A DNA stretch of 64,000 nt. Origin: Echinarachnius parma. Its lineage: Eukaryota; Echinodermata; Echinoidea; Clypeasteroida; Echinarachniidae. Shown piece after piece: positions 1 to 64,000 of the stretch. Position 1 is the stretch's first letter. Every line of letters begins with the position of its first letter. The position numbers and the translations under genes were made by a program. A model generated the notes under the pieces. The model was not told the DNA's origin. It saw only the letters and a list, made by a program, of their open reading frames with translations, and did not search any database. The stretch is from contig JBAMJV010001285.1 in assembly GCA_037951105.1 (NCBI GenBank), positions 154,888 to 218,887 of the forward strand, in the 5' to 3' direction.

Positions 1-54
1 GCTATAATTCCAATTGGATTTTGAGGATTTGGACAATGTTACTATTCCCTTTAA
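1..54 (+). mobile_element. MITE family A, 3' end (cut by window edge)
   Basis: The segment ends GGATTTGGACAATGTTACTA then TCCCTTTAA, the 3' terminus of a short TIR element seen many times in the window. Full copies run from TTAAAGGGATCTAGTAAC to GTTACTAGATCCCTTTAA and are about 375-395 bp. Only the last part lies inside the window. Confidence 0.75.
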
Positions 55-300
55 GTCAATGTTTGGCCCAATACCCAAGTGAGTTCTCCATACCTTCATG
101 TACAGGTCTGAGCCTATGTTAAGCCAATATTTCAGATAATAATTAATTTCAATTTGGGAATATTCATCAAAAATAAAAGACAGCTAAATTGGGATTCTCC
201 AAGGCTGCCAAACTTTTAACATATTTATCGCCGAAGTACAAAAGGCGACTTAGCGCCCTTCAATTTCCCAATTGACGAGACGACTCTAGATATATCCCCG
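55..300. other. unassigned AT-rich DNA
   Basis: No coding potential, RNA gene or clear repeat structure seen. Confidence 0.4.
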
Positions 301-740
301 TGTTCACACACACAAATTTCATCCCTTAATCATGACTAAAGAATCAGCAGCTGACTATAGAATCAGCTGCTGATTAGCTATACGATGAAATCTGTGTGTC
401 TGAACGCTGACTAACGAAACGACGTATAGCGAATCATGACTAACGAAACACGGGTTTGATCGTCGTTTCGTACGAGAGCTGACTATAGAATCACGCTCTT
501 TTCGTGTGTGAACAACGATTGCTCGCTTAATCATGATTAGCTATATGACTTGTAACTAACTGGGCGTGGCTTAACGTGAACGTTCGCGTGCACAGGACAA
601 CACACTGCGCAGTAGCAAACTGCGCACTTATACGATGTTCGGTGCACCTGGAAGCCAGCTGTTGTGGAATCTTGGCTGTGTGTGTGAACATAAGAGGTAG
701 TTTGGTTTAATCATGACTAACGATACGTATTGGTGTTACT
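301..740. repeat. fold-back repeat cluster with ATCATGACTAA motif
   Basis: The motif TTAATCATGA(C/T)TA recurs near 327, 433, 527 and 709. GTTCACACACACAAATTTCATC (split here at about 302-323) is matched in inverted orientation at about 381-402. At 342-375 the arms AATCAGCAGCTGA and TCAGCTGCTGATT form a hairpin with an 8-nt loop. This looks like one or more overlapping MITEs rather than a gene; exact ends are not resolved. Confidence 0.55.
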
Positions 741-2096
741 TGTATCGAGAAACATACACGCATGTACATTATAGTGAATCCATGTACCGGTATATGTTTC
801 TATTTCTATTTTATAGTTTTATTATAGTTTCCAAGGATGACCCAGCATTTTATTTGTCAATAAATAGTTATGAGGGTTCATTATAGGTTAAGTTACTGTG
901 AGTTTGTGCAAGTATTCATTGATATACATGAATATCTGATAAATGCATATTTAGTCACAGGCAATATTGAGGGCAAAACAAAATAGCAATGGGCCACTAG
1001 AAATTATCTTTGGGCTACCAATATTTAATTTTACTTAATTTTACTTGCCCAAATGGACAACACAAAAAATAGACTTGTTACTCTTCTTTTTTTATTGTTT
1101 GGGTCACCAGAATCGAGTTTCAGACTGGCCAGTTAATTTGGATATATATGTCTCAATTTTATTTGCCCCAATGGGCCACACCCAAGCAAAATAGTGATCA
1201 TCTAGTATAAAGTATGGGAAACAAGAAAATTTGCCAAGTTGTATTCAGATGACCTCTATTAAAAGATTCCATAACTTTATTTTTCTGTGCAGGGAATAAC
1301 TTCTTGTGGCCACTTTAGGCAGGTTGGCTGCAATAGACAGGGGTCAAATGTAGTTCATTCCCAGCTTTGAAATATGTACCAGTACCAGTACTAGTAGTAG
1401 TTTGAAAATGTTATACCTGGTTTCCATAGGAACAGCAATTATGTTCAAGGTCTTTCTTAAAAGTCACATGTCTAAGGTATTATTTTACAACTGTAACATG
1501 TTATGGAAAATACATTTAGTTCCTTTGTGCCCATAGTAATTAGTAAAACAGTCATTTGTTTATGTTTGTTTATTAATTTATTTTTTTTTTAGTTATTTCA
1601 AAAGTAGAGATTTGGTTGCGAGGGCGCTTCAGAATGAGGAATTTAACAACTAAGTGAAATGTTTGAAAAAGCACATGATTTTAAAATTAAAGGCAAAATA
1701 AACATTGTTTGATCAGAATTGATAAGAACTATAAATGTGGATCCACATTATTTGATAAATTTCTAATAAACGTGTAAGAAATTATTTGTAAAGCCTACCC
1801 ACTTTTGGAAATCTAGTTTATTGAATAAAAATAAAATGAACAATACAAAAAAAATGGTTGAAACTTTCAGGTGTCTGAAGGGCACCCTATTTGCGCTAAC
1901 GGCTGATATTTTAATTAAAATAGCCTCTTAACTTAGCCACTAATATGTCTTTCTCATACACATTCAACTTTTAAGAAGTACATTATCCGTAAGAAGTTCT
2001 GCAACATATGGATCAAAGGAAGAAATGGTGTTAATTTTGTGAAGCGAATCACATAATTGGACAGGGGGAAGAACACAACATGAGAAATAAAGGGGA
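741..2096. other. AT-rich DNA with a decayed GGGCCA-type repeat fragment
   Basis: About 955-1195 holds GGGCCACTAGAAATTATC, TTACTTGCCCAAATGG and TGGGCCACACCC, weak echoes of the GGCCC-rich family described at 2684 and 39314. The rest shows no ORF, RNA or tandem structure I can support. Confidence 0.35.
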
Positions 2097-2308
2097 TACT
2101 GTAAACGTGGTAATGTTCGCGGTGCATTAATTTTTGCGGATTTCGCGCTGAAGTCGGCGTCCACGAATATTAAAACGCGCGAATATAAATGCGCGATTTG
2201 CAATGCGTGTGAACACTTGCTCGGCCGCGAAATTTAAAAGCCGCGAATGTGTTTTTGTGTTGCTCAGCGCGAAATATTAATCATGCAAAAATAACAACGT
2301 TTAAGGTA
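2097..2308. mobile_element. CpG-rich CGCGAA MITE
   Basis: A 212-bp island full of CGCGAA/TTCGCG words in AT-rich surroundings. Ends are imperfect inverted repeats: TACTGTAAACGTGGTAATGT on the left, and the reverse complement of the right end reads TACCTTAAACGTTGTTATTT. No ORF of note. The superfamily cannot be assigned from the sequence alone. Confidence 0.55.
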
Positions 2309-2499
2309 GTGGGACTAAAGAAAGACAAAGCGGCAAAAAACAAAATAGAAGAATGGAAGGAAGAAAAACAAAATCTGGATTTAAAAAAAAGAAAGAAAAT
2401 CTAGATTTGAAGCAAATGTGTTGGTAGTAATTAGGGAAAGGGGAGCAGATTTAATAGGGGTTGAAAGAATAACAACAATTGGTCCTCATAATTGAGGAA

Positions 2500-2670
2500 A
2501 ATGGCAACTTTCCAGTTGGTCTACACTCATTTTTTAGTCAACTCCAGTTTTCATCTACCAGAATAATTAGAATAGGAGGCTTAGTTAGGATTAGGATTAG
2601 GGATTTGGATCAAAGAATTAAGATATGAATTATGGTTGGGTTTAGGGTTTGAGGTTTTGGAGTTGGTTAA
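2500..2670. repeat. fragment of telomere-motif TIR element
   Basis: Contains CTACACTCATTTTTTAGTCA and TTAGGATTAGGATTAGGG, resembling the interior and one end of the better copies at 3321 and 46426. The far terminus is not found. Confidence 0.4.
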
Positions 2671-2683
2671 ATGGATGTTTCAG

Positions 2684-2920
2684 CTGTGCTCGAAACTAGC
2701 CCAGGGCCACTAAAAATTAGCTCCGGGCCACCAAAATTCATTGATGCTATTTTAAAATTCTAATAGTTTGAATTGGCAACCAAAAGGAAACAGAATTTTC
2801 AATGTTTTTGTTTTGTTTTGGGCAACCAGATTCAAGCTTCGGGCCACTAGAATTGGAAAACTGTTTGTCTTTACTTGACCGACTGGGCCAACAAGATAAC
2901 AAAGTTAATTTTTAGCATTG
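2684..2920. mobile_element. GGCCC-rich hAT-like element
   Basis: The left end CTGTGCTCGAAACTAGCCC and the reverse complement of the right end, CAATGCTAAAAATTAAC, form the same TIR as in the elements at 31465 and 39314. The interior has GGGCCACTAAAAATTAGC, CGGGCCACCAAAATTC and CTTCGGGCCACTAG. No target-site duplication is visible here and there is no ORF. Confidence 0.6.
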
Positions 2921-2924
2921 GTCT

Positions 2925-3190
2925 AGTTGCCTATAGTGGCCATCAAAAGTGAACCCTTGCAGGGAAACGCAGTTTGATTACTCCTGTATATAATGGTCAC
3001 CTGTCTACTGTGGCCTTAATTCTTGTTTCCCTTGGGTTTTCACTACACACAGGTTTTACCTGCCTATACTATAGTGGCCATCAAAAGTGATTCCCTGCAG
3101 GGAAAACGGTTTGATTACACCTGTCTACTGTGGCCACAATTCTTGTTTCCCTCGGGTGGTCACACACACATAGGTTTGACTGTAGGCCTA
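2925..3190. repeat. tandemly duplicated TATAGTGGCCA repeat
   Basis: Two head-to-tail units of about 130 bp share CCTATAGTGGCCATCAAAAG, CCTGTCTACTGTGGCC and a CTTGTTTCCCT..GG tail. A single related copy lies at 17118-17290 and a weak one at 47516. It is likely a TIR element whose termini include the GTTTGACTGTAG seen at the right end. An open frame here (3023-3259) has no coding signal. Confidence 0.55.
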
Positions 3191-3320
3191 ATGAAACATA
3201 GACCAAATTGGTGCAGACCTAGTAAACGTAAACTAGGAAATGAGGGTAGACTGCTCTAGATTGACCTGATGAGGTCACTGCTTGGCCCCGTAGTGGCAAG
3301 GTCAAGCCATTCATGGGAAC

Positions 3321-3546
3321 CTAGTCTACACCCATCTGGTCTAGGTCTCAAGTGGGGTACTACTTTGAAGCCTGAAGCTTCCTTTTCCCCATCTCCAAAA
3401 CTTGACCCCAAACCCGGGTTATAAACCTAATCCCAACCCCAACCTCTATCATTAATCTTAATCCCTAATCCTAATCCTAATCCTAATCCTAAGTCTCTGA
3501 ATTTTGATGTTACAAATTAGGAGTAGACCAAATGGGTGTAGCCTAA
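3321..3546. mobile_element. TIR element with telomere-like core
   Basis: Starts CTAGTCTACACCCATCTGGT and ends with its inverted match GTAGACCAAATGGGTGTAG. The core (3463-3492) is a run of CCTAAT units, resembling but not identical to the animal telomere repeat CCCTAA. A second copy at 46426-46930 has the same ends and a TTAGGG-type core in the other orientation. Non-coding. Confidence 0.65.
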
Positions 3547-3646
3547 GTGGACAAGGTCACACACTGTCTTTGTTTGTGTCCTGAGAGAACCCCCTGCCCG
3601 TCACAGAGATTGTAGCCAGGAAAAAGGCTTTAGGCTTCTTACAGTT

Positions 3647-4003
3647 GTATGTGTATGTGTGTTCAGAGTGAGTGTGTGTTTGTTTGTACATATGTGTATG
3701 TATGTGTGTTTGTGAGTGGGAATGTGTGTGTTTGTAGATGTTTAAATATCTATTTACAACTTATATATGATTGTTTTAGGTATGTGTGGGTATTCTAATG
3801 TTTTTCTAGGATTGATGTATAATAGATAGTCTATAGTTTGTGTGGTCATAGCCATGTTTGTTTAAGTAATATTAATCGTGTAGCCGTAGGTTGGTTTGTG
3901 ATTTTGATTTTGTTTCTTTTATGCGTATGTATGTATGTATGTATGTAATTTTATGTATGTATGTATGTGTGTTTGTCTGGATGTGTGTGTGCGCGTACAA
4001 GCA
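3647..4003. repeat. GT-rich / GTAT microsatellite region
   Basis: Irregular GTGTGTTTGT and TATG repeats, including (GTAT)n near 3925-3970. Frames reading Cys/Val/Tyr here are products of the GT repeat. Confidence 0.7.
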
Positions 4004-4458
4004 CATGACTTGATGTATAAGTGCGTGTCCTATCCTGACACTCTCCATTTTTTCTCTTCACTCTCTGGATCTATCTTCCATTTGTGTCTTGTGAGAGATT
4101 ACTGTGCTCCTGACTGGAGCGTTATGGCACGTGTCATCCAATGCGTGTGCGTGACTCCATCCCATTTATGGGAGGGAGGAGGCTGGTCGTGAATAGATGA
4201 AAAGGGAGAAGGGGTTTCATTGTATTAAATGCACCATTAAAAGATTCCAGAGAACAAAATAGACAAGGACAGACACAGAAGCAAATGGGGAGGAGGTCAG
4301 ATAAAAGAAAAAAAGGAAGAAAGAATGGAGGGGAAAAAAATGTGGCCGTTCGTTGTTCCTTCGCAGTCGTAGGCAAGAGTGATTTAGCATTTTAAATCTT
4401 ACACAAATTCCCAGCGCAATCTGAGTTCAGCTTTGGTTCGAGGTGCATATTTGTGAAT

Positions 4459-4790
4459 GGGTGTTTAAATGTGTATGTGTGTGTGTGTGTTTGTCCGTGC
4501 ATGTGTGTGTGTGTGTGTATGTGTCAGTTGGTATTTGTGTGTGTGTGCGCGCGCACATATTTCTGTTTGTTTGTATGTATGTACTATTTTTATTCTCCTG
4601 GGAAGACTGTTTGTGTTTGTGCGTATTTGTGTGTGTGTGTGTGTGTGTGTGTAATTTTGTATTCTCGGGGGACGACTGTATGTTTACGTTTGTGTGTGTG
4701 TGTGTGTGTGTGTATTGAATTATTTTACTCTCCTGGGGCGACTATATGTTTATTGTTTGTGTTTGTGTGAATGTGTGTGTATTTATGCGC
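4459..4790. repeat. GT microsatellite with a degenerate longer period
   Basis: Several (GT)n blocks separated by related spacers (TATTCTCCTGGGAAGACTGT, TATTCTCGGGGGACGACTGT, TACTCTCCTGGGGCGACTAT), so the array also has a repeat period of roughly 70 bp. Three overlapping Cys/Val-rich frames are artefacts. Confidence 0.7.
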
Positions 4791-4918
4791 ACGGTCAAAT
4801 AGGGACCCCTGTGTACTTGAGCTTGACCATGGCTGTGGGCAAAATTGATTGTAGTGGCTTTTTTAGTGCGAGTCTGACCCCAGAACTGAATGCGTAAAAA
4901 TAATAAACAACGCTTTGC

Positions 4919-5280
4919 CTGTGAGAGTGAGAGAGAGGAAGAGGGAGGGGAGAGAAGAGGGAAAAGGGGGAAAGAGGGAGAGAGAAATGGAGAGAGGATG
5001 GAAGAAATAGAGAGAGGGGGTTAGAGTGAGGAAGGGCAAGAAAGAGGTGGAAGGAAGGGAGGGAGAGGTGGAGAGAAATGGAGAGAGGATAGAAGAAATA
5101 GAGAGAGGATGTGAGATGTGACAGGTTGAGAGGAGTGATAGGGGGAGAGAAGGGCAAACAAGATAGAGAGTGGGAGAGAGAAATGGAGAGAGGATGGTAG
5201 ATAATTATAGAGAGAGAGAGGGGGTGAGACTTGACTGAGAGGTTGAGGGAGTGATAGGGGGTAGTAGTAGATCTGAGGGG
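4919..5280. repeat. purine (GA) tract with internal duplication
   Basis: Almost pure G/A on the + strand. A GAGAGAGGATGGAAGAAATA-like unit repeats three to four times. Reverse-strand Ser/Leu/Pro frames follow from composition. Confidence 0.7.
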
Positions 5281-5379
5281 ATACTACTGTCTCCTCTGGA
5301 AGCATTGGGCTTCATTCATGCACTGGCCTGTAATAACTTGATAGGAAGTGGAGAGTTACTAGGGCAGCTGTGACGCACA

Positions 5380-6278
5380 GCACACAGTTCAAAGGCAAAA
5401 GCAAAGCAAAGCAAAGTAAAGCAGAGCAGTGCGAGCCAAGTGCATCGTCTGCCAGCCCGTACCGTACCGTTAACGGTATTGTTTAGTACGCCGCTGCTCG
5501 CTTGCTCGGTTTCTCTCCCTTCAACTATAGACTGCATGTGTTGGTTCGGCTGCCCTCCTTCTAGGCTACCTACTACTGTGATGTGACTCGCTTTTTTAAT
5601 ACCGTGCCTGTGCCTGCTGGATCGACTTGACGTCTCGTACGTACTGTACTGCACTCACCGACGGCCGACCAGCAAACATACACACTTACATACATACAGG
5701 CATCGGGAGGTTCACGTATGCGAGCGAGCATGCATGCATGCATGCTCGACGGTTCAGCAGCATTCATGTACCTACCATACGCACGGGATGTGATCAAAAG
5801 GGATAGACAGGCGGAGACAGAGAGAGAGGAGAAGAGACAGGACTGGTGCCCGTTTCGCCTATCAGTACCAGCCCAGGAATAAATAGAACCAGTGTCACAT
5901 ACCAGACAGGTAGACACAGACAGACAGACAGACAGACGGAGAGAGAGATAGCAGTGGAATATATCATGTATTTGTGTCAATAAATATGTTTATGTTGTTG
6001 GATCTGATTTGAATGCTCTTCGACCCCTGTGGAAAGCTGCACTACGATGATTTGGTGTGTAGTCTCGCGTCTTGTGTTGCATCGCTGAGCGAGAGAGACG
6101 AGACGAACGGATCGAACGCGACTATTTTTCATGATTTCTATTACGCTTCATTTTTGGTTCATGTTTGTTTGTGGTGCTCATGTGGAATTGATAAGACACA
6201 CTTTTTTCTATATATATATGTTCATGCGCTGAACCTGCCGCCCTGGATTCTTAACCCCTCGTCTGCCTGAACGGGATC
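5380..6278 (+). promoter_or_regulatory. possible promoter and 5' leader of the 6279 exon
   Basis: Compared with its surroundings this stretch is rich in CpG (GCGAGCGAGC at 5721, CGCTGAGCGAGAGAGACGAG near 6081, GGATCGAACGCG near 6109) and lies directly upstream of a well-formed first coding exon. It also contains simple sequence: AAAGC units at 5398-5420, GCATGCATGC at about 5728-5744 and (ACAG)n near 5917. No TATA box or initiator can be assigned with confidence. Whether 6040-6278 is transcribed leader is inference. Confidence 0.3.
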
Positions 6279-6344
6279 ATGGGTAATGCGCAGATTCACT
6301 CGCTGATTCAGGAGAACTACAACAGGGAAACGCAGAATGCCCGG
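6279..6344 (+). CDS. candidate first coding exon, unknown protein (22 codons)
   Basis: An ATG in context GGATCATGG opens a 22-codon frame starting MGNAQIHSLIQENY and ending QNAR, followed at 6345 by the splice donor GTATGT. Unspliced, the frame meets TAA four codons later. The intron is phase 0. Codons are G/C-ending more often than in the AT-rich surroundings and the upstream DNA is CpG-rich, as expected at an animal gene start. Residues 2-3 (Gly-Asn) resemble N-myristoylated proteins, but position 6 is Ile rather than the preferred Ser/Thr, so lipidation is uncertain. A short Met-Gly-Asn start followed by a polar helix occurs in several unrelated families (some leucine-rich-repeat proteins, for example); I do not recognise the protein. 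The next exon is not identified. Confidence 0.5.
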
Positions 6345-6706
6345 GTATGTACTCTCTAATGTAGTGTACCACTTGAACTGTCGTCTTTAAGTTGTTGTTT
6401 AGTATAGCGCGACGCGAGTGCACGATGTACTAAGCACCGAGGCTGTAGTCTTGTAAGTAGTAGGCAGACGCAGCGAGTGTATGTCTGTATGTATGTATGT
6501 ATGTATGTATGCCTGTGTGGCCATGACCATGGCACATCGAAACCACGCACTGCCATAGCTCCCTTCCTGTCTGACTATACCCTCGGTAACCCCCCTTCGT
6601 ACCCCACCCGTTACCCCTCTCTCGTTTAGTCCCTTCATATCGCGAGACCATAGTAAAGAAAAATATCAAGTCGTAAAAATCCAGGCTTTGCCATTATTAC
6701 TACCCA

Positions 6707-6726
6707 CCCCCCCCCCCCCCCCCCCC
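6707..6726. repeat. poly(C) run
   Basis: Twenty consecutive C. One of about ten long G or C runs in the window. Confidence 0.9.
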
Positions 6727-7199
6727 TAAATCTATCCAAGTAGTACAACTATATACTACAAATGATGATGACTATAATTATTTTTATGTGCATGTCTACA
6801 TACAAATTCTTGGCTGTATGTATACAGCTTACAGTTTTTATAAGGTCATGGTTTTTATTCAGTATTCACGGGTACATTGTACGTGTGGAATCATAAAGAG
6901 CAGTCATGTAGGCGATATATATATACAGTAGTCGAACTGACTACTACTACTAGTACTAGTTGTACAAAACCACGCAGCAGCAGCATACATACAGTATGTA
7001 TACATCATGTCTTACAGCAGAGCAAGCATACACAAAAAGGGGTATGGTATTTCTTTTTTTTTCTCCCCCCTCTGCCTCTGTATGCAGAGTCTGGCTGTGT
7101 GATAGGTTAAGGTCACGGGGTTAATCTTATGTTCCTTGGGAGGTTCAAGTGCACCTAATTCCTTCCCACCCCTGTGCTGAGGCGTTTCTAAATTAGATT

Positions 7200-7445
7200 C
7201 ACTCCAAGAGAGAGAGGGAGGGTGACATAGAGAAAGACTGAGAGACAGAGAAAGAGTATACATGTGAGAGAGGGAGCAATAGAGAGAGAAACAAAAATAT
7301 GAAGGTAGAGAAAAATAACAGGGTAGACATAGAGAGAGAGAAAACAACATACAGTACACAGAGGATATATAAAGACAGATATATGATGAAACGGATATTG
7401 AACTAGTGAGAGACTGACAAACAAAAAGAGAGAAATCATAAGGAC
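7200..7445. repeat. GA-rich degenerate microsatellite
   Basis: GAGAGAGA and AGACAGA words dominate. The 178-residue reverse-strand frame covering it is Ser/Leu/Tyr-rich low complexity and is rejected as a gene. Confidence 0.65.
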
Positions 7446-7461
7446 AGATAGACATTGGGAT

Positions 7462-7482
7462 GGGGGGGGGGGGGGGGGGGGG
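7462..7482. repeat. poly(G) run
   Basis: Twenty-one consecutive G, a possible G-quadruplex site. Confidence 0.9.
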
Positions 7483-7651
7483 CAGGTGCCAGGAAAAAAT
7501 AACTTGTTTATCTTGAAAGGTGAATTTTACTGGGCCACTGCATTTCACTGTAATGTTGAAATGGTTGACATACCTATGACATACTGCAGTGAAGATTTAT
7601 GTAGAATGACCCAGGTTTTCACACAAAGGTTAAACATAATTTAAGACAATG

Positions 7652-8109
7652 ATTCAATGTGTTCACATCATGCAAGAAGATTAATGTGAACTTAATGTGC
7701 AAAATGTTTTAAAGGAATTTGACTTGTAGCCCGTTTGCCCAGGCAAATGAGGGTTGGTAAAATGTCTTATATCCCTTTCATATTAGCATGATTTTCATAG
7801 GATGCGTCCGGAGGAAGATCAAAGAAGTGCCCAGTATGAAAGGTAGAGAGACGAAAAGTCCCCTAGAAAGAGGAGAATAATAACACTTTCACATTGCATC
7901 TATCCGTATCATAGCAATGAAAATACCAATAGAATTTGCCTTATAAAAAACAAAGGTGAAATAGACGCTTGCCCGCTTATGCCATTCATATTGAGCTTTA
8001 ATAATTCACCCGATAATTTTTTTCTCTCGGCGAGCCTCGGTCAGAAGTGGGGAAAGCAGTAAGATTCTATTATGCAATCGCTAGCTCGCTGAGCTATCTG
8101 GACTTGCAA
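7652..8109. repeat. left part of a compound inverted/direct repeat block
   Basis: The stretch around 7658-7705 (GTGTTCACATCATGCAAGAA, then GATTAATGTGAACTT) reappears inverted at about 8869-8919. GGATGCGTCCGGAGGAAG at 7800 is matched by CTTCTCCGGATGCGTCC near 8952. So this piece and the second direct unit belong to one fold-back-type element. Ends not defined. Confidence 0.55.
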
Positions 8110-8675
8110 TACGAACACGTGCAATTGTGATAGTGATCTTGACCTTTGACCATTTCCTCTGCTCTTTTCTCCTGAACCCTTTAAGGCTTTCATACAACAT
8201 CATCATTGGTGTGATACGGTTTCACACTGATCGAACAAACGAATTCTGCAGGAGAATTTCACCTTTTTCTCCTCTTTCTGACAGACATTTCTACTGACTT
8301 TTTGCCTCTCGACCTTTCCTATTGCACAATTCTTGTAGGGAAAATTAGACTAATGTGAATTTTAACATATTAAACCTTTTAATCTTTTCGCGTGCCAATT
8401 TATCTAAGTTATAACTTGAGAACTTTCCTTATTATGCAACCAAAATTATTGAATTTTTGAAAATATAGGTCAGTGAAATGCAAGGACATTATCAAGCAAT
8501 TTTTTGCATCTGCTATCATAATAAATGTAAAAAGTGCTGGTACACAAGAACCAAAAATAATGGAAAACAAATAAACACGTTCATGCGTAAATTTTAAAGA
8601 CCGTAAGTCGCAGCACATAACGATATATGAATCTAAATAAAAGTTTATTAGCATGTTGCTTATTGTTGCTTTTTA
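8110..8675. repeat. direct duplication, unit 1
   Basis: Nearly the same sequence follows at once as unit 2. Both begin TACGAACAC(G/A)TGCAATTGTG and end with AGCATGTTGCTTATTGTTG. The unit carries TGACCTTTGACCA at 8140-8152, an apparent DR1 nuclear-receptor-type site. Reverse-strand open frames occur at the same place in both copies but resemble no known protein. Confidence 0.75.
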
Positions 8676-9325
8676 TACGAACACATGCAATTGTGATAGT
8701 GATCTTGACCTTTGACCATTTCCTCCGCTCTTTTCTCCTGAACCCTTTCATACACACCATCATTATCGGTGTGACACGGTTTCACACTGATTGAACGAAA
8801 ACATTCTGCAGGAGAATTTCACCTTTTTCTCCTCTTTCTATTAATTCTAACAGACATTTCTCCTGACTTTTTGCACATGAAGTTCACATTAATCTTCTTG
8901 CATGATGTGAACACATTGAAAAATTCACCTTTCCTATTGCGCAATTCTTGTCTTCTCCGGATGCGTCCAGATGCATCTAGGGAAAATCAGACTAATGTGA
9001 ATTTTAACATATTAAACCTTTTAATCATTCGCGTGCCAATTTATCTAAGTTATAACTTGAGAACTTTCCTTATTATGCAACCAAAATTACACTACTTATC
9101 ACCTTTTGCAAATATAGGTCAGTGAAATGCAAGGACATTATCAAGCAATTTTTTTTATCTGCTATCATAATAAATGTAAAAAGTGCTGGTACACAAGAAC
9201 CAAAAATAATGGAAAACAAATAAACACGTTCATGCGTAAATTTTAAAGACCGTAAGTCGCAGCACATAACGATATATGAATCTGAATAAAAGTTTATTAG
9301 CATGTTGCTTATTGTTGATTTTTAT
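8676..9325. repeat. direct duplication, unit 2
   Basis: Copy of the preceding unit with about 85 bp of extra sequence in the middle (around 8835-8990), which holds the inverted match to 7652-7705. TGACCTTTGACCA recurs at 8706-8718. Small indels separate the two units, so the duplication is not very recent or the copies came from separate insertions. Confidence 0.75.
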
Positions 9326-10009
9326 AGCAGTTCTGAGAATTCCACGTAATTTTGTCTTATTCATCTTCAAGATGATTTGAATAAAATTTGAATTTGCACT
9401 CCCACTCATTTAATTACATGTACTGGTATGGAAAGTAGCCACGAAAAATTATTTTTCGGGCACTACTTTTCACGTTCGCCTGCATGAAAATAGCACTCTG
9501 AAATCTTTTTTTTTCACAGAACTCTATAAGATGCAAATTTATGGGGGCTCTTTTATGATTGTCAGGGGCTCCTTCTAGCATTTCAGGGGCTAAATTTCCC
9601 AGACTCGTGTATTTTTTCACCGAAAGTACCATCGTCACCTGCAGTATGATGGGGTCTAATATGACTTTCATACCAACCCATATTTTAAGAAAAAAACATC
9701 AAAACAGAAAAATATTAATAACAATTCAAAAATGAGAACAAATTTGACTAAAATTTGATTCATACAGATTGCTTCAAGCTCACCTACACTCCTACCAACC
9801 AAAAAGCGAGAAAACTAATAATGAAACAAACTCTAAAGAGTGCCAATTATAAAATGAGATAGATATTAATTTTAATTCTTACACCTTCCAAATACCAACT
9901 AAATTGTAAGAAATAAATTAACAAATTGAACTACAAACAAATTATCTAAAATAAAGCAAACCAAAAGGTGAACAAATATTCATCCTAATTAGATACTTGT
10001 AAAGAATGT
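9326..10009. other. AT-rich DNA with fragments of a GGGGCTC repeat
   Basis: Around 9445-9665 lie ATTTATGGGGGCTCTTTTAT, TTTCAGGGGCTAAATTTCCC and TTTTTTCACCGAAAGTACC, which echo sequence next to MITE-A copies near 12301-12395 and 12795-12890. The remainder is plain AT-rich sequence. Confidence 0.4.
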
Positions 10010-10235
10010 CGCGGTCACGTATACACGGTCACGTATACACTGTCACGTATACACGGTCACGTATACACGGTCACGTATACACTGTCACGTTTACGCGGTC
10101 ACGTATACACTGTCACATATACACTGTCACGTATACACGGTCACATATACACGGTCACGTATACACTGTCACATATATACACTGTCACATATACACTGTC
10201 ACGTAAACACGGCATGTATACACGGTCACGTATAT
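10010..10235. repeat. 14-bp minisatellite GGTCACGTATACAC
   Basis: About 16 units of GGTCACGTATACAC and its variant TGTCAC(A/G)TATACAC in a row. Each unit contains the palindromic word GTATAC or TATA. The open frame with a repeating Arg/His/Val/Tyr pattern is a by-product. Confidence 0.9.
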
Positions 10236-10318
10236 AAATATATATCACCGTATGTTGTGTTTGTATAATCTTGTGAACTTCTACAAAATGCAATGCATTC
10301 ATTCATGATTCATGATTA

Positions 10319-10858
10319 GGGGCTTTTTCGATTTGTACGTCCACTAGTGGACTGGTACGTGCATCACTTGATGATTAGGCCATGGAAAATAAATGGTTGG
10401 ATTGGCGTAACGCGCCCGCCCCTAAAAATACCGGCGCTAATGCACGCCGACCCTAGAGGTTTTTTCTGAATTTGTTTTAATTTTAAATAATAATAAAAAA
10501 TAAATAAATAAATAAAAAATTGCAATAGAATTTGCAATTGCGATGTGTTTATTGTGTGTGTTTTTGTGTATTTGTGCGAAGAAAAAAAAAAGAACAAAAA
10601 AATCCCTACCGACCTACCCTAATTTTCTGTTGCCCGTTACGCCAATCAAACAAATTTTTTTTTTGGGCCTTAGGCACCGCCCACGTTAACCCATCGTACG
10701 GTTACCCGTCTCGGTAGAGTACGAAAGCCAAATTGGTTGAATCCACGTTCGCACTTGACTGACACGGGTGACTGAACAATGGGTTTATGTGGGCGGGGCT
10801 TAATCGTGATGTAATGCACGTACCAGTCCACTAGTGGACGTGCAAATCGAAAAACCCC
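10319..10858. mobile_element. 540-bp TIR element (host of a nested element)
   Basis: Left end GGGGCTTTTTCGATTTGTAC continues GTCCACTAGTGGACTGGTAC. The right end is its inverted match over about 48 bp with few differences. Each TIR contains the palindrome GTCCACTAGTGGAC. No transposase-like frame. Target duplication not evident. Confidence 0.75.
10400..10647. mobile_element. nested TIR element GATTGGCGTAACG
   Basis: GATTGGCGTAACGCGCCCGC at the left and GTTGCCCGTTACGCCAATC at the right are inverted matches, so a second short element appears to sit inside the 540-bp one. The interior is AT-rich between two GC-rich ends. It could instead be an inner arm of the same element. Confidence 0.5.
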
Positions 10859-12023
10859 AAGTGTATATCAGCAATGATTGTGAAACGACAGGATTACAAT
10901 TTGTAATGCTTTGTTCGTAACCAAATGGGAAGGATCCTCAAAGAGGATTTCCATTTCAGTGGTCATTGAAAACAGTAGATGGTGGTTTAAAAAACATTGA
11001 TGATTTCCATTATTAGTGATACCCAACAGAAAATATATGACTAGAAGTGACAGGAATGATGCACTTATCAGTAACGTAATATTTCCCAGCGTTTCATTTC
11101 ACTTTAAAATACATATTAGTGAAATCATAGAAGGGTACATGTTGAAATTAAACAAAACAAAACAAACAAAATGCAACAAAGTACACTGGTTACCTGTGCG
11201 TAAATGTAGGTCAGTCGGTCCCGAAATCATTAATCTGATAACGTCGTGTTTGTTGTGACTATACAAGTGTTTGAGTAACGTCTATGTTCTTAATGCCCTA
11301 GATCACCATTATGTTTTTTTTTATATTCCTAAATAACGTGAACAAATATATCATACAACATAAAAAAAAAACAGACCAAAAATTTACAGTGAGACAACTA
11401 TTTTCATGATCTTATTATTATTCATGTGGTTTTCAAGCCTACAACCTGCCAATATCTGGTATTCCGGTCATTCATGGAATTGCTGTGTGCTTCAGTGTGA
11501 ATAAATGATTGATGAAAAGGACAATATTTGCTGATTTCTCTGTAATTTCACTTATAATGCAACTTAGATAACAAATCTACACATTACAACATGTCATAAT
11601 GGTCATCATTATTTGATACGTCCTTTGTACTACATGTATGTGCGATATGGAAGGATATTTTAAGCGTTTTTTAAAGAAAAAAACTGTCACGGTGCTTTAA
11701 ATAGTCCGAATAATCAGTTAATCACCCTTGCACTTGAAGCTTAATGGCATACATTTGTGCATGGAATGAAGGTCATAAAAGCATTGTGTGACTATGTTTG
11801 TAATGTTATCTTTACCACTGCACAGTTTAAATTTGCATGTGATCTCCTACCGCTATATCTGTTCCACACAATGCATATATACACACGTGTATATGATTTC
11901 AATGATTGTTTTGAAATTGAAAATGTCACACTCTATAAAATCATCCTCAACATGGCCTGTATTGCCCTTAATATTTGTTTTGATGGCCTCCATGGCCACT
12001 TAAGCATAAGTTCAGGTGGCTTG
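10859..12023. other. AT-rich DNA with one dispersed repeat
   Basis: About 10960-11110 (GATTTCCATTATTAGTGATA, then ACTAGAAGTGACAGGAATGA) matches 43440-43570, so it is a dispersed repeat. The rest, including open frames at 11757-12029, shows no splice-site or codon signal. Confidence 0.45.
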
Positions 12024-12300
12024 ATCTAGTAACTTTGTTGGTATACTGTGCAGAAAGTGATGAATGGTCGATGAAATGTATATGTTTTGTGATGGGATGT
12101 ATCCACTTTTAATAGTAATGTGTGAAAATGTCATGTTACATGGATGTTATATGGCCGAGTAATGAGCACAAATGCAAAGTGATATAACTCATTGCACTGA
12201 CTTTGTACACAGTTATAACTATCCAGTAGATAGTTATAAATCTGAACATTTGAATCGTACATATCTTTATAACGGAAGAGAAATTTAGAAAACCATGAAC
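12024..12300 (+). mobile_element. MITE family A, 3'-truncated copy
   Basis: Begins GATCTAGTAACTTTGTTG and follows the family through GCAAAGTGATATAACTCATT and CATATCTTTATAACGGAAGA, then loses similarity before the GGATTTGGACAATG terminus. Confidence 0.7.
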
Positions 12301-12396
12301 TTATTTTTCGTGGGCTACATTTCAAGCGTGCCTGGATGAAAATAAAACATTAACATTTGATTTGCATTGAACTCTATGCTAATTTGTGGGGTCTCT

Positions 12397-12791
12397 TTAA
12401 AGGGATCTAGTAACTTTGTTGACATGTGCAAAAAGTGATGAATGGTTGATGCAATGTATATTGTTGTTATCTCATATGTCCACAGGGTATTGTGTGAAAA
12501 TTTCAGGTCAAATGGACAATGTATGGCCAAGTAATGAGCGAAAATGCAAAGTGATATTGGGTGATATTCACCAACTCACTGCATTCACTTTGTACAGGGA
12601 TGAAAATCTCGCCCGGAGATTTTCTTATCTAAATACTTCAATCATACATATCTTTGTAACGAAAGGGAAATTTGAAAAACCGAAACCTGTCCCGTGATTT
12701 TATTGTTAATACGAATACAACAAGGTATAAGTGAACCGCTAGAATTAACATTTTATTTTGAGGATTTGGACAATGTTACTAAGTCCTTTAA
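12397..12791 (+). mobile_element. MITE family A, full copy
   Basis: Runs from TTAAAGGGATCTAGTAACTT to AATGTTACTAAGTCCTTTAA, about 395 bp. TTAA at both ends fits a TTAA target duplication outside an AGGGATCTAGTAAC inverted repeat. Non-coding. Confidence 0.85.
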
Positions 12792-13415
12792 TAATTTTCT
12801 GGGGCTCTTTTGGGCATTTCGGGGGCGAATTCGCCCGGAGCCCCCTTGTATTTTATTCACTGAAAAAGATTCACTCGGGCAATATACAGTATAAGTAGGT
12901 TGTTGTGTTAAACTTTCTGTAAAAAAGATAACTCGACCTTTGGAGTTGCAACAAAGGGCGAACGAACATTCCCAAATGTTCTTTGTTTTTTGCCACCTAC
13001 ATGTACACCCAAATCCAAGGCTACAAGACACTGATAACATCAATTTGTTTACTTATCATAACTTTATGCAAATAAAACACCAACAAAAATCACAAAATTG
13101 TCCTTGCCCGATTCAAAGGAACAAATGGATAAGAAAAAATATGTTATTAACATTACAGATATGACACAATTAAAGCAGAAGCAGACTAGGAACAAATAAA
13201 TAGAACAATAATAATTATTAACATGACAAATATAATAATATAGAGCACAAATTCATCGTTTGACAATCAAGGACAATTACATATATATATATATACTACC
13301 TTTCTGAGTTCCGGTGTACAGGAAACTTTTCTTTGTGATCTGTCCTATACAAAATTCAGTTCTAGAATTTAATAACCTCTTTTCCTGTAGGCCCAGCCCA
13401 GTTGGGTAAGTAAAC

Positions 13416-13801
13416 TTAAAGGGATCTAGTAACTATGTTGACATATGCAAAAAGTGATGAATGGTTGATGCAATGTATATTGTTGTTATCTTATATGTCC
13501 ACAGGGTATTGTGTGAAAATTTCAAGTCAAATGGACATTGTATGGCCAAGTAATGAGTGAAAATGCAAAGTGATATTCAGTAACTCACTGCACTCACTTT
13601 GTACACGGAAGAAAAACTCGCCCGGAGTTTTTCTTATCTGAATAATTCAATCATACATATCTTTGTAACGAAAGGGAAATTTGAAAAACCGAAACCGGTC
13701 CCATGATTTTATTGTTAATACAAATACAACAAGGTATAAGGGAACCGCTAGAATTACAATTTTATTTTGAGGATTTGGACAATGTTACTAAGTCCCTTTA
13801 A
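13416..13801 (+). mobile_element. MITE family A, full copy
   Basis: TTAAAGGGATCTAGTAACTA to ATGTTACTAAGTCCCTTTAA, 386 bp, closely similar to the copy at 12397 over its whole length, including CTCGCCCGGAG(A/T)TTTTCTTA. Confidence 0.85.
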
Positions 13802-13809
13802 GGTTTCAC

Positions 13810-13950
13810 AAGATTTAGTCGCCCCAAATCTGAATCGGGTGGCCCCAAACAAAGGAAATTGTTAACGAGTCTTGTTATATTTTGGTTGCCCATTCGGGCA
13901 AGTAAAATTTATATTAATTACATTTTGGTGGCCCATTGCTAATTTGTAAT
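13810..13950. repeat. fragment of GGCCC-rich hAT-like family
   Basis: GGGTGGCCCCAAACAAAGG, GGTTGCCCATTCGGGCAAG and TTTTGGTGGCCCATTGCTAA are family words in inverted order. Terminal repeats not recovered. Confidence 0.45.
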
Positions 13951-14641
13951 ACATGTAGTGGATTTAGGAAAGCATTTTTGTGTAATATGTGCAATTTGTA
14001 TTAAACTTTAAAGGCGCACCTGTAAAGTGTCAGATATTGCCCAAAATGACATTTCAGACTTGAATCCTATACCAAAATCATTGTAAGATATGTCTGAATG
14101 ATGTGAAAGTGTCATTGAAAAGGAACACTGCTTTCCTGGTTAAAAAAGCAAAAATGTGCATCAGCTTTACAACTAATTACAGTATGACGCTTATGACGTT
14201 TATGACCGTCTGTAGACGCTCTTGAGCTGAACGACAACACAGTAGAAGAGAAATGTGGAAGCTCAAAGTAATTTTTGTGGAGTTAACCCTTGAGCCCATT
14301 ACAACCTATATACAGTCAATACTGTAAATACCTATATGATACACCCGTTTTACCCAGTTGCGTTAGGCAATGGGTTTACCCTCCGAGTCTCATGGTTGAC
14401 TCTGTTAACAATACTTATAGAATTATAAAATGATGTGGATTTGTGCATTATACATGCGCACAAAAGTCAATAGACAAGAGTTGAATTAGTATTGTATAGA
14501 TACTTGACTTTAAAATACCAAGATTCTGTTCATTGTGTTTGTAGATGAATTGGAGGGGGGGGGGGGGGCGGGGGGGAGGGTTAATCAGCTTTCCATGTAA
14601 ACTTGTATAAAAGAAATTGCTCATAAATGGATACTTGCAAT
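13951..14641. other. unassigned DNA with a poly(G) run
   Basis: No gene seen. At 14555-14580 lies an interrupted G run (14 G, C, 7 G, A, 3 G). A possible further MITE starts at about 14007 (TTAAAGGCGCACCTGTAAAG), but no matching right end was found. Confidence 0.4.
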
Positions 14642-15069
14642 TTAAAGGGGACCACAATGCGTGGAACAATGCAGGCTTTTATGTTTTGGAACTGTTGTTT
14701 GATATTAAATAGATGTCCGACACTTTGCAAGGGCTGTGCAATTCATAAACAATGCAATTAATCTTCAAAACTTACGGCACCAACATGGCCTTTGGTTCCG
14801 TTGGTTCCGTAATCACCGAACGTTTGTGAGTGCATCATTTCTGTACACACGCGTATGTTGGGAGATAATAGAACGCATGTGTCCTAGATGATAGACTAGG
14901 TGTTCTGCAGACCCATGAACGCATAATTTAGTATGATGATGATGAGTTTTCAAATTGTGGAATTTTTCTGGAAACCTATTTTTTCTGAACTTGTTGGATG
15001 GAATGGACTACTAAAACTATTCACATTTCACTGATAAGAATATTATTTCTGGGTTTTGGTTCCCTTTAA
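14642..15069 (+). mobile_element. MITE family D (TTAA-AGGGGACCAC)
   Basis: A 428-bp element from TTAAAGGGGACCACAATGCG to GGTTTTGGTTCCCTTTAA. An inverted copy lies at 48654-49067 with colinear interior similarity (AATTAATTGCxTTGTTTATGAATT in that orientation). TTAA ends with AGGG-type TIRs. Confidence 0.8.
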
Positions 15070-15209
15070 GTCGGGGCTCGGAGGGTTAATAAGTGATCGT
15101 GTCTCGCGATGCACCCACTCCATGATTCAGCGTCTTTCCTCCGCGCACCCACGAGCATCATAAGATCATTCCTGAAATCCCAGGTGCAGACATTTGGATT
15201 AAATTCTTG

Positions 15210-16030
15210 TCTGCAAAATTGCCTGCATTGGCACGCTGGCTTAATACTAGTCCCAATGCAATTTAGTGAACTGAATAGGTTTGAACAGATTTGCTTGCGT
15301 TATCGTTATCGCTCTCGTATCATAGTTTTTACCCAATTTATTCCGACAATAGTTAGATTAAATAGTGCGCTGCAGAATAGCTTGCATAATAACGCACCCC
15401 TATAATAGTCCCAACACAATTTTAATTGAACAGTTTGAATAGAATTTCTTACATTATCACACTTGTATATAATAGTGTTACCCAATGAATTCTGACGTAA
15501 GTTTGATTAAATAGTTATGTGCAGAATATCTAGCATAAAAGTTGCATTAATGCATTCCCATTATAGTCCCTACACAATTTGAATTGAATGGTTTTAACAG
15601 AATTACTTACATTATCTCACTTGTATGATCATAGCGTTACTTTTGGATGGGATTGCTTACATTATCTCACTTGTATCTTAGCGTTACCCAATTTATTCTG
15701 ACACAATTTGGATTAAATAGTTGTATGGCAGAATATCTGGCATAAAAGTTGCATTAACGGACTCCCATCATAATCATAGTTCCAATGCAATATGAATTGA
15801 ACAGTTTGGACGGAATTGCTGACATTATCTCACTTGTATCATAGCGTTACCCAATTTATTCTGACACAATTTAGATTATAAAGTTGGCTGTAAAATTGCG
15901 TGCACTTATTAACCAAGGAGGATTTTTTTTTTAATACACACCCACCGCAAAGTCCCAACACATTTTGAATTAACAAAAAAAATATTCCTACAAAATTAAT
16001 TCTAACACAATTTGGATTAATTATTTGTTT
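15210..16030. repeat. degenerate tandem repeat, about 170-180 bp
   Basis: Units share TTACCCAATTTATTCTGACA, GATTAAATAGTT, GCAGAATATCTxGCATAAAAG, ATAGTCCCAACACAATTT and CATTATCTCACTTGTAT. At least four units can be lined up, with much drift. A GTATGT-type microsatellite follows at 16040-16090. Confidence 0.65.
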
Positions 16031-16339
16031 GAAATTGCTTGTAATCTGTGTGTGTGTATGTGTGTATGTGCATGTACGTGTGTATGTGTTGAACCGCTGA
16101 ACTTTGCTCATCTGTTAAGGCAATTTAGTGGTTCACTTTTCGGGTCAGATCGTTTTATTATTTTTTTTCCCCTGAAATTTTTGTTTATCACCGACTGTCA
16201 AGGCCAGCGAATGCAGTGAATTTTTAATTTATCCAAGTCCATGGCCAAAGTAATTATGTTTTAAATAGCGCATCAGCGTGACGGGAGAGTGTGTGATGTG
16301 AAGGAATACGGCCTTGAAATACTATGCAAATATTTAGAA

Positions 16340-16790
16340 TTGCGTATGTAGAGCTTTTGGGAGGGTGGCGGAGAGGGTGTGATATGGAGTCCTGAGTAAA
16401 ACCTTGAAATTCTATTCAATTATTTAAAAATGTGTATTACGTGTACAGCTTTTTGGAGGTTGATAACAAAGAAAATTAAAGGAATATTTAGAACCATGTT
16501 TGTCAAGCTTTTGAGGGGGTGATAACAATTAAAAGAAAATTATAGGAATATTTAGAAACATTTTTTGTCGAGCTTTTGAGAGGGTGATATAACAGTTTAA
16601 AGAAAATTATAGGAATATTTAGAACCATGATTGCAGAGCTTTTGAGAGGGTGATAGCAATTAAAAGAAAATTATAGAAATATTTAGAACCATGTTTGTCA
16701 AGCTTTTGAGAGGGTAATAACAATTAAAAGACAATTATTGAAATATTTAGAACCATGTGTTTTGTAGAGCTTTTGGGAGGGCAATAACAA
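16340..16790. repeat. tandem repeat, about 64 bp
   Basis: AGCTTTTGAGAGGGTGATAA, CAATTAAAAGAAAATTATAG and AATATTTAGAACCATG recur with a spacing of about 63-67 bp (AGCTTTTG near 16507, 16570, 16637, 16700, 16768), six to seven units. Confidence 0.8.
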
Positions 16791-17117
16791 TATCATTATT
16801 ATAACAAATTATAAGGTTCCTTACCCTTTTTTGGCATAGTAGTTGCAAACTCAACCTTTCTTTTTAAATTGATTTTTTCAACGACGGTGAATTTCACCTT
16901 TAGAGCCGAAAAAGTGGGTAGCCGCAGAGCAAACTTCCATCTGTGGCACATGCCAATGTCATGGATAGGAAAGGAAAATATAGGTTTTTTGGCTTTGGTG
17001 TATGGATTTTTTGTCACTCATAGAGAGGTATTCAACAATATTTAACGAAAATGGGATACAAAAAGATATTCATTTGGAGAAGGCAGGCGTTAACCCGTTA
17101 AAGACTATTCTATTTTT

Positions 17118-17290
17118 GGTGTACTACAGTCAAACTCTGTCTTAGCGACCACCTGCCTATAGTGGCCACCAAAAGTGATCCCCTGCCAAGAAAAATTCCT
17201 GTTATGGAACCTGTTTACAGAGGTCACCTGTCTTCAGTGGCCACTCTTATTGTTTCCCTGGGGTGGTCACTATACACGCGTTATACTGTT
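17118..17290. repeat. TATAGTGGCCACC repeat, single copy
   Basis: CCTATAGTGGCCACCAAAAG, CACCTGTCTTCAGTGGCCAC and TTGTTTCCCTGGGGTGGTCA match the units at 2925-3190. Confidence 0.6.
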
Positions 17291-18589
17291 TTCTGTTTTT
17301 TTTTTTGGTATACCACTCATTCTCTTTAGATCAAACCCCATATATTTGTTGGTACCAGTCCTAAATTAAAAGGCTTAATGAATAGCTCTGTAGAACGAAG
17401 ACAATAGAAGTTAAGTGGCCCCTTTTATAGGTACAGGCTAAATGTGAAGGATGACATTCATGACAATGAATACAAAATTGAGAGATCTATGTAATAAATT
17501 TTGTTCAGGTTGATTTAAAAAATTGATTTAAAAAAAAATATGTCAGACAACAATGGGATGGTTCTTTTAAGGAAAAAAGGAGAAAAAAGAGGGGGAAAAT
17601 AAAAAAATAAATAGGGTGAGAAAGAGAAAGATGCTAATTCACATTTTTGTACTGAGGAGATTATTATGTTTACAGTTTTGGAGCTTGGTTGAAACAAGAA
17701 TAATTCAATTTTCAATCACTTTTTTTTTAAAATTTGAAATAATTATTATCTGAAAATCTGGCATCACATACAGTAGGCTCCGACCTACAAGATGTAGAAC
17801 CCGATTTATAGTCCAAAACTGACTTAACACCCTTCTCACTCTCACCCGACAAAATAAAAAGACATTTAATTTTCCTGCAAATAAAGTTGCTTTGGTCGAT
17901 ATTCAGACAAGTATCAGATATTTATATGAAATAAACAATCATTCCAGAGATATCTTCATGTTTTCTGAAATTTAGAAAATAAAAGAAATGGTCATTATTG
18001 GTAAATGAAACCAAGAACACAGGTACCTATTGATCTGTATGGTTGCTCACTATTCCATTCTTTTAATGTTTTAGTTAAATTCATATTTAGTGTATTATAA
18101 AAGGGATACATAAACATTTAATTTGGGCATTGATGACATAAATTATATTAAGTGTTCTTAGCAAATAAATTAGGATGATTGTTGCCATTGATAACATAAA
18201 TAGTTGTAAAAGTATACATGTGTTCTTGAGAAAACATTATATGCTTACTGTTGCCCGCATTATTATGCATGCACAGTACAATGAAACAGATCTTTCTCAC
18301 AATCTCAAAAAGCAAAGTCCCAACCTTGATCGAGTACTGCAAAAATAACATCACAATATTTCTGCCTGCATAATTGTAAGTTCACCAACGTAAATCGCAC
18401 TACGATGCCTGTTTAAACGGATATTCAATTGCCGTTCTTTGTATGTATTGTCCGCATATATTTTTTTCTCTATAGATATGGCACAGGGCAGGGTAGGACG
18501 ATTTGAGGAAAAGAAAAAAAGAGAAAAAAAACGATCAGGAAAATAGCTACGGTACCCTTAGGGGGAAATTAGCAGTACCCTGGGAATTG
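17291..18589. other. unassigned AT-rich DNA
   Basis: No exon-like segment, RNA gene or tandem repeat recognised. Could be intron. Confidence 0.4.
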
Positions 18590-18632
18590 TGTATGTGTGG
18601 GTATGTGTGTATGTATGTATGTATGTGTGTAT

Positions 18633-18663
<31 letters not shown>

Positions 18664-18860
18664 CATGATAGTTTGTTATTTAAAGTATGAGTGTGACTTT
18701 GTGAGTGGGTATTTGAGTGTTCATGTGTGTGTGGGTGTGCGCGTGTGTGTGTTAGTTTGTTAGTTTGTGTTTGACTGTGTGAGTGGGTGATTGAGTGCTC
18801 ATGTTTGTGTGTGTGTGTGTGTGTGTATACCTGTGTGTTTGTGTGTGTCTGTCTGTGTGT
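18590..18860. repeat. GT microsatellite with internal duplication
   Basis: (GTAT)n then (GT)n, and two related blocks of the form GTGTGAxTTTGTGAGTGGGT.. at about 18690 and 18765. Frames on both strands are artefacts. Confidence 0.8.
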
Positions 18861-19024
18861 GCGCAATGTACACCACATTGTACACTGGTTAGGGACTGTA
18901 TCTGTCATTAGCATGACCCGAATTTGACCTTTTGGTTTTGTAGTTGACTCTGGGAGTTACATCAATTGCTTTTAATTTTCTAGCTGCCACTTTGTTGAAT
19001 AGCGCACTTAGGATATGATGCATG

Positions 19025-19390
19025 GTGAGCCATGCAAAAGTAGCTACTGGTTTATCAGCCAGAAAGAAAAAAAGAAAAAGAACAAAAAAGGGATCCCACA
19101 CATCACGATAATTACATTAATATGTCAGGTTGTGAACATTGCATGGCATTAATTTACAGTTACAGTGTCAAATGTTGTTTTTGAAATTTGGGGAGGGGGA
19201 ATAAACATTCTAAACTAAGGCATACATACATGAAAGTGGCTACTGGATGCAAAAAAGAAGAAAAAAAGGGATCCCGCACATCACGATAATTACATTAATA
19301 CGTCAGGTTGTGAAAATTGCATGCCATTAATTTACTGTTATTAGGTGTCAAATCTTGTTTGTAAATATGGGGAGGGGAACGGAACATTAG
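19025..19390. repeat. direct duplication, about 178 bp
   Basis: GGGATCCC(A/G)CACATCACGA, ATTACATTAATA(T/C)GTCAGG and GCATG(G/C)CATTAATTTAC occur at 19090 and again at 19268, with matching purine-rich lead-ins and AxATxTGGGGAGGGG tails. Confidence 0.75.
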
Positions 19391-20032
19391 ATTAGGCGTT
19401 ACTTATTGTGGTGGTTTGCATTATCAAAGGGGATATGTCATTAATGTGAACATGATTTAGATATATATAATGTATATAATGTGATATGATTGGAATGTTT
19501 ATTGAACGATGCTTGCGTCATTCGTGTTCAAGGAAAAGTAATAAACAATCTCAAACAAAGAAACATTTAAAAATAATTTTAAGCTCATAGGCTGAGATGG
19601 AAGCATAATGTAAGTTAGCAATACAGTAATTAAAAAAAAGCACATTCACGACTTGTCCCCCCAAAAAAACTTGCTCTGAAGTCAGTGGAGAATCCGTGGT
19701 ATACTGAGTTCAAACCTATATTCAAGACAATAGGTTAACCTGTTCCCTACTAGAATTTGTCATTTTCATAGAGTTATGAAGGGCCCACCAGGTTCAAGTA
19801 GGTAATGAATTAAATGGTGAAAATGGAAAGTATGATCGAGCTCAAAGCTAAAATGTTCTACTATCTAGTACTGTACACACTTTTACCATGGTCCCTACTG
19901 CTACTCTATAACACATACATACAGTCCATGCTTTCTCTAGTCTACTAGTCCTATCTATTTTTGACCCAACCTCTTGTTGTTTGTATGATCGAGTTTTCAA
20001 TTTGCGGAAATTCGCTCCCAGTAGCCCATGGC

Positions 20033-20512
20033 TCCTGAGTGACATGCAGTATGATCTGAGGAGAGAGGGTAACGTAAGATCTTACTGTCACGTAAACAAG
20101 TCTGCGCTGCCCTAGCATGTACGGGACAGTTCTATTAGTCGTGGGTGGGTGTCTCAAAACTAAAGATTTAAGAAACCTATTGAATGAACAAAATGTGAAA
20201 TGTATGACTTTATTCCCTTAGTGGCTCGCACTTCCTGAGATACATGCCGTATGAGTAGTGGGTAACGTAAGACTTTACAGTCACGTAAACAAGTCTGCAA
20301 GCACTGCCCTAGCCTTTAGGGGACAGTTCTAAGTCGCGGGTGGGTGTCTCAAATCCTAGGAACAGTTTAAAGGAAAGCTATCGAATGAACAAAATGTGAA
20401 ATGTATGACTTTAATCCCTTAGAGGCTCGCAGTTCCTGAGATACATACTGTATGAGAAGTGGATAACGTAAGATCTTACAGTCATGTAAACAAGTCTGCA
20501 AGCACTGCCCTA
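20033..20512. repeat. 200-bp satellite array, left part
   Basis: Units share CCTGAGATACATGCCGTATG, GGTAACGTAAGACTTTACAG, TCACGTAAACAAGTCTGC, GGGACAGTTCTAAGTCG, GGGTGGGTGTCTCAAA and AAAATGTGAAATGTATGACT. Two clear units, plus a diverged first one, precede the interruption at 20513, where the array is split after GCACTGCCCTA. Confidence 0.8.
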
Positions 20513-23500
20513 GGGCAATTCCGTATGAGAGAAGGCAAAAACACCACATCTCAAAGTTGAGCAATCTTCCCTAAATCAAACTGTTATCGATAGAGGAAAA
20601 CTTGAATTTTAGGAAACTGAAAACCATTTGTGTATAGCTCTATTGGTTTTGCAAATATTTCTGCTTGAATTGAACAGAAATTTATGACCTTTTATTCATA
20701 AATCAGCTTCATTTCATGAAAATGAAGTAAATCTTTTAATTCAATGATTATTTCTGCTCTTTTTCTCATATTTTCCATACAATGTAGCAACAATTACAAA
20801 TTGTAAAGCATGGGCAGTAACTTCATTGCATTTTTTTTTTGAGAAATTTTTGAAATCTATGCATATTTGATCGTAATTCCGTTACGATAAAACGTAATAA
20901 GTTTTTCTCAATATCTTATTACTTGTTCTTTAGTCATGTCATTGTGAATTCTCTTCCTTCACCACAGTCCTAAGAACTTCCAACATAATTTTCTGAAATA
21001 ATGTCACTACTTTTTCCAAAATTGGCGTAACGGTATTAGTAATTCCGTTACGTAACGGAATTACACGCACATGGTTTGTAAGGTATTGATTGATATTGCT
21101 GAAAATTAAAAAAATGTTTGTTCTCAATGTAGAAATACCCTTTAAATAGCATGAACTGTAGCCATGTAGACAATAAGTCATTATACAAGTACTGTACAAT
21201 GATGTTACTTTATGTGACTCATTGTACCCACATGCTTCATATTGCATCAATGGTGATTTAACTAAATTGATACACGATAGATAATTTCTCTAATCTCTCC
21301 ATGAACATAATAGAGATGATAATGTTCTATCATTAAATTACTTTCCAGCAAGAACCACTTGACTGAAATTATGAAGATGCAGCAGATTCACGTTTGTACT
21401 TTAGAAAGGGAAAAACAAAAACAATACAATTAAAAAAAAAATTATCCAGTGATTAGTATGACACAGTAGTATGGTGCTACATTTATTTTCTCACATTAAT
21501 TTACATTCATGTATTTTAAGATATAAATCATACCTTCAACTTTCAAGGAGATTTAATATTAATAATTTTGTAATTGTATGTAGATTTGAATATCATTGAT
21601 CAGTTAAAGGCTCATAACTCATCATTAATTATGTAAATTTGTATTAAACTGAAGCATATAAAATTAAACATAAATACAGAATAGGCTTCAAGATATTCAA
21701 AACTAAACATAATACAGGCTAAGATACACATGTTTTATTCATTATCATAAATTCAGAATACATTGAGTGTTCAGTGTGCTTCTGTATACATGCAGATCAA
21801 AGAAGAACGATGTACAAAGTATTTGCATTTTCAAATGGGAATTCCTAAAGGTGTCTTTCATTTTTGGCAATTCCATATTTATATTTTATATGCCAACTTT
21901 TTGTTTGAGGATCATACACGTTTATATCCGATATACATCTATACACGTATTTCATAGAATGGATAAAAACGCATTCCAAATTGATTTGAGAGTAAATTAA
22001 GATCAATTTAGGATGAATTTTTTAAAGAATAATTTTAGAATATAATGAGTTTATATATTAACAAATCTCGATTTTCTTGTAATTCTGTTATGCACACACA
22101 TAACTTCAGGATTTGTTCTGGTCCTTAAATGTAAGAGCTTGTGATGAACAATGCACATTCTTTACTAATGACTACAAGCAGAAAAGCAGAAAAATGTAAC
22201 CAAGAAATTGCATTTTCATGGGTGGATTTCACAGGCGTAATTCCGTTACAGTGACATTTGTTTGTCTTAAGGTAATTTCAGAGGTTAAAATAGATCATTT
22301 CTGGAAAAAAGATGTACCAAATTCAAGTTTGTAACTTAAATGATAAGTTTTTATTACCAATGAAGAATTTTTTTGTGGTAGCTTTTGCAGAAAATCATTA
22401 CATAGTTAGTGTTGAATGAAAGACCCCTTTCCGTTATGATTGTATTTTTGTCTCTGGACGCTATGTGTTATAGATCTGTAACAATCTTGGGTTCTGTTGT
22501 ACCTCTAGAACCCCTGCCAGTTATTAAAGTTTTAAAAACTGTGAAAGTGAAAGGAATTTTAAATATGATTAAGAAAACAGAGCTAAAAATCACTTATTTG
22601 TCATTCTGTAACAGTGGAATTACCCATTCACAATGCATTTCCATTCACACAGATTTCCAATATTCAGGAAGTTTACGAGGCTTTATAGCATTGAAAGTTG
22701 AATGATTTGACCTGTTTGTGATTTGTAATTGTTTAAATATTGCTTGATATTGATTATGTGCAGTTATTTAGCATGTCACATAATGTAGTACATTTTTTTC
22801 TCACAATTTAACCATTTTTCTTGAAGTAAAGGAAAAATTCTAAAATGTTCCTTTTTTTTCCTTCAAATATGGTTATTATTGTCAAATTATTGATTTTTGA
22901 AAAGTATTGAAGCTAAAATGTGAATTCTTTGTTGTTCATGTACCGATTTGTGGAAAATTTTATTTCACTGCTCAAGTTGTGTAATTCCGTTACACACTTT
23001 AGTGGACATAGTTCCTAGGATTTTCTTTTATTAAGTGGGTGCAATCCTTTTTAATTTCTTGCCTACTAATATGAAGCTGAAAATAAACCAAAATAAAGCT
23101 GGATTTTAGCGATATTTTTTTCAAATTTCACTCTTATTTGTATTTTGGCCATATTTTCATTTATTTTACACATAACAAGTTCAAAAATTGCTTTACAGAT
23201 ATGTCAAATTATGGTTTATATTCAAGTGCTAGATAGCCTTGATGTTTGTATTAGCATGTAAGAAAAGTTGAGTGCAAAATAATTGAGTTTTCCTTGTAAC
23301 TTTCAGAGATGTAATTCCGTTACAAATTTGTGTAATTCCGTTACAGTGGGTTTTTTTCAAAAAAGTGAATTTGTGAACTTATCATTGTGTTGTTTATGCA
23401 CATATTTGTTCCAAAATGAAGTTGACATTATCAAGATAGAAAAAATACATAAAATCAGTTTCAAAGTGTCTTATATTTTAGAGAAACTCAACGCAAACTT

Positions 23501-23734
23501 GTAGCAAAAAAAAAACTCCATTCTCCGGTAATTCCGTTACGGTCACACATATTGGTCTAGTGTGCAACAACACATGGAAGATATAAAACCATTTCCCTAT
23601 CATGTTGTAGCCTGGTTACCCGTGCAACTTATATAAGTATCAAAATTTACTTAAGTCATGAGAATATTGCGCAGGGAATGAAATAATGAGCAAAAAACGT
23701 CTCTGAATGTAATTCCGTTATGGTGGAATTGCCC
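20513..23734. mobile_element. 3.2-kb non-autonomous DNA transposon, copy 1
   Basis: The left end GGGCAATTCCGTATGAGAG and the right end TGGTGGAATTGCCC form a 10-12-bp terminal inverted repeat. CCTA at 20509-20512 and again at 23735-23738 flank it, and the satellite sequence continues across the empty site, so this is a clean insertion. The interior carries at least eight GTAATTCCGTTA(C/T) motifs (near 20873, 21039, 22237, 22981, 23311, 23332, 23528, 23709). No frame exceeds about 100 residues and none looks like a transposase, so mobility would depend on a protein supplied elsewhere. A 4-bp target duplication is known from several superfamilies (Sola, Ginger, some Academ). Assignment is not possible here. 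Confidence 0.85.
21039..21064. repeat. 26-bp perfect palindrome of the GTAATTCCGTTAC motif
   Basis: GTAATTCCGTTAC is followed directly by its reverse complement GTAACGGAATTAC. A related half-site, GGCGTAACGG, lies just upstream. It could be a dimer binding site or a cruciform. Confidence 0.9.
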
Positions 23735-23993
23735 CCTAGCATGGAGGGGACAGTTCTAAGACGTGGGTGTCTCAAATCCTAGGAACAGTTTAAATGAAAC
23801 CATCAAACAAACAAAATGTGAAATGTATGACTTTATTTCCTTAGTAGCCAACATTGGTTCCTGTGAGAAGTGGATAACGTAAGACTTTACAGTCACGTAA
23901 ACAAGTCAGCACTGTCCTAGCATGTAGGGGACAGTTCTAAGTCGTGGTTTGGTGTCTCAAACCTGAAGAACAGTTAATGGTGTTGTGACTGTT
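23735..23993. repeat. 200-bp satellite array, continued
   Basis: Resumes with CCTAGCATGGAGGGGACAGT, completing the unit broken at 20512, then one further unit up to the insertion at about 23994. Confidence 0.75.
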
Positions 23994-24720
23994 GTCACAT
24001 ATCATCGGATAGTGTAAACGTACATGTCCAACGGATAGAAATTTTTCAAAATCAAATTATCCGGTGGTGAAAGTGGCCTCCATATATCTTCATGCACTAA
24101 ACATTCTGCCGGATAGAACAAGTGAACAAGGTACATCAGCCGACAAGAAACGCATACGAAACGGATTGATAATTTGGCTCTCCGTCAGGCGTCCTTTTAA
24201 GGGCAATGAAACTATGGCTTTCGGTTATTATTATCGTTTAGAGGGTGAACAGACATTTGATTTGATACATAACTTGGCAATTTTGGCCTCCTGGATCCCA
24301 TGAAATCCTTACTTGAACATACCCACATTTTACTAATTCTTACGGCGGCAAAAGATGATGTTCTTGTAATTACCCGACATGCTAAATGCAAACTCTGACG
24401 TATGTGCTTAGGGCCGAACAAAAAGCTTTTCACTGATTTCAAAGCATCTACAAGTATTCAGACAATGGTTTAAATTGGTGCTATTGAAATGCATTAGTGC
24501 ATATCATTGACCGTAGTCCGCACAAACCTAATAATGGCGGCCTCCAGTGTTCGCGTGAATAGTGGTATACCCGATAGAGTTTTCACATATTTCTTCCAAA
24601 GCAGAAATCTGAGTCGGAGTAATGTTACATATAATAAACAGGCATATTAGGATGTATAAAGTAGGATAAACTCTATTCTTGAGTTGCATTGCCCTTTAAC
24701 GTTGTCCGGTGATATGTGAC
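23994..24720. mobile_element. 0.7-kb insert with GTCACATATCA(T/C)CGGA ends
   Basis: GTCACATATCATCGGATAG at the left is an inverted match of TCCGGTGATATGTGAC at the right. Shorter stretches with the right end alone (GTTGTCCGGTGCTATGTGAC near 25152 and 26034), joined to GATAATTTGGCTCT, look like internally deleted versions of the same insert, now part of the satellite units. A frame at 24064-24303 is not supported as a gene. Confidence 0.55.
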
Positions 24721-25453
24721 AAGGGCATTAAGGAAAATCGTCAAACAAACAAAATGTCAAATGTATGACATTATTCCCTTAGTGGCCAATGGTTCCTGTG
24801 AGACATACTGAACGAGTAGTGGGTAACGTAAGACCTTACAGTCACGTAAACAAGACGGCAGTGGCCTAGCGTGATTGTAGATGGTTGGACTAGTTGTAGA
24901 TGGGTATCTCAAAGCACATTTTAGAAAAATATAAAAATGTATTTATGATATTATTCCCTTTGTGGCTCACAGTTCCTGAGATACATGCCGTATGAGTAGT
25001 GGGTAATGTAAGACCTTTATAGTCACGTAGACAAGTCAGCACTGCCCTTTTAGCATGCAGGGGACAGTTCTAAGTTGTGGGCGGGTGTCTCAAACCTAAA
25101 CAATGTTCAGTTTATTGATAATTTGGCTCTTTGTCAGGCGTCCTTTAACGTTGTCCGGTGCTATGTGACGAGGGCTTTAAGGAAAATCGTCAAACAAACA
25201 AAATGTCAAATGTATGACATTATTCCCTTAGTGGCCACTGGTTCCTGTGAGACATACTATACGAGTAGTGGGTAACGTAAGACCTTACAGTCACGTAAAC
25301 ACGTCGGCAGTGGCCTAGCGTGATTGTAGATGACATAAGTTGTGGGTGGGGGTCTCAAAGCACAAAGCAAAATGTTAAATGTATTTATGACATTATTCCC
25401 TTTGTGGCTCACAGTTACTGAGATACATGCCGTACGAGTAGTGGGTAATGTAA
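24721..25453. repeat. 200-bp satellite array, continued
   Basis: Units are marked by TGGGTAACGTAAGACCTTAC or a variant near 24820, 25001, 25269 and 25440, alternating between a longer form containing TTGTCCGGTG and a shorter one. Confidence 0.75.
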
Positions 25454-25895
25454 GACCCCGTTTACAGTGAAAAAAAGGCCGGGCCGAGACGCGTCTCGGC
25501 CCGGCCTTTTTTTCACTGTAAACGCTCAAAAGGCCAAATGCAGGGCCAAAAGTGGCCGCGCATTTGGCCCCGCTCTGGAGGTAGTCTCGGCCGCGGCCGA
25601 GACGCGTCTCGGCCCCGCTTTTTCTCACTGTAAACGCACGCAGGGCCAAATGCGGTACCAAATTGGGAAAACAATTCATTGCAAATAACGCGCCTTTGTT
25701 CTGTGACCCCGGCGTGCCTCCAAAATAATGGTTAGTTTACATGCAGAGCGCCACTACGACAAGATATTGAAAGGGCGGCCGGGCCGCGAGGGCCGAGACC
25801 GCCACTGTAAACGCACCAAAATTGGGGGGCCGAGTACCGCAATTTAAGCAGGGCCGAGACGCGTCTCGGCCCGGCCCTGCACTGTAAACAGGGTC
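25454..25895. mobile_element. GC-rich PIF/Harbinger-like MITE
   Basis: A 442-bp insert with ends GACCCCGTTTACAGTG and CACTGTAAACAGGGTC. TAA lies on both outer sides (25451-25453 and 25896-25898), the 3-bp TAA/TTA duplication typical of PIF/Harbinger. The body repeats GGCCGAGACGCGTCTCGGCC palindromes, giving GC content far above the surroundings. A 140-residue reverse-strand frame through it is an artefact. Confidence 0.75.
25459..25524. repeat. 66-bp perfect palindrome
   Basis: From CGTTTACAGTG at 25459 to CACTGTAAACG at 25524 every base pairs with its partner, with the centre at GACGCGTC and no loop. It joins the terminal motif to an inverted copy of itself. A second perfect 20-bp palindrome (GTCTCGGCCGCGGCCGAGAC) lies at 25584-25603. 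Confidence 0.9.
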
Positions 25896-26420
25896 TAAGA
25901 CCTTTATAGTCACGTAGACAAGTCAGCACTGCCCTTTTAGCATGTAGGGGACAGTTCTAAGTCGTGGGCGGGTGTCTCAAACCTAAACAACAGTTTATTG
26001 ATAATTTGTCTCTCCGTCAGGCGTCCTTTAACATTGTCCGGTGCTATGTGACAAGGGCTTTAAGGAAAGCCATCAAACAAACAAAATGTCAAATGTATGA
26101 CATTAGTCCCTTAGTGGCTCATAGTCCTGTGAGACATACTATATGAGAAGTGGGTAACGTAAAACCTTACAGTCACGTTAACAAGTCGGCACTGCATGCT
26201 CTAGCATGTAGGGGACCTATTGAATGAACAAAATGTGAAATACATGTATGACTTTATTTCCTTAATAGTGGCTCGCAGTTCATGAGATACATGCTTTATG
26301 AGTAGAGGATAACGTAAGACCTTTATAGTCGCATCTATAGACAAGTCGACACTGCCCTAGCATGATTGTAGGGGGTGGAAGTCATGGGTGGGTATCTCAA
26401 AGCTAAAGAACATTCGTTAC
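25896..26420. repeat. 200-bp satellite array, right end
   Basis: Continues the unit interrupted at 25453 (TAAGACCTTTATAGTCACGT) through two to three more units to GGTGGGTATCTCAAAGCTAA near 26406, after which similarity ends. Confidence 0.75.
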
Positions 26421-26651
26421 TCAGATGCGTTGTGCCATCTTGTGCATGCCTTTAACACGCACGTTGCGAAATATGCACTGGCTCAGTGTTATGCAGTGCG
26501 CACAATCTAGCCTTGTTAAAATGGCGAACTGTTGAGTAGCGCTTGGAACAGTCCCCTCTTCATGCCGTGCATGATGATCTGTGACGAAATCCCTCAACCA
26601 CAGGAAAGGTTAAATATATATGACTTTATTTGAGACAATGTGAAAGGATAT
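26421..26651. other. unassigned DNA
   Basis: No repeat or coding feature recognised. It separates the satellite array from the second 3.2-kb element. Confidence 0.4.
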
Positions 26652-29600
26652 GGGCAATTCCGTATGAGAGAAGGCAAAAACGCCACATCTCAAAGTTGAG
26701 CAATCTTCCCTAAATCAAACTGTTATCAATAGAGGAAAACTTGAATTTTAGGAAACTGAAAACCGTTTGTATATAGCTCGATTGGTTTTTCAAATATTTC
26801 TGCTTGAATTGAACAGAAATTTATGACCTTTTATTCATAAATCAGCTTCATTTTGTGAAAATAAAGTGAATCTTTTAATTCAATGACTGTTTCTGCTCAT
26901 TTTCTCATATTTTCCATACGATGTTGTAACAATCACAAATTGTAAAGCATGGGCAGTATCTTCATTGCATATTTTTTTGAGAAATTTTTAAAATCTATGC
27001 ACATTTGATCGTAATTCCGTTACGATAAAACGATTTAAGTTTTTCTCAATATCTTATTACTTGTTCTTTAGTCATGTCATTGTGAATTCTCTTCCTTCAC
27101 CATAGTCCTAAGAACTTCCAACATAATTTTCTGAAATAATGTCACTACTTTTTCCAAAAATGGCGTAACAGTATTAGTAATTCCGTTACGTAACGGAATT
27201 ACATGCACATGGTTTGTAAGGTATTGAATGATATTGCTGAAAATAAAATTTTTTCTTGTTCTGAATGTAGAAATACCCTTTAAATAGCATGAACTGTAGC
27301 CATGTAGACAATAAGTCATTATACATGTACATGTACTGTACAATGTACAACTTTATCTGACTCATTACCTCACATGCTTCATATTGCATCAATGGTGATT
27401 TAACTAAATTGATACACGATAGATAATTTCTCTAATTTCTCCATGAACATAATAGAGATGATAATGTTCTATCATTAAATTAGTTTCCAGCAAGACCCAC
27501 TTGACTGAAATTATGAAGATGCAGCAGATTCATGTTTGTACTTTAGAAAGGGAAAAATGAAAACAATAACAAAAATTTAAAAATATCCAGTAATTAGTAT
27601 GACACTGGTTCTACACATATTTTCTCACATTAATTTACATTGATGTATTTTAACTTAAGATATAAATCATACCTTCAACTTTCAAGGAGATTTAATATTA
27701 ATAATTTTGTATGTAGATTTGAATATCATTGATCAGTTAAGGGCTCATAACTCACCATTAATTATGTAAATTTGTATTAAACTGAAGCATATAAAATCAA
27801 ACATAAATACAGAATAGGCTTCAAGATATTCAAAACTATACATAATACAGGCTAAGATATGTTTTATTCATTATCATAAAGTCAGAATTCATTGAGTGTT
27901 CAGTGTGCTTCTGTATGCAGATCAAAGAAGATGTACAAAGTATTTGCATTTTCAAATGGGAATTCCTAAAGGTGTCTTTCATTTTTTGCAATTCGATTTT
28001 TATATTTTATAGATGCCAACTTTTTGTATTTGGATCATACATGTTTATATCCGTACATGTCATGAAATGAATGAAAACGCATTCTAAATTGATTTGAGAG
28101 TAAATTAAGATCACTTTAGGATGAATTTTTAAAAGAATAATTTTAGAATATAATAAGAGTTTATATAACAAATCTCGATTTGTTTGTAATTCTGTTACGC
28201 ACACACATAAATTCAGGACTTGTTCTGGTCCTTATGTAAGAGTTTAACAATGCATACATTGTTTAACAATGCATACAAATTAACAATGCATACAAATTCT
28301 TTACTATAGACTGTACGCAGAAAAATGTAACCAAGAAATTGCATTTTCATGGGTGGATTCATGGGTGGATTTCACAGGCGTAATTCCGTTACAGTGACAT
28401 TCGTTTGTCTTAAGGTAATTTCAGAGGTTAAAATAGATCATTTCTGGAAGAAAGATGTACCAAATTCAAGTTTGTAACTTAAATGATAAGTTTTTATTAC
28501 CAATGAAGAATTTTTTGTGGTAGCTTTTGCAGAAAATCATTACAAAGTTAGTGTTGAATAAAAGACCCCTTTCCGTTATGATTGTATTTTGGTCTCCTGA
28601 CGCTACAGTGTTATAGATTTGTACCTCTAGTACCCCTGCCAGTTATTAAAGTTGTAAAAACTGTGGAAGTGAAAGGAATTTTAAATATGATTAAGAAAAC
28701 AGAGCTAAAAATCACTTATATGTCATTCTGTAACAGTGGAATTGCCCATTCACAATTTGCATTTCCATTCACACAGATTTCCAATATTCAGGAAGTTTAC
28801 GAGGCTTTATAGCATTGAAAGTTGAATTATTTGACCTGTTTGTGATTTTAAATTGTTTAAATGTTTCTTGATATTGATGATGTGCAGTTCTTTAGCATGT
28901 CACATAATGTGGGTACTTTTTTTTTTTTTTTTTACTTTGGGTTTTTCACAATTTAACCATTTTTCTTGAAGTAAAGGAAAAATTAAAAAATGTTGCTATT
29001 TTTTACTTCAAATATGGTTATTATTGTCAAATTATTGATTTTTGAAAAGTATTGAAGCTAAAATGTGAATTTGTTGTTGTTCATGTACCGATTTGTGGAA
29101 AAGTTGATCCCACTGCTCAAGTTGTGTAATTCCGTTACACACTTTAGTGGACATAGTTTCTAGGATTTTTCTTTCATTAAATTGATGCAATCCTTTTTAA
29201 TTTCTTGCCTTACTAATATGAAGCTGAAAATAAACCGAAATAAAGCTGGATTTTAGCAATATTTTTTTCAAATTTCACTCTTATTTGTATTTTGGCCATA
29301 TTTTCATTTATTTTACACATAACAAGTTCAAAAATTGCTTTACAGATATGTCAAATTATGGTTTATATTCAAGTGCTAGATAGCCTTGATGTTTGCATTA
29401 GCATGTAAGAAATGTTGAGTGCAAAATAATTGAGTTTTCCTTGTAACTTTCAGAGATGTAATTCCGTTACAAATTTGTGTAATTCCGTTACAGTGGTCTT
29501 TTTTCAAAAAAGTGAATTTGTGAACTTATCATTGTGTTGTTTATGCACGTACTTGTTCCAAAATGAAGTTGACATTATCAAGATAGAAAAAATACATAAA

Positions 29601-29881
29601 ATCAGTTTCAAAGTGTCTTATATTTCAGAGAAACTCAACGCAAACTTGTAGCAAAAAAAAAACTCCATTCTCCGGTAATTCCGTTACGGTCACACATATT
29701 GGTCTAGTGTGCAACAACACATGGAAGATATAAAACCATTTCCCTATCATGTTGTAGCCTGGTTACCCGTGCAACTTATATAAGTATCAGAATTAACTTA
29801 AGTCATGAGAATATTGCGCAGGGAATGAAATAATGAGCAAAAAACGTCTCTGAATGTAATTCCGTTATGGTGGAATTGCCC
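26652..29881. mobile_element. 3.2-kb non-autonomous DNA transposon, copy 2
   Basis: Same orientation and near-identical along its length to the copy at 20513, with the same ends and ATAT directly repeated outside both (26648-26651, 29882-29885). It includes the 26-bp palindrome at 27177-27202 and the same series of GTAATTCCGTTAC motifs. Differences are small indels (for example a TTAACAATGCATACA repeat near 28245-28290 and a T-run near 28918). The different flanks and target repeat show an independent insertion, not a segmental duplication. Confidence 0.85.
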
Positions 29882-29885
29882 ATAT

Positions 29886-30894
29886 ATATCACAAACCATC
29901 TGTGAATGTGAAGAGATAACAAAAAACTGCCTTGTTGACTATTTTAAGCTATCGTTTCTAAAAGGTTTGAAATAACTTGGGTGATAGAGACGATAACAAT
30001 TCATCTGCACATAGCTGCTGCGCAGGGATAAGTATGTTTCTTTTAACAAAAAAATAAACTGTAGCTATCTCTCTTTTTTCATTTCAGATGACAAGTTAGC
30101 CATACAGTTATTACAAAAGTAGAGAAGTAAACTGAATATCATTTTATAGATGGATACAATTACAGTATGATTCCTGCACCACTAGCCTTCAATCACGGAC
30201 TGATGGCAAATTTCAAACTTTTTTTTTTCATAGGAAATTCCAGTTGTCATACAAAGAATTTTCCAAAGAAGAGTCAATCCATTGTCCATCCCAACCTTTC
30301 ATTACCTATCTCTATAAACATTGTAGTTATAAATTACCCCGACTGCGCTCAAAGTATAGTGGGGGCGTTTGTTATAATGGCCATATTTTGCTCTTTGTAT
30401 GGCCCATCCCCTTTTTATTTATTAAAAATGAAAAGGAAATATTTTCCATCTCTTATGATGAGTGGACTCAAAAAGGGCATTAGCACTGGTAAACGTCCCT
30501 TTCATGAAAGCTAAAATAGCAGGTTTGGAAAAGTTGCAGAACATGTTTATCGGCTCTACTGATCAATTTGTATTGTTGAAATAGTATGTCAATAGGGTTA
30601 GATAGCGATATTAAAACCATAAATCTGTTCAAAGTAGAGATATAAGCAGAAAAGTTGACTGGTAATGCTTTTATCACTCCTACAACCATTTAAAAATTCA
30701 CAAATCAATTCCCATGTGTAACATATGATTTCTCTAAATAAAATGTATATTTAAAAGTGTCCTAAAGTTATATTAAACTTATTATTATTTTTGAAGATTA
30801 TATATGACCATGACCAGTAAGTGACATAGAATATAATTATTTCTAATAGCACCTAGGGATACAGGCATTATATTGGTTTCTATGGTGTCTATTA
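29886..30894. other. unassigned AT-rich DNA
   Basis: No supported gene. A 115-residue frame at 30167-30514 is Phe/Ile/Leu-rich, lacks flanking splice or start context and overlaps another frame. Rejected. Confidence 0.4.
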
Positions 30895-31105
30895 TTAAAA
30901 GGGACTTTGTAACATTGTCCAACTCCTCAAAATCCAATTGGAAATCTAGCAGTTCTCTCATACCTTGTTTAGTTCGTATTAACAAAAAAAGCATGAGACA
31001 GGTTTCACACAATACCCTGTGGACATAATAGATAACAACAATATACATTATATCAAGCAATCATCACTTTTTGCACATGTCAACAAAGTTATTAGATACC
31101 TTTAA
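30895..31105 (-). mobile_element. MITE family A, internally deleted copy
   Basis: Left end TTAAAAGGGACTTTGTAACA, then TTGTCCAACTCCTCAAAATC (inverted 3' terminus), and right end CAACAAAGTTATTAGATACC. Shares its TTAA with the next copy. Confidence 0.8.
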
Positions 31106-32504
31106 AGGGATCTAGCAACGTTCTTTATACGTGCACAAAATGAGGAAGGGTTGATCAAATGTGAATTTGAATTATCTGATATGTCCACTGAGTGATGTGT
31201 GAAAATTCCAAGGTAAACAAATGTGATATGACCAAGTAATAAGCAAAAAAGCAAAGTGACATAATACTAACTTATTGCTCATACTTTGTGCGCAGTTAAA
31301 ATTTTATATCTGAACACTTCAATTATTATAATAAAAGAAAAATTTGGGAAAACCAAATTAGTTCCATGCTTCTACCTGTGTTCAAATATGAATACAGCCA
31401 GGTGTGTGGGAGTGTCTGGAGTTCTAATTAATTTTTAAAGGATTTTGACAATATATACTGTATACAATGCTCGAAATTAGCATAGGCCCGATGGCCCGGG
31501 GCCACTAAAAATTGCTGTCGGGCCAGTAACAAAAAATACTTGACTGGGCCAGCAAAAAAAAAAAAAAAAAAAAACACCTTTTCTCACATACAAAATATTG
31601 GTTACCATAGTTAAAAAGTTGCAAGTTAATTGAGCAATTAGCACTGCTAATGAATATTCATACATTCTTGAGCAGCTGTACTCATTTTCTAACCAGTTGT
31701 TGGTAAACAAAAATTTCATATTAAAACATTTATATATGCTGCTCATGAATATTTGTATATTACTACTCAATGTACAACTACCCAATAAATGTGCAATTTT
31801 TGTACTAACCACTAATTTTTTATGTGAGAAAATGTATGTTGATAAACGCTATACCAGTGGTATAAGCATTCCAACAGCACTACATGGTGTCTAAACAAAA
31901 TACAGGGTGTCTAAAGAATATATATATATTTGTTTTTCTTCAAATTTTGTATGAATCCCATAAATTCAACATCATGTTTGAACAGTGTGTTGTGAGTTGT
32001 CTCACTTGTCTGCAATACTGTTTATGAAGAATCCAAATGTGTCATTTGTCTAAGGTGTTCAGACAACACTGCACAGAATTTTGAGGTCAAATTGAATTTT
32101 CTCCTTTTCTACCATTTTTGTTTTGTCACCTAGACCCTGGCTATGTATGACTAGAAACTTGTTTAATTGACACTCATGTGTATTCAATCGCTGTGATTTT
32201 TTGATGAAGACAATGAATAAAAAGACATGACACACACACATTCATCCTAATTCATGCTTATTTAATGATCTTACAATGAAACAAAGGGGAATGAACAATA
32301 ACAAGTATTGCCTAGTACCCTGAAACTATCAATATGGTTATTGTATTAATTTTACTTTTGTTTCTCCTTATTTTTTTTCGGGCCAGTAGATTTTGGTTTC
32401 GGGCCACCAAATTTGGAAAAATACTAAATTTACTGGCCCGACCGGGCCACCAGCAAAAAAAGTTAATTTCGAGCGCTGCTGTATATATTACTAAATCCCT
32501 TTAA
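31102..32504 (+). mobile_element. MITE family A, interrupted by a 1-kb element
   Basis: Starts TTAAAGGGATCTAGCAACGT and runs through the family to GGATTTTGACAATATATACT. The terminus resumes as TATTACTAAATCCCTTTAA at 32486-32504, after the insert at 31465-32478. Confidence 0.8.
31465..32478. mobile_element. 1-kb GGCCC-rich hAT-like element
   Basis: Left end CAATGCTCGAAATTAGCAT; right end, reverse-complemented, CAGCGCTCGAAATTAACTT. CTGTATA lies directly outside each end (31458-31464 and 32479-32485), a 7-bp repeat; an 8-bp duplication with one mismatch is also possible. hAT elements usually make 8-bp duplications and often begin with CA. The interior ends are rich in CGGGCCA/TGGCCCG, the middle is AT-rich, and no transposase is visible. 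Confidence 0.75.
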
Positions 32505-34425
32505 GCACACAGAAGGAGTCAAATGCAGCTGAGTAGGAAAGTTCCGATGATTAAACTTTCAGTGGCACCTCTTAACACTCTTATGCATAATGTATCACAA
32601 TGTGTTTGTGCAAAAGCTTTAAGATAATATACAAGACAAGTCAAAGCTGGGCTTAGCTCTGTCAATTTTTAATGAGACATGGAGAGTGCATGAGAGTGCA
32701 TGTAAAAGTCATACATGTTCAGTTATTTTTAGCCATTGATCAAGACTTTGGAAATAAAATGTCTCTTTTACAACATTTGCAGATGCTCATAGTCATTCAG
32801 CATGGACTTGCAATGTAGGTAGATAAAATCCAAGCCTTTTGTTCTGTATGTAATGGCATTCATTTTGTTAGTGCATTTTCTTTAATTAATTTCTGTATTT
32901 TCTGTAATTAATTAGATCTAATAATTATCTCATTTGATAAATATTTGTGTTATAAGTTTGACTTTGAATACTGTATTGTATTTGCATTGAAAATTTGTTT
33001 TCTTCTCGTAGTTGAACAATTATTTAGTTGCCTGATCGGGCAGGCAAACTAGACAATATTCATGCAATTTTTTACTTGCCAGACACCAATTTTTTGTTGT
33101 TCTAGGTGCGAGCAAGTAAATTTAAAGAAACAAAAACAGATTCTGCTGTTAGTACACTTCCAAATAAAGTCACATTGAAAGTCATCATGTGATATGTGCA
33201 AGCAAGTAATAATGATCAAACAAATTAACAGGGGTATAGCAACGCTATGATTGTTCTTTCTAAATACACTACAGAATAATGTCTCTTAGGGATGGTGGTT
33301 GTAAATTGAATTCATGCAAAGTCATCTTCGTGTACATTGTTAATAAATGTAGTCTCCTTTATATAGGTTCCTGCAACATCATTTTGTGCCGTTAGAATTC
33401 CAAGATATTCCCATTAGCTGCTCGTAGCTAGCTAGAAACCCTTGGCAATGGATGCTCTTTGTGTTTAAACGAGAACTGCAGGAAAGTGGAAGCAAAGGTC
33501 AGGGCTGTCTTTATTAAACAGTCTTTGTTTGAGGCAGGGTCTCACTCCAGAGATTCCACTTTCAAGCTTTTATTCATTTTATGTTGCATTTTATCATTCA
33601 GATTTATTTTATTGTCACGTTTTAAAAACATTGAATGTGGTTTCGGACTCTTTGATGATGTTAATAAATATTGGTTTATCACATCGATTATTAATAAAAA
33701 AGGAATCTTAAAGATTCATTTTTATTTTATTGCGATGTTATCAAAACACAGTATATTGTTTCAGAATCTTAGATCATAACGATTTATATAATCATTGTCA
33801 TTTATTTTTCATGCACATATCATCTATTGTGCATTTGTGTTTTACGTGGAAATAAATGAAATACAAAAAGTGAAAAACATTTATATTCATACAACAATTG
33901 AAAATGTGATGTCTATCCTTCAAAATAATCCATGGGTTTATTGATTTTCATGAGATGCAGATCTGTATAATGTTTAAAGCTAGAGGTTTAATTTTCATTT
34001 TTTATAAATATTTAAATAGCAGTACAATTTTTTGTAGTAATGATGTCTGACATTTGTAGAAATGTGTTTGTATGTTTAATATTAGTGTTTTTTCTATATT
34101 GTCCGACCATTTCTAGTTAATTTGTATAATCAGCCTAATCACCACTGTCAATGTTATATTCTCAGTGTAACCGGCTCATTGTAATAAGAAACGGCGCAAC
34201 TATCACTTTGGTTACGATGATAGACATTCCATCTGTAGGATTAATAATTTGTACAGATTGTGTCGCCTCCGTTGAGTGTATTGCGACTCATACATGATCA
34301 GATTTCCCCAATCATCGCATTATAATATCACATTGTTACGTGCATTCTATGTGTTGGGTTGATTCTTAGTACTTCCCTATTATAATTTTGTAAAGTTCCT
34401 CCCTTTATCTCATCTTCTCTATCAT
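32505..34425. other. AT-rich DNA, probably intronic
   Basis: Mostly unique-looking. About 33020-33125 holds a GGGCAGGCAAACTAGAC / TTTACTTGCCAGACA fragment of the GGCCC-rich family. The 106-residue frame at 33459 has no supporting context. Confidence 0.4.
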
Positions 34426-34521
34426 CTTGTCCTTCCCTCCATCATTTTCCCTCATTCCTTCGCTCGCCCGTTCCCTCCGTTTCCTCCGTCGCGTCGCTCG
34501 CTCCGGGGGTTTGGCACGAAC

Positions 34522-34596
34522 ATGGAGATTGGAGATGTGGGTCGTATGGCGACCTCACACTCATTATGCGACTTCAACCACAAAGACATTGCAATG
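34522..34596 (+). CDS. weak candidate first coding exon
   Basis: CpG-rich DNA (34460-34510: GCTCGCCCGTTCC, CCGTCGCGTCGCTCGCTCCG) precedes an ATG in good context (AACATGG). The frame starts MEIGDVGRMATSHSLCDFNH and has balanced composition for about 25 codons before running into CT-rich repeats. There is no convincing splice donor: the best position, after GCAATG at 34596, is GTTCTG. The 419-residue frame that includes it is mostly poly-Ser from the TTC tract and is not a protein. This could be a gene start whose intron holds the repeat, or chance. Confidence 0.15.
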
Positions 34597-34720
34597 GTTC
34601 TGTATCTATCGTCACTCTCCCCCTCTCTCTCTCTTTTCTTCCCGCTCTCTTTTCCTCTTACTTCTCCCTTCCTCTCATCCCTTCTCACTTCCTCTATTTT
34701 GTCTAACTCTCATCTAGCTG

Positions 34721-35093
34721 CTTCTTCTTCTTCTTCTTCTTCTTCTTCTTCTTCTTCTTCTTCTTCTTCTTCTTCTTCTTCTTCTTCTTCTTCTTCTTCT
34801 TCTTCTTCTTCTTCTTCTTCTTCTTCTTCTTCTTCTTCTTCTTCTTCTTCTTCTTCTTCTTCTTCTTCTTCTTCTTCTTCTTCTTCTTCTTCTTCTTCTT
34901 CTTCTTCTTCTTCTTCTTCTTCTTCTTCTTCTTCTTCTTCTTCTTCTTCTTCTTCTTCTTCTTCTTCTTCTTCTTCTTCTTCTTCTTCTTCTTCTTCTTC
35001 TTCTTCTTCTTCTTCTTCTTCTTCTTCTTCTTCTTCTTCTTCTTCTTCTTCTTCTTCTTCTTCTTCTTCTTCTTCTTCTTCTTCTTCTTCTTC
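34721..35093. repeat. uninterrupted TTC microsatellite, 373 bp
   Basis: About 124 copies of CTT/TTC with no interruption visible, giving poly-Ser, poly-Lys, poly-Glu and poly-Arg shadow frames. It is a homopurine-homopyrimidine mirror repeat that can form triplex DNA, analogous in sequence to GAA/TTC expansions. Confidence 0.95.
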
Positions 35094-35590
35094 CCCCCCC
35101 ACTCTCCCCTTCTTCTTCTTCCCACTCTCCCCTTTTTCTTCTTCCCACTCTCCCCTTTTTCTTCTTCCCACTCTCCCCTTCTTCTTCCCACTATCCCCTT
35201 CTTCTTCCCACTCTCCCCTTCTTCTTCTTCCCACTCTCCCCTTTTTCTTCTTCCCACTATCCCCTTCTTCTTCTTCTTCCCACTCTCCCCTTCTTCTTCT
35301 TCCCACACTCCCCTTCTTCTTCTTCCCACTCTCCCCTTTTTCTTCTTCCCACTCTCCCCTTCTTCTTCCCACTATCCCCTTCTTCTTCCCACTCTCCCCT
35401 TCTTCTTCTTCCCACTCTCCCCTTTTTCTTCTTCCCACTCTCCCCTTCTTCTTCTTTTTCCCACTATCCCCTTCTTCTTCCCACTATCCCCTTCTTCTTC
35501 CCACTCTCCCCTTCTTCTTCCCACTCTCCCCTTCTTCTTCTTCCCACTCTCCCCTTTTTCTTCTTCCCACTCTCCCCTTCTTCTTCTCTC
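35094..35590. repeat. CCCACTCTCCCCTTCTTC minisatellite
   Basis: Units of about 20-26 bp, CCCACT(C/A)TCCCCTT followed by one to four CTT, about twenty in a row, directly beside the TTC tract and evidently derived with it. Pure pyrimidine strand apart from the A in each unit. Confidence 0.9.
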
Positions 35591-35930
35591 TCTTCCTCTT
35601 CTGTTCTTTATTGCTTCTTGCTCATCTCCATACATTTTCTCTTTCTCCATCTCTCACCCTTTCTCTTCATTTGAGTCTTTATTTTTCTTCCTTTTACTCT
35701 CTCTTTATCCCTATTTCTCCCCCTTTAATCATTCTCCATTGCCTTTTCACTTTTACATGGTACAAAATGTATGTGACATAACAACAATCGATAATCCTTG
35801 CCTCTCCCTCTCTCCTCTCTCTCTTCCTTTCTTCCTTACTCACCATCTTTCTCCGTCTCCCCCTCTCCGTCTCTCCCAATTATTCCCCCTCGCTTTTCCT
35901 TTTCACCTTTACATTGTACGTACATGACAT
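35591..35930. repeat. CT-rich tail with duplicated TTACATxGTAC module
   Basis: CTTTTCACTTTTACATGGTA near 35744 and CTTTTCACCTTTACATTGTA near 35899 are followed by ATGACATxACxACAA blocks, so a segment of about 155 bp is duplicated within CT-rich DNA. Confidence 0.5.
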
Positions 35931-37740
35931 GACGACAACCGACAACCGACGTGCATGCCAGCGATCATATATGAATTCGGGATGCACATTCATGTAACCC
36001 AGACATCCAGCAGGCGGACCCAGGGTTTGCTGCAGCGCTAGCGCCAGCGCTAGCTAGTGCACTAAGCTCCAAAATACAGTACACAATGTTGTCCTAAACC
36101 CCCGTACACAAACATATACTCATGTATGTACACTGTATGTATTGCCACAGCATACTAATCTATCATGGGCCCTTTCCACCTTGAGATAGATTTATGAATT
36201 ATGCAGAAAGCACTCGAGTAGAGAGAGAATTTTTTTTTCTTTCTTGCTCATAAGTTTGTGAGTGTCCGAATTAAAACATACATCGGAGTATGACATGTAC
36301 TATAGGATCTGAGATGTTAATCTTTTGAATTAAAGATGAAGATTGAACAAATATAATTCATTTTTCATTTCATTTATTAACCCATAAAAACAGTACAGCA
36401 AATCGCAAGTCGAGACATGAATACATTGTTTTATGGTTCGGACCATTAAAAAAGCATAGCTTGTACAAAAAATGGCCCTATATTTGATATTAATAAAGAA
36501 CTGCATAGTAATTGGAAACATCATTTATTATAATCCTCTAAAATAGTGTTTTGATGTTTCGTTTTGAAGTATCTAGTATCTACGAATATGATACTCAGTC
36601 GACATGTGTCCTTCAAAACATACCCGTTTTGTTAATATTAGAGAATTGTGAGTGAGCGTTTTTGTTTGTTTGAATTCCGTGTGAAGGTTATATTTTTTTT
36701 GTTGGCTTTCGAAATGATTGCTACTCAATTGCCTACAGTTGCCCATGCATATATTGTATAATTTCATTACATTTTGGAATATAGCTATATAATTTCATAA
36801 TTCAGAATTGTCACACTTCTTTAAAATGGTTCGCATAATAAATAAATATATTATGATGTACTTTTGGGTGAACTATGCACATACAAAAGGAACCCCCCCC
36901 CCCGCGTCTCCCTACAACAAAACAACATTCATCCCACCCCTATCTCACAATGGTACGAACCATTCGTGCATCGTAAATGCATCTCTAGATACATACGGTG
37001 GTATAAAACAACTGGGCGCTGCCGATTCGCCTTAAAACCGTGGCATAAACCAATTGCTGCGCACTGTAAAAACCGCAACCGTATAGAAGCTTCCATTTGA
37101 CCGAAGCGGTTTGCGAGTTAAATTAATGGATCCGCCCTTGATAGTAATTTCATTATCATCCTAGAATGCGGCCATTTGGTAATAGGCTCAAGGTCAAATC
37201 CAGGTGGAGCAGAATTATTTGTTTTATTTTTATTTCATCCTCCCCCTCAACCTCTGTCAATTTCTTCTGGTTTTTTGTTTTGTTTTTAAATGCATTAAAC
37301 GGATGAATAGATGCGCATTTGTTTTGGTCACGAAGCCCCCCAGACGATCCTGGCGCTATTAATTCACTCTTCTTCGAGACTAATTTCATTTTGTCCCTGA
37401 CCTCCCCAAGGCGGTGTATGGTGTCTGTCTGTCTGTGTGTGTGTGCACACACACACGCGTTTGTGTGTTTATCGTTTTGAATTGGCTTGCCTCAGAGGCT
37501 GATGTTAATGAGCTAAAATGCTGGGAGTTATAACACCTAGAGGTTGAAACAATTATTCCTTAAATACGTTGCATTTATAGGACACACGGACATGCTTTGA
37601 TATATAAAATTGAAGTTTAAAGGAAAGTTTATTTTGGTTTTATACAGGAGTTAAAAAAAAAATCACTGTATAATATAAGGGATATACTGGTCAGTTTATT
37701 GCAAGGAGAGATATAGCGAGCTAGAAAAGGAGGCTAACAG
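35931..37740. other. low-repeat DNA
   Basis: No gene recognised. Small items: AGCGCTAGCGCCAGCGCTAG at 36034-36053 is a near-palindrome, a short C run sits at 36893-36903, and GTGTGTGTGTGCACACACAC from about 37435 is a GT/AC palindrome. Confidence 0.4.
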
Positions 37741-37751
37741 GATTTGGACAT

Positions 37752-38077
37752 AGCCCATTGCCTTGTAACGTTTCTTCGGAGCCACCAAAAATTAATGAAA
37801 GTACAATTTTGATAGCCCAAATGGGCTAATATTTTCATCGTTGACAGTTCTTGCTATCTTGTATTCTTCCTTGTCAAACGTCATCAATAGTTGCAATTTT
37901 TAATCAATGAAGGTAGTGTGTTTTTGAATGAAAATCATTTTTCATATGTATTTTATGTGTCTAGTAAATCTTTTGTGAAGGTCACCAAACATTGAGAGGA
38001 AATTATTTTAATACTGGCCCACATAGGTCACCAGCAGAACAAAAAAGTAAGTGGGAAGTCTTATTACCTAGCATTGC
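37752..38077. mobile_element. degenerate GGCCC-family element
   Basis: AGCCCATTGCCTTGTAACG and GGAGCCACCAAAAATTAATG at the left and GTCACCAGCAGAACAAAAAA with ACCTAGCATTGCAATT at the right follow the family order but are strongly decayed. Confidence 0.45.
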
Positions 38078-38399
38078 AATTATTCATGACGATGGGGAAA
38101 AACATAGTTTGACCTTGGATTGACCACACTTCAAAAGTGTATCATCTAGCTTCAATATTTGTGTCAAATTTGTTTGCGGCCATTTGCCTCCTGAAATGTA
38201 GAGAAAATGGGAAAATGAAAATATTTGAGTAACTTTTAAACAAAGATGCAAGTATATAGTCCCCACTTGACCTAGCCAGGGCGAAATATGAGACTTACGT
38301 GCATGTGTGTGTGTGTTTTTGTGCAAAGTTTTCTTTGTATTGTTCCGCTGATGAAAGGAGAGCATAATAACGAAAATACTGGCATTTCCATTGTGACTT

Positions 38400-38780
38400 G
38401 ACGAAGAAGAAGAAGAAAAGGGAAGAGGAGAGAGAAAAGGAGAATTTCAGAAAAAATAACTCGGAATGAAAAGAAAGAAAAATAAAGTTGCGGAGATCAG
38501 ATTAGCGGAACAAAGAAAATATGAGAGGGTTCAGCGAGTATTGTGTGGTTGGTAACCCGCCACCCCTGACTCAATACCCTACTTACCGAGCTGAATCGAA
38601 CTGTATCATCTCGCGGACGTGGAACTCCTTTCTCCGCTATATTTGCGCTCGCCTTTCTTGTCGTGACCTTTGCACCTCGTAAATCATTGCCGGGGGAATT
38701 GCGGCGTGACGCATTGTTGTTGTGTGCCCGAGCGTGCCCTCGCTCCGTTTAATGTGTTGTGGGAAACCATACATTAAGTG
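38400..38780. promoter_or_regulatory. repeat-free, CpG-containing stretch with a DR1-like site
   Basis: Less AT-rich than its surroundings, with CGCGGACG, TGCGGCGTGACGC and CCGAGCGTGCCCTCGCTCCG. TGACCTTTGCACC at 38664-38676 resembles a DR1 nuclear-receptor site. No frame or splice site is supported. Regulatory function is a guess from composition. Confidence 0.2.
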
Positions 38781-39313
38781 GTTATTTTTTTTGTATTATG
38801 TTTGTTGACCCGAAATTCAATTATTTATTTATTTTGCAACCATTATGTTTTGTGTCGCACGTTTTTTTTATGCGTAGAGGAGTGCGGTGTCTCAAACTTT
38901 TCACACACATACATGTAGCTTGCACCGTAAACTAATCATTTTTTTAATGTTCGTTCACCGTGTACTTAATGGAATTGGTAGTGTTTTCATGTTTCAATCT
39001 TGTCTGTTTGAACTTTGATCGTGCTTTAAAAAAAAAAAAAAATAACCAGGGCCCACTATTCATGAAACCTCACTTGCTTCCTTTCTATTTCTACGTCTAT
39101 ATTTTAGATGATAGGACAACACCAGATTACGGTTAATTAGTGGTTAATTAGTGGTTAACCAGGTAATTAACCATAATTTGAAGTTACTTTATAACCCCAA
39201 TCATCTAAATGCAATATCTAGCATGGAACTATTAAAGCTAACATGGTTTGAAGAATATGTGCCCAGGGTGCTACATGTATGTATCCTTTTGTGGAACTGC
39301 ACAGCCCATCATG

Positions 39314-39553
39314 CAATGCTCAAAATTATCACAGCTCCACTGGCCCAAGGCCAGCTTTGGGCCACAAAATTTCATTGTAGCTTAATTTTCACTGGCCCAA
39401 ATGGACAACCAAATATGACACCATTTTCAATGTTTTCTTTGTTTGAGGCCACCAGATTCAGGTTTCGGGCCACTTGAATTTGACAAAATCTTGTTTTGAC
39501 TTGCCCAACTAGGCTACATGCAGGGCAAACAAGTTAATTTCTAGCAAATGTTG
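39314..39553. mobile_element. GGCCC-rich hAT-like element
   Basis: Left end CAATGCTCAAAATTATCAC; right end, reverse-complemented, CAACATTTGCTAGAAATTAAC shortened here to CAACATTTGCTAGAAATT. CATCATG is directly repeated outside both ends (39307-39313 and 39554-39560). The interior has ACTGGCCCAAGGCCAGC and TTTCGGGCCACTTGAATT. Confidence 0.75.
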
Positions 39554-40380
39554 CATCATGGCAAGTCAATTAAGTAAAAAAGTAACAAAAATAATAGCCT
39601 GTTAGCCCTAGTAGGTACCTTCTTGCTCCCCACCCCCACCCCCTCCCCCCCCCCCCTGTTCCTCTTACTTTCCACTCTCCATTTGTAGTCCTCCAACCAC
39701 CCCATTTGTAAATTGCATCATAGGTTGCGATTGTGTCTGCGAGCACGTTCACTAGAAACAAAGTGTGCCCTGCATTTGAACCCGCCGTAGAAATAAAGGG
39801 GTAGAATGAAAACAAAACGAAAAAGAGAAATCCTGCCGCGGCAGGTTGGGGAGATAAGGTGTTAAGCCGGTGAACTAATATTTTGCCCTTCCCCACCTAT
39901 CCCGTCCCCATTCACGTTTCATGTATGATAGGAGAATTATTGTATTAAATGATGGACATGTATGATTCAAATGTGTTAAATACTCTCCAGAGAGTTTAAT
40001 ACCCCAAAATTAAATAAAAACACAATGACGTATATAGATCTTAATGACGTATAGATCTTATCCTAAGTATAATTGGTATGCAGAATATGAGCATTGCTGT
40101 AATTGACTAATTTGATTATTCCATATATAATCTGAGTAATTTTCTGACCCAATACGTATAGAAATTTGTCTCATCTCAGAATGTCAAATTGCAATTATAT
40201 GCTTCCATTTACAATGGTGCGATGTAAATTTTGATGTTGTCTTTTTAATATGATTGTTGATGCATTTCATGCAATTAACGAGGCAGGTGGGAATTTGAAT
40301 GTGTGACCTAGTTCCGATAGATGTAGTTCAATTATATAAAGTGCATCCGATCTTTGCTATAATAGTGTAGTACTACATGC
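39554..40380. other. unassigned DNA with a C-rich run
   Basis: A CCCCACCCCCTCCCCCCCCC run lies at about 39630-39657. The 108-residue reverse frame over it (Gly/Arg/Trp-rich) is a composition artefact. Nothing else supported. Confidence 0.4.
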
Positions 40381-40754
40381 TTAAAGGGATCTAGTAACAT
40401 TGTTAAAATCCTCAAAGCTTACTTGGTACTCTTACGGTTCTCACATACCTAATTGTATTTGTAATTACTGATCGAAGAAGCACATGTGGATCATCTTTCG
40501 GTTTTTAAAATGTTCTCTTCCGCTATAAAGATATGTATGATTGAAGCATTCAGATGTATAATTATCTAGTGGATAATAATAACTGTGCATAACGTTGGTT
40601 ATATCACTTGACATCTTCGCTCATATGACATTCATTTACCACAATATTTGTATACATCACTCATAGACATATCAGATATTAGGAGACATATTAGATCACA
40701 GAAATACACATTTTCATTATCAACCATTTCCACAAAGTTACTAGGTCCCTTTAA
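40381..40754 (-). mobile_element. MITE family A, full copy
   Basis: TTAAAGGGATCTAGTAACAT with TTGTTAAAATCCTCAAAGC (inverted 3' end) to CACAAAGTTACTAGGTCCCT then TTAA, 374 bp. Confidence 0.85.
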
Positions 40755-41098
40755 TATTGATATAAACTGTACATGTGTAGGTTTAATGTCCGGTCATATG
40801 GTCACGGCAAAAAAAAAAAAATGAAACAAGCCGGTTGATATCCAATTTCCTGTGTGCTTGCTTCAGATTTTTAATTATTAATTTATTGATCTGGTCGAGT
40901 TCAAACTATAGACCCATATAATTGATACAGTTTGGATTTGACCTTCATACACAAATCTTTGTTTATAATGGGTTTCATCAACGATAGATTTGTTACACTC
41001 TTTAATTTCATATTTCATATTGATTATAATTATATCATTCTCAAATAATAGCAGATGAGGTGTAGTGCTTTTGAACGATGTTTTATATTGTTTTAACT

Positions 41099-41446
41099 AA
41101 ACTGTGTAATATATTATATGTATGCTTTTATATAACTGGACCATGTTGCAAAACACTAAACTGTAATATATTATATGTATGTTTTTATATAACTGGACCA
41201 TGTTGCAAAACACTAAACTGTAATATATTATATGTATGTTTTTATATAACTGGACCATGTTGCAAAACACTAAACTGTAATATATTATATGTATGTTTTT
41301 ATATAACTGGACCATGTTGCAAAACACTAAACTGTAATATATTATATGTATGTTTTTATATTTTATATAACTGGACCATGTTGCAAAACACTAAACTGTA
41401 ATATATTATATGTATGTTTTTATATAACTGGACCATGTTGCAAAAC
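41099..41446. repeat. 57-bp minisatellite, six units
   Basis: Unit AAACTGTAATATATTATATG, TATGTTTTTATATAACTGGA, CCATGTTGCAAAACACT. Units 2-4 are identical; unit 5 has a short TATATTTTA insertion. Because 57 is a multiple of three, frames stay open on both strands and mimic a repetitive protein. Confidence 0.95.
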
Positions 41447-41952
41447 GGTTTTATTCTGATTATCCTGTTGAAATATGTTCTAATAAATAAATAAATATCA
41501 GAGATCAAATTTGACAGCCAATAATACATATTTTAGTGTGAAGAGTGTTCAATTTTGAACAAGCATGTCATGTAATCGAAGGAAACTGAATTTATCTTCA
41601 ATCACGACTGACAAAATCAAACATATATTCGATTGGCATACATACATGAGCAAATATATCAGTATATGCGAACAAATATTTGTTAACAATTCTCTAGATA
41701 AGCGTCCTTTTCTTACCCTTGCTACCTTGGAATGTGTTATATAGGTTGGATTGCGTGCCTTCGACAACATTTAAGAAAGATAGCTGTGGATGAGGCAGAT
41801 ATGAATTGACTCCACAATTAGTTTGACCTTGAATTATAAAGCAACCTTCCTCTTTGATGTATTGCCCTCTTCTGCTGCTTTGATATATCCCATCTTAATG
41901 TGCATTTTGATATATCATCTTTATCTGCGTATTTATACATTTTCTTTTGAAG

Positions 41953-42051
41953 GAGGCTTAAATACAGAAAATGGGAAAGAGATTTTTTTCCCGAAAAATG
42001 TAATTTCGATTGGAGAAAGAACTCAAATTGATATAGATGGTGCCATAAAAG
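41953..42051 (+). CDS. candidate internal exon, 99 nt, phase 1-1
   Basis: A pyrimidine-rich stretch ends in TTTTCTTTTGAAG at 41952, and GTATGT follows at 42052. Between them one frame is open, reading GLNTENGKEIFFPKNVISIG then ERTQIDIDGAIK, a mixed-composition, protein-like peptide unlike the low-complexity shadow frames around it. The exon begins and ends one base into a codon, so it could be skipped or added without shifting the frame. Symmetric 1-1 exons are common in modular extracellular proteins, but no domain is recognised here. It is on the same strand as the exon at 6279, whose intron is phase 0, so direct splicing of the two would be out of phase and at least one exon between would be needed. 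It may also belong to a different gene. Confidence 0.45.
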
Positions 42052-42610
42052 GTATGTATATTAACTGATTGTCTATAAGATTTCCAATTTCCAGGGAATA
42101 AATGAAGGACACATCGGGTTTCCCATAGTCTGTTGCTTAAAGCTTTGAAATTTAATTAAGACAGGAGTGGCCTTGGGGAGCTTGATTTTAAATCATGTAT
42201 AATAAATGACATCATGATACGCAACAATTTTGAAGAAAACAAATAATCAAATATTGTAATAAAATAGACCGCCCAATGCACAAACATGTATACATGTATG
42301 CAAACACGGGACAGTGTTGCTCGATAAAGAAATGCAGAATATTGAAATATATTAGAAAATATGTAGCCAAATATGGCGGCTGAAGTGTGAAATTAATTGA
42401 TTTGTTTGGAGAAAAATCGTTCTTTTAAAAAGGATGACCTCTTTTTTTTATAATAAAAGAATAATATTTTATATATTTTTATAAAATAATAATATTCTTC
42501 TTTCAGGATTTGTGGGCATGGATAAATTAATATTTGACTCTCGAAAGATAATATATTGTCCCTGAACAAACTCAGCTATTGTACAATCGACTGGTGTTAC
42601 AATTAATTAA
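42052..42610. other. unassigned AT-rich DNA, probably intron
   Basis: Follows the 41953-42051 exon candidate. No further exon seen. Confidence 0.4.
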
Positions 42611-42915
42611 TAAAGGGATCTAGTAACGTTGTTGACATGTGCAAAAACTAGAAAATGGTTGATAAAATGTGTATTTCTGGGATCTGATATGTCCACTAAG
42701 TGATGCCTGAAAATTCCATGGTAAAATGAATGTCATATGACCAAGTCATTAGCAAAAATGCAAAGTGATATTTGCTAACTCATTGCATTGACTTTGTACA
42801 TGGTTATAACTATCCACTGGATAATTATAAATCTGACCACTTCAATCATACATATCTTTATAATGGAAGAGAAATTGTTTAAACTGAAAGCTGTTCCTTT
42901 ATGATGCAAACAATA
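42611..42915 (+). mobile_element. MITE family A, 3'-truncated copy
   Basis: TAAAGGGATCTAGTAACGTT, GTTGACATGTGCAAAAACTA, TATCCACTGGATAATTATAA and CATATCTTTATAATGGAAGA match the family; the GGATTTGGACAATG end is missing. Confidence 0.75.
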
Positions 42916-43139
42916 GATAAATGTGCAATGAATTGTATCTAGGCACTCTGACTTCTTCAGAAAATTCTTCGGGTTTAGGGTCAATGGAAAACTCATGTTG
43001 TACAAATATCAAACGTAGATTGGGTTAAATGGGTTAAAATATGAAGCTGAAATTCTATTTTATTTGTTGCAGTTGAACAAGGGGATTATTAAGCTGTTCA
43101 GATAAACTTGTCGAAAGAACTGGGTCAGTAGGATACTTG

Positions 43140-43580
43140 CAGATTTAATTTGGCACTTTTGACTCGGAGGGTTTAAAGCGTTGCCAAATGCTGTTACTGT
43201 TACTGATCACTATCATCTTTTTTTGACTGAACACTGGAGGCTGCTATGTTTTCCAATGGTACTGCATGAAACAAAAATGAGTTACGTAACCACTGACATA
43301 GCGGCAGAATAAAAAACAGTGGTAATATATAAACATCTTTTTATTTAAATAGTGCGTGCTCAGTTGCGATCAGTTGACGTTTCATGTGGTATACCGATGG
43401 AAAACAGCCTCCAATGGTCGGTCAAAACAGTTGATGATAGTGGTTTTAAAAAAATTGATTATTTTGATTATTAGTGATACCCAAAAGGATATAATACACA
43501 ACTAGAAGTGACATGAACAATGCACTCATCAGTAACATTAAACATGAGCAAAAATTCCAGCGTTTCCTTTCCCTTTAAAA
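43140..43580. mobile_element. dispersed repeat related to 10960-11110
   Basis: Contains GGAGGCTGCTATGTTTTCCA and an inverted counterpart GATGGAAAACAGCCTCC around a 140-bp interior, then the segment shared with 10960 (ATTATTAGTGATACCCAA, ACTAGAAGTGACATGAAC). Probably a MITE ending at the CCCTTTAAAA near 43571. Confidence 0.5.
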
Positions 43581-43617
43581 TGGGAAACAAAATAGGTTGT
43601 TGAGATGGCACGAGTTC

Positions 43618-43652
43618 AATCCCCCCACCCCCCCCCACCCCCCCCCCCCCCT
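43618..43652. repeat. poly(C) run
   Basis: C runs of 7, 7 and 16 separated by AC dinucleotides. Confidence 0.85.
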
Positions 43653-46008
43653 TCCCAATTGATCACATTCACAACCACATGTTGATATAGGTCGGCCTGG
43701 TACTCATGTGGCGCCCTTTGGCATTTGGAGCATTTGGAGCAACATTTTACTGGTTTAATGGGTCGCGTTCCATTTGTTCCATTTACCGCCTATTTCCCTC
43801 CATTGTTTTCTCTGGAGGGGGCTCGCTGGGTTGGGAATGGCAAGCATGTTGAGAATCATAGTTGTAGGCCAATTCTAATTTGATTCCTATGTTGAATGTG
43901 GATGGAATGATCCTGGAATAGATAAGTCGAAGAAATCAAGATGGGATGCCCGAATGACTTTGCTGATATCGGGTAATGATAACTATATTAGTGCATGCCA
44001 TTTCCATCCGCGCGCATATTCTTAACTTGGTAGAGAACCTTTTAGGTTTGAAAGCTCAGAGGCTTCACTTTGGTTTACATTTTGAAGAAAATTTGAATAA
44101 AGACATTATCCATTTTCACTGAATTTGCCTGTTAATTAAGATGGTTTGATACATGAATTCACCTTTTGGGATAAGATGTAATCCACCTTTTTTAGATTCA
44201 TGAATTTTACTCTCTTGAATGTCAATGAGAAATTTAATTTTTAACAATATTAAACTTGATGTCAATCCTCCTTCAAAATAAATAAAAATTGATAATGAAT
44301 GTTCTATGTTCATAGTTCATTAATCAGTAGATTTGCCTGTTCATTTAGAAGTTATGTAATATTATCAAAATAGCAAAAATTGATGAGAAAATAACTGTTG
44401 CTCAGAATTTTTACATTTGTTTATTTAAAACATACTCTTGTCTTGTTTTGATAGCCAAAAAACTTATGGTCACAATAGAAATATTTTTTTTTTTACAAAC
44501 CTGTTATAAACATTTGGTTGCCCTGCTGGGCCAGCATTAATTTTCGAGCCCTGACAATTAGTCATGTTTTTGGCATTTCATCCTTTCCAAAACTCTTCCC
44601 CCTCAAACCACTTGAAACCAGGGATTCCAAGAAAACGATTCCCGGAGGTTTAAGTTATTGTTCACTTTAGGCCAATATCTTCCCTTCTGTTTTTGTACCC
44701 CTGTTGAAATTATATAGTATATGTTTCTTATTAGTGGGTTCAAGGCTGTACAATGTAGCGAAGACAAATATCTAGGGAATACATTTTTTTCTCACCCCAA
44801 AAAAAAATTGTGAAAAATGAAAAAAATAATAAATTAAAATGATCGCCTACTAGTTGTGACTTTCGCAACTTTTCGTTACATGTTTGTGATTCACGCCAGG
44901 AAACTGAAATTCTTGTAACAAGTGATAAACAAGAGAAGAGATTTGTGAGGGGGGGGGGGGGGGGGGGCCCGGGGGGGTCTCTAAAGTTGGTGTCTTGGAG
45001 TGCTCCATGATTATCGAAACGTCGTGCTGCCCTATTGCAATTTCAGGGGTTTCCTGTCAGATAGCGATCGATGTTGCGGCTTTCCCTACCCGTTGCCGTC
45101 GAACCTAAGCCCCGTCCCATGCGAATCCTGATCATATATATAAAATATGTGTTTTACGCCGACGGAAGTGTATGCCCGCAACAATACAATCTTTGGCGAC
45201 TAATTTGCGCCATATGTTTTGCATGTTTGTTAAGTTTGTACTTGTACATTTATCTTGCAGCTCTTTATTGCTGATTTTTTTATATTTTAAGGTAACGGGT
45301 CTCTTTTTAATGCAGCTTGTTTGTATGAGTGTATAGACTGTTTTCATAACCCAATAAATGAATATAAATGCGGCCCAATTAGGTAATCAAAACTTCCGCA
45401 GGCAGGAATACGTATGCAAATATGAACTATTCTACATGTGTGTTGCTGCTTATTAAATCGCTACTGATACGAAAGAGAAAATTATGTTATCTTTATTCTG
45501 CACATTAAAATTTGAATGAAGTTTTTATACATGCCCTAAAATGAGAAAGCTTTTGTAAAGGAAATTTTCTAATTTAATATGTACTATATATTTGCTATTT
45601 GCAATCAGCTTACAATATATATGCATTGAAAGAAAAATAATGTCTGTTATTTACAAAAGGTATTAATTTTAGCTGCCAACAACTGTTAGTATTGAGAACA
45701 TTTTTTTCTTGAATGCTACTTCACTTGGAATACTAATCATATTGAGAGTTTGTTGCCCATTTTGCCACACAGGAAAATAAATAATAGGAGAAAAATATAG
45801 TCCAAAATGATTTATAGTCTGCAGAGATATGGATGAATTAAACATTTATGGGACATTTTTCTCTTCTCACTTTAATGTTGTGAGTTGATATCTTTGTGCG
45901 ACAAGCCAATGCCTTTAACATCTTTCCTCAACCACAATGTTGTTTTCATTTTTTTCACCCGGCCTATATTTAGGACAGTGAAAAATATACACGGGTGCTC
46001 AGGGCAAT
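43653..46008. other. mostly unassigned AT-rich DNA
   Basis: Contains a family fragment at about 44515-44560 (TGCCCTGCTGGGCCAGCATT, AATTTTCGAGCCCTG), a 19-base poly(G) run at 44949-44967 followed by CCCGGGGGGG, and a short CpG-containing patch at about 45065-45190 with a frame starting MLRLSLPVAVEPKPRP that lacks a splice or stop context. No gene called. Confidence 0.4.
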
Positions 46009-46022
46009 CCCCCCCCCCCCTT
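46009..46022. repeat. poly(C) run
   Basis: About twelve consecutive C. Confidence 0.8.
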
Positions 46023-46425
46023 CTCCCAAATGGCCCTAAATATCAATAGATATTTTAGATAATTGTTCCTTGATTTAAATTTGGTTTTCTCTCATTATGG
46101 ATTCTTGCCCAGATTAAAGCGAGCAAAGAGTTCATGAAATATTATTTTCGTCAGAAGCTGCAAAATCATATTCATACAAATATATAAAAAATTGAGTACA
46201 TAACTGGTGAATAAACATGATGAAAAACCTTTTAAATATATTTAATGGGTAAATAATGTGAATTGTTAAAAAGAAAATTGTTAGTTGCTTGTTGGTCCCC
46301 TTTAAAAGAAAGGCACCATCAGAATTTAATATGCGTACCTGCCAATCATACTGTACATGGCTGTTCCTCACATCTCAGCGGCGTTGTATTTATGATATGC
46401 CAGATTTAATACAGCAACTCGTAAC

Positions 46426-46930
46426 CTAGTCTACACCCATCTGGTCAACTCCCATTCTGTCTTAACTAAATTCTAACAAAATCTGAATTTACAGGCCAAG
46501 GATTATGATTATGAATCAGGATTATTATAGTTAGGAGCTGGGATTAGGGTTAGGGTTAGGATTAAGGTTGGGGTCAAGTTTTGAGCTGGGGGAAATGGAA
46601 GTTTCGGCAATCCTCTACATTATTTGTTTTCTCTTCTGGCCTGTTCGGGCAAGTCATTTAAGCATCAATTTTCAATTTTTACTTGCCCAAACAGAAAATT
46701 TACTTGCCCGCTTATTTAACTTCTAGATGAGATTTGCATGTAAGAAATTACATTCTACTCTCATAGGTGAACAGCAATGTCATTTGTCCAGTCGGGCAAC
46801 CAAACTAGACTATTTATACAATTTTACCTGCCCGACAACAATTTGTACTTGCCCCGGACAATGAATAGGACAAGTGCTAGTGTCATGTAACTCACCAAAT
46901 GAGAGGTAGACCAAATGGGTGGAGACCCAG
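46426..46930. mobile_element. TIR element with telomere-like core, with nested insertion
   Basis: Starts CTAGTCTACACCCATCTGGT and ends GTAGACCAAATGGGTGGAG, as at 3321. Inside, GGGATTAGGGTTAGGGTTAG (from about 46541) is a short TTAGGG run. The right half is enlarged by a GGGCAAG/TTGCCC-rich fragment of the hAT-like family (about 46635-46865). Confidence 0.65.
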
Positions 46931-47515
46931 TGGACGTAGACCTTTTATTACAGAGTTGGCTTGCTGGCTGTGGCAGTAACTGGCTTACCTAGCCTTGATT
47001 TCAGACTACATATATTTAACAGTTTTTTCATTGTGTTCCTGTAGTATTGAAGAACATAATGATTTGCTGAGAGTGTATACCTGCGTTTACAAATATATAA
47101 TATTGTGTTTGAGAAGTAAGAACGTAATAATAATGCATATGAATTATGGACGTGAGAATTTTTAAATCAATTCTTTAAATACACAAATTGTTGTTTTGGC
47201 ATTTGAGACGAAAATACAAATCTCAGGATCCAATAGCTTTGGGAAACAACTGTTGCGGTGAGCTTGGAATGAAGTAATAAACCGCAAAAGTTTGGGTAGC
47301 TTAATCCTAGCCTCAGACATAGGAGTTCAAGGCTATTCCCCCCTCAAGGAAATTAATTTTCATTAGAACATGTCATACTTAATCTATGTTGTGTAGGATC
47401 AATAGGTTTTTAACCCCTTCAGGACTGGTTCCCGAAAATATTCAGGCTTTGGTCTGTGGAGAATACATGTTGTAGCAAATTCAACGGGTTAATAACTAAT
47501 GATCATATAAATTAA
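46931..47515. other. unassigned AT-rich DNA
   Basis: Nothing supported. Confidence 0.4.
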
Positions 47516-47670
47516 AACCTGCTCTAAGGAACACCTGTGTATAAAGACCACTATTTATGTACACCTCAATTTCAAGCAGTTTACAAGTTTACGCGTAAAT
47601 GAACCTGTCTAGAAAATCCACCTGCTCATTATGACCACTCTTTATACCTCCCTTCCTTGGACGGTCTTTA
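47516..47670. repeat. decayed GACCAC repeat
   Basis: AACCTGCTCTAAGGAACACC, TATAAAGACCACTATTTAT and ATTATGACCACTCTTTATAC resemble the TATAGTGGCCACC family at 17118, weakly. Confidence 0.35.
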
Positions 47671-47829
47671 TAGACTTGTTTGACTTGTAAGTCAAATTGA
47701 GCCAAGCTTTCGACCCAAGCATACCCTTTATCAGGGCAAAATAAAGGAACAAGTAACTCAATCAAACATGGAACTAATGTATAGTACATAAAACGAGCAA
47801 AGTGTTTGACTTTTTAGAAAATATTGATG

Positions 47830-48085
47830 GATTAATGTTCTTTTTTGAAAAAGAATGTGTTAGGCGCTGAATGTACGCAGTGATGAATTCATGTTCTGTT
47901 TGAGAATGCGTTAGGCACAGTTGTGTGAGCGAGAAGCCTGGTAAAGAAGGCTAGTGAATGTTGTTTCGCAGCGATGAATTCATGTCCTGGTTAAGAATGT
48001 ACACTGCTGGATGAAAGAAAAGAAAAAGAAAAAAGTGAAAAGCCTGGTGCATGAGGCTAGGGAATGTTGTGCGCAGTTGGCAGTG
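47830..48085. repeat. degenerate direct repeat, about 80-110 bp
   Basis: CAG(T/C)GATGAATTCATGT(T/C)CTG occurs at about 47878 and 47969, and GCCTGGT..A..AGGCTAG(T/G)GAATGTTGT at about 47937 and 48043. A frame at 48011-48301 starts inside the repeat and is not accepted as a gene. Confidence 0.55.
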
Positions 48086-48285
48086 ACCTTTAGTGCCAAC
48101 CCTATGGGAGATCATGACACATTAAGTCGATTAAGGAGATTTCCTCCTAGTACCGGAGCCTTTGCTCTGCTAGAAACTGGCAAGTCAAGCCTAGCCTACC
48201 CCGTGCGCTCTACAGTATATAGCTGCTCTTTTACTCTGCTCAGACGAAGCATGAACACAACACATACTAGTACTAGTAGTAGTAG

Positions 48286-48324
48286 TACCAAGGAGGTATA
48301 AGCTAACCTTATACCTCCTTGGTA
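48286..48324. repeat. perfect 17-bp hairpin
   Basis: TACCAAGGAGGTATAAG, loop CTAAC, then CTTATACCTCCTTGGTA. The stem is too short for a microRNA precursor. No partner copy seen. Confidence 0.85.
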
Positions 48325-48653
48325 GAACGTAGCTGAGATATTTATGCGCTTTAATGACATGCGTGTTGATTGCATACTTGGGCATATACATGTATCTACA
48401 TGTACGTAGTATATGAACTTAATGTACTTTAATGTTAGCTTTAGAATGTATTGTATACAATGTGCTACATTTATTGTTTCAATTCAATTATGGCTGGTAT
48501 TAAACAATAAATACTGAATTGCTTCCATGGCTCTAAATAAGCACTGGTCCAGCTGGCCCAGGACCACCGAAAATGAGCTACAATGGTCACCAACATTGCA
48601 TTAATGCCCACATTATTTACCCAGCTTAACAACCAAGGACCGAAACAAAGTTA

Positions 48654-49067
48654 TTAAAGGGTACCACCACCCAAAAATAATATTCTTATTAAAGAAAGGT
48701 AACATCTTTAGTATAACATTCCATCAACAAGTTCACAAAAATATGTGTCCAGAAAGAAAAAAAATAATTGGAAAACGCATCACCATTCTAAAGCGGTCTG
48801 AATTGCGAAGACTAATGTGTGCAGAGCGAACGAATCGCCCGGGAATCTATTGTCTACAAACGTACGCGTGAATAGCATTGGCGCACTCGCAAATGGTTGG
48901 CCTGTATGGAACCAGGAAATAGTAGTGGTTCCGTAAGTGGTGGAAATTAATTGCTTTGTTTATGAATTACACAACCCTTTGCAAAATGTTGGGTATCTAT
49001 TTGATATCACAAAACGGTACCAAAACATATAATAATGTGTTGTTCTTTGCCTGGTGGTCCCCTTTAA
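48654..49067 (-). mobile_element. MITE family D, inverted copy
   Basis: Begins TTAAAGGGTACCACCACCCA, then AAAATAATATTCTTATT (compare the right end of 14642-15069), and ends CTGGTGGTCCCCTTTAA, matching that element's left end. The interior (GAATTACACAACCCTTTGCA, GGTATCTATTTGATATCA) is colinear. Confidence 0.75.
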
Positions 49068-49149
49068 TGTCTGTCCTCATGTTGGGCCACCAAAACTTGA
49101 TACGATTTGATTTGACTTGCCTTTAAATACTAACTAGGTTATTTATAAG

Positions 49150-49196
49150 AATTTTATAATATGAAAATATAATTTTTGGGTGGTAGTTCCCTTTAA
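49150..49196 (+). mobile_element. MITE family D, terminal fragment
   Basis: GAATTTTATAATATGAAAAT and TTTTTGGGTGGTAGTTCCCT then TTAA repeat the family's right terminus only. Confidence 0.55.
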
Positions 49197-49660
49197 ATAT
49201 GTGAACTTATAATGCCCATGGATATCTTCAAAACATTGACAAGTGCAGGGTTTTGCTATATATCCGTTCAGATAGGATAAATTATTTGTGTGTTTCTTCC
49301 ATCGCATGTCGTTCATATGTACTGCGCATCCCCTGTACTACTATGGTACCCTTTGTATATGACAATGTTTGTGATATTCATATATAATATGCCCCTTCTA
49401 CCGTAACGTTCGACGAGCAAATCGGATCATGCAAATGGAAAATGGGGATTACTTATAAATGGATGAAGATGATTTTGGAATGATCTAGGGGAGGAGCATT
49501 ATTAAAGTAAAGGGTATGGAAAGTAATGTTCGTCTGAGGGTATAAACTACATTTATGTCAAGTGTGCTTTGAGCATCTCCCCCCCCCCCCCCCAAAAAAA
49601 AAGGGGGTGGGATGGGGAACAGAGTGAAGTAAAGGGCATTGGAAATAGTATTTGCTTGTT
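49197..49660. other. unassigned DNA with a C/A/G run
   Basis: TTGACAAGTGCAGGGTTTTG near 49239 resembles a terminus of the element at 57179. A run of about 15 C, 9 A and then GGGGG lies at 49579-49608. Nothing else supported. Confidence 0.4.
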
Positions 49661-50081
49661 TTAAAGGGAAAGTTTCCCCATCATCTATTTACCTTTGATT
49701 CATTTCTCTACACATTAAAACATAATTTAAGGTAAATATGTCCAATGTTTGCCCTCTGAACAAAGGAGGGGCATCATTCAAAGTCAATCGCTGTATGGGC
49801 TAATCCCATTCATCGCGTATAGCGTGGAGGCTGCCTTTATATTTTTTGAAACCCGGATTTTGAATTGTTCGCGCCGAAATGCTACGTCAAACCCGAACAA
49901 ATAAGCTCCGCCTCTTTTTGTTAGCTCTCGCAGCTCGCGGGGTTTGTGCACAAACACAAGGCAAAACGTGAGCTAACAAAAAGGGTAGTTCGGGTTTGAC
50001 GTCACATTTTAGAGCGATCCGCTTTAATGTTTAGAGAACATAATGAAAGGTGATTATATGTTGGGGAAAATGTCCCTTTAA
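49661..50081. mobile_element. MITE family B (TTAA-AGGGAAAGTTTCCCC)
   Basis: A 421-bp element with about 60-bp TIRs: TTAAAGGGAAAGTTTCCCCA at the left, and the reverse complement of the right end reads TTAAAGGGACATTTTCCCCA; both continue with xACCTTTxATTxxxTxCTCT(A)xACATTAAA. The GC-rich middle carries a second inverted pair (GTCAAACCCGAACAAATAAG / GTAGTTCGGGTTTGACGTCA). Non-coding. Confidence 0.85.
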
Positions 50082-51160
50082 GGATTTAAATTACAATTAG
50101 GGGAATTGTGCTTTGTGTACCCCTCTACCCAAATAAAAAAAAAGGGACAATTATTAATTTTCTTGTCCACTTGACTTGGGATAGTAGGGTAGAAGGGAAC
50201 ACAGAATCTTGTTTACAAGTGTAAATATATAGTTTTATTTTATTGATTTGATTTAATAATTATTTAGAAATGACATTTTATCAAAAGGATATTTTCTCAA
50301 AAGGATATGTACAACAGTTCTAACATGAAGGAACTCCCCCATTCAAATTTGGTCTAAGAATACTACTTTTGTATTTGATTGATTTGATTTGTTTTGTTCA
50401 AACAATAATATATATGTACAACAGTAATTAGAATGAATGTTTAAATTTAGGTACTCCTCCATTAAAATTTGGTCTTATAGAAAAATTATGCTGTTTGTAT
50501 TGCACCAATTATGCAAAAAAAAGAAGAAAAAAAATCAATCCCCGTTCATGGAATCCATGAAATAACGGGCAAATGTTGCCATGTGACAGTTTCATGTACA
50601 GACTGAAAGGTTGACAAACTTTAGCAGTTGGCAGGTTAGGAGTTCACGTTCATGTCTCACATGACAGTTTTACGAGGAGGTCCCTGATTGCCGGGCTGAT
50701 GCCCACGTGTGTTGAAAGTCAATGGGGGTACAGGTTGCTCGGCAGCGAGAGAGTTAAACAGGTCACAGTTGGTATTGAAAGTGATTTATTTTTGTTTTGT
50801 TGATAAAAATTGACATGAAGTAGCGATGAAGGTGTGGCAAACTGGCAGCTCGGAGAGGTCACTGGGAATTAGGGTACATGAAAAATATTTTAAAAGAGAA
50901 CAAACTTTTGGTTCTTAGGAAATCTTATTAAGTTATTTTAACCCTCTTTGTATCGTTGTTAACAATGAGAAAACTCATGTTACAGTGCTGTATTAACCCC
51001 TTCAAGATTTATTAGATTTTGTTTATATGCATTTTCCATAGACTTCAACCTGAACGGATTTGAGACTGGTTCAGAACGGGTTAATTTGTACATTTTGTTT
51101 GTGTAGCGGTACATTTGTAACACGTGCATTATGATGACCTGGGACAAAATGTCAGATGCA
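50082..51160. other. unassigned AT-rich DNA
   Basis: About 50260-50480 contains a loosely duplicated segment (TTTGATTGATTTGATTTG, CTCC(C/T)CCATT(C/A)AAATTTGGTC). No gene seen. Confidence 0.4.
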
Positions 51161-51179
51161 GGGGGGGGGGGGGGGGGGG
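51161..51179. repeat. poly(G) run
   Basis: Nineteen consecutive G. Confidence 0.9.
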
Positions 51180-51344
51180 TCCCGTGAGAGAACAGACCAG
51201 TACGTGATCACACTTGTGAGGTCTCCTTTCGTAAACAAAACTAATTAATTAGTAATTTATCGGTGTGTAGATCTGTGTTGTTGTAAATCGATATCGAGTT
51301 CATCTTTGCTTTAAAACCCGAGAGTGTTAACCATTTTTAAAGTC

Positions 51345-51542
51345 ATGGCGGGGACTCTAGGGACTACAGGAATAGTGCAAAAAGGGGAAGTGCGAAGCGA
51401 AAGTGTGAAATTGTTGAGCGGAGGATTAAATTCAAATATGAAACTTGCTGGCTGTGGCAGCTTGGCAGCTCGGTTAAAGCTAATATGTAGATCTACAGTA
51501 CTTGCAGATGAAATTCATTCAGGCAGAGATGGTATTAAATAA
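51345..51542 (+). CDS. weak small ORF candidate (65 codons)
   Basis: From the second ATG of an open frame, in good context (GTCATGG), the peptide reads MAGTLGTTGIVQKGEVRSES and continues with mixed composition to a TAA at 51540. It contains no signal peptide, membrane segment or known motif. It could be a first coding exon (a weak donor, GGTATT, occurs near the end), a short ORF, or chance; the average frame length in this DNA makes chance likely. I do not recognise it. Confidence 0.15.
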   Translation: MAGTLGTTGIVQKGEVRSESVKLLSGGLNSNMKLAGCGSLAARLKLICRSTVLADEIHSGRDGIK

Positions 51543-51932
51543 ATAGCATTATTGTTTAATTGAAATGATGTTATGAATAGATGCTGTTGCTTACAAATAT
51601 TGTTTCAAACTACTCAACATTCTTTAAAAAGTTACAATATTTGAATCTTGTAAACAAAATAATAAAACAATTATTTAATGAAGGTTCTCAATGTGACATG
51701 GATATGGATATATCGGACACTGTCAAATTTTGATAAATTATTGGATGTATGGTAATTTTTGACATAATAATAATAATAATAACAATAATGGATGCTGAAG
51801 TATTCTATGAAACAATGTTTGAAATGTGTTTATTAAATTCATGTATTAATCAAGATACATACAAATATGAGATAGTAAAATGTGAGTGAGAATATCAGAG
51901 GGTAACCAGAATTGAAGATCGACTTTAATGCT
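51543..51932. other. unassigned AT-rich DNA
   Basis: Short (ATA)n near 51764-51780. Nothing else supported. Confidence 0.4.
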
Positions 51933-52570
51933 GGAATTCTCGAGAGCAGGCTAAATTTAACAGACCGTTAAATTTAGCCCATGGTTTTGATGGACTGCTG
52001 CATGTTAACTCTTACACCTACAGGCCATGCGTGTTTACTACTTAATGCGCTCATGTTTAATAATACAAACACACACAAAACTTTTGCTAAAGTAACCAAC
52101 TGTGACGCTTATTATCTTAGGCTAATTTAGCAGGAAGATCGATAGTGGTGAAAGTGTGATGAAAACTGATGATATTGGCCGACTTTAAAGGGATCTAGTA
52201 GCTTTGTTGACATGGACAAAAAGTGATGAACGTTTGATCAAATGTGAGAAACCAAAACCTGATCCATGCTTGTATTGTTAATACGAATACAATGAGGTAT
52301 GAGAAAACCACTAGATTTCTAATAAGTATTTAGTTTTGTGGATTTGGACAATGTTACTAGGTCCCTTTAAAGGCTTATTTGCCTTTTTATCTTGATTTGA
52401 ATATACAGAGTCATTATACTAGGGGGAAACTCCCAGGACCCCACATGTTGAAACCAAGTGTAGAGAGGGTTGACAATTCAGGAAAAGTGGACGAGAAAAA
52501 TCGTCACAAAGGACTCATAAAATGACACGTGTTAGCCTCTAGGCTAAATTTAACACGCTCTTGAGAATTG
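51933..52570. mobile_element. TIR element GAATTCTC(G/A)AGAGC, carrying a nested MITE-A
   Basis: GAATTCTCGAGAGCAGGC at the left is an inverted match to GCTCTTGAGAATTG at the right; both sit next to GGCTAAATTTAAC words. At 51949-51979 GGCTAAATTTAAC and its complement form a hairpin with a 5-nt loop. The deleted MITE-A copy at 52185 lies inside. Confidence 0.5.
52185..52370 (+). mobile_element. MITE family A, internally deleted copy
   Basis: TTAAAGGGATCTAGTAGCTT to ATGTTACTAGGTCCCTTTAA, only 186 bp; the middle of the family is missing, with both termini intact. Confidence 0.85.
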
Positions 52571-53388
52571 TGTAATTGAGTATATTATTATTATTATCAT
52601 TTAAAAAAAACAAAACTGTTTCTGATGATCTCAAGTTAGTTGTTGATGTGTTAATTAATGACAATATATTTTTAAAGTGATATAGTAACCCTGGAGCAAA
52701 GAAAATCAATGGGCAGTAAAGGTCATATTTTTAATTATTTGTTTTTACTAATTAAACAATTTTCTTGTTTGAAACTTTCACACATCATTCAGAAGAATCT
52801 TTATGCAGTGATGTAGTCTCAAATACCATTAAATTGGAAAGTAGGCTTTCAAAATTTATTAATGGATCACTTTAACTTGCCACTTTGATTTGCACATAGT
52901 TAATTTCTCATGTGCCTGTGGTTGTTTATATCTAAAAATAATATTTTGTCTGTCTGTTGTCTTGTTTTCTGCGATCAGAGAAAGAAAATTTGTGTAACAT
53001 TTGTCGCCGTGGTGTCTCTGCGGTTTCATGCATAAATGGTTAACCTTGACATTTTTTGAGTCTGGGTTTTAATAGCAAAGCTATGCTCCGGAGAGAGACT
53101 TTGCCACACAGTTCTAGAAGGGATTTTGTTTTTTGTTCTCTTCTATTTTCACGGAACTCGATACAAGTTTTCAATTAAACAATTCAAGCTTTGGTAACAG
53201 CTCAACATTAGCTGCAGGGAAATAATACAATTTAATTTTCTGGGGCTACTTTTCAAGCTTGCCTGTGCATGCCCTAAAATCACATTCAGTCTCAGAAATG
53301 TGCATTACGTTGTACTCTACATAAAAATGAGATATTACAGAGCTCAATTTGGGGTTTGATAATTGTCTAATTTTGCCATTTTGAGGCA
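52571..53388. other. unassigned AT-rich DNA
   Basis: TGGGGCTACTTTTCAAGCTTG near 53240 resembles sequence beside MITE-A copies at 12316. Otherwise nothing. Confidence 0.4.
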
Positions 53389-53730
53389 TTAAAGAGATCT
53401 AGTAACTTTGATGACATATGCAAAAAGTGATGAGTGGTTGATACGATGTATACTGTTGTTATCTCATATGTCCACAGGGTGTTTTCAAGTTAAATGGACG
53501 TTACATATAATATGCAATGCAGGAATTGCACAGTGATATTCACTAACTCATTGCACTCACTTTGTACACGGTTTTCGCGGTCTAGTGGATAATTCAACAT
53601 CTGAACACTTCAATACTAAATATCTTTTTAACGAAAAGAAAATTTAAAAAACCGAAACCTGTCCCATGCTTTTATTGTTAATACGAATAAAACAAGGCAT
53701 GAGGGAACCGCTCTCTTTGAGGATTTGGAC
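53389..53730 (+). mobile_element. MITE family A, damaged copy
   Basis: TTAAAGAGATCTAGTAACTT at the left; the family can be followed to CTCTTTGAGGATTTGGAC, where the last 20 or so bases of the terminus are lost. Confidence 0.75.
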
Positions 53731-54249
53731 TTGCCACAAGCCCTCATGAATTTTTTAGCAGCGTCAGTGCTAGTAGTATGTAGGTGAAGGGTGGTGTTAC
53801 TAGTAGAAAAGGAAGCAGTGGTAGTACATTGTAGTTGTCAGAAATAACCTGACTCGACATGGGGTTTTCTTTTATAAATATAACTTTGTACTATCACCCC
53901 ATTCCGAGTTGGTAATGTAAAGTGTTTGTACTGTGTTGGTGAGATTCTGCCATCGAGCCTGTACTTTAGCAGCAGGCTAGATTTCAGCTGCACATACATA
54001 TATGGGAGATTCGCGATGCGCCGTTCGCGTTATCTTTGTCGTAACTCACCATTTTTGCTTAAAAGCAAGTCAAATTGAATTTGCTTTTTAACAGGTATGG
54101 TATTATGTTTAAGAACCAAACAAATATAGAAATTTATAGAATAATAGATTACACAGCATGTTGAATGTGTAGTAATTGTAAGATTACGAAAAAATAACAA
54201 ATGCTATATATACATGTATATGGCTAATTGCAAAAAAGCTGAATTATAT
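53731..54249. other. unassigned DNA
   Basis: Repeat-poor, no exon signal recognised. Confidence 0.4.
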
Positions 54250-54760
54250 TAGTTCAACGGAGCAATGACGTGAATTACCCATCATCCATTGCGGTCTAGC
54301 CACTCTTTGTGTACATTTGCTTCATTATCCGCGAGCCTTTTGTTTGCATTTTTTTTTGCATTTTTTGTTGTTGTCTGTAATGAGGAGCACATTTCTCAGC
54401 GGCGCTGCATATAATCCCCTTTATGAATTGTCAAGGTCACTGCCGATATTCTTTCCCAGTTTTTCATGGCCTCTCTGATTACTCAAATTAATACAGCTGA
54501 TAGTACCATTGTTGGTTTTTCGTCTAAACCATTTGAGCTCGCAGAGAGAGAGAGAATGCGCAGCCATTATTTTTGCGTGACCCAGAAATTTTGCCATTGG
54601 GATTGTCTATAGTTTTGTCCTCTTGTTTTTGTATCGTCTAATTGAGACTCATACTTTACCATAATTTTAATTAATTTGTTATTACATTCAAGGTCACACG
54701 TCTGTCTTTTCTAATTACGTTCTGATTTTTCTCCACCAAAACTCTGTATTAATATACACA
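54250..54760. promoter_or_regulatory. repeat-poor stretch with clustered candidate factor sites
   Basis: Contains TCAAGGTCA at 54431-54439 and TTCAAGGTCA near 54688 (extended half-sites of the ERR/SF-1/FTZ-F1 type), homeodomain-like TTAATTAATTTG and CTAATTACG, and TCTCAGCGGCGCTGCATATA near 54393. The last echoes TCTCAGCGGCGTTGTATTTA near 46374. Enhancer function is inferred only from this clustering and from the absence of repeats. Confidence 0.2.
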
Positions 54761-54956
54761 AGCTTCATATCAATACATGAAACAACTATGTACAGAAAAC
54801 ATGAGGAACCATAATTTAATATTTGATTCATTAGATTGAATAAAAAACACGAAAATTAATATAGGTATAATTATTTAGACAAAATACCTAATCCAACTTT
54901 GATAGTTTCATTCTAAAAAGGAAAGCAATACATGATTAAATATAATCTGAAGGTAC

Positions 54957-55108
54957 CTGTAAACAATAAAAAATAATAATGTTGATTTATATAGCGCCTA
55001 TTTGTGATTGATCATCATCTCTATTAGCGCTTTACATTGATATTAATACCTCGGTCATCAGAAACATACACACAGTCAACCTGCGCTTTAAGTGTGAAGG
55101 TATTACAT
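54957..55108. repeat. dispersed AGCGC(C)/GCGCTTTACA repeat
   Basis: TTTATATAGCGCCTATTTGT, TTAGCGCTTTACATTGATAT and CATACACACAGTCAACCTG recall the repeats at 56590-56710 and 62690-62830. Such tails are frequent in SINE- or MITE-type repeats of marine animals; class undecided. Confidence 0.5.
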
Positions 55109-55494
55109 TTAAAGGGATCTAGTAACGTTGTTGACATAAATGTGCAAAAAGTGATGAATGGTTGAGAAAATGTCTTTTTGTGATATATTATGTCCACTAG
55201 GTGTGAAAATTTTGACATGCTAAATGGATGTTATATAGCCAAGTTGTGAGTGAGAAGGCAAAGTGATATTCGCTATCTCATTGCACTGACTTTGTACACA
55301 GTTATAACTTTCCAGTGGATAATAAACAATCCGAACACTTCAATAGTTAAAATCTTTTTGACGAAAGGGAAATTTGAAGAACCGAAAGCTGTTCCATTCT
55401 TCTATCAATAATACCAATACCAATACAACAAGGTATGAGAAAACCACTAGAGTAAGTTTGTTTGGATTTGGACAATGTTACTAGATCCCTTTAA
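55109..55494 (+). mobile_element. MITE family A, full copy
   Basis: TTAAAGGGATCTAGTAACGT to ATGTTACTAGATCCCTTTAA, 386 bp. Confidence 0.85.
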
Positions 55495-55569
55495 TTTCAT
55501 ATATATTTGTAAAAAATAAATTACATGTGTAAATATGGGTGTGGGTATATAGAAATAATTCATCCTACC

Positions 55570-56432
55570 CATTTTCCTCCCTTTGATACATTATCTATCC
55601 CCTATCAGTCTCTGTTTTTCTGTCTGTCTCCTTCTCTTTCCTTTTCTCTCTCCTCTCACTTTCTCTCTTCACCCCTCTCTCCGTCTCCCTTTTATATATC
55701 TATCCCTATCAGTCTCTGTTTTTCTGTCTGTCTCCTTCTCTTTCCTTTTCTCTCTCCTCTCGCTTTCTCTCTTCACCCCTCTCTCCGTCTCCCTTTTATA
55801 TCTATCCCCTATCAGTTTCTGTTTTTCTGTCTCTCTCCTTCTTTCTTTTTCTCTCCCCTCTCACTTTCTCTCTTTACCCCTCTCTCCGTCTCCCTTTTAT
55901 ATATCTATCCCCTATCAGTCTCTGGTTTTCTGTCTCTCTCCTTCTTTTTTTTTCTCTCCCCTTCTTTCTTTTTCTCTCCCCTTCTTTCTTTTTCTCTCCC
56001 CTTCTTTCTTTTTCTCTCCCCTTCTTCTTTTTCTCTCGCCTTCTTTCTTTTTCTCTCCCCTCTCGCTTTCTCTCTTTACCCCTCTCTCCGTCTCCCTTTT
56101 ATATATCTATCCCTATCAGTCTCTGTTTTCTGTCTCTCTCCTTCTTTCTTTTTCTCTCCCCTTTCTTTTTCTCTCCCCTTCTTTCCTTTTCTCTCTCCTC
56201 TCGCTTTCTCTCTTTACCCCTCTCTCCGTCTCCTTTTTATATATCTATCCCCTATCAGTGTCTGTCTTTCTGTCTCTCTCCTTCTTTCTCTGTCTCTCTC
56301 CTTCTTTCTCTTTCTCTCTCCTTCTTTCTCTTTCTCTCCCCTCTCGCTTTCTCTCTTTACCCCCCTCTCCATTTCTCTTTACCCCTCTCTCCATTTCTCT
56401 TTACCCCTCTCTCCGCCCGTCCCCGAAGTGTC
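55570..56432. repeat. pyrimidine-rich tandem repeat
   Basis: CTCTCTCCGTCTCCCTTTTA, TATCTATCCCCTATCAGT, CTGTTTTTCTGTCT and TTTCTTTTTCTCTCCCCTTC recur; a longer period of about 115-125 bp is visible for the first four blocks and a 19-20-bp TTTCTCTCCCCTTCTTTCTT period within. Frames of 316 and 291 residues (Ser/Leu/Phe/Pro) are artefacts. Confidence 0.85.
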
Positions 56433-56469
56433 CCATCTCTCTCAGTACATGTACATGAATCATAATGCA

Positions 56470-56710
56470 AAGTGACATGTCTTCGGGTGAGAGTGAGAAG
56501 GGCGTTAAAGTCAATTCTGGCCTAATTGAGTTTTGCATACCATCTTGTAATCCAGAGCCTTGGCACTGTATGTGCTTAGTAGGTGACTGGCTGGAATACT
56601 CCCTAGGGAGTGGAAAAATTAGCACCTTATGTGCTGAAATGATTGCAGTGTGTATCAGTTGACCAAGGTAATAATAAAAGTGTAAAGCGTTATGATACTC
56701 GCATGAATAG
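56470..56710 (+). repeat. dispersed repeat with ACTCCCTAGGGAGT palindrome
   Basis: GGCTGGAATACTCCCTAGGG, GTATCAGTTGACCAAGGTAA and TGTAAAGCGT reappear in inverted order at 62690-62800. A 65-residue frame lies inside it and is rejected as a gene. Confidence 0.6.
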
Positions 56711-56730
56711 CGCAATATGAATAACAATTA

Positions 56731-56732
<2 letters not shown>

Positions 56733-56809
<77 letters not shown>
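56733..56809. repeat. ATT microsatellite
   Basis: About 25 uninterrupted ATT/TTA units. Confidence 0.95.
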
Positions 56810-57178
56810 GTGATGCCAAATTTGCAGTTGATAATTATTTCGAATTCGGGGAATATCTAGAAAAAAGAAGAAAAAAAGTGAGAGCTATATTGGGTTTCAA
56901 CAAGGCTCACCAACTTAAAAACACGATTGTCTCAAAAGTACAAAAAGTGACTTATTGCCCTTCTTACTCTCACTCAACTGTTATGTGTGTGTTGGGGGTC
57001 TAACCGCAAGTAGTGAATGTGTGTGTGTGTTATTGTTTACTATCAACCTCAAATTGAATCAAGCAGATGAATTTACCGAGTATGACAATTCAGGAAAACA
57101 TTTTTATTCGCTGAGAGGAATGTTCTTTCTCCGTGGAAATGGAGAGGTCGAGAAGGTCTCGAAGAGGGGGTGTTATTT

Positions 57179-57426
57179 GTGACTGGCTATAGCAAAACCC
57201 GGCACTTGTCGGAAATTCATGTTTTGAAGAAATGGGCATTTTAAGTTCACATAATGTGTGTAAAAGACTTATGATTGTAAAATTTAAACAATCATATCTT
57301 CGCCAGTTATTTTCCAATTAGAACAAAGCATCAAATGAAAGCTTGTGATTAGGCCTTTCTAATGGTGTGAAAATCTACATTTTGATTTGTTACCGACAAG
57401 TGCCGGGTTTTGCTATAGCCGGTCAC
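57179..57426. mobile_element. 248-bp MITE with 34-bp TIRs and ATTT duplication
   Basis: GTGACTGGCTATAGCAAAAC then CCGGCACTTGTCGG at the left, and an inverted copy with one mismatch at the right. ATTT is directly repeated outside (57175-57178 and 57427-57430). The interior is AT-rich and non-coding. Confidence 0.85.
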
Positions 57427-57474
57427 ATTTGGTCAGAGTAGGAAGTTACTAGAGTACTGCTGCGCCTTTCATAG

Positions 57475-58110
57475 AAATAGCTTGTGAGAGTTTGTTTTGC
57501 TTAAACTCTGTTACATTCTTTTATATTCTTATATATTATTTTATATATTACCAAATTGACCCCTTGGCTGCTGGAACCTGGTGGGTTATGTACAAAGTCT
57601 ATGGGGATTTTAGAATCTCGAAGGGAGAGTACTGCGCCGCCTTTCATAGAAATTGCTTGTGAGAGTTTGTTTTGCTTAAACTCTGTTACATTCTTTTATA
57701 TTCTTATATATTCTTTTATATTACCAAATTGACCCCTTGGCTGCTGGAACCTGGTGGGTTATGTACAAAGTCTATGGGGATTTTAGAATCTCGAAGGGAG
57801 AGTACTGCGCCGCCTTTCATAGAAATTGCTTGTGAGAGTTTGTTTTGCTTAAACTCTGTTACATTCTTTTATATTCTTATATATTCTTTTATATTACCAA
57901 ATTGACCCCTTGGCTGCTGGAACCTGGTGGGTTATGTACAAAGTCTATGGGGATTTTAGAATCTCGAAGGGAGAGTACTGCGCCGCCTTTCATAGAAATT
58001 GCTTGTGAGAGTTTGTTTTGCTTCAATTCTGTTACACTTTTATATTCTTATTACCAAATTAACCCCTTGCCTGCAGGAACCTGGTGGGTTATGTACAAAG
58101 TCTATGGGAA
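57475..58110. repeat. 173-bp tandem repeat, about four units
   Basis: GAGAGTTTGTTTTGCTTAAA, CCAAATTGACCCCTTGGCTG, GAACCTGGTGGGTTATGTAC and GAGAGTACTGCGCCGCCTTT recur every 173-175 bp; units 2 and 3 are almost identical. Identical frames starting at 57672 and 57845 result from this. A short remnant (ACTAGAGTACTGCGCCTTTC) lies at 58220 and a matching lead-in at 57447. Confidence 0.9.
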
Positions 58111-58385
58111 TTTTTAGAATCTCAAAGGGAATTGGTTTAATCATTGAACATTTGTTAGCATCATGGAGAAGTCACAAAGGATATATAGAGGGGGTGTAAA
58201 TTGGTCAGGATAGGAAGTTACTAGAGTACTGCGCCTTTCAGAGTAATGGGAATAGTGCGTGTGGTTTTTGTTGTTGCTTGTAAAATTAATGGGAAGTTTC
58301 TAGAGTAATGGGTCCCTCCAAGGAGTTACTGTGGTTGAACTGGTCACATCACGGGCGTAGCGACTTATGTAATACCTCTTCATCA

Positions 58386-58401
58386 GGGGGGGGGGGGGGG
58401 G
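58386..58401. repeat. poly(G) run
   Basis: Sixteen consecutive G. Confidence 0.9.
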
Positions 58402-58964
58402 ATGAATGAATAGATCATCCCCCCAGTTGAATGGGTATCAATGAATTTCTACTAGCCCTGGGCCAATGGGCCAGTGTTAGTGTACAGCCCTGATTTAATG
58501 CTTTGATGTATACAAATATTAAATTACCCAAAACAAACAGACCAATTTTTTACACAAAACTAACAATTTAATCTTACGATCAATTGTTTTATTGTTTTTA
58601 TAAAATAATTGATCATACAATCAATTGATTAGTCATACGATTGATAGTTAGAATGTTTATGTTATGGAGTCTAGAACCGGTTAATAAAATATTCTGGAAC
58701 TGCAGTTATTGTTTGCTAGTTTACATACATTTTTTCATACACATATTAATATTTCATAATGGAAAAAAGAGGGGAAAGTCAGAAAGGATTCTCTGGTTGA
58801 CGATGCTTTTCAAAAACGTGAAGGGGCTGGAGGAAATGTCAAATTTTCAATGAGGCAAGTTTCCTTAAATAAAAGTGAGAATGCCATTAACTTATTAAAA
58901 AAGTATCACTTATGGCCTCAAGGTGATACTTAGCTGTAATGAGAATACAACGTGAATTAGACCA
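58402..58964. other. unassigned AT-rich DNA
   Basis: A GGGCCAATGGGCCAGTG fragment near 58460 belongs to the GGCCC-rich family; an AATTGATCATACAATCAATTG-type inverted repeat (written short: CAATTG at 58582 and 58621) lies at about 58578-58645. No gene. Confidence 0.4.
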
Positions 58965-59279
58965 AGGGGGTGGGTGTTTCACAACGATCCTAAGTTGAAC
59001 TTAACTCTAAGTTGGACTTCAATTGTATGGAAAGCCATTAGTTTATTTGTAAAATTGTTGAAACAGTTATTTTGAAAAGGCATAAGGTTGATAAAATCAG
59101 TTCATTTTGTTATTAACAAGGAGCCTTGAAATGATTGATATAGTTTGTTGTTGGAAGTTTCAAATACTTGCATTTTTTGCTATTTATTATATTTTATTTC
59201 AAGGCAACAAAAGGCTTTCCATAGTTTTTAAGTCTAACTTAGAGTTTAGTTCAACTTAGGATTTTTGTGAACACCCCCT
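58965..59279. mobile_element. 315-bp MITE with about 50-bp TIRs
   Basis: AGGGGGTGGGTGTTTCACAA and CGATCCTAAGTTGAACTTAA at the left are matched inverted by TTCAACTTAGGATTTTTGTG and AACACCCCCT at the right. The TIR arms also contain CTAAGTT subrepeats. Non-coding. Confidence 0.8.
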
Positions 59280-59624
59280 AAGTCACCTAGATCAATTTAC
59301 CTTGTAGAGTAATATATATACCTGGTTTGCAGGTCTCATATACTGCTGTAAATATCCTATTTTTTGTAAATCCCTTTTTTGTTCAATGTCCCTTTTCATT
59401 CATTTAAGCCCCTTAAAATGAGACATTTTCTGGGATTTGTTTAATGTCTCCTACTTTTCCTGCAGACCACATTTTTGTTAATCATAAAAATAAAAAAAAT
59501 TGAAAAAAAGGTAAAACAAAAATACAAATCTTATAGGCAGAAAAAAATGATGTATAGATAGATACATTATTCAAGTATGATTTGAATGTTTACCTCGATC
59601 GATATGTACATATTGCTATTTTTA
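59280..59624. other. unassigned AT-rich DNA
   Basis: Leads into the tandem array. Nothing supported. Confidence 0.4.
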
Positions 59625-61160
59625 GACGGACAAAAACATTTGATACTGGTATGGAATTCACAGGATGTGGAAAGGTCAGACAGATCATTTCTGACAATAC
59701 GATATTACCATTTATTCAAATACTTATATTCATATTCATATATCAAATTGAAGAAAAAAAAAACTGAGAATGGGCCTTTAACCCTCTATGTTCTATAATG
59801 GAATTCACAGGATCAAGAAAGGTCAGACATATTAATTCTGACAATGGGATATTACCATCTATTCAAATACTTATATTCATATTCATATATCAAATTGAAG
59901 AAAAAAAAAACTGAGAATGGGCCTTTAACCCTCTATGTTCTATAATGGAATTCACAGGATCGAGAAAGGTCAGACATATTAATTCTGACAATGGGATATT
60001 ACCATCTATTCAAATCTTCATATTCATATTTTATATTAAATTGCAAAACTGAGAATGTACCTTTAACCCTATCAATTCTATAATTGCATTCAAGGTATCA
60101 GGAATGGTCAGACATATACATTCTGACAATACAATATTACCATCTATTCAAGTGCTCATGTTCAAATTGTATATTCATTCAAAACCATGAATAGGCCTTT
60201 AAGCCTCTAAATTCTATAATGGAATTCACAGGATCAAGAAAGGTCAGACATTAATTCTGACAATGGGATATTACCATCTATTCAAATCTTCATAAATGCA
60301 TATTTTATATTCATTTACAAAACTGTGAATGTGTCTTTGACCCTCTCAATTCTATAATTGCATTCAAGGTATCAGGAATGGGCAGACATATAATACCTGA
60401 CCTTACAATATTACCATCTATTCAAGTGCTCATGTTCAAATTGTATATTCATTCAAAACCACGAATAGGCCTTTAACCCTCTAAATTCTATAATGGAATT
60501 CACAGGATCAAGAAAGGTCAGACATATTAATTCTGACAATGGGATATTACCATCTATTCAAATCTTCATAAATGCATATTTTATATTCATTTACAAAACT
60601 GTGAATGTGTCTTTGACCCTCTCAATTCTATAATTGCATTCAAGGTATCAGGAATGGGCAGACATATAATACCTGACCTTACAATATTACCATCTATTCA
60701 AGTGCTCATGTTCAAATTGTATATTCATTCAAAACCATGAATAGGCCTTTAACCCTCTAAATTCTATAATGGAATTCACAGGATCAAGAAAGGTCAGACA
60801 TATTAACTCTGACAATACAATATTATCATCTAGATTCAAGGGCTTATATTCATATTTTATATCAATTTGCAAAACGTTCACTGTACCTTTAACCCTCTAA
60901 ATTCTATAATCCGATTAATAGGATCAGGAAATGAAAGGTCAGACTTGTAATTTCTGACAACACGATATTAAAATCTATTTAAGCGCGAATATTTATATTT
61001 CATATAAAATTGCAAAACTTTAAATGGGCCTTTAACCCCTCTCAATTCTATAACCCTAGGAAATTCACAGAACCAAGAAATACAATATTACCATCTATTC
61101 AAGTGCTATAAATATTCATAATAATGCAAAATACAGAATGCGCCTTTAACCCTCACAAAT
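59625..61160. repeat. 136-149-bp satellite with dimeric organisation
   Basis: Eleven units can be counted from the G(A/C)ATTCA(C/A) landmark (59653, 59801, 59948, 60085, 60222, 60360, 60496, 60636, 60772, 60912, 61061). Two subtypes alternate: ATGGAATTCACAGGATCAAG and TTGCATTCAAGGTATCAGG. The dimers starting at 60222 and 60496 are nearly identical to each other, so the array has higher-order structure. Common words: CAATATTACCATCTATTCAA, CCTTTAACCCTCTAAATTCT. Confidence 0.9.
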
Positions 61161-62689
61161 CTATAGCCAATTAGGCAAATTGCTGTTTGATAACTCAATA
61201 GCCTTGCAAGGTTCTTTAATAGGATGAATGATAATCATCGTTATACTACTGCCCCAATTAACATATTATTTATGAGAAAAAAACTGGTGGACCATAAACG
61301 AGAGTCTATGGGAAATCACCCATCTGGGAGCAATGGGGTTAATATTACACGCTGATTAATTATATGAAAAGATTGCATTTTTTATTGTCTCGCTTTTTAA
61401 ATTTTTTTATGCAGTTACATGCGTGTTTGTCCCCTGTGTAACCCAATAGTCCGTATACGCTTCACTGCATCCCAGAATCCATTTATAGTTTTCATGTATT
61501 TGATTGATTTTTTGTTTTTTAGGAGGGTGATTGCACTATTTCTGTACTTCATTCCAAACCTGTGGACAGAGATATGATTTTGATATAACACAGGTTATCT
61601 TGGCCATTTGTGATTTAATTAACGTCAAATTTTACTTGCCCAACTAGTCACTGGCCAAAATTATCTGGGCCATTATAATTCCATTAACATAAAATTTTAC
61701 TTGCCCGACTTGGAAATTGAATAATTATTACAGAATTTCCAATGTTTCCCATTGTTTAAGGGCCACCTTAATACAGACCTACTTTTAGTATTGGATGATC
61801 AGTAGAATAGGTATTTTAAGTTTTTTTTGTAATTTGCCGACTTGGCAACTAGACCAAAAAAATAAATAATAGTTTCTAGCACAGATAGAAATTGATACAC
61901 TTGTGTTTTATTTGCGTTGTCTTGTTGATTCAATGCTTTTTTTCCCTTCAAATTATCCTGTTGGGAGCGAATGCACCTGATGATAGTATCATAGTATCGT
62001 GTAACAAACATACGTGTCAGATTTTCTTCAAATGTAGCTCATGTTAACTTTCCCATGCTGCCCGTTTATATTATGTGCCTATAATACATGATTGTAAGCA
62101 AGTGCACTGTATACATTCCATCCGTTCCATCGGTGCACACATTTGCTTTGTTTTGTTAAAAATAAAAGCACTAATTAGTATAACATGGCCCATCTAGTAA
62201 AACAATAGGAATGAATTGGTGGTTGATATTTATCTCGCATACGTAGGATTATACTTTATAGAGGGTAAGGGAAATCCTGTATTGCTCTGCCGCAAAGCGT
62301 GGCCTAATTTGTTCCCCAAAGAGAACATTACTGTTGAGTGACACTGTGACACACCTCACGATCACGTAAGAACATACAATTATCCTTTCCCGTGGATAAG
62401 TCTTATCGCTTGTAATCAAATGGCATATTTCCAGTCCTTAAACAATCCCATTTCCCTCCCCATACGATGCTTGAGGTGGGAGGTCCACGTGATGGTTTAC
62501 GGATGAAGTCAAAAATTACCTGAACCATTTTTCCTCCCGGATTTTTTTCTCAGTCCCACCCAGAGAGTTTTAAAGGAGCTGCATCGCCGAAATGTTGAGG
62601 GCGCTTTAAGAAATGCACTTACTTGCCAGCAATATGATTAATAAATAATAACAATAGTTATATAATATACAGCGAAATTCACACGAGTA
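61161..62689. other. mostly unassigned AT-rich DNA
   Basis: About 61625-61765 holds TTTTACTTGCCCAACTAGTC and TTTTACTTGCCCGACTTGG, fragments of the GGCCC-rich family. TGTTGAGGGCGCTTTAAGAA near 62594 matches repeats at 62905 and 63086. No gene seen. Confidence 0.4.
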
Positions 62690-62830
62690 GGATGACGCTT
62701 TACATTACTATTGTTACCCTGGTCAACAGATACACACAATAATTATTCCTGCATGCAGAGTGTACGTTTTCTACTCCCTAGGGAGTATTCCAGCCATTCA
62801 ACGCATATGTAACCAGGCTGGTACGCTCGC
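62690..62830 (-). repeat. inverted copy of the 56470 repeat
   Basis: GACGCTTTACATTACTATTG, ACCCTGGTCAACAGATACAC and CTACTCCCTAGGGAGTATTC are the reverse complement, in reverse order, of the repeat at 56470-56710. Confidence 0.6.
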
Positions 62831-63200
62831 GAGCGTGAAACTCCACAACTATCTAGCATGTTTAGCCTAGGTGTTTATGAAGACGTGAAGTTGCCCAATG
62901 AGTTTTTTAAAGCGCCCTCAAGAGTTTAACGTATTACAATGACGCCTTCCTGTGGGCTCTTTCAAAAGTGCTGTCAACACATAGGCGCAATGTTTCATAT
63001 GCTGCACACTCTGCATATTATGTAGAAACATGTGTAAGCTTATCAAGCTAGAGAGTTGAATCTGCGTGGATGTGAAGTAATGCTTTAAAGCGCCCTCGAG
63101 AGTTCAACGTTATGTAGCTGCAGAGTGCGCAGTGTACATTACACAGCGCTTTCCTATGGGCTCTTTCAAAAGCACCTTCAAAACGAAACCTGAAATACCT
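62831..63200. repeat. duplicated TTTAAAGCGCCCTC module
   Basis: TTTAAAGCGCCCTCAAGAGT (62907) and TTTAAAGCGCCCTCGAGAGT (63088) are each followed by TC/TTAACGT and, further on, CTATGGGCTCTTTCAAAAG or CTGTGGGCTCTTTCAAAAG. Unit spacing is about 181 bp. Confidence 0.65.
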
Positions 63201-63483
63201 GAATGCTTAAAAAAAGAAAAGAAGACAAATATATACCGTAGTCTGTTTTATGTAATATTGTTGCCATTTGGGCAAGTAAAATTTTGATGAAATTTTGGTG
63301 GCCCAATGCTTATATAAGTTACTCCGGACCGGTAGGATATTGCTTATTTTGTGCCCTGGCTTTGCCAATGTTGATAGATTTATTTTATCCCGGAGGAATC
63401 ACATTTTCTTTGCTATTTTTCATTTATATTATATATTTCTGGTCAGTTTCTCTGTTTGAATTAGATTTATTTTAAACAAAAAA
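63201..63483. other. GGCCC-family fragment and unassigned DNA
   Basis: TTGCCATTTGGGCAAGTAAA and TTTTGGTGGCCCAATGCTTA (63262-63312) are family words as at 13890-13930. The frame at 63284-63475 overlaps it and is hydrophobic by composition. Confidence 0.4.
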
Positions 63484-63555
63484 GGGGCTTTGCCCGGGAA
63501 TATAACTCGAGACACCAGGAGTGCTAGACCAATGTTCTAACCATTGAGCTGGTAG
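63484..63555 (-). pseudogene. decayed tRNA-like sequence (SINE remnant or tRNA pseudogene)
   Basis: Read on the minus strand it begins CTACCAGCTCAATGGTTAGA, a good D-arm/A-box shape, and has GTCTCGAGTTATATTCCCGG where a B box (GGTTCGAxTCC) is expected, then CCCGGGCAAAGCCCC. The B box is degenerate (TTATATTC instead of TTCGAxTC) and the acceptor stem does not pair well, so it is probably not a working tRNA. A poly(A)-like AAACAAAAAA lies beyond its 3' side, at 63474-63483 on the complementary strand as T-rich sequence. Confidence 0.4.
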
Positions 63556-64000
63556 AAAGAAGAAACTTGTCTGCAAGCCTTGTAGTAAGACTGTGTCAAG
63601 AGGGCATGATGATATCAGGTCACGTATTTATAAATAGGTGCATAACGAAAGGATGTGTAGATGGATCCCTGTTGGATTAGTTTGTCTGTCGTAACAAGGT
63701 TTTGTGCACCTAGAATTTGTATGTTACTTTATTGCTAGAGACCAGTGGCTATAGTGCTACTTTGTATTTGTATCATAAACTGCCATAAATTTTGCTGTAT
63801 TGTAGTCTTTGTAGATGGGTCTCAAAAGGGTCTGAAAATGGTAAACTACATTGCGCATAGCAATTAGCATTGTACAACATTTTTTTCTTCTGATGAATCA
63901 TTATCAAAGGATAAAAAGGATGGTGCACTAGCTAGATGACCTTGTCCTACTTCTCAACCTGGCGTAGTCTTGTAAATCACAGACCTTATTATGCTATTTG
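63556..64000. other. unassigned DNA
   Basis: No feature recognised up to the window end. Confidence 0.4.

Follow-up and report, generated by a model that had tools for sequence, protein, structure and literature searches.

The hallmark of Academ transposons is an Academ transposase together with a helicase. Sola2-type elements, as far as the available part of their source describes them, make AT-rich 4-bp target duplications, which fit AWWT in one set, and have inverted repeats of 12-13 or 21 bp (PMC3627910). KolobokP elements, again from excerpts, have 5'-RR..YY-3' ends, terminal direct repeats of ~450 or ~660 bp and solo-repeat duplications of 3-4 or 4-5 bp, and are recorded from three echinoderm classes, one of them through a sea cucumber, while Kolobok proper is TTAA-specific (PMC9587614). 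For Ginger1 and Ginger2 the part of the source consulted gives TGTNR ends and CCGG/CCGT or RTATAY targets (PMC2836005). The duplications of the PHIS elements (ISL2EU, Pangu, NuwaI and NuwaII) are given in excerpt as AT, ANT, CWG and TNA (PMC4482050), and those of the superfamily as a whole as 0-4 bp (PMC10045372). IS481EU elements, with parabasalid hosts, are described in part as making discrete duplications of ~4, 15 or 25 bp, and Banshee, a likely member, begins with TGT.

The window, by which we mean the whole stretch of 64,000 nucleotides of Echinarachnius parma DNA analysed here, contains two copies of a transposon that we call W1 and W2, and their features are collected in Table 1. An earlier note on this DNA had placed both copies at these coordinates and given them common ends, and this is confirmed: each starts with GGGCAATTCC and finishes with GGAATTGCCC, with a perfect inverted repeat of 10 bp. 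Its description of the copies as near-identical inside was overstated, as they are only 91.1% identical (138 mismatches, 56 gap openings). The two copies do have different 4-bp direct repeats, CCTA on both sides of W1 and ATAT on both sides of W2. When W1 was excised with one CCTA kept, the flanks matched the adjoining 201-bp satellite across the junction (444 columns, 84%), so that the empty site is reconstructed and a satellite unit is indeed split by this copy and resumes after it; no empty site was found for W2. The view of W as non-autonomous also stood, the longest stop-to-stop frame listed being 116 amino acids.

Table 1. Positions in the window of the two W copies, their flanking duplications, tips and repeated core sites.
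Feature	Position	Strand	Remark
W1	20513..23734	-	non-autonomous element, 3222 bp; canonical left tip (site L15 side) at 23734
W2	26652..29881	-	non-autonomous element, 3230 bp; canonical left tip at 29881
CCTA target duplication, W1 left copy	20509..20512	.	
CCTA target duplication, W1 right copy	23735..23738	.	
ATAT target duplication, W2 left copy	26648..26651	.	
ATAT target duplication, W2 right copy	29882..29885	.	
10-bp tip GGGCAATTCC, W1 canonical right end	20513..20522	+	
10-bp tip GGGCAATTCC, W1 canonical left end	23725..23734	-	
10-bp tip, W2 canonical right end	26652..26661	+	
10-bp tip, W2 canonical left end	29872..29881	-	
201-bp satellite interrupted by W1	20067..20512	.	satellite-like DNA again after 23738
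W1 site L15	23709..23720	-	TAACGGAATTAC
W1 site L196	23528..23539	-	
W1 site L392	23332..23343	-	
W1 site L413	23311..23322	-	
W1 internal site L743	22981..22992	-	
W1 internal site L1487	22237..22248	-	
W1 internal site L1645	22079..22090	-	one mismatch
W1 site R552	21053..21064	+	
W1 site R538	21039..21050	-	
W1 site R527	21028..21039	+	two mismatches
W1 site R372	20873..20884	-	
W2 left arm	29458..29881	-	sites L15, L196, L392, L413
W2 right arm	26652..27202	-	sites R371, R537, R551
Internal exact tip copy within W2	28738..28747	-	GGGCAATTCC, then ACTGTTACAGAATGAC

The window lies on contig C1284 of a 1.2-Gb assembly (14,790 contigs). In this assembly a 730-bp stretch of COX1 is free of stops under genetic codes 5 and 9, and code 9 yields an asparagine that is conserved in animals, which suggests an echinoderm-like host. 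We searched the assembly for the 10-bp tip and found it 11,910 times (5940 + 5970), compared with 565 (282 + 283) for a reversed control. The tip with AC at positions 25-26, which defines a left-type end, occurs 4,205 times (2115 + 2090) against 29 (21 + 8) for the control. If most tips are paired, the genome would by our estimate contain ~5,700 elements whose tips are exact. A DNA search with W1 (best 40 of 855 candidates scored) found at least 31 places that cover the whole query, W1 included; the 30 others are 96-98% identical to W1, in keeping with the fairly recent movement proposed earlier. Twenty tip pairs were fetched and sorted into families together with the window copies. W is not solitary, and at least eight families, B1 and B2 counted apart, have the tip in common: W (3.2 kb), C (3.9 kb), D (2.5 kb, with a 775-bp relative, L009), B1 (2.0 kb), its sister B2 (1.8 kb), E (1.55 kb) and, each represented by one copy only, G (L012, 1.4 kb) and F (L019, 5.5 kb). 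The left-type ends among 100 matches listed comprise 20 different 16-mers, with D (29), W (17), the type at the internal tip of W2 (10), B2 (9), B1 (8), E (6) and C (5) the commonest. Positions 16-18 of these 20 sequences are mostly AAC and positions 12-15 and 19-24 are variable, the AC at 25-26 being fixed by the search pattern. In 12 representatives the perfect inverted repeat measures 10 bp in W, 11 bp in C and G, 13 bp in D and B2, and 16-18 bp in E, F and B1, B1 having the longest at 18 bp. The longest stop-to-stop frame in the first 22 elements, five of which were short by 9 bp at one end, is 129 amino acids (L027).

The set of complete elements numbers 51, namely W1, W2, 19 of the 20 fetched pairs, L059 and 29 copies from the W1 search; L021 was dropped, its left tip being an internal tip of a W copy. 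Tabulation of the flanking 4-mers, a check proposed in the earlier note, bore out its claim of independent insertions with a 4-bp duplication, which is exact in 44 of the 51. The remaining seven are imperfect, by one base in L019, L028, L033, L036 and L038, two in L011 and three in L012. For the 30 W copies read, W1 included, the 4-bp flanks are exact in 27 and flanks of 5-9 bp match in none. Position by position, the target preference is RC|ANNW|GY, and the base two positions beyond the duplication is a purine in all 44 exact cases; a B2 element read later, on contig C32, has an exact TACA duplication with T two positions outside. The exact duplications are composed entirely of A/T in 20 cases, begin with A in 29 and have A or T at position 4 in 41. 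The inverted repeats of 10-18 bp and the fixed 4-bp duplication at independent sites are best read as those of non-autonomous cut-and-paste DNA transposons.

These elements could be ordinary members of Sola2, with the repeated sites that we describe below being the usual Sola2 subterminal repeats. Their AT-rich 4-bp duplications and short inverted repeats, perfect over 10 bp in W to 18 bp in B1, resemble those in the available part of the Sola2 source. However, AWWT is fitted by only 9 of the 44 exact duplications, no Sola2 transposase could be linked to the families, and we met no statement of differing repeated-site sets in the portion of that source consulted (PMC3627910). Because of the AWWT count we lowered our estimate for this reading and now consider it rather unlikely, although a Sola2-like affinity is possible. 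A Kolobok relative is less probable again. The purine-purine tips (GG..CC here, as in RR..YY), the 3-5-bp duplications of KolobokP lineages and their occurrence in echinoderms, all taken from excerpts of one source (PMC9587614), are points of likeness, but TTAA is absent from all 102 flanks of the 51 elements, which rejects TTAA-type Kolobok as well as piggyBac, and self-comparison of 11 representatives revealed no terminal direct repeats, so that the ~450- or ~660-bp repeats of KolobokP are lacking. Ginger, which had been named as a candidate maker of 4-bp duplications, does not fit in its published ends or targets, as the ends here read GGGCA and the target preference is the one given above. 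PHIS membership is disfavoured: the PHIS duplication sequences are not matched by the 4-bp duplications here, though a length of 4 bp lies within the 0-4 bp given for the superfamily as a whole, and NuwaI, although its tips are likewise described in the part consulted as usually beginning with GGG (PMC4482050), has CWG duplications in place of 4 bp of other sequence. IS481EU was rejected on the GGG tip, with flanks compared up to 9 bp.

The families also carry repeated sites which, like their kept positions and differing sequences, go beyond what had been described for this DNA. We defined the core as the 12-mer at left-end positions 15-26 (16-27 in L012), picked by position only, and searched each of 12 representatives for it with up to two mismatches, counting the core itself. 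The core occurs 9 times in C (two copies), 10-11 times in W (three copies), 10 times in D, 7 times in both B1 and B2, 9 times in E, 8 times in G, and 4 times each in L009 and L019; dinucleotide shuffles gave a mean of at most 0.4 and a largest count of 3. There are seven different cores among the eight families: TAACGGAATTAC, which W and C have in common, TAACGGAAGGAC in D, TAACGCCGTGAC in B1, TAACAGCGTGAC in B2, TGTCGGACGTAC in E, GACAGACGGGAC in G and TAACACCGGGAC in F. Exact sites still number 7 to 9 in 29 W copies.

The positions of these sites are similar across families. Left sites lie 15-16, 184-197, 372-393 and 401-413 bp from the tip (typically ~15, ~195, ~390 and ~406), and right sites 369-377, 526-538 and 543-574 bp (typically ~371, ~535 and ~555), with agreement between families to within about 10-30 bp. 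The core is found in both arms of seven families, the third right site of D requiring three mismatches, and in the left arm only of the single F copy (at 15, 195, 393 and 407), no core sites having been found in its right arm. The 775-bp L009 retains L15, L193, L387 and L401. We counted positional coincidences within 8 bp among families C, W, D, B1, E and G, with F and the sister family B2 left out, and observed 81, whereas 5000 randomisations with the site count of each zone left unchanged gave 9.3 on average and never more than 27; C and W, partly alike in their arms and with one common core, are not independent in this test. We also aligned the arms globally (bases 31-450 on the left and 31-600 on the right, sites included; five shuffles for each pair), and for most of the 21 family pairs the alignments were about as good as those of shuffled DNA. 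B1-B2 (0.92, 0.82) and C-W (0.57 left, 0.53 right) were clearly better, and W-D, W-B2 and several D pairs slightly exceeded the largest of the five shuffles. The geometry has largely outlasted the sequence of the arms, with common descent of the arms still visible for C/W and B1/B2. The steps of 180 and 197 bp are, we infer, near a nucleosome repeat.

All seven sites changed alike between the sisters B1 and B2. At the sites that they share, three B1 copies carry GCCGTGAC and three B2 copies AGCGTGAC, apart from a single site each in L010 and L013. Comparison of a B1 with a B2 element (L015 and L020) gave 69/84 identities within sites and 1516/1726 in the background, so that the sites are less alike than the rest of the elements, which are 88% identical. 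In the four other comparisons the sites are better conserved than the background: W1 with W2 (130/131 and 2860/3016), W1 with L024 (130/131 and 2894/3031), L025 with L059 (108/108 and 3554/3672) and L017 with L009 (52/60 and 456/698). Among the 30 W copies, variation is nearly equal in the sites (62/3231, 1.9%) and the background (2138/92229, 2.3%), which fits neutral decay after insertion and gives no sign of later selection. Pairwise distances among these copies were set aside, as misalignment had inflated some of them (the largest being 0.47).

The repeated cores might instead be promoters, sites for host factors or remnants of duplication within the element, with no role in transposition. 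A degenerate second copy of the left arm lies within family D (1-38 recurring at 603-639 and 172-226 at 773-826), so duplication does spread sites, and the cores are at this point only putative binding sites. However, positions measured from both tips agree across families whose arms are mostly unalignable, even an element as short as L009 still has its four left sites, and the sites of B1 and B2 change together. The three observations are hard to explain without a common recogniser, and we give the absence of any role in transposition little chance. That W1 and W2 are segmental duplicates rather than separate insertions, as their distance of 2.9 kb on one contig might suggest, has a negligible probability and is refuted by their different flanks and duplications, by the greater identity that W1 shows with copies from other contigs (as high as 98%) than with W2 (91%), and by the 4-bp duplications at 44 of 51 elements.

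We consider it quite likely that the families are non-autonomous cut-and-paste transposons whose absent transposase reads the common tip together with a multi-site, usually family-specific address. In this model W1 and W2 would owe their movement to a transposase supplied in trans from elsewhere, probably of DDE type, which would cut at the 10-bp tip GGGCAATTCC and join the element to its target with a 4-bp stagger. The ends would be recognised through an address of four or five ~12-bp cores on the left (L15, ~L195, ~L390, ~L406) and two to four on the right (~R371, ~R535, ~R555). These cores could be bound by the DNA-binding domain of the transposase or by an accessory protein, the bound cores would build an asymmetric paired-end complex, and each core would have a matching variant of the binding protein. 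The repeated sites are thus probable docking sites in this model. Because W and C have one core, a core is not private to every family. More tentatively, we suggest as a possibility that many coexisting families use one catalytic tip and a fixed geometry, most having their own 12-bp code at seven or more dispersed positions, that this code switches in concert within an element, and that new families are in this way isolated from the transposase of their parents. If true, a DNA transposon lineage would have a lock-and-key means of diversifying within a single genome. How a transposon alters the address that its enzyme recognises, when dispersed sites must change together, is to our knowledge an open question. 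B1 and B2, with the same replacement at seven sites against a background identity of 88%, provide a natural experiment on such a change, and positions kept without kept sequence would limit the possible geometry of the missing enzyme complex.

The earlier note had also proposed a hunt for a longer relative with the same ends; neither a transposase nor such an autonomous relative was found in the small sample covered. Family C has a coding relic of ~100 amino acids on the minus strand, with at least 151 matches genome-wide (best 150 of 294 first-look candidates scored). As a lead to a partner the relic was rejected, all six further places fetched being C copies (L059-L063 and L064, the last with extra sequence near its right tip). 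An older C copy, L060, has a 180-aa frame; the relic and this frame gave nothing above a curated cut-off in Pfam, and a 70-aa stretch of the frame matched no chain in the PDB. Family C has 192 right and 155 left ends genome-wide, and among the matches listed (100 places per end) these form 74 tip pairs, 63 at 3.7-3.95 kb and 11 above 4 kb. No partner was present in what was read of three of these 11 (C49, which is L023, whole; C2278 and C3860, 1.3 kb each). The last two are the longest pairs (11.6 and 11.3 kb), and the pieces read held a B fragment in one and a ~124-bp tandem repeat, judged by recurring short matches, in the other; the longest frames in these pieces are 88 and 91 amino acids.

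A THAP search (best 150 of 257 candidates scored) pointed to a 254-aa frame on contig C32, 1.3 kb inward from the right end of a B2 element whose left end lies 15.4 kb away; TACA stands on both sides. Among the best 40 of 1209 candidates, no B2 right end elsewhere ran into the same sequence. At the far junction (151 bases read), B2 was followed to ~1426 on the left and resumed at 1422 on the right, and the insert between is 13.6 kb long, with a TTAA duplication and inverted ends AGGAGAATTCTGTTGA and AGTAGAATTCCGTTGA. The 15.4-kb candidate was rejected as an ordinary B2 copy carrying a nested 13.6-kb TTAA-flanked insert. The TTAA and inverted AG-type ends of the insert are as in Kolobok, according to the part of the source consulted (PMC9587614). 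A second THAP frame on C32 (19518-19802) is 1.7 kb inside another tip (17838), and neither PF21787 (P-like, 68 matches) nor PF20700 (32 matches) has a match on this contig.

Literature matches listed for GGGCAATTCC include no transposon-titled paper. GGGCAATT occurs in a piggyBat preprint, in the excerpt seen inside an end and away from the tip (PMC13405395), and in combination with transposon terms it also matches PMC12624138. Among the excerpts returned by our literature search, which covered sources other than Repbase, we met no description of site positions that stay fixed while the arms diverge, or of cores that switch as a complete set.

Galileo elements make 7-bp duplications, and Tn7-like elements make 5-bp duplications and have their sites clustered within ~150 bp. 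The available part of the Galileo source describes, for this member of the P superfamily in Drosophila, ~40-bp ends that are conserved between families and several family-specific THAP transposase sites deep inside the element (~70, 561-577 and 701-718 bp), the sites not having been found in the K and N subfamilies (PMC3688188). In these respects Galileo is like the families described here, although its sites lie within long terminal inverted repeats, whereas the present families have asymmetric arms, inverted repeats of 10-18 bp and 4-bp duplications. Tn7-like transposons have asymmetric ends, which their transposase brings together in a paired-end complex, as described in an excerpt (PMC13370975), but they are bacterial, and the sites here are spread across ~400 bp on the left and ~560 bp on the right. 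In maize Ac/Ds (hAT), very different non-autonomous families have a common 11-bp tip, and subterminal repeats are bound cooperatively by the transposase, as the cores may be here; in contrast, the repeat in Ac/Ds is one hexamer, AAACGG, which just 17 of 331 Ds1 elements carry at least three times, according to the portion of the source consulted (PMC3260210). Furthermore, Ac/Ds makes an 8-bp duplication, whereas the 12-bp core here varies between families and is kept at fixed positions. By analogy with the modes of action of Ac/Ds and Galileo, a multi-site address mechanism would be plausible for these transposons.

Second end-like sequences lie inside elements of two of the families that share the 10-bp tip. 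The left arm of family D (2.5 kb; L017) has a degenerate second copy ~602 bp inside, and W2, a window copy of the 3.2-kb non-autonomous family W, carries an exact tip at internal canonical position 1135, accompanied by its own site. From these sequence features, it follows that shorter units in D and W2 might move on their own. The 775-bp D relative L009 matches in length the junction of D left site 405 with D right site 371 (404 + 371), and its repeated 12-bp cores at 387 and 401 from the left tip at the same time fall at 389 and 375 from the right tip. The right end of L009 differs from that of D, and thus a simple deletion of D does not follow from the length match. In the 5.5-kb family F (L019), long imperfect subterminal inverted repeats are present (e.g. 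730-961 with 4415-4185, 82%), and these are foldback-like.

Family C (3.9 kb) retains a coding relic (L025, minus strand, ~2640-3000; L060, 1243-1782, containing KWVVVQYCKENNAKKLIGQVMEAVDSNITVKFLKQ), with at least 151 matches genome-wide when 150 of 294 first-look candidates were scored. By its resemblance, this relic is perhaps a small SH3-like part of the lost transposase.

In the genome assembly, a 13.6-kb insert interrupts a B2 element (1.8 kb; G000:C32:48894-64339; L068, L069, L070). The insert is flanked by a TTAA target duplication, has AGGAGAATTCTGTTGA / AGTAGAATTCCGTTGA as its inverted ends and contains a 254-aa THAP frame. This insert is perhaps a large Kolobok-like element. The genome search for THAP matches, in which 150 of 257 candidates were scored, also found a second frame on this contig (19518-19802, 275 aa open), 1.7 kb inside a GGGCAATTCC tip at 17838; the frame is a candidate for part of an element with GGGCAATTCC tips. 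On contigs C942 and C2380, THAP matches run in parallel series whose scores are the same or almost so, a pattern that would fit separate assembly of two haplotypes.

Tandem arrays within the window
Array	Window position
CTT-type, long	34721-35602
173-bp	57451-58130
138/276-bp	59757-61053

Head-to-tail series of PF20700 transposase frames occur at C174:301860-331354 (seven frames) and C9873:22115-32907 (three). These frames are 606-693 aa open, spaced by 4.53 or 4.82 kb and identical in score, and the two series resemble KolobokP multimers.
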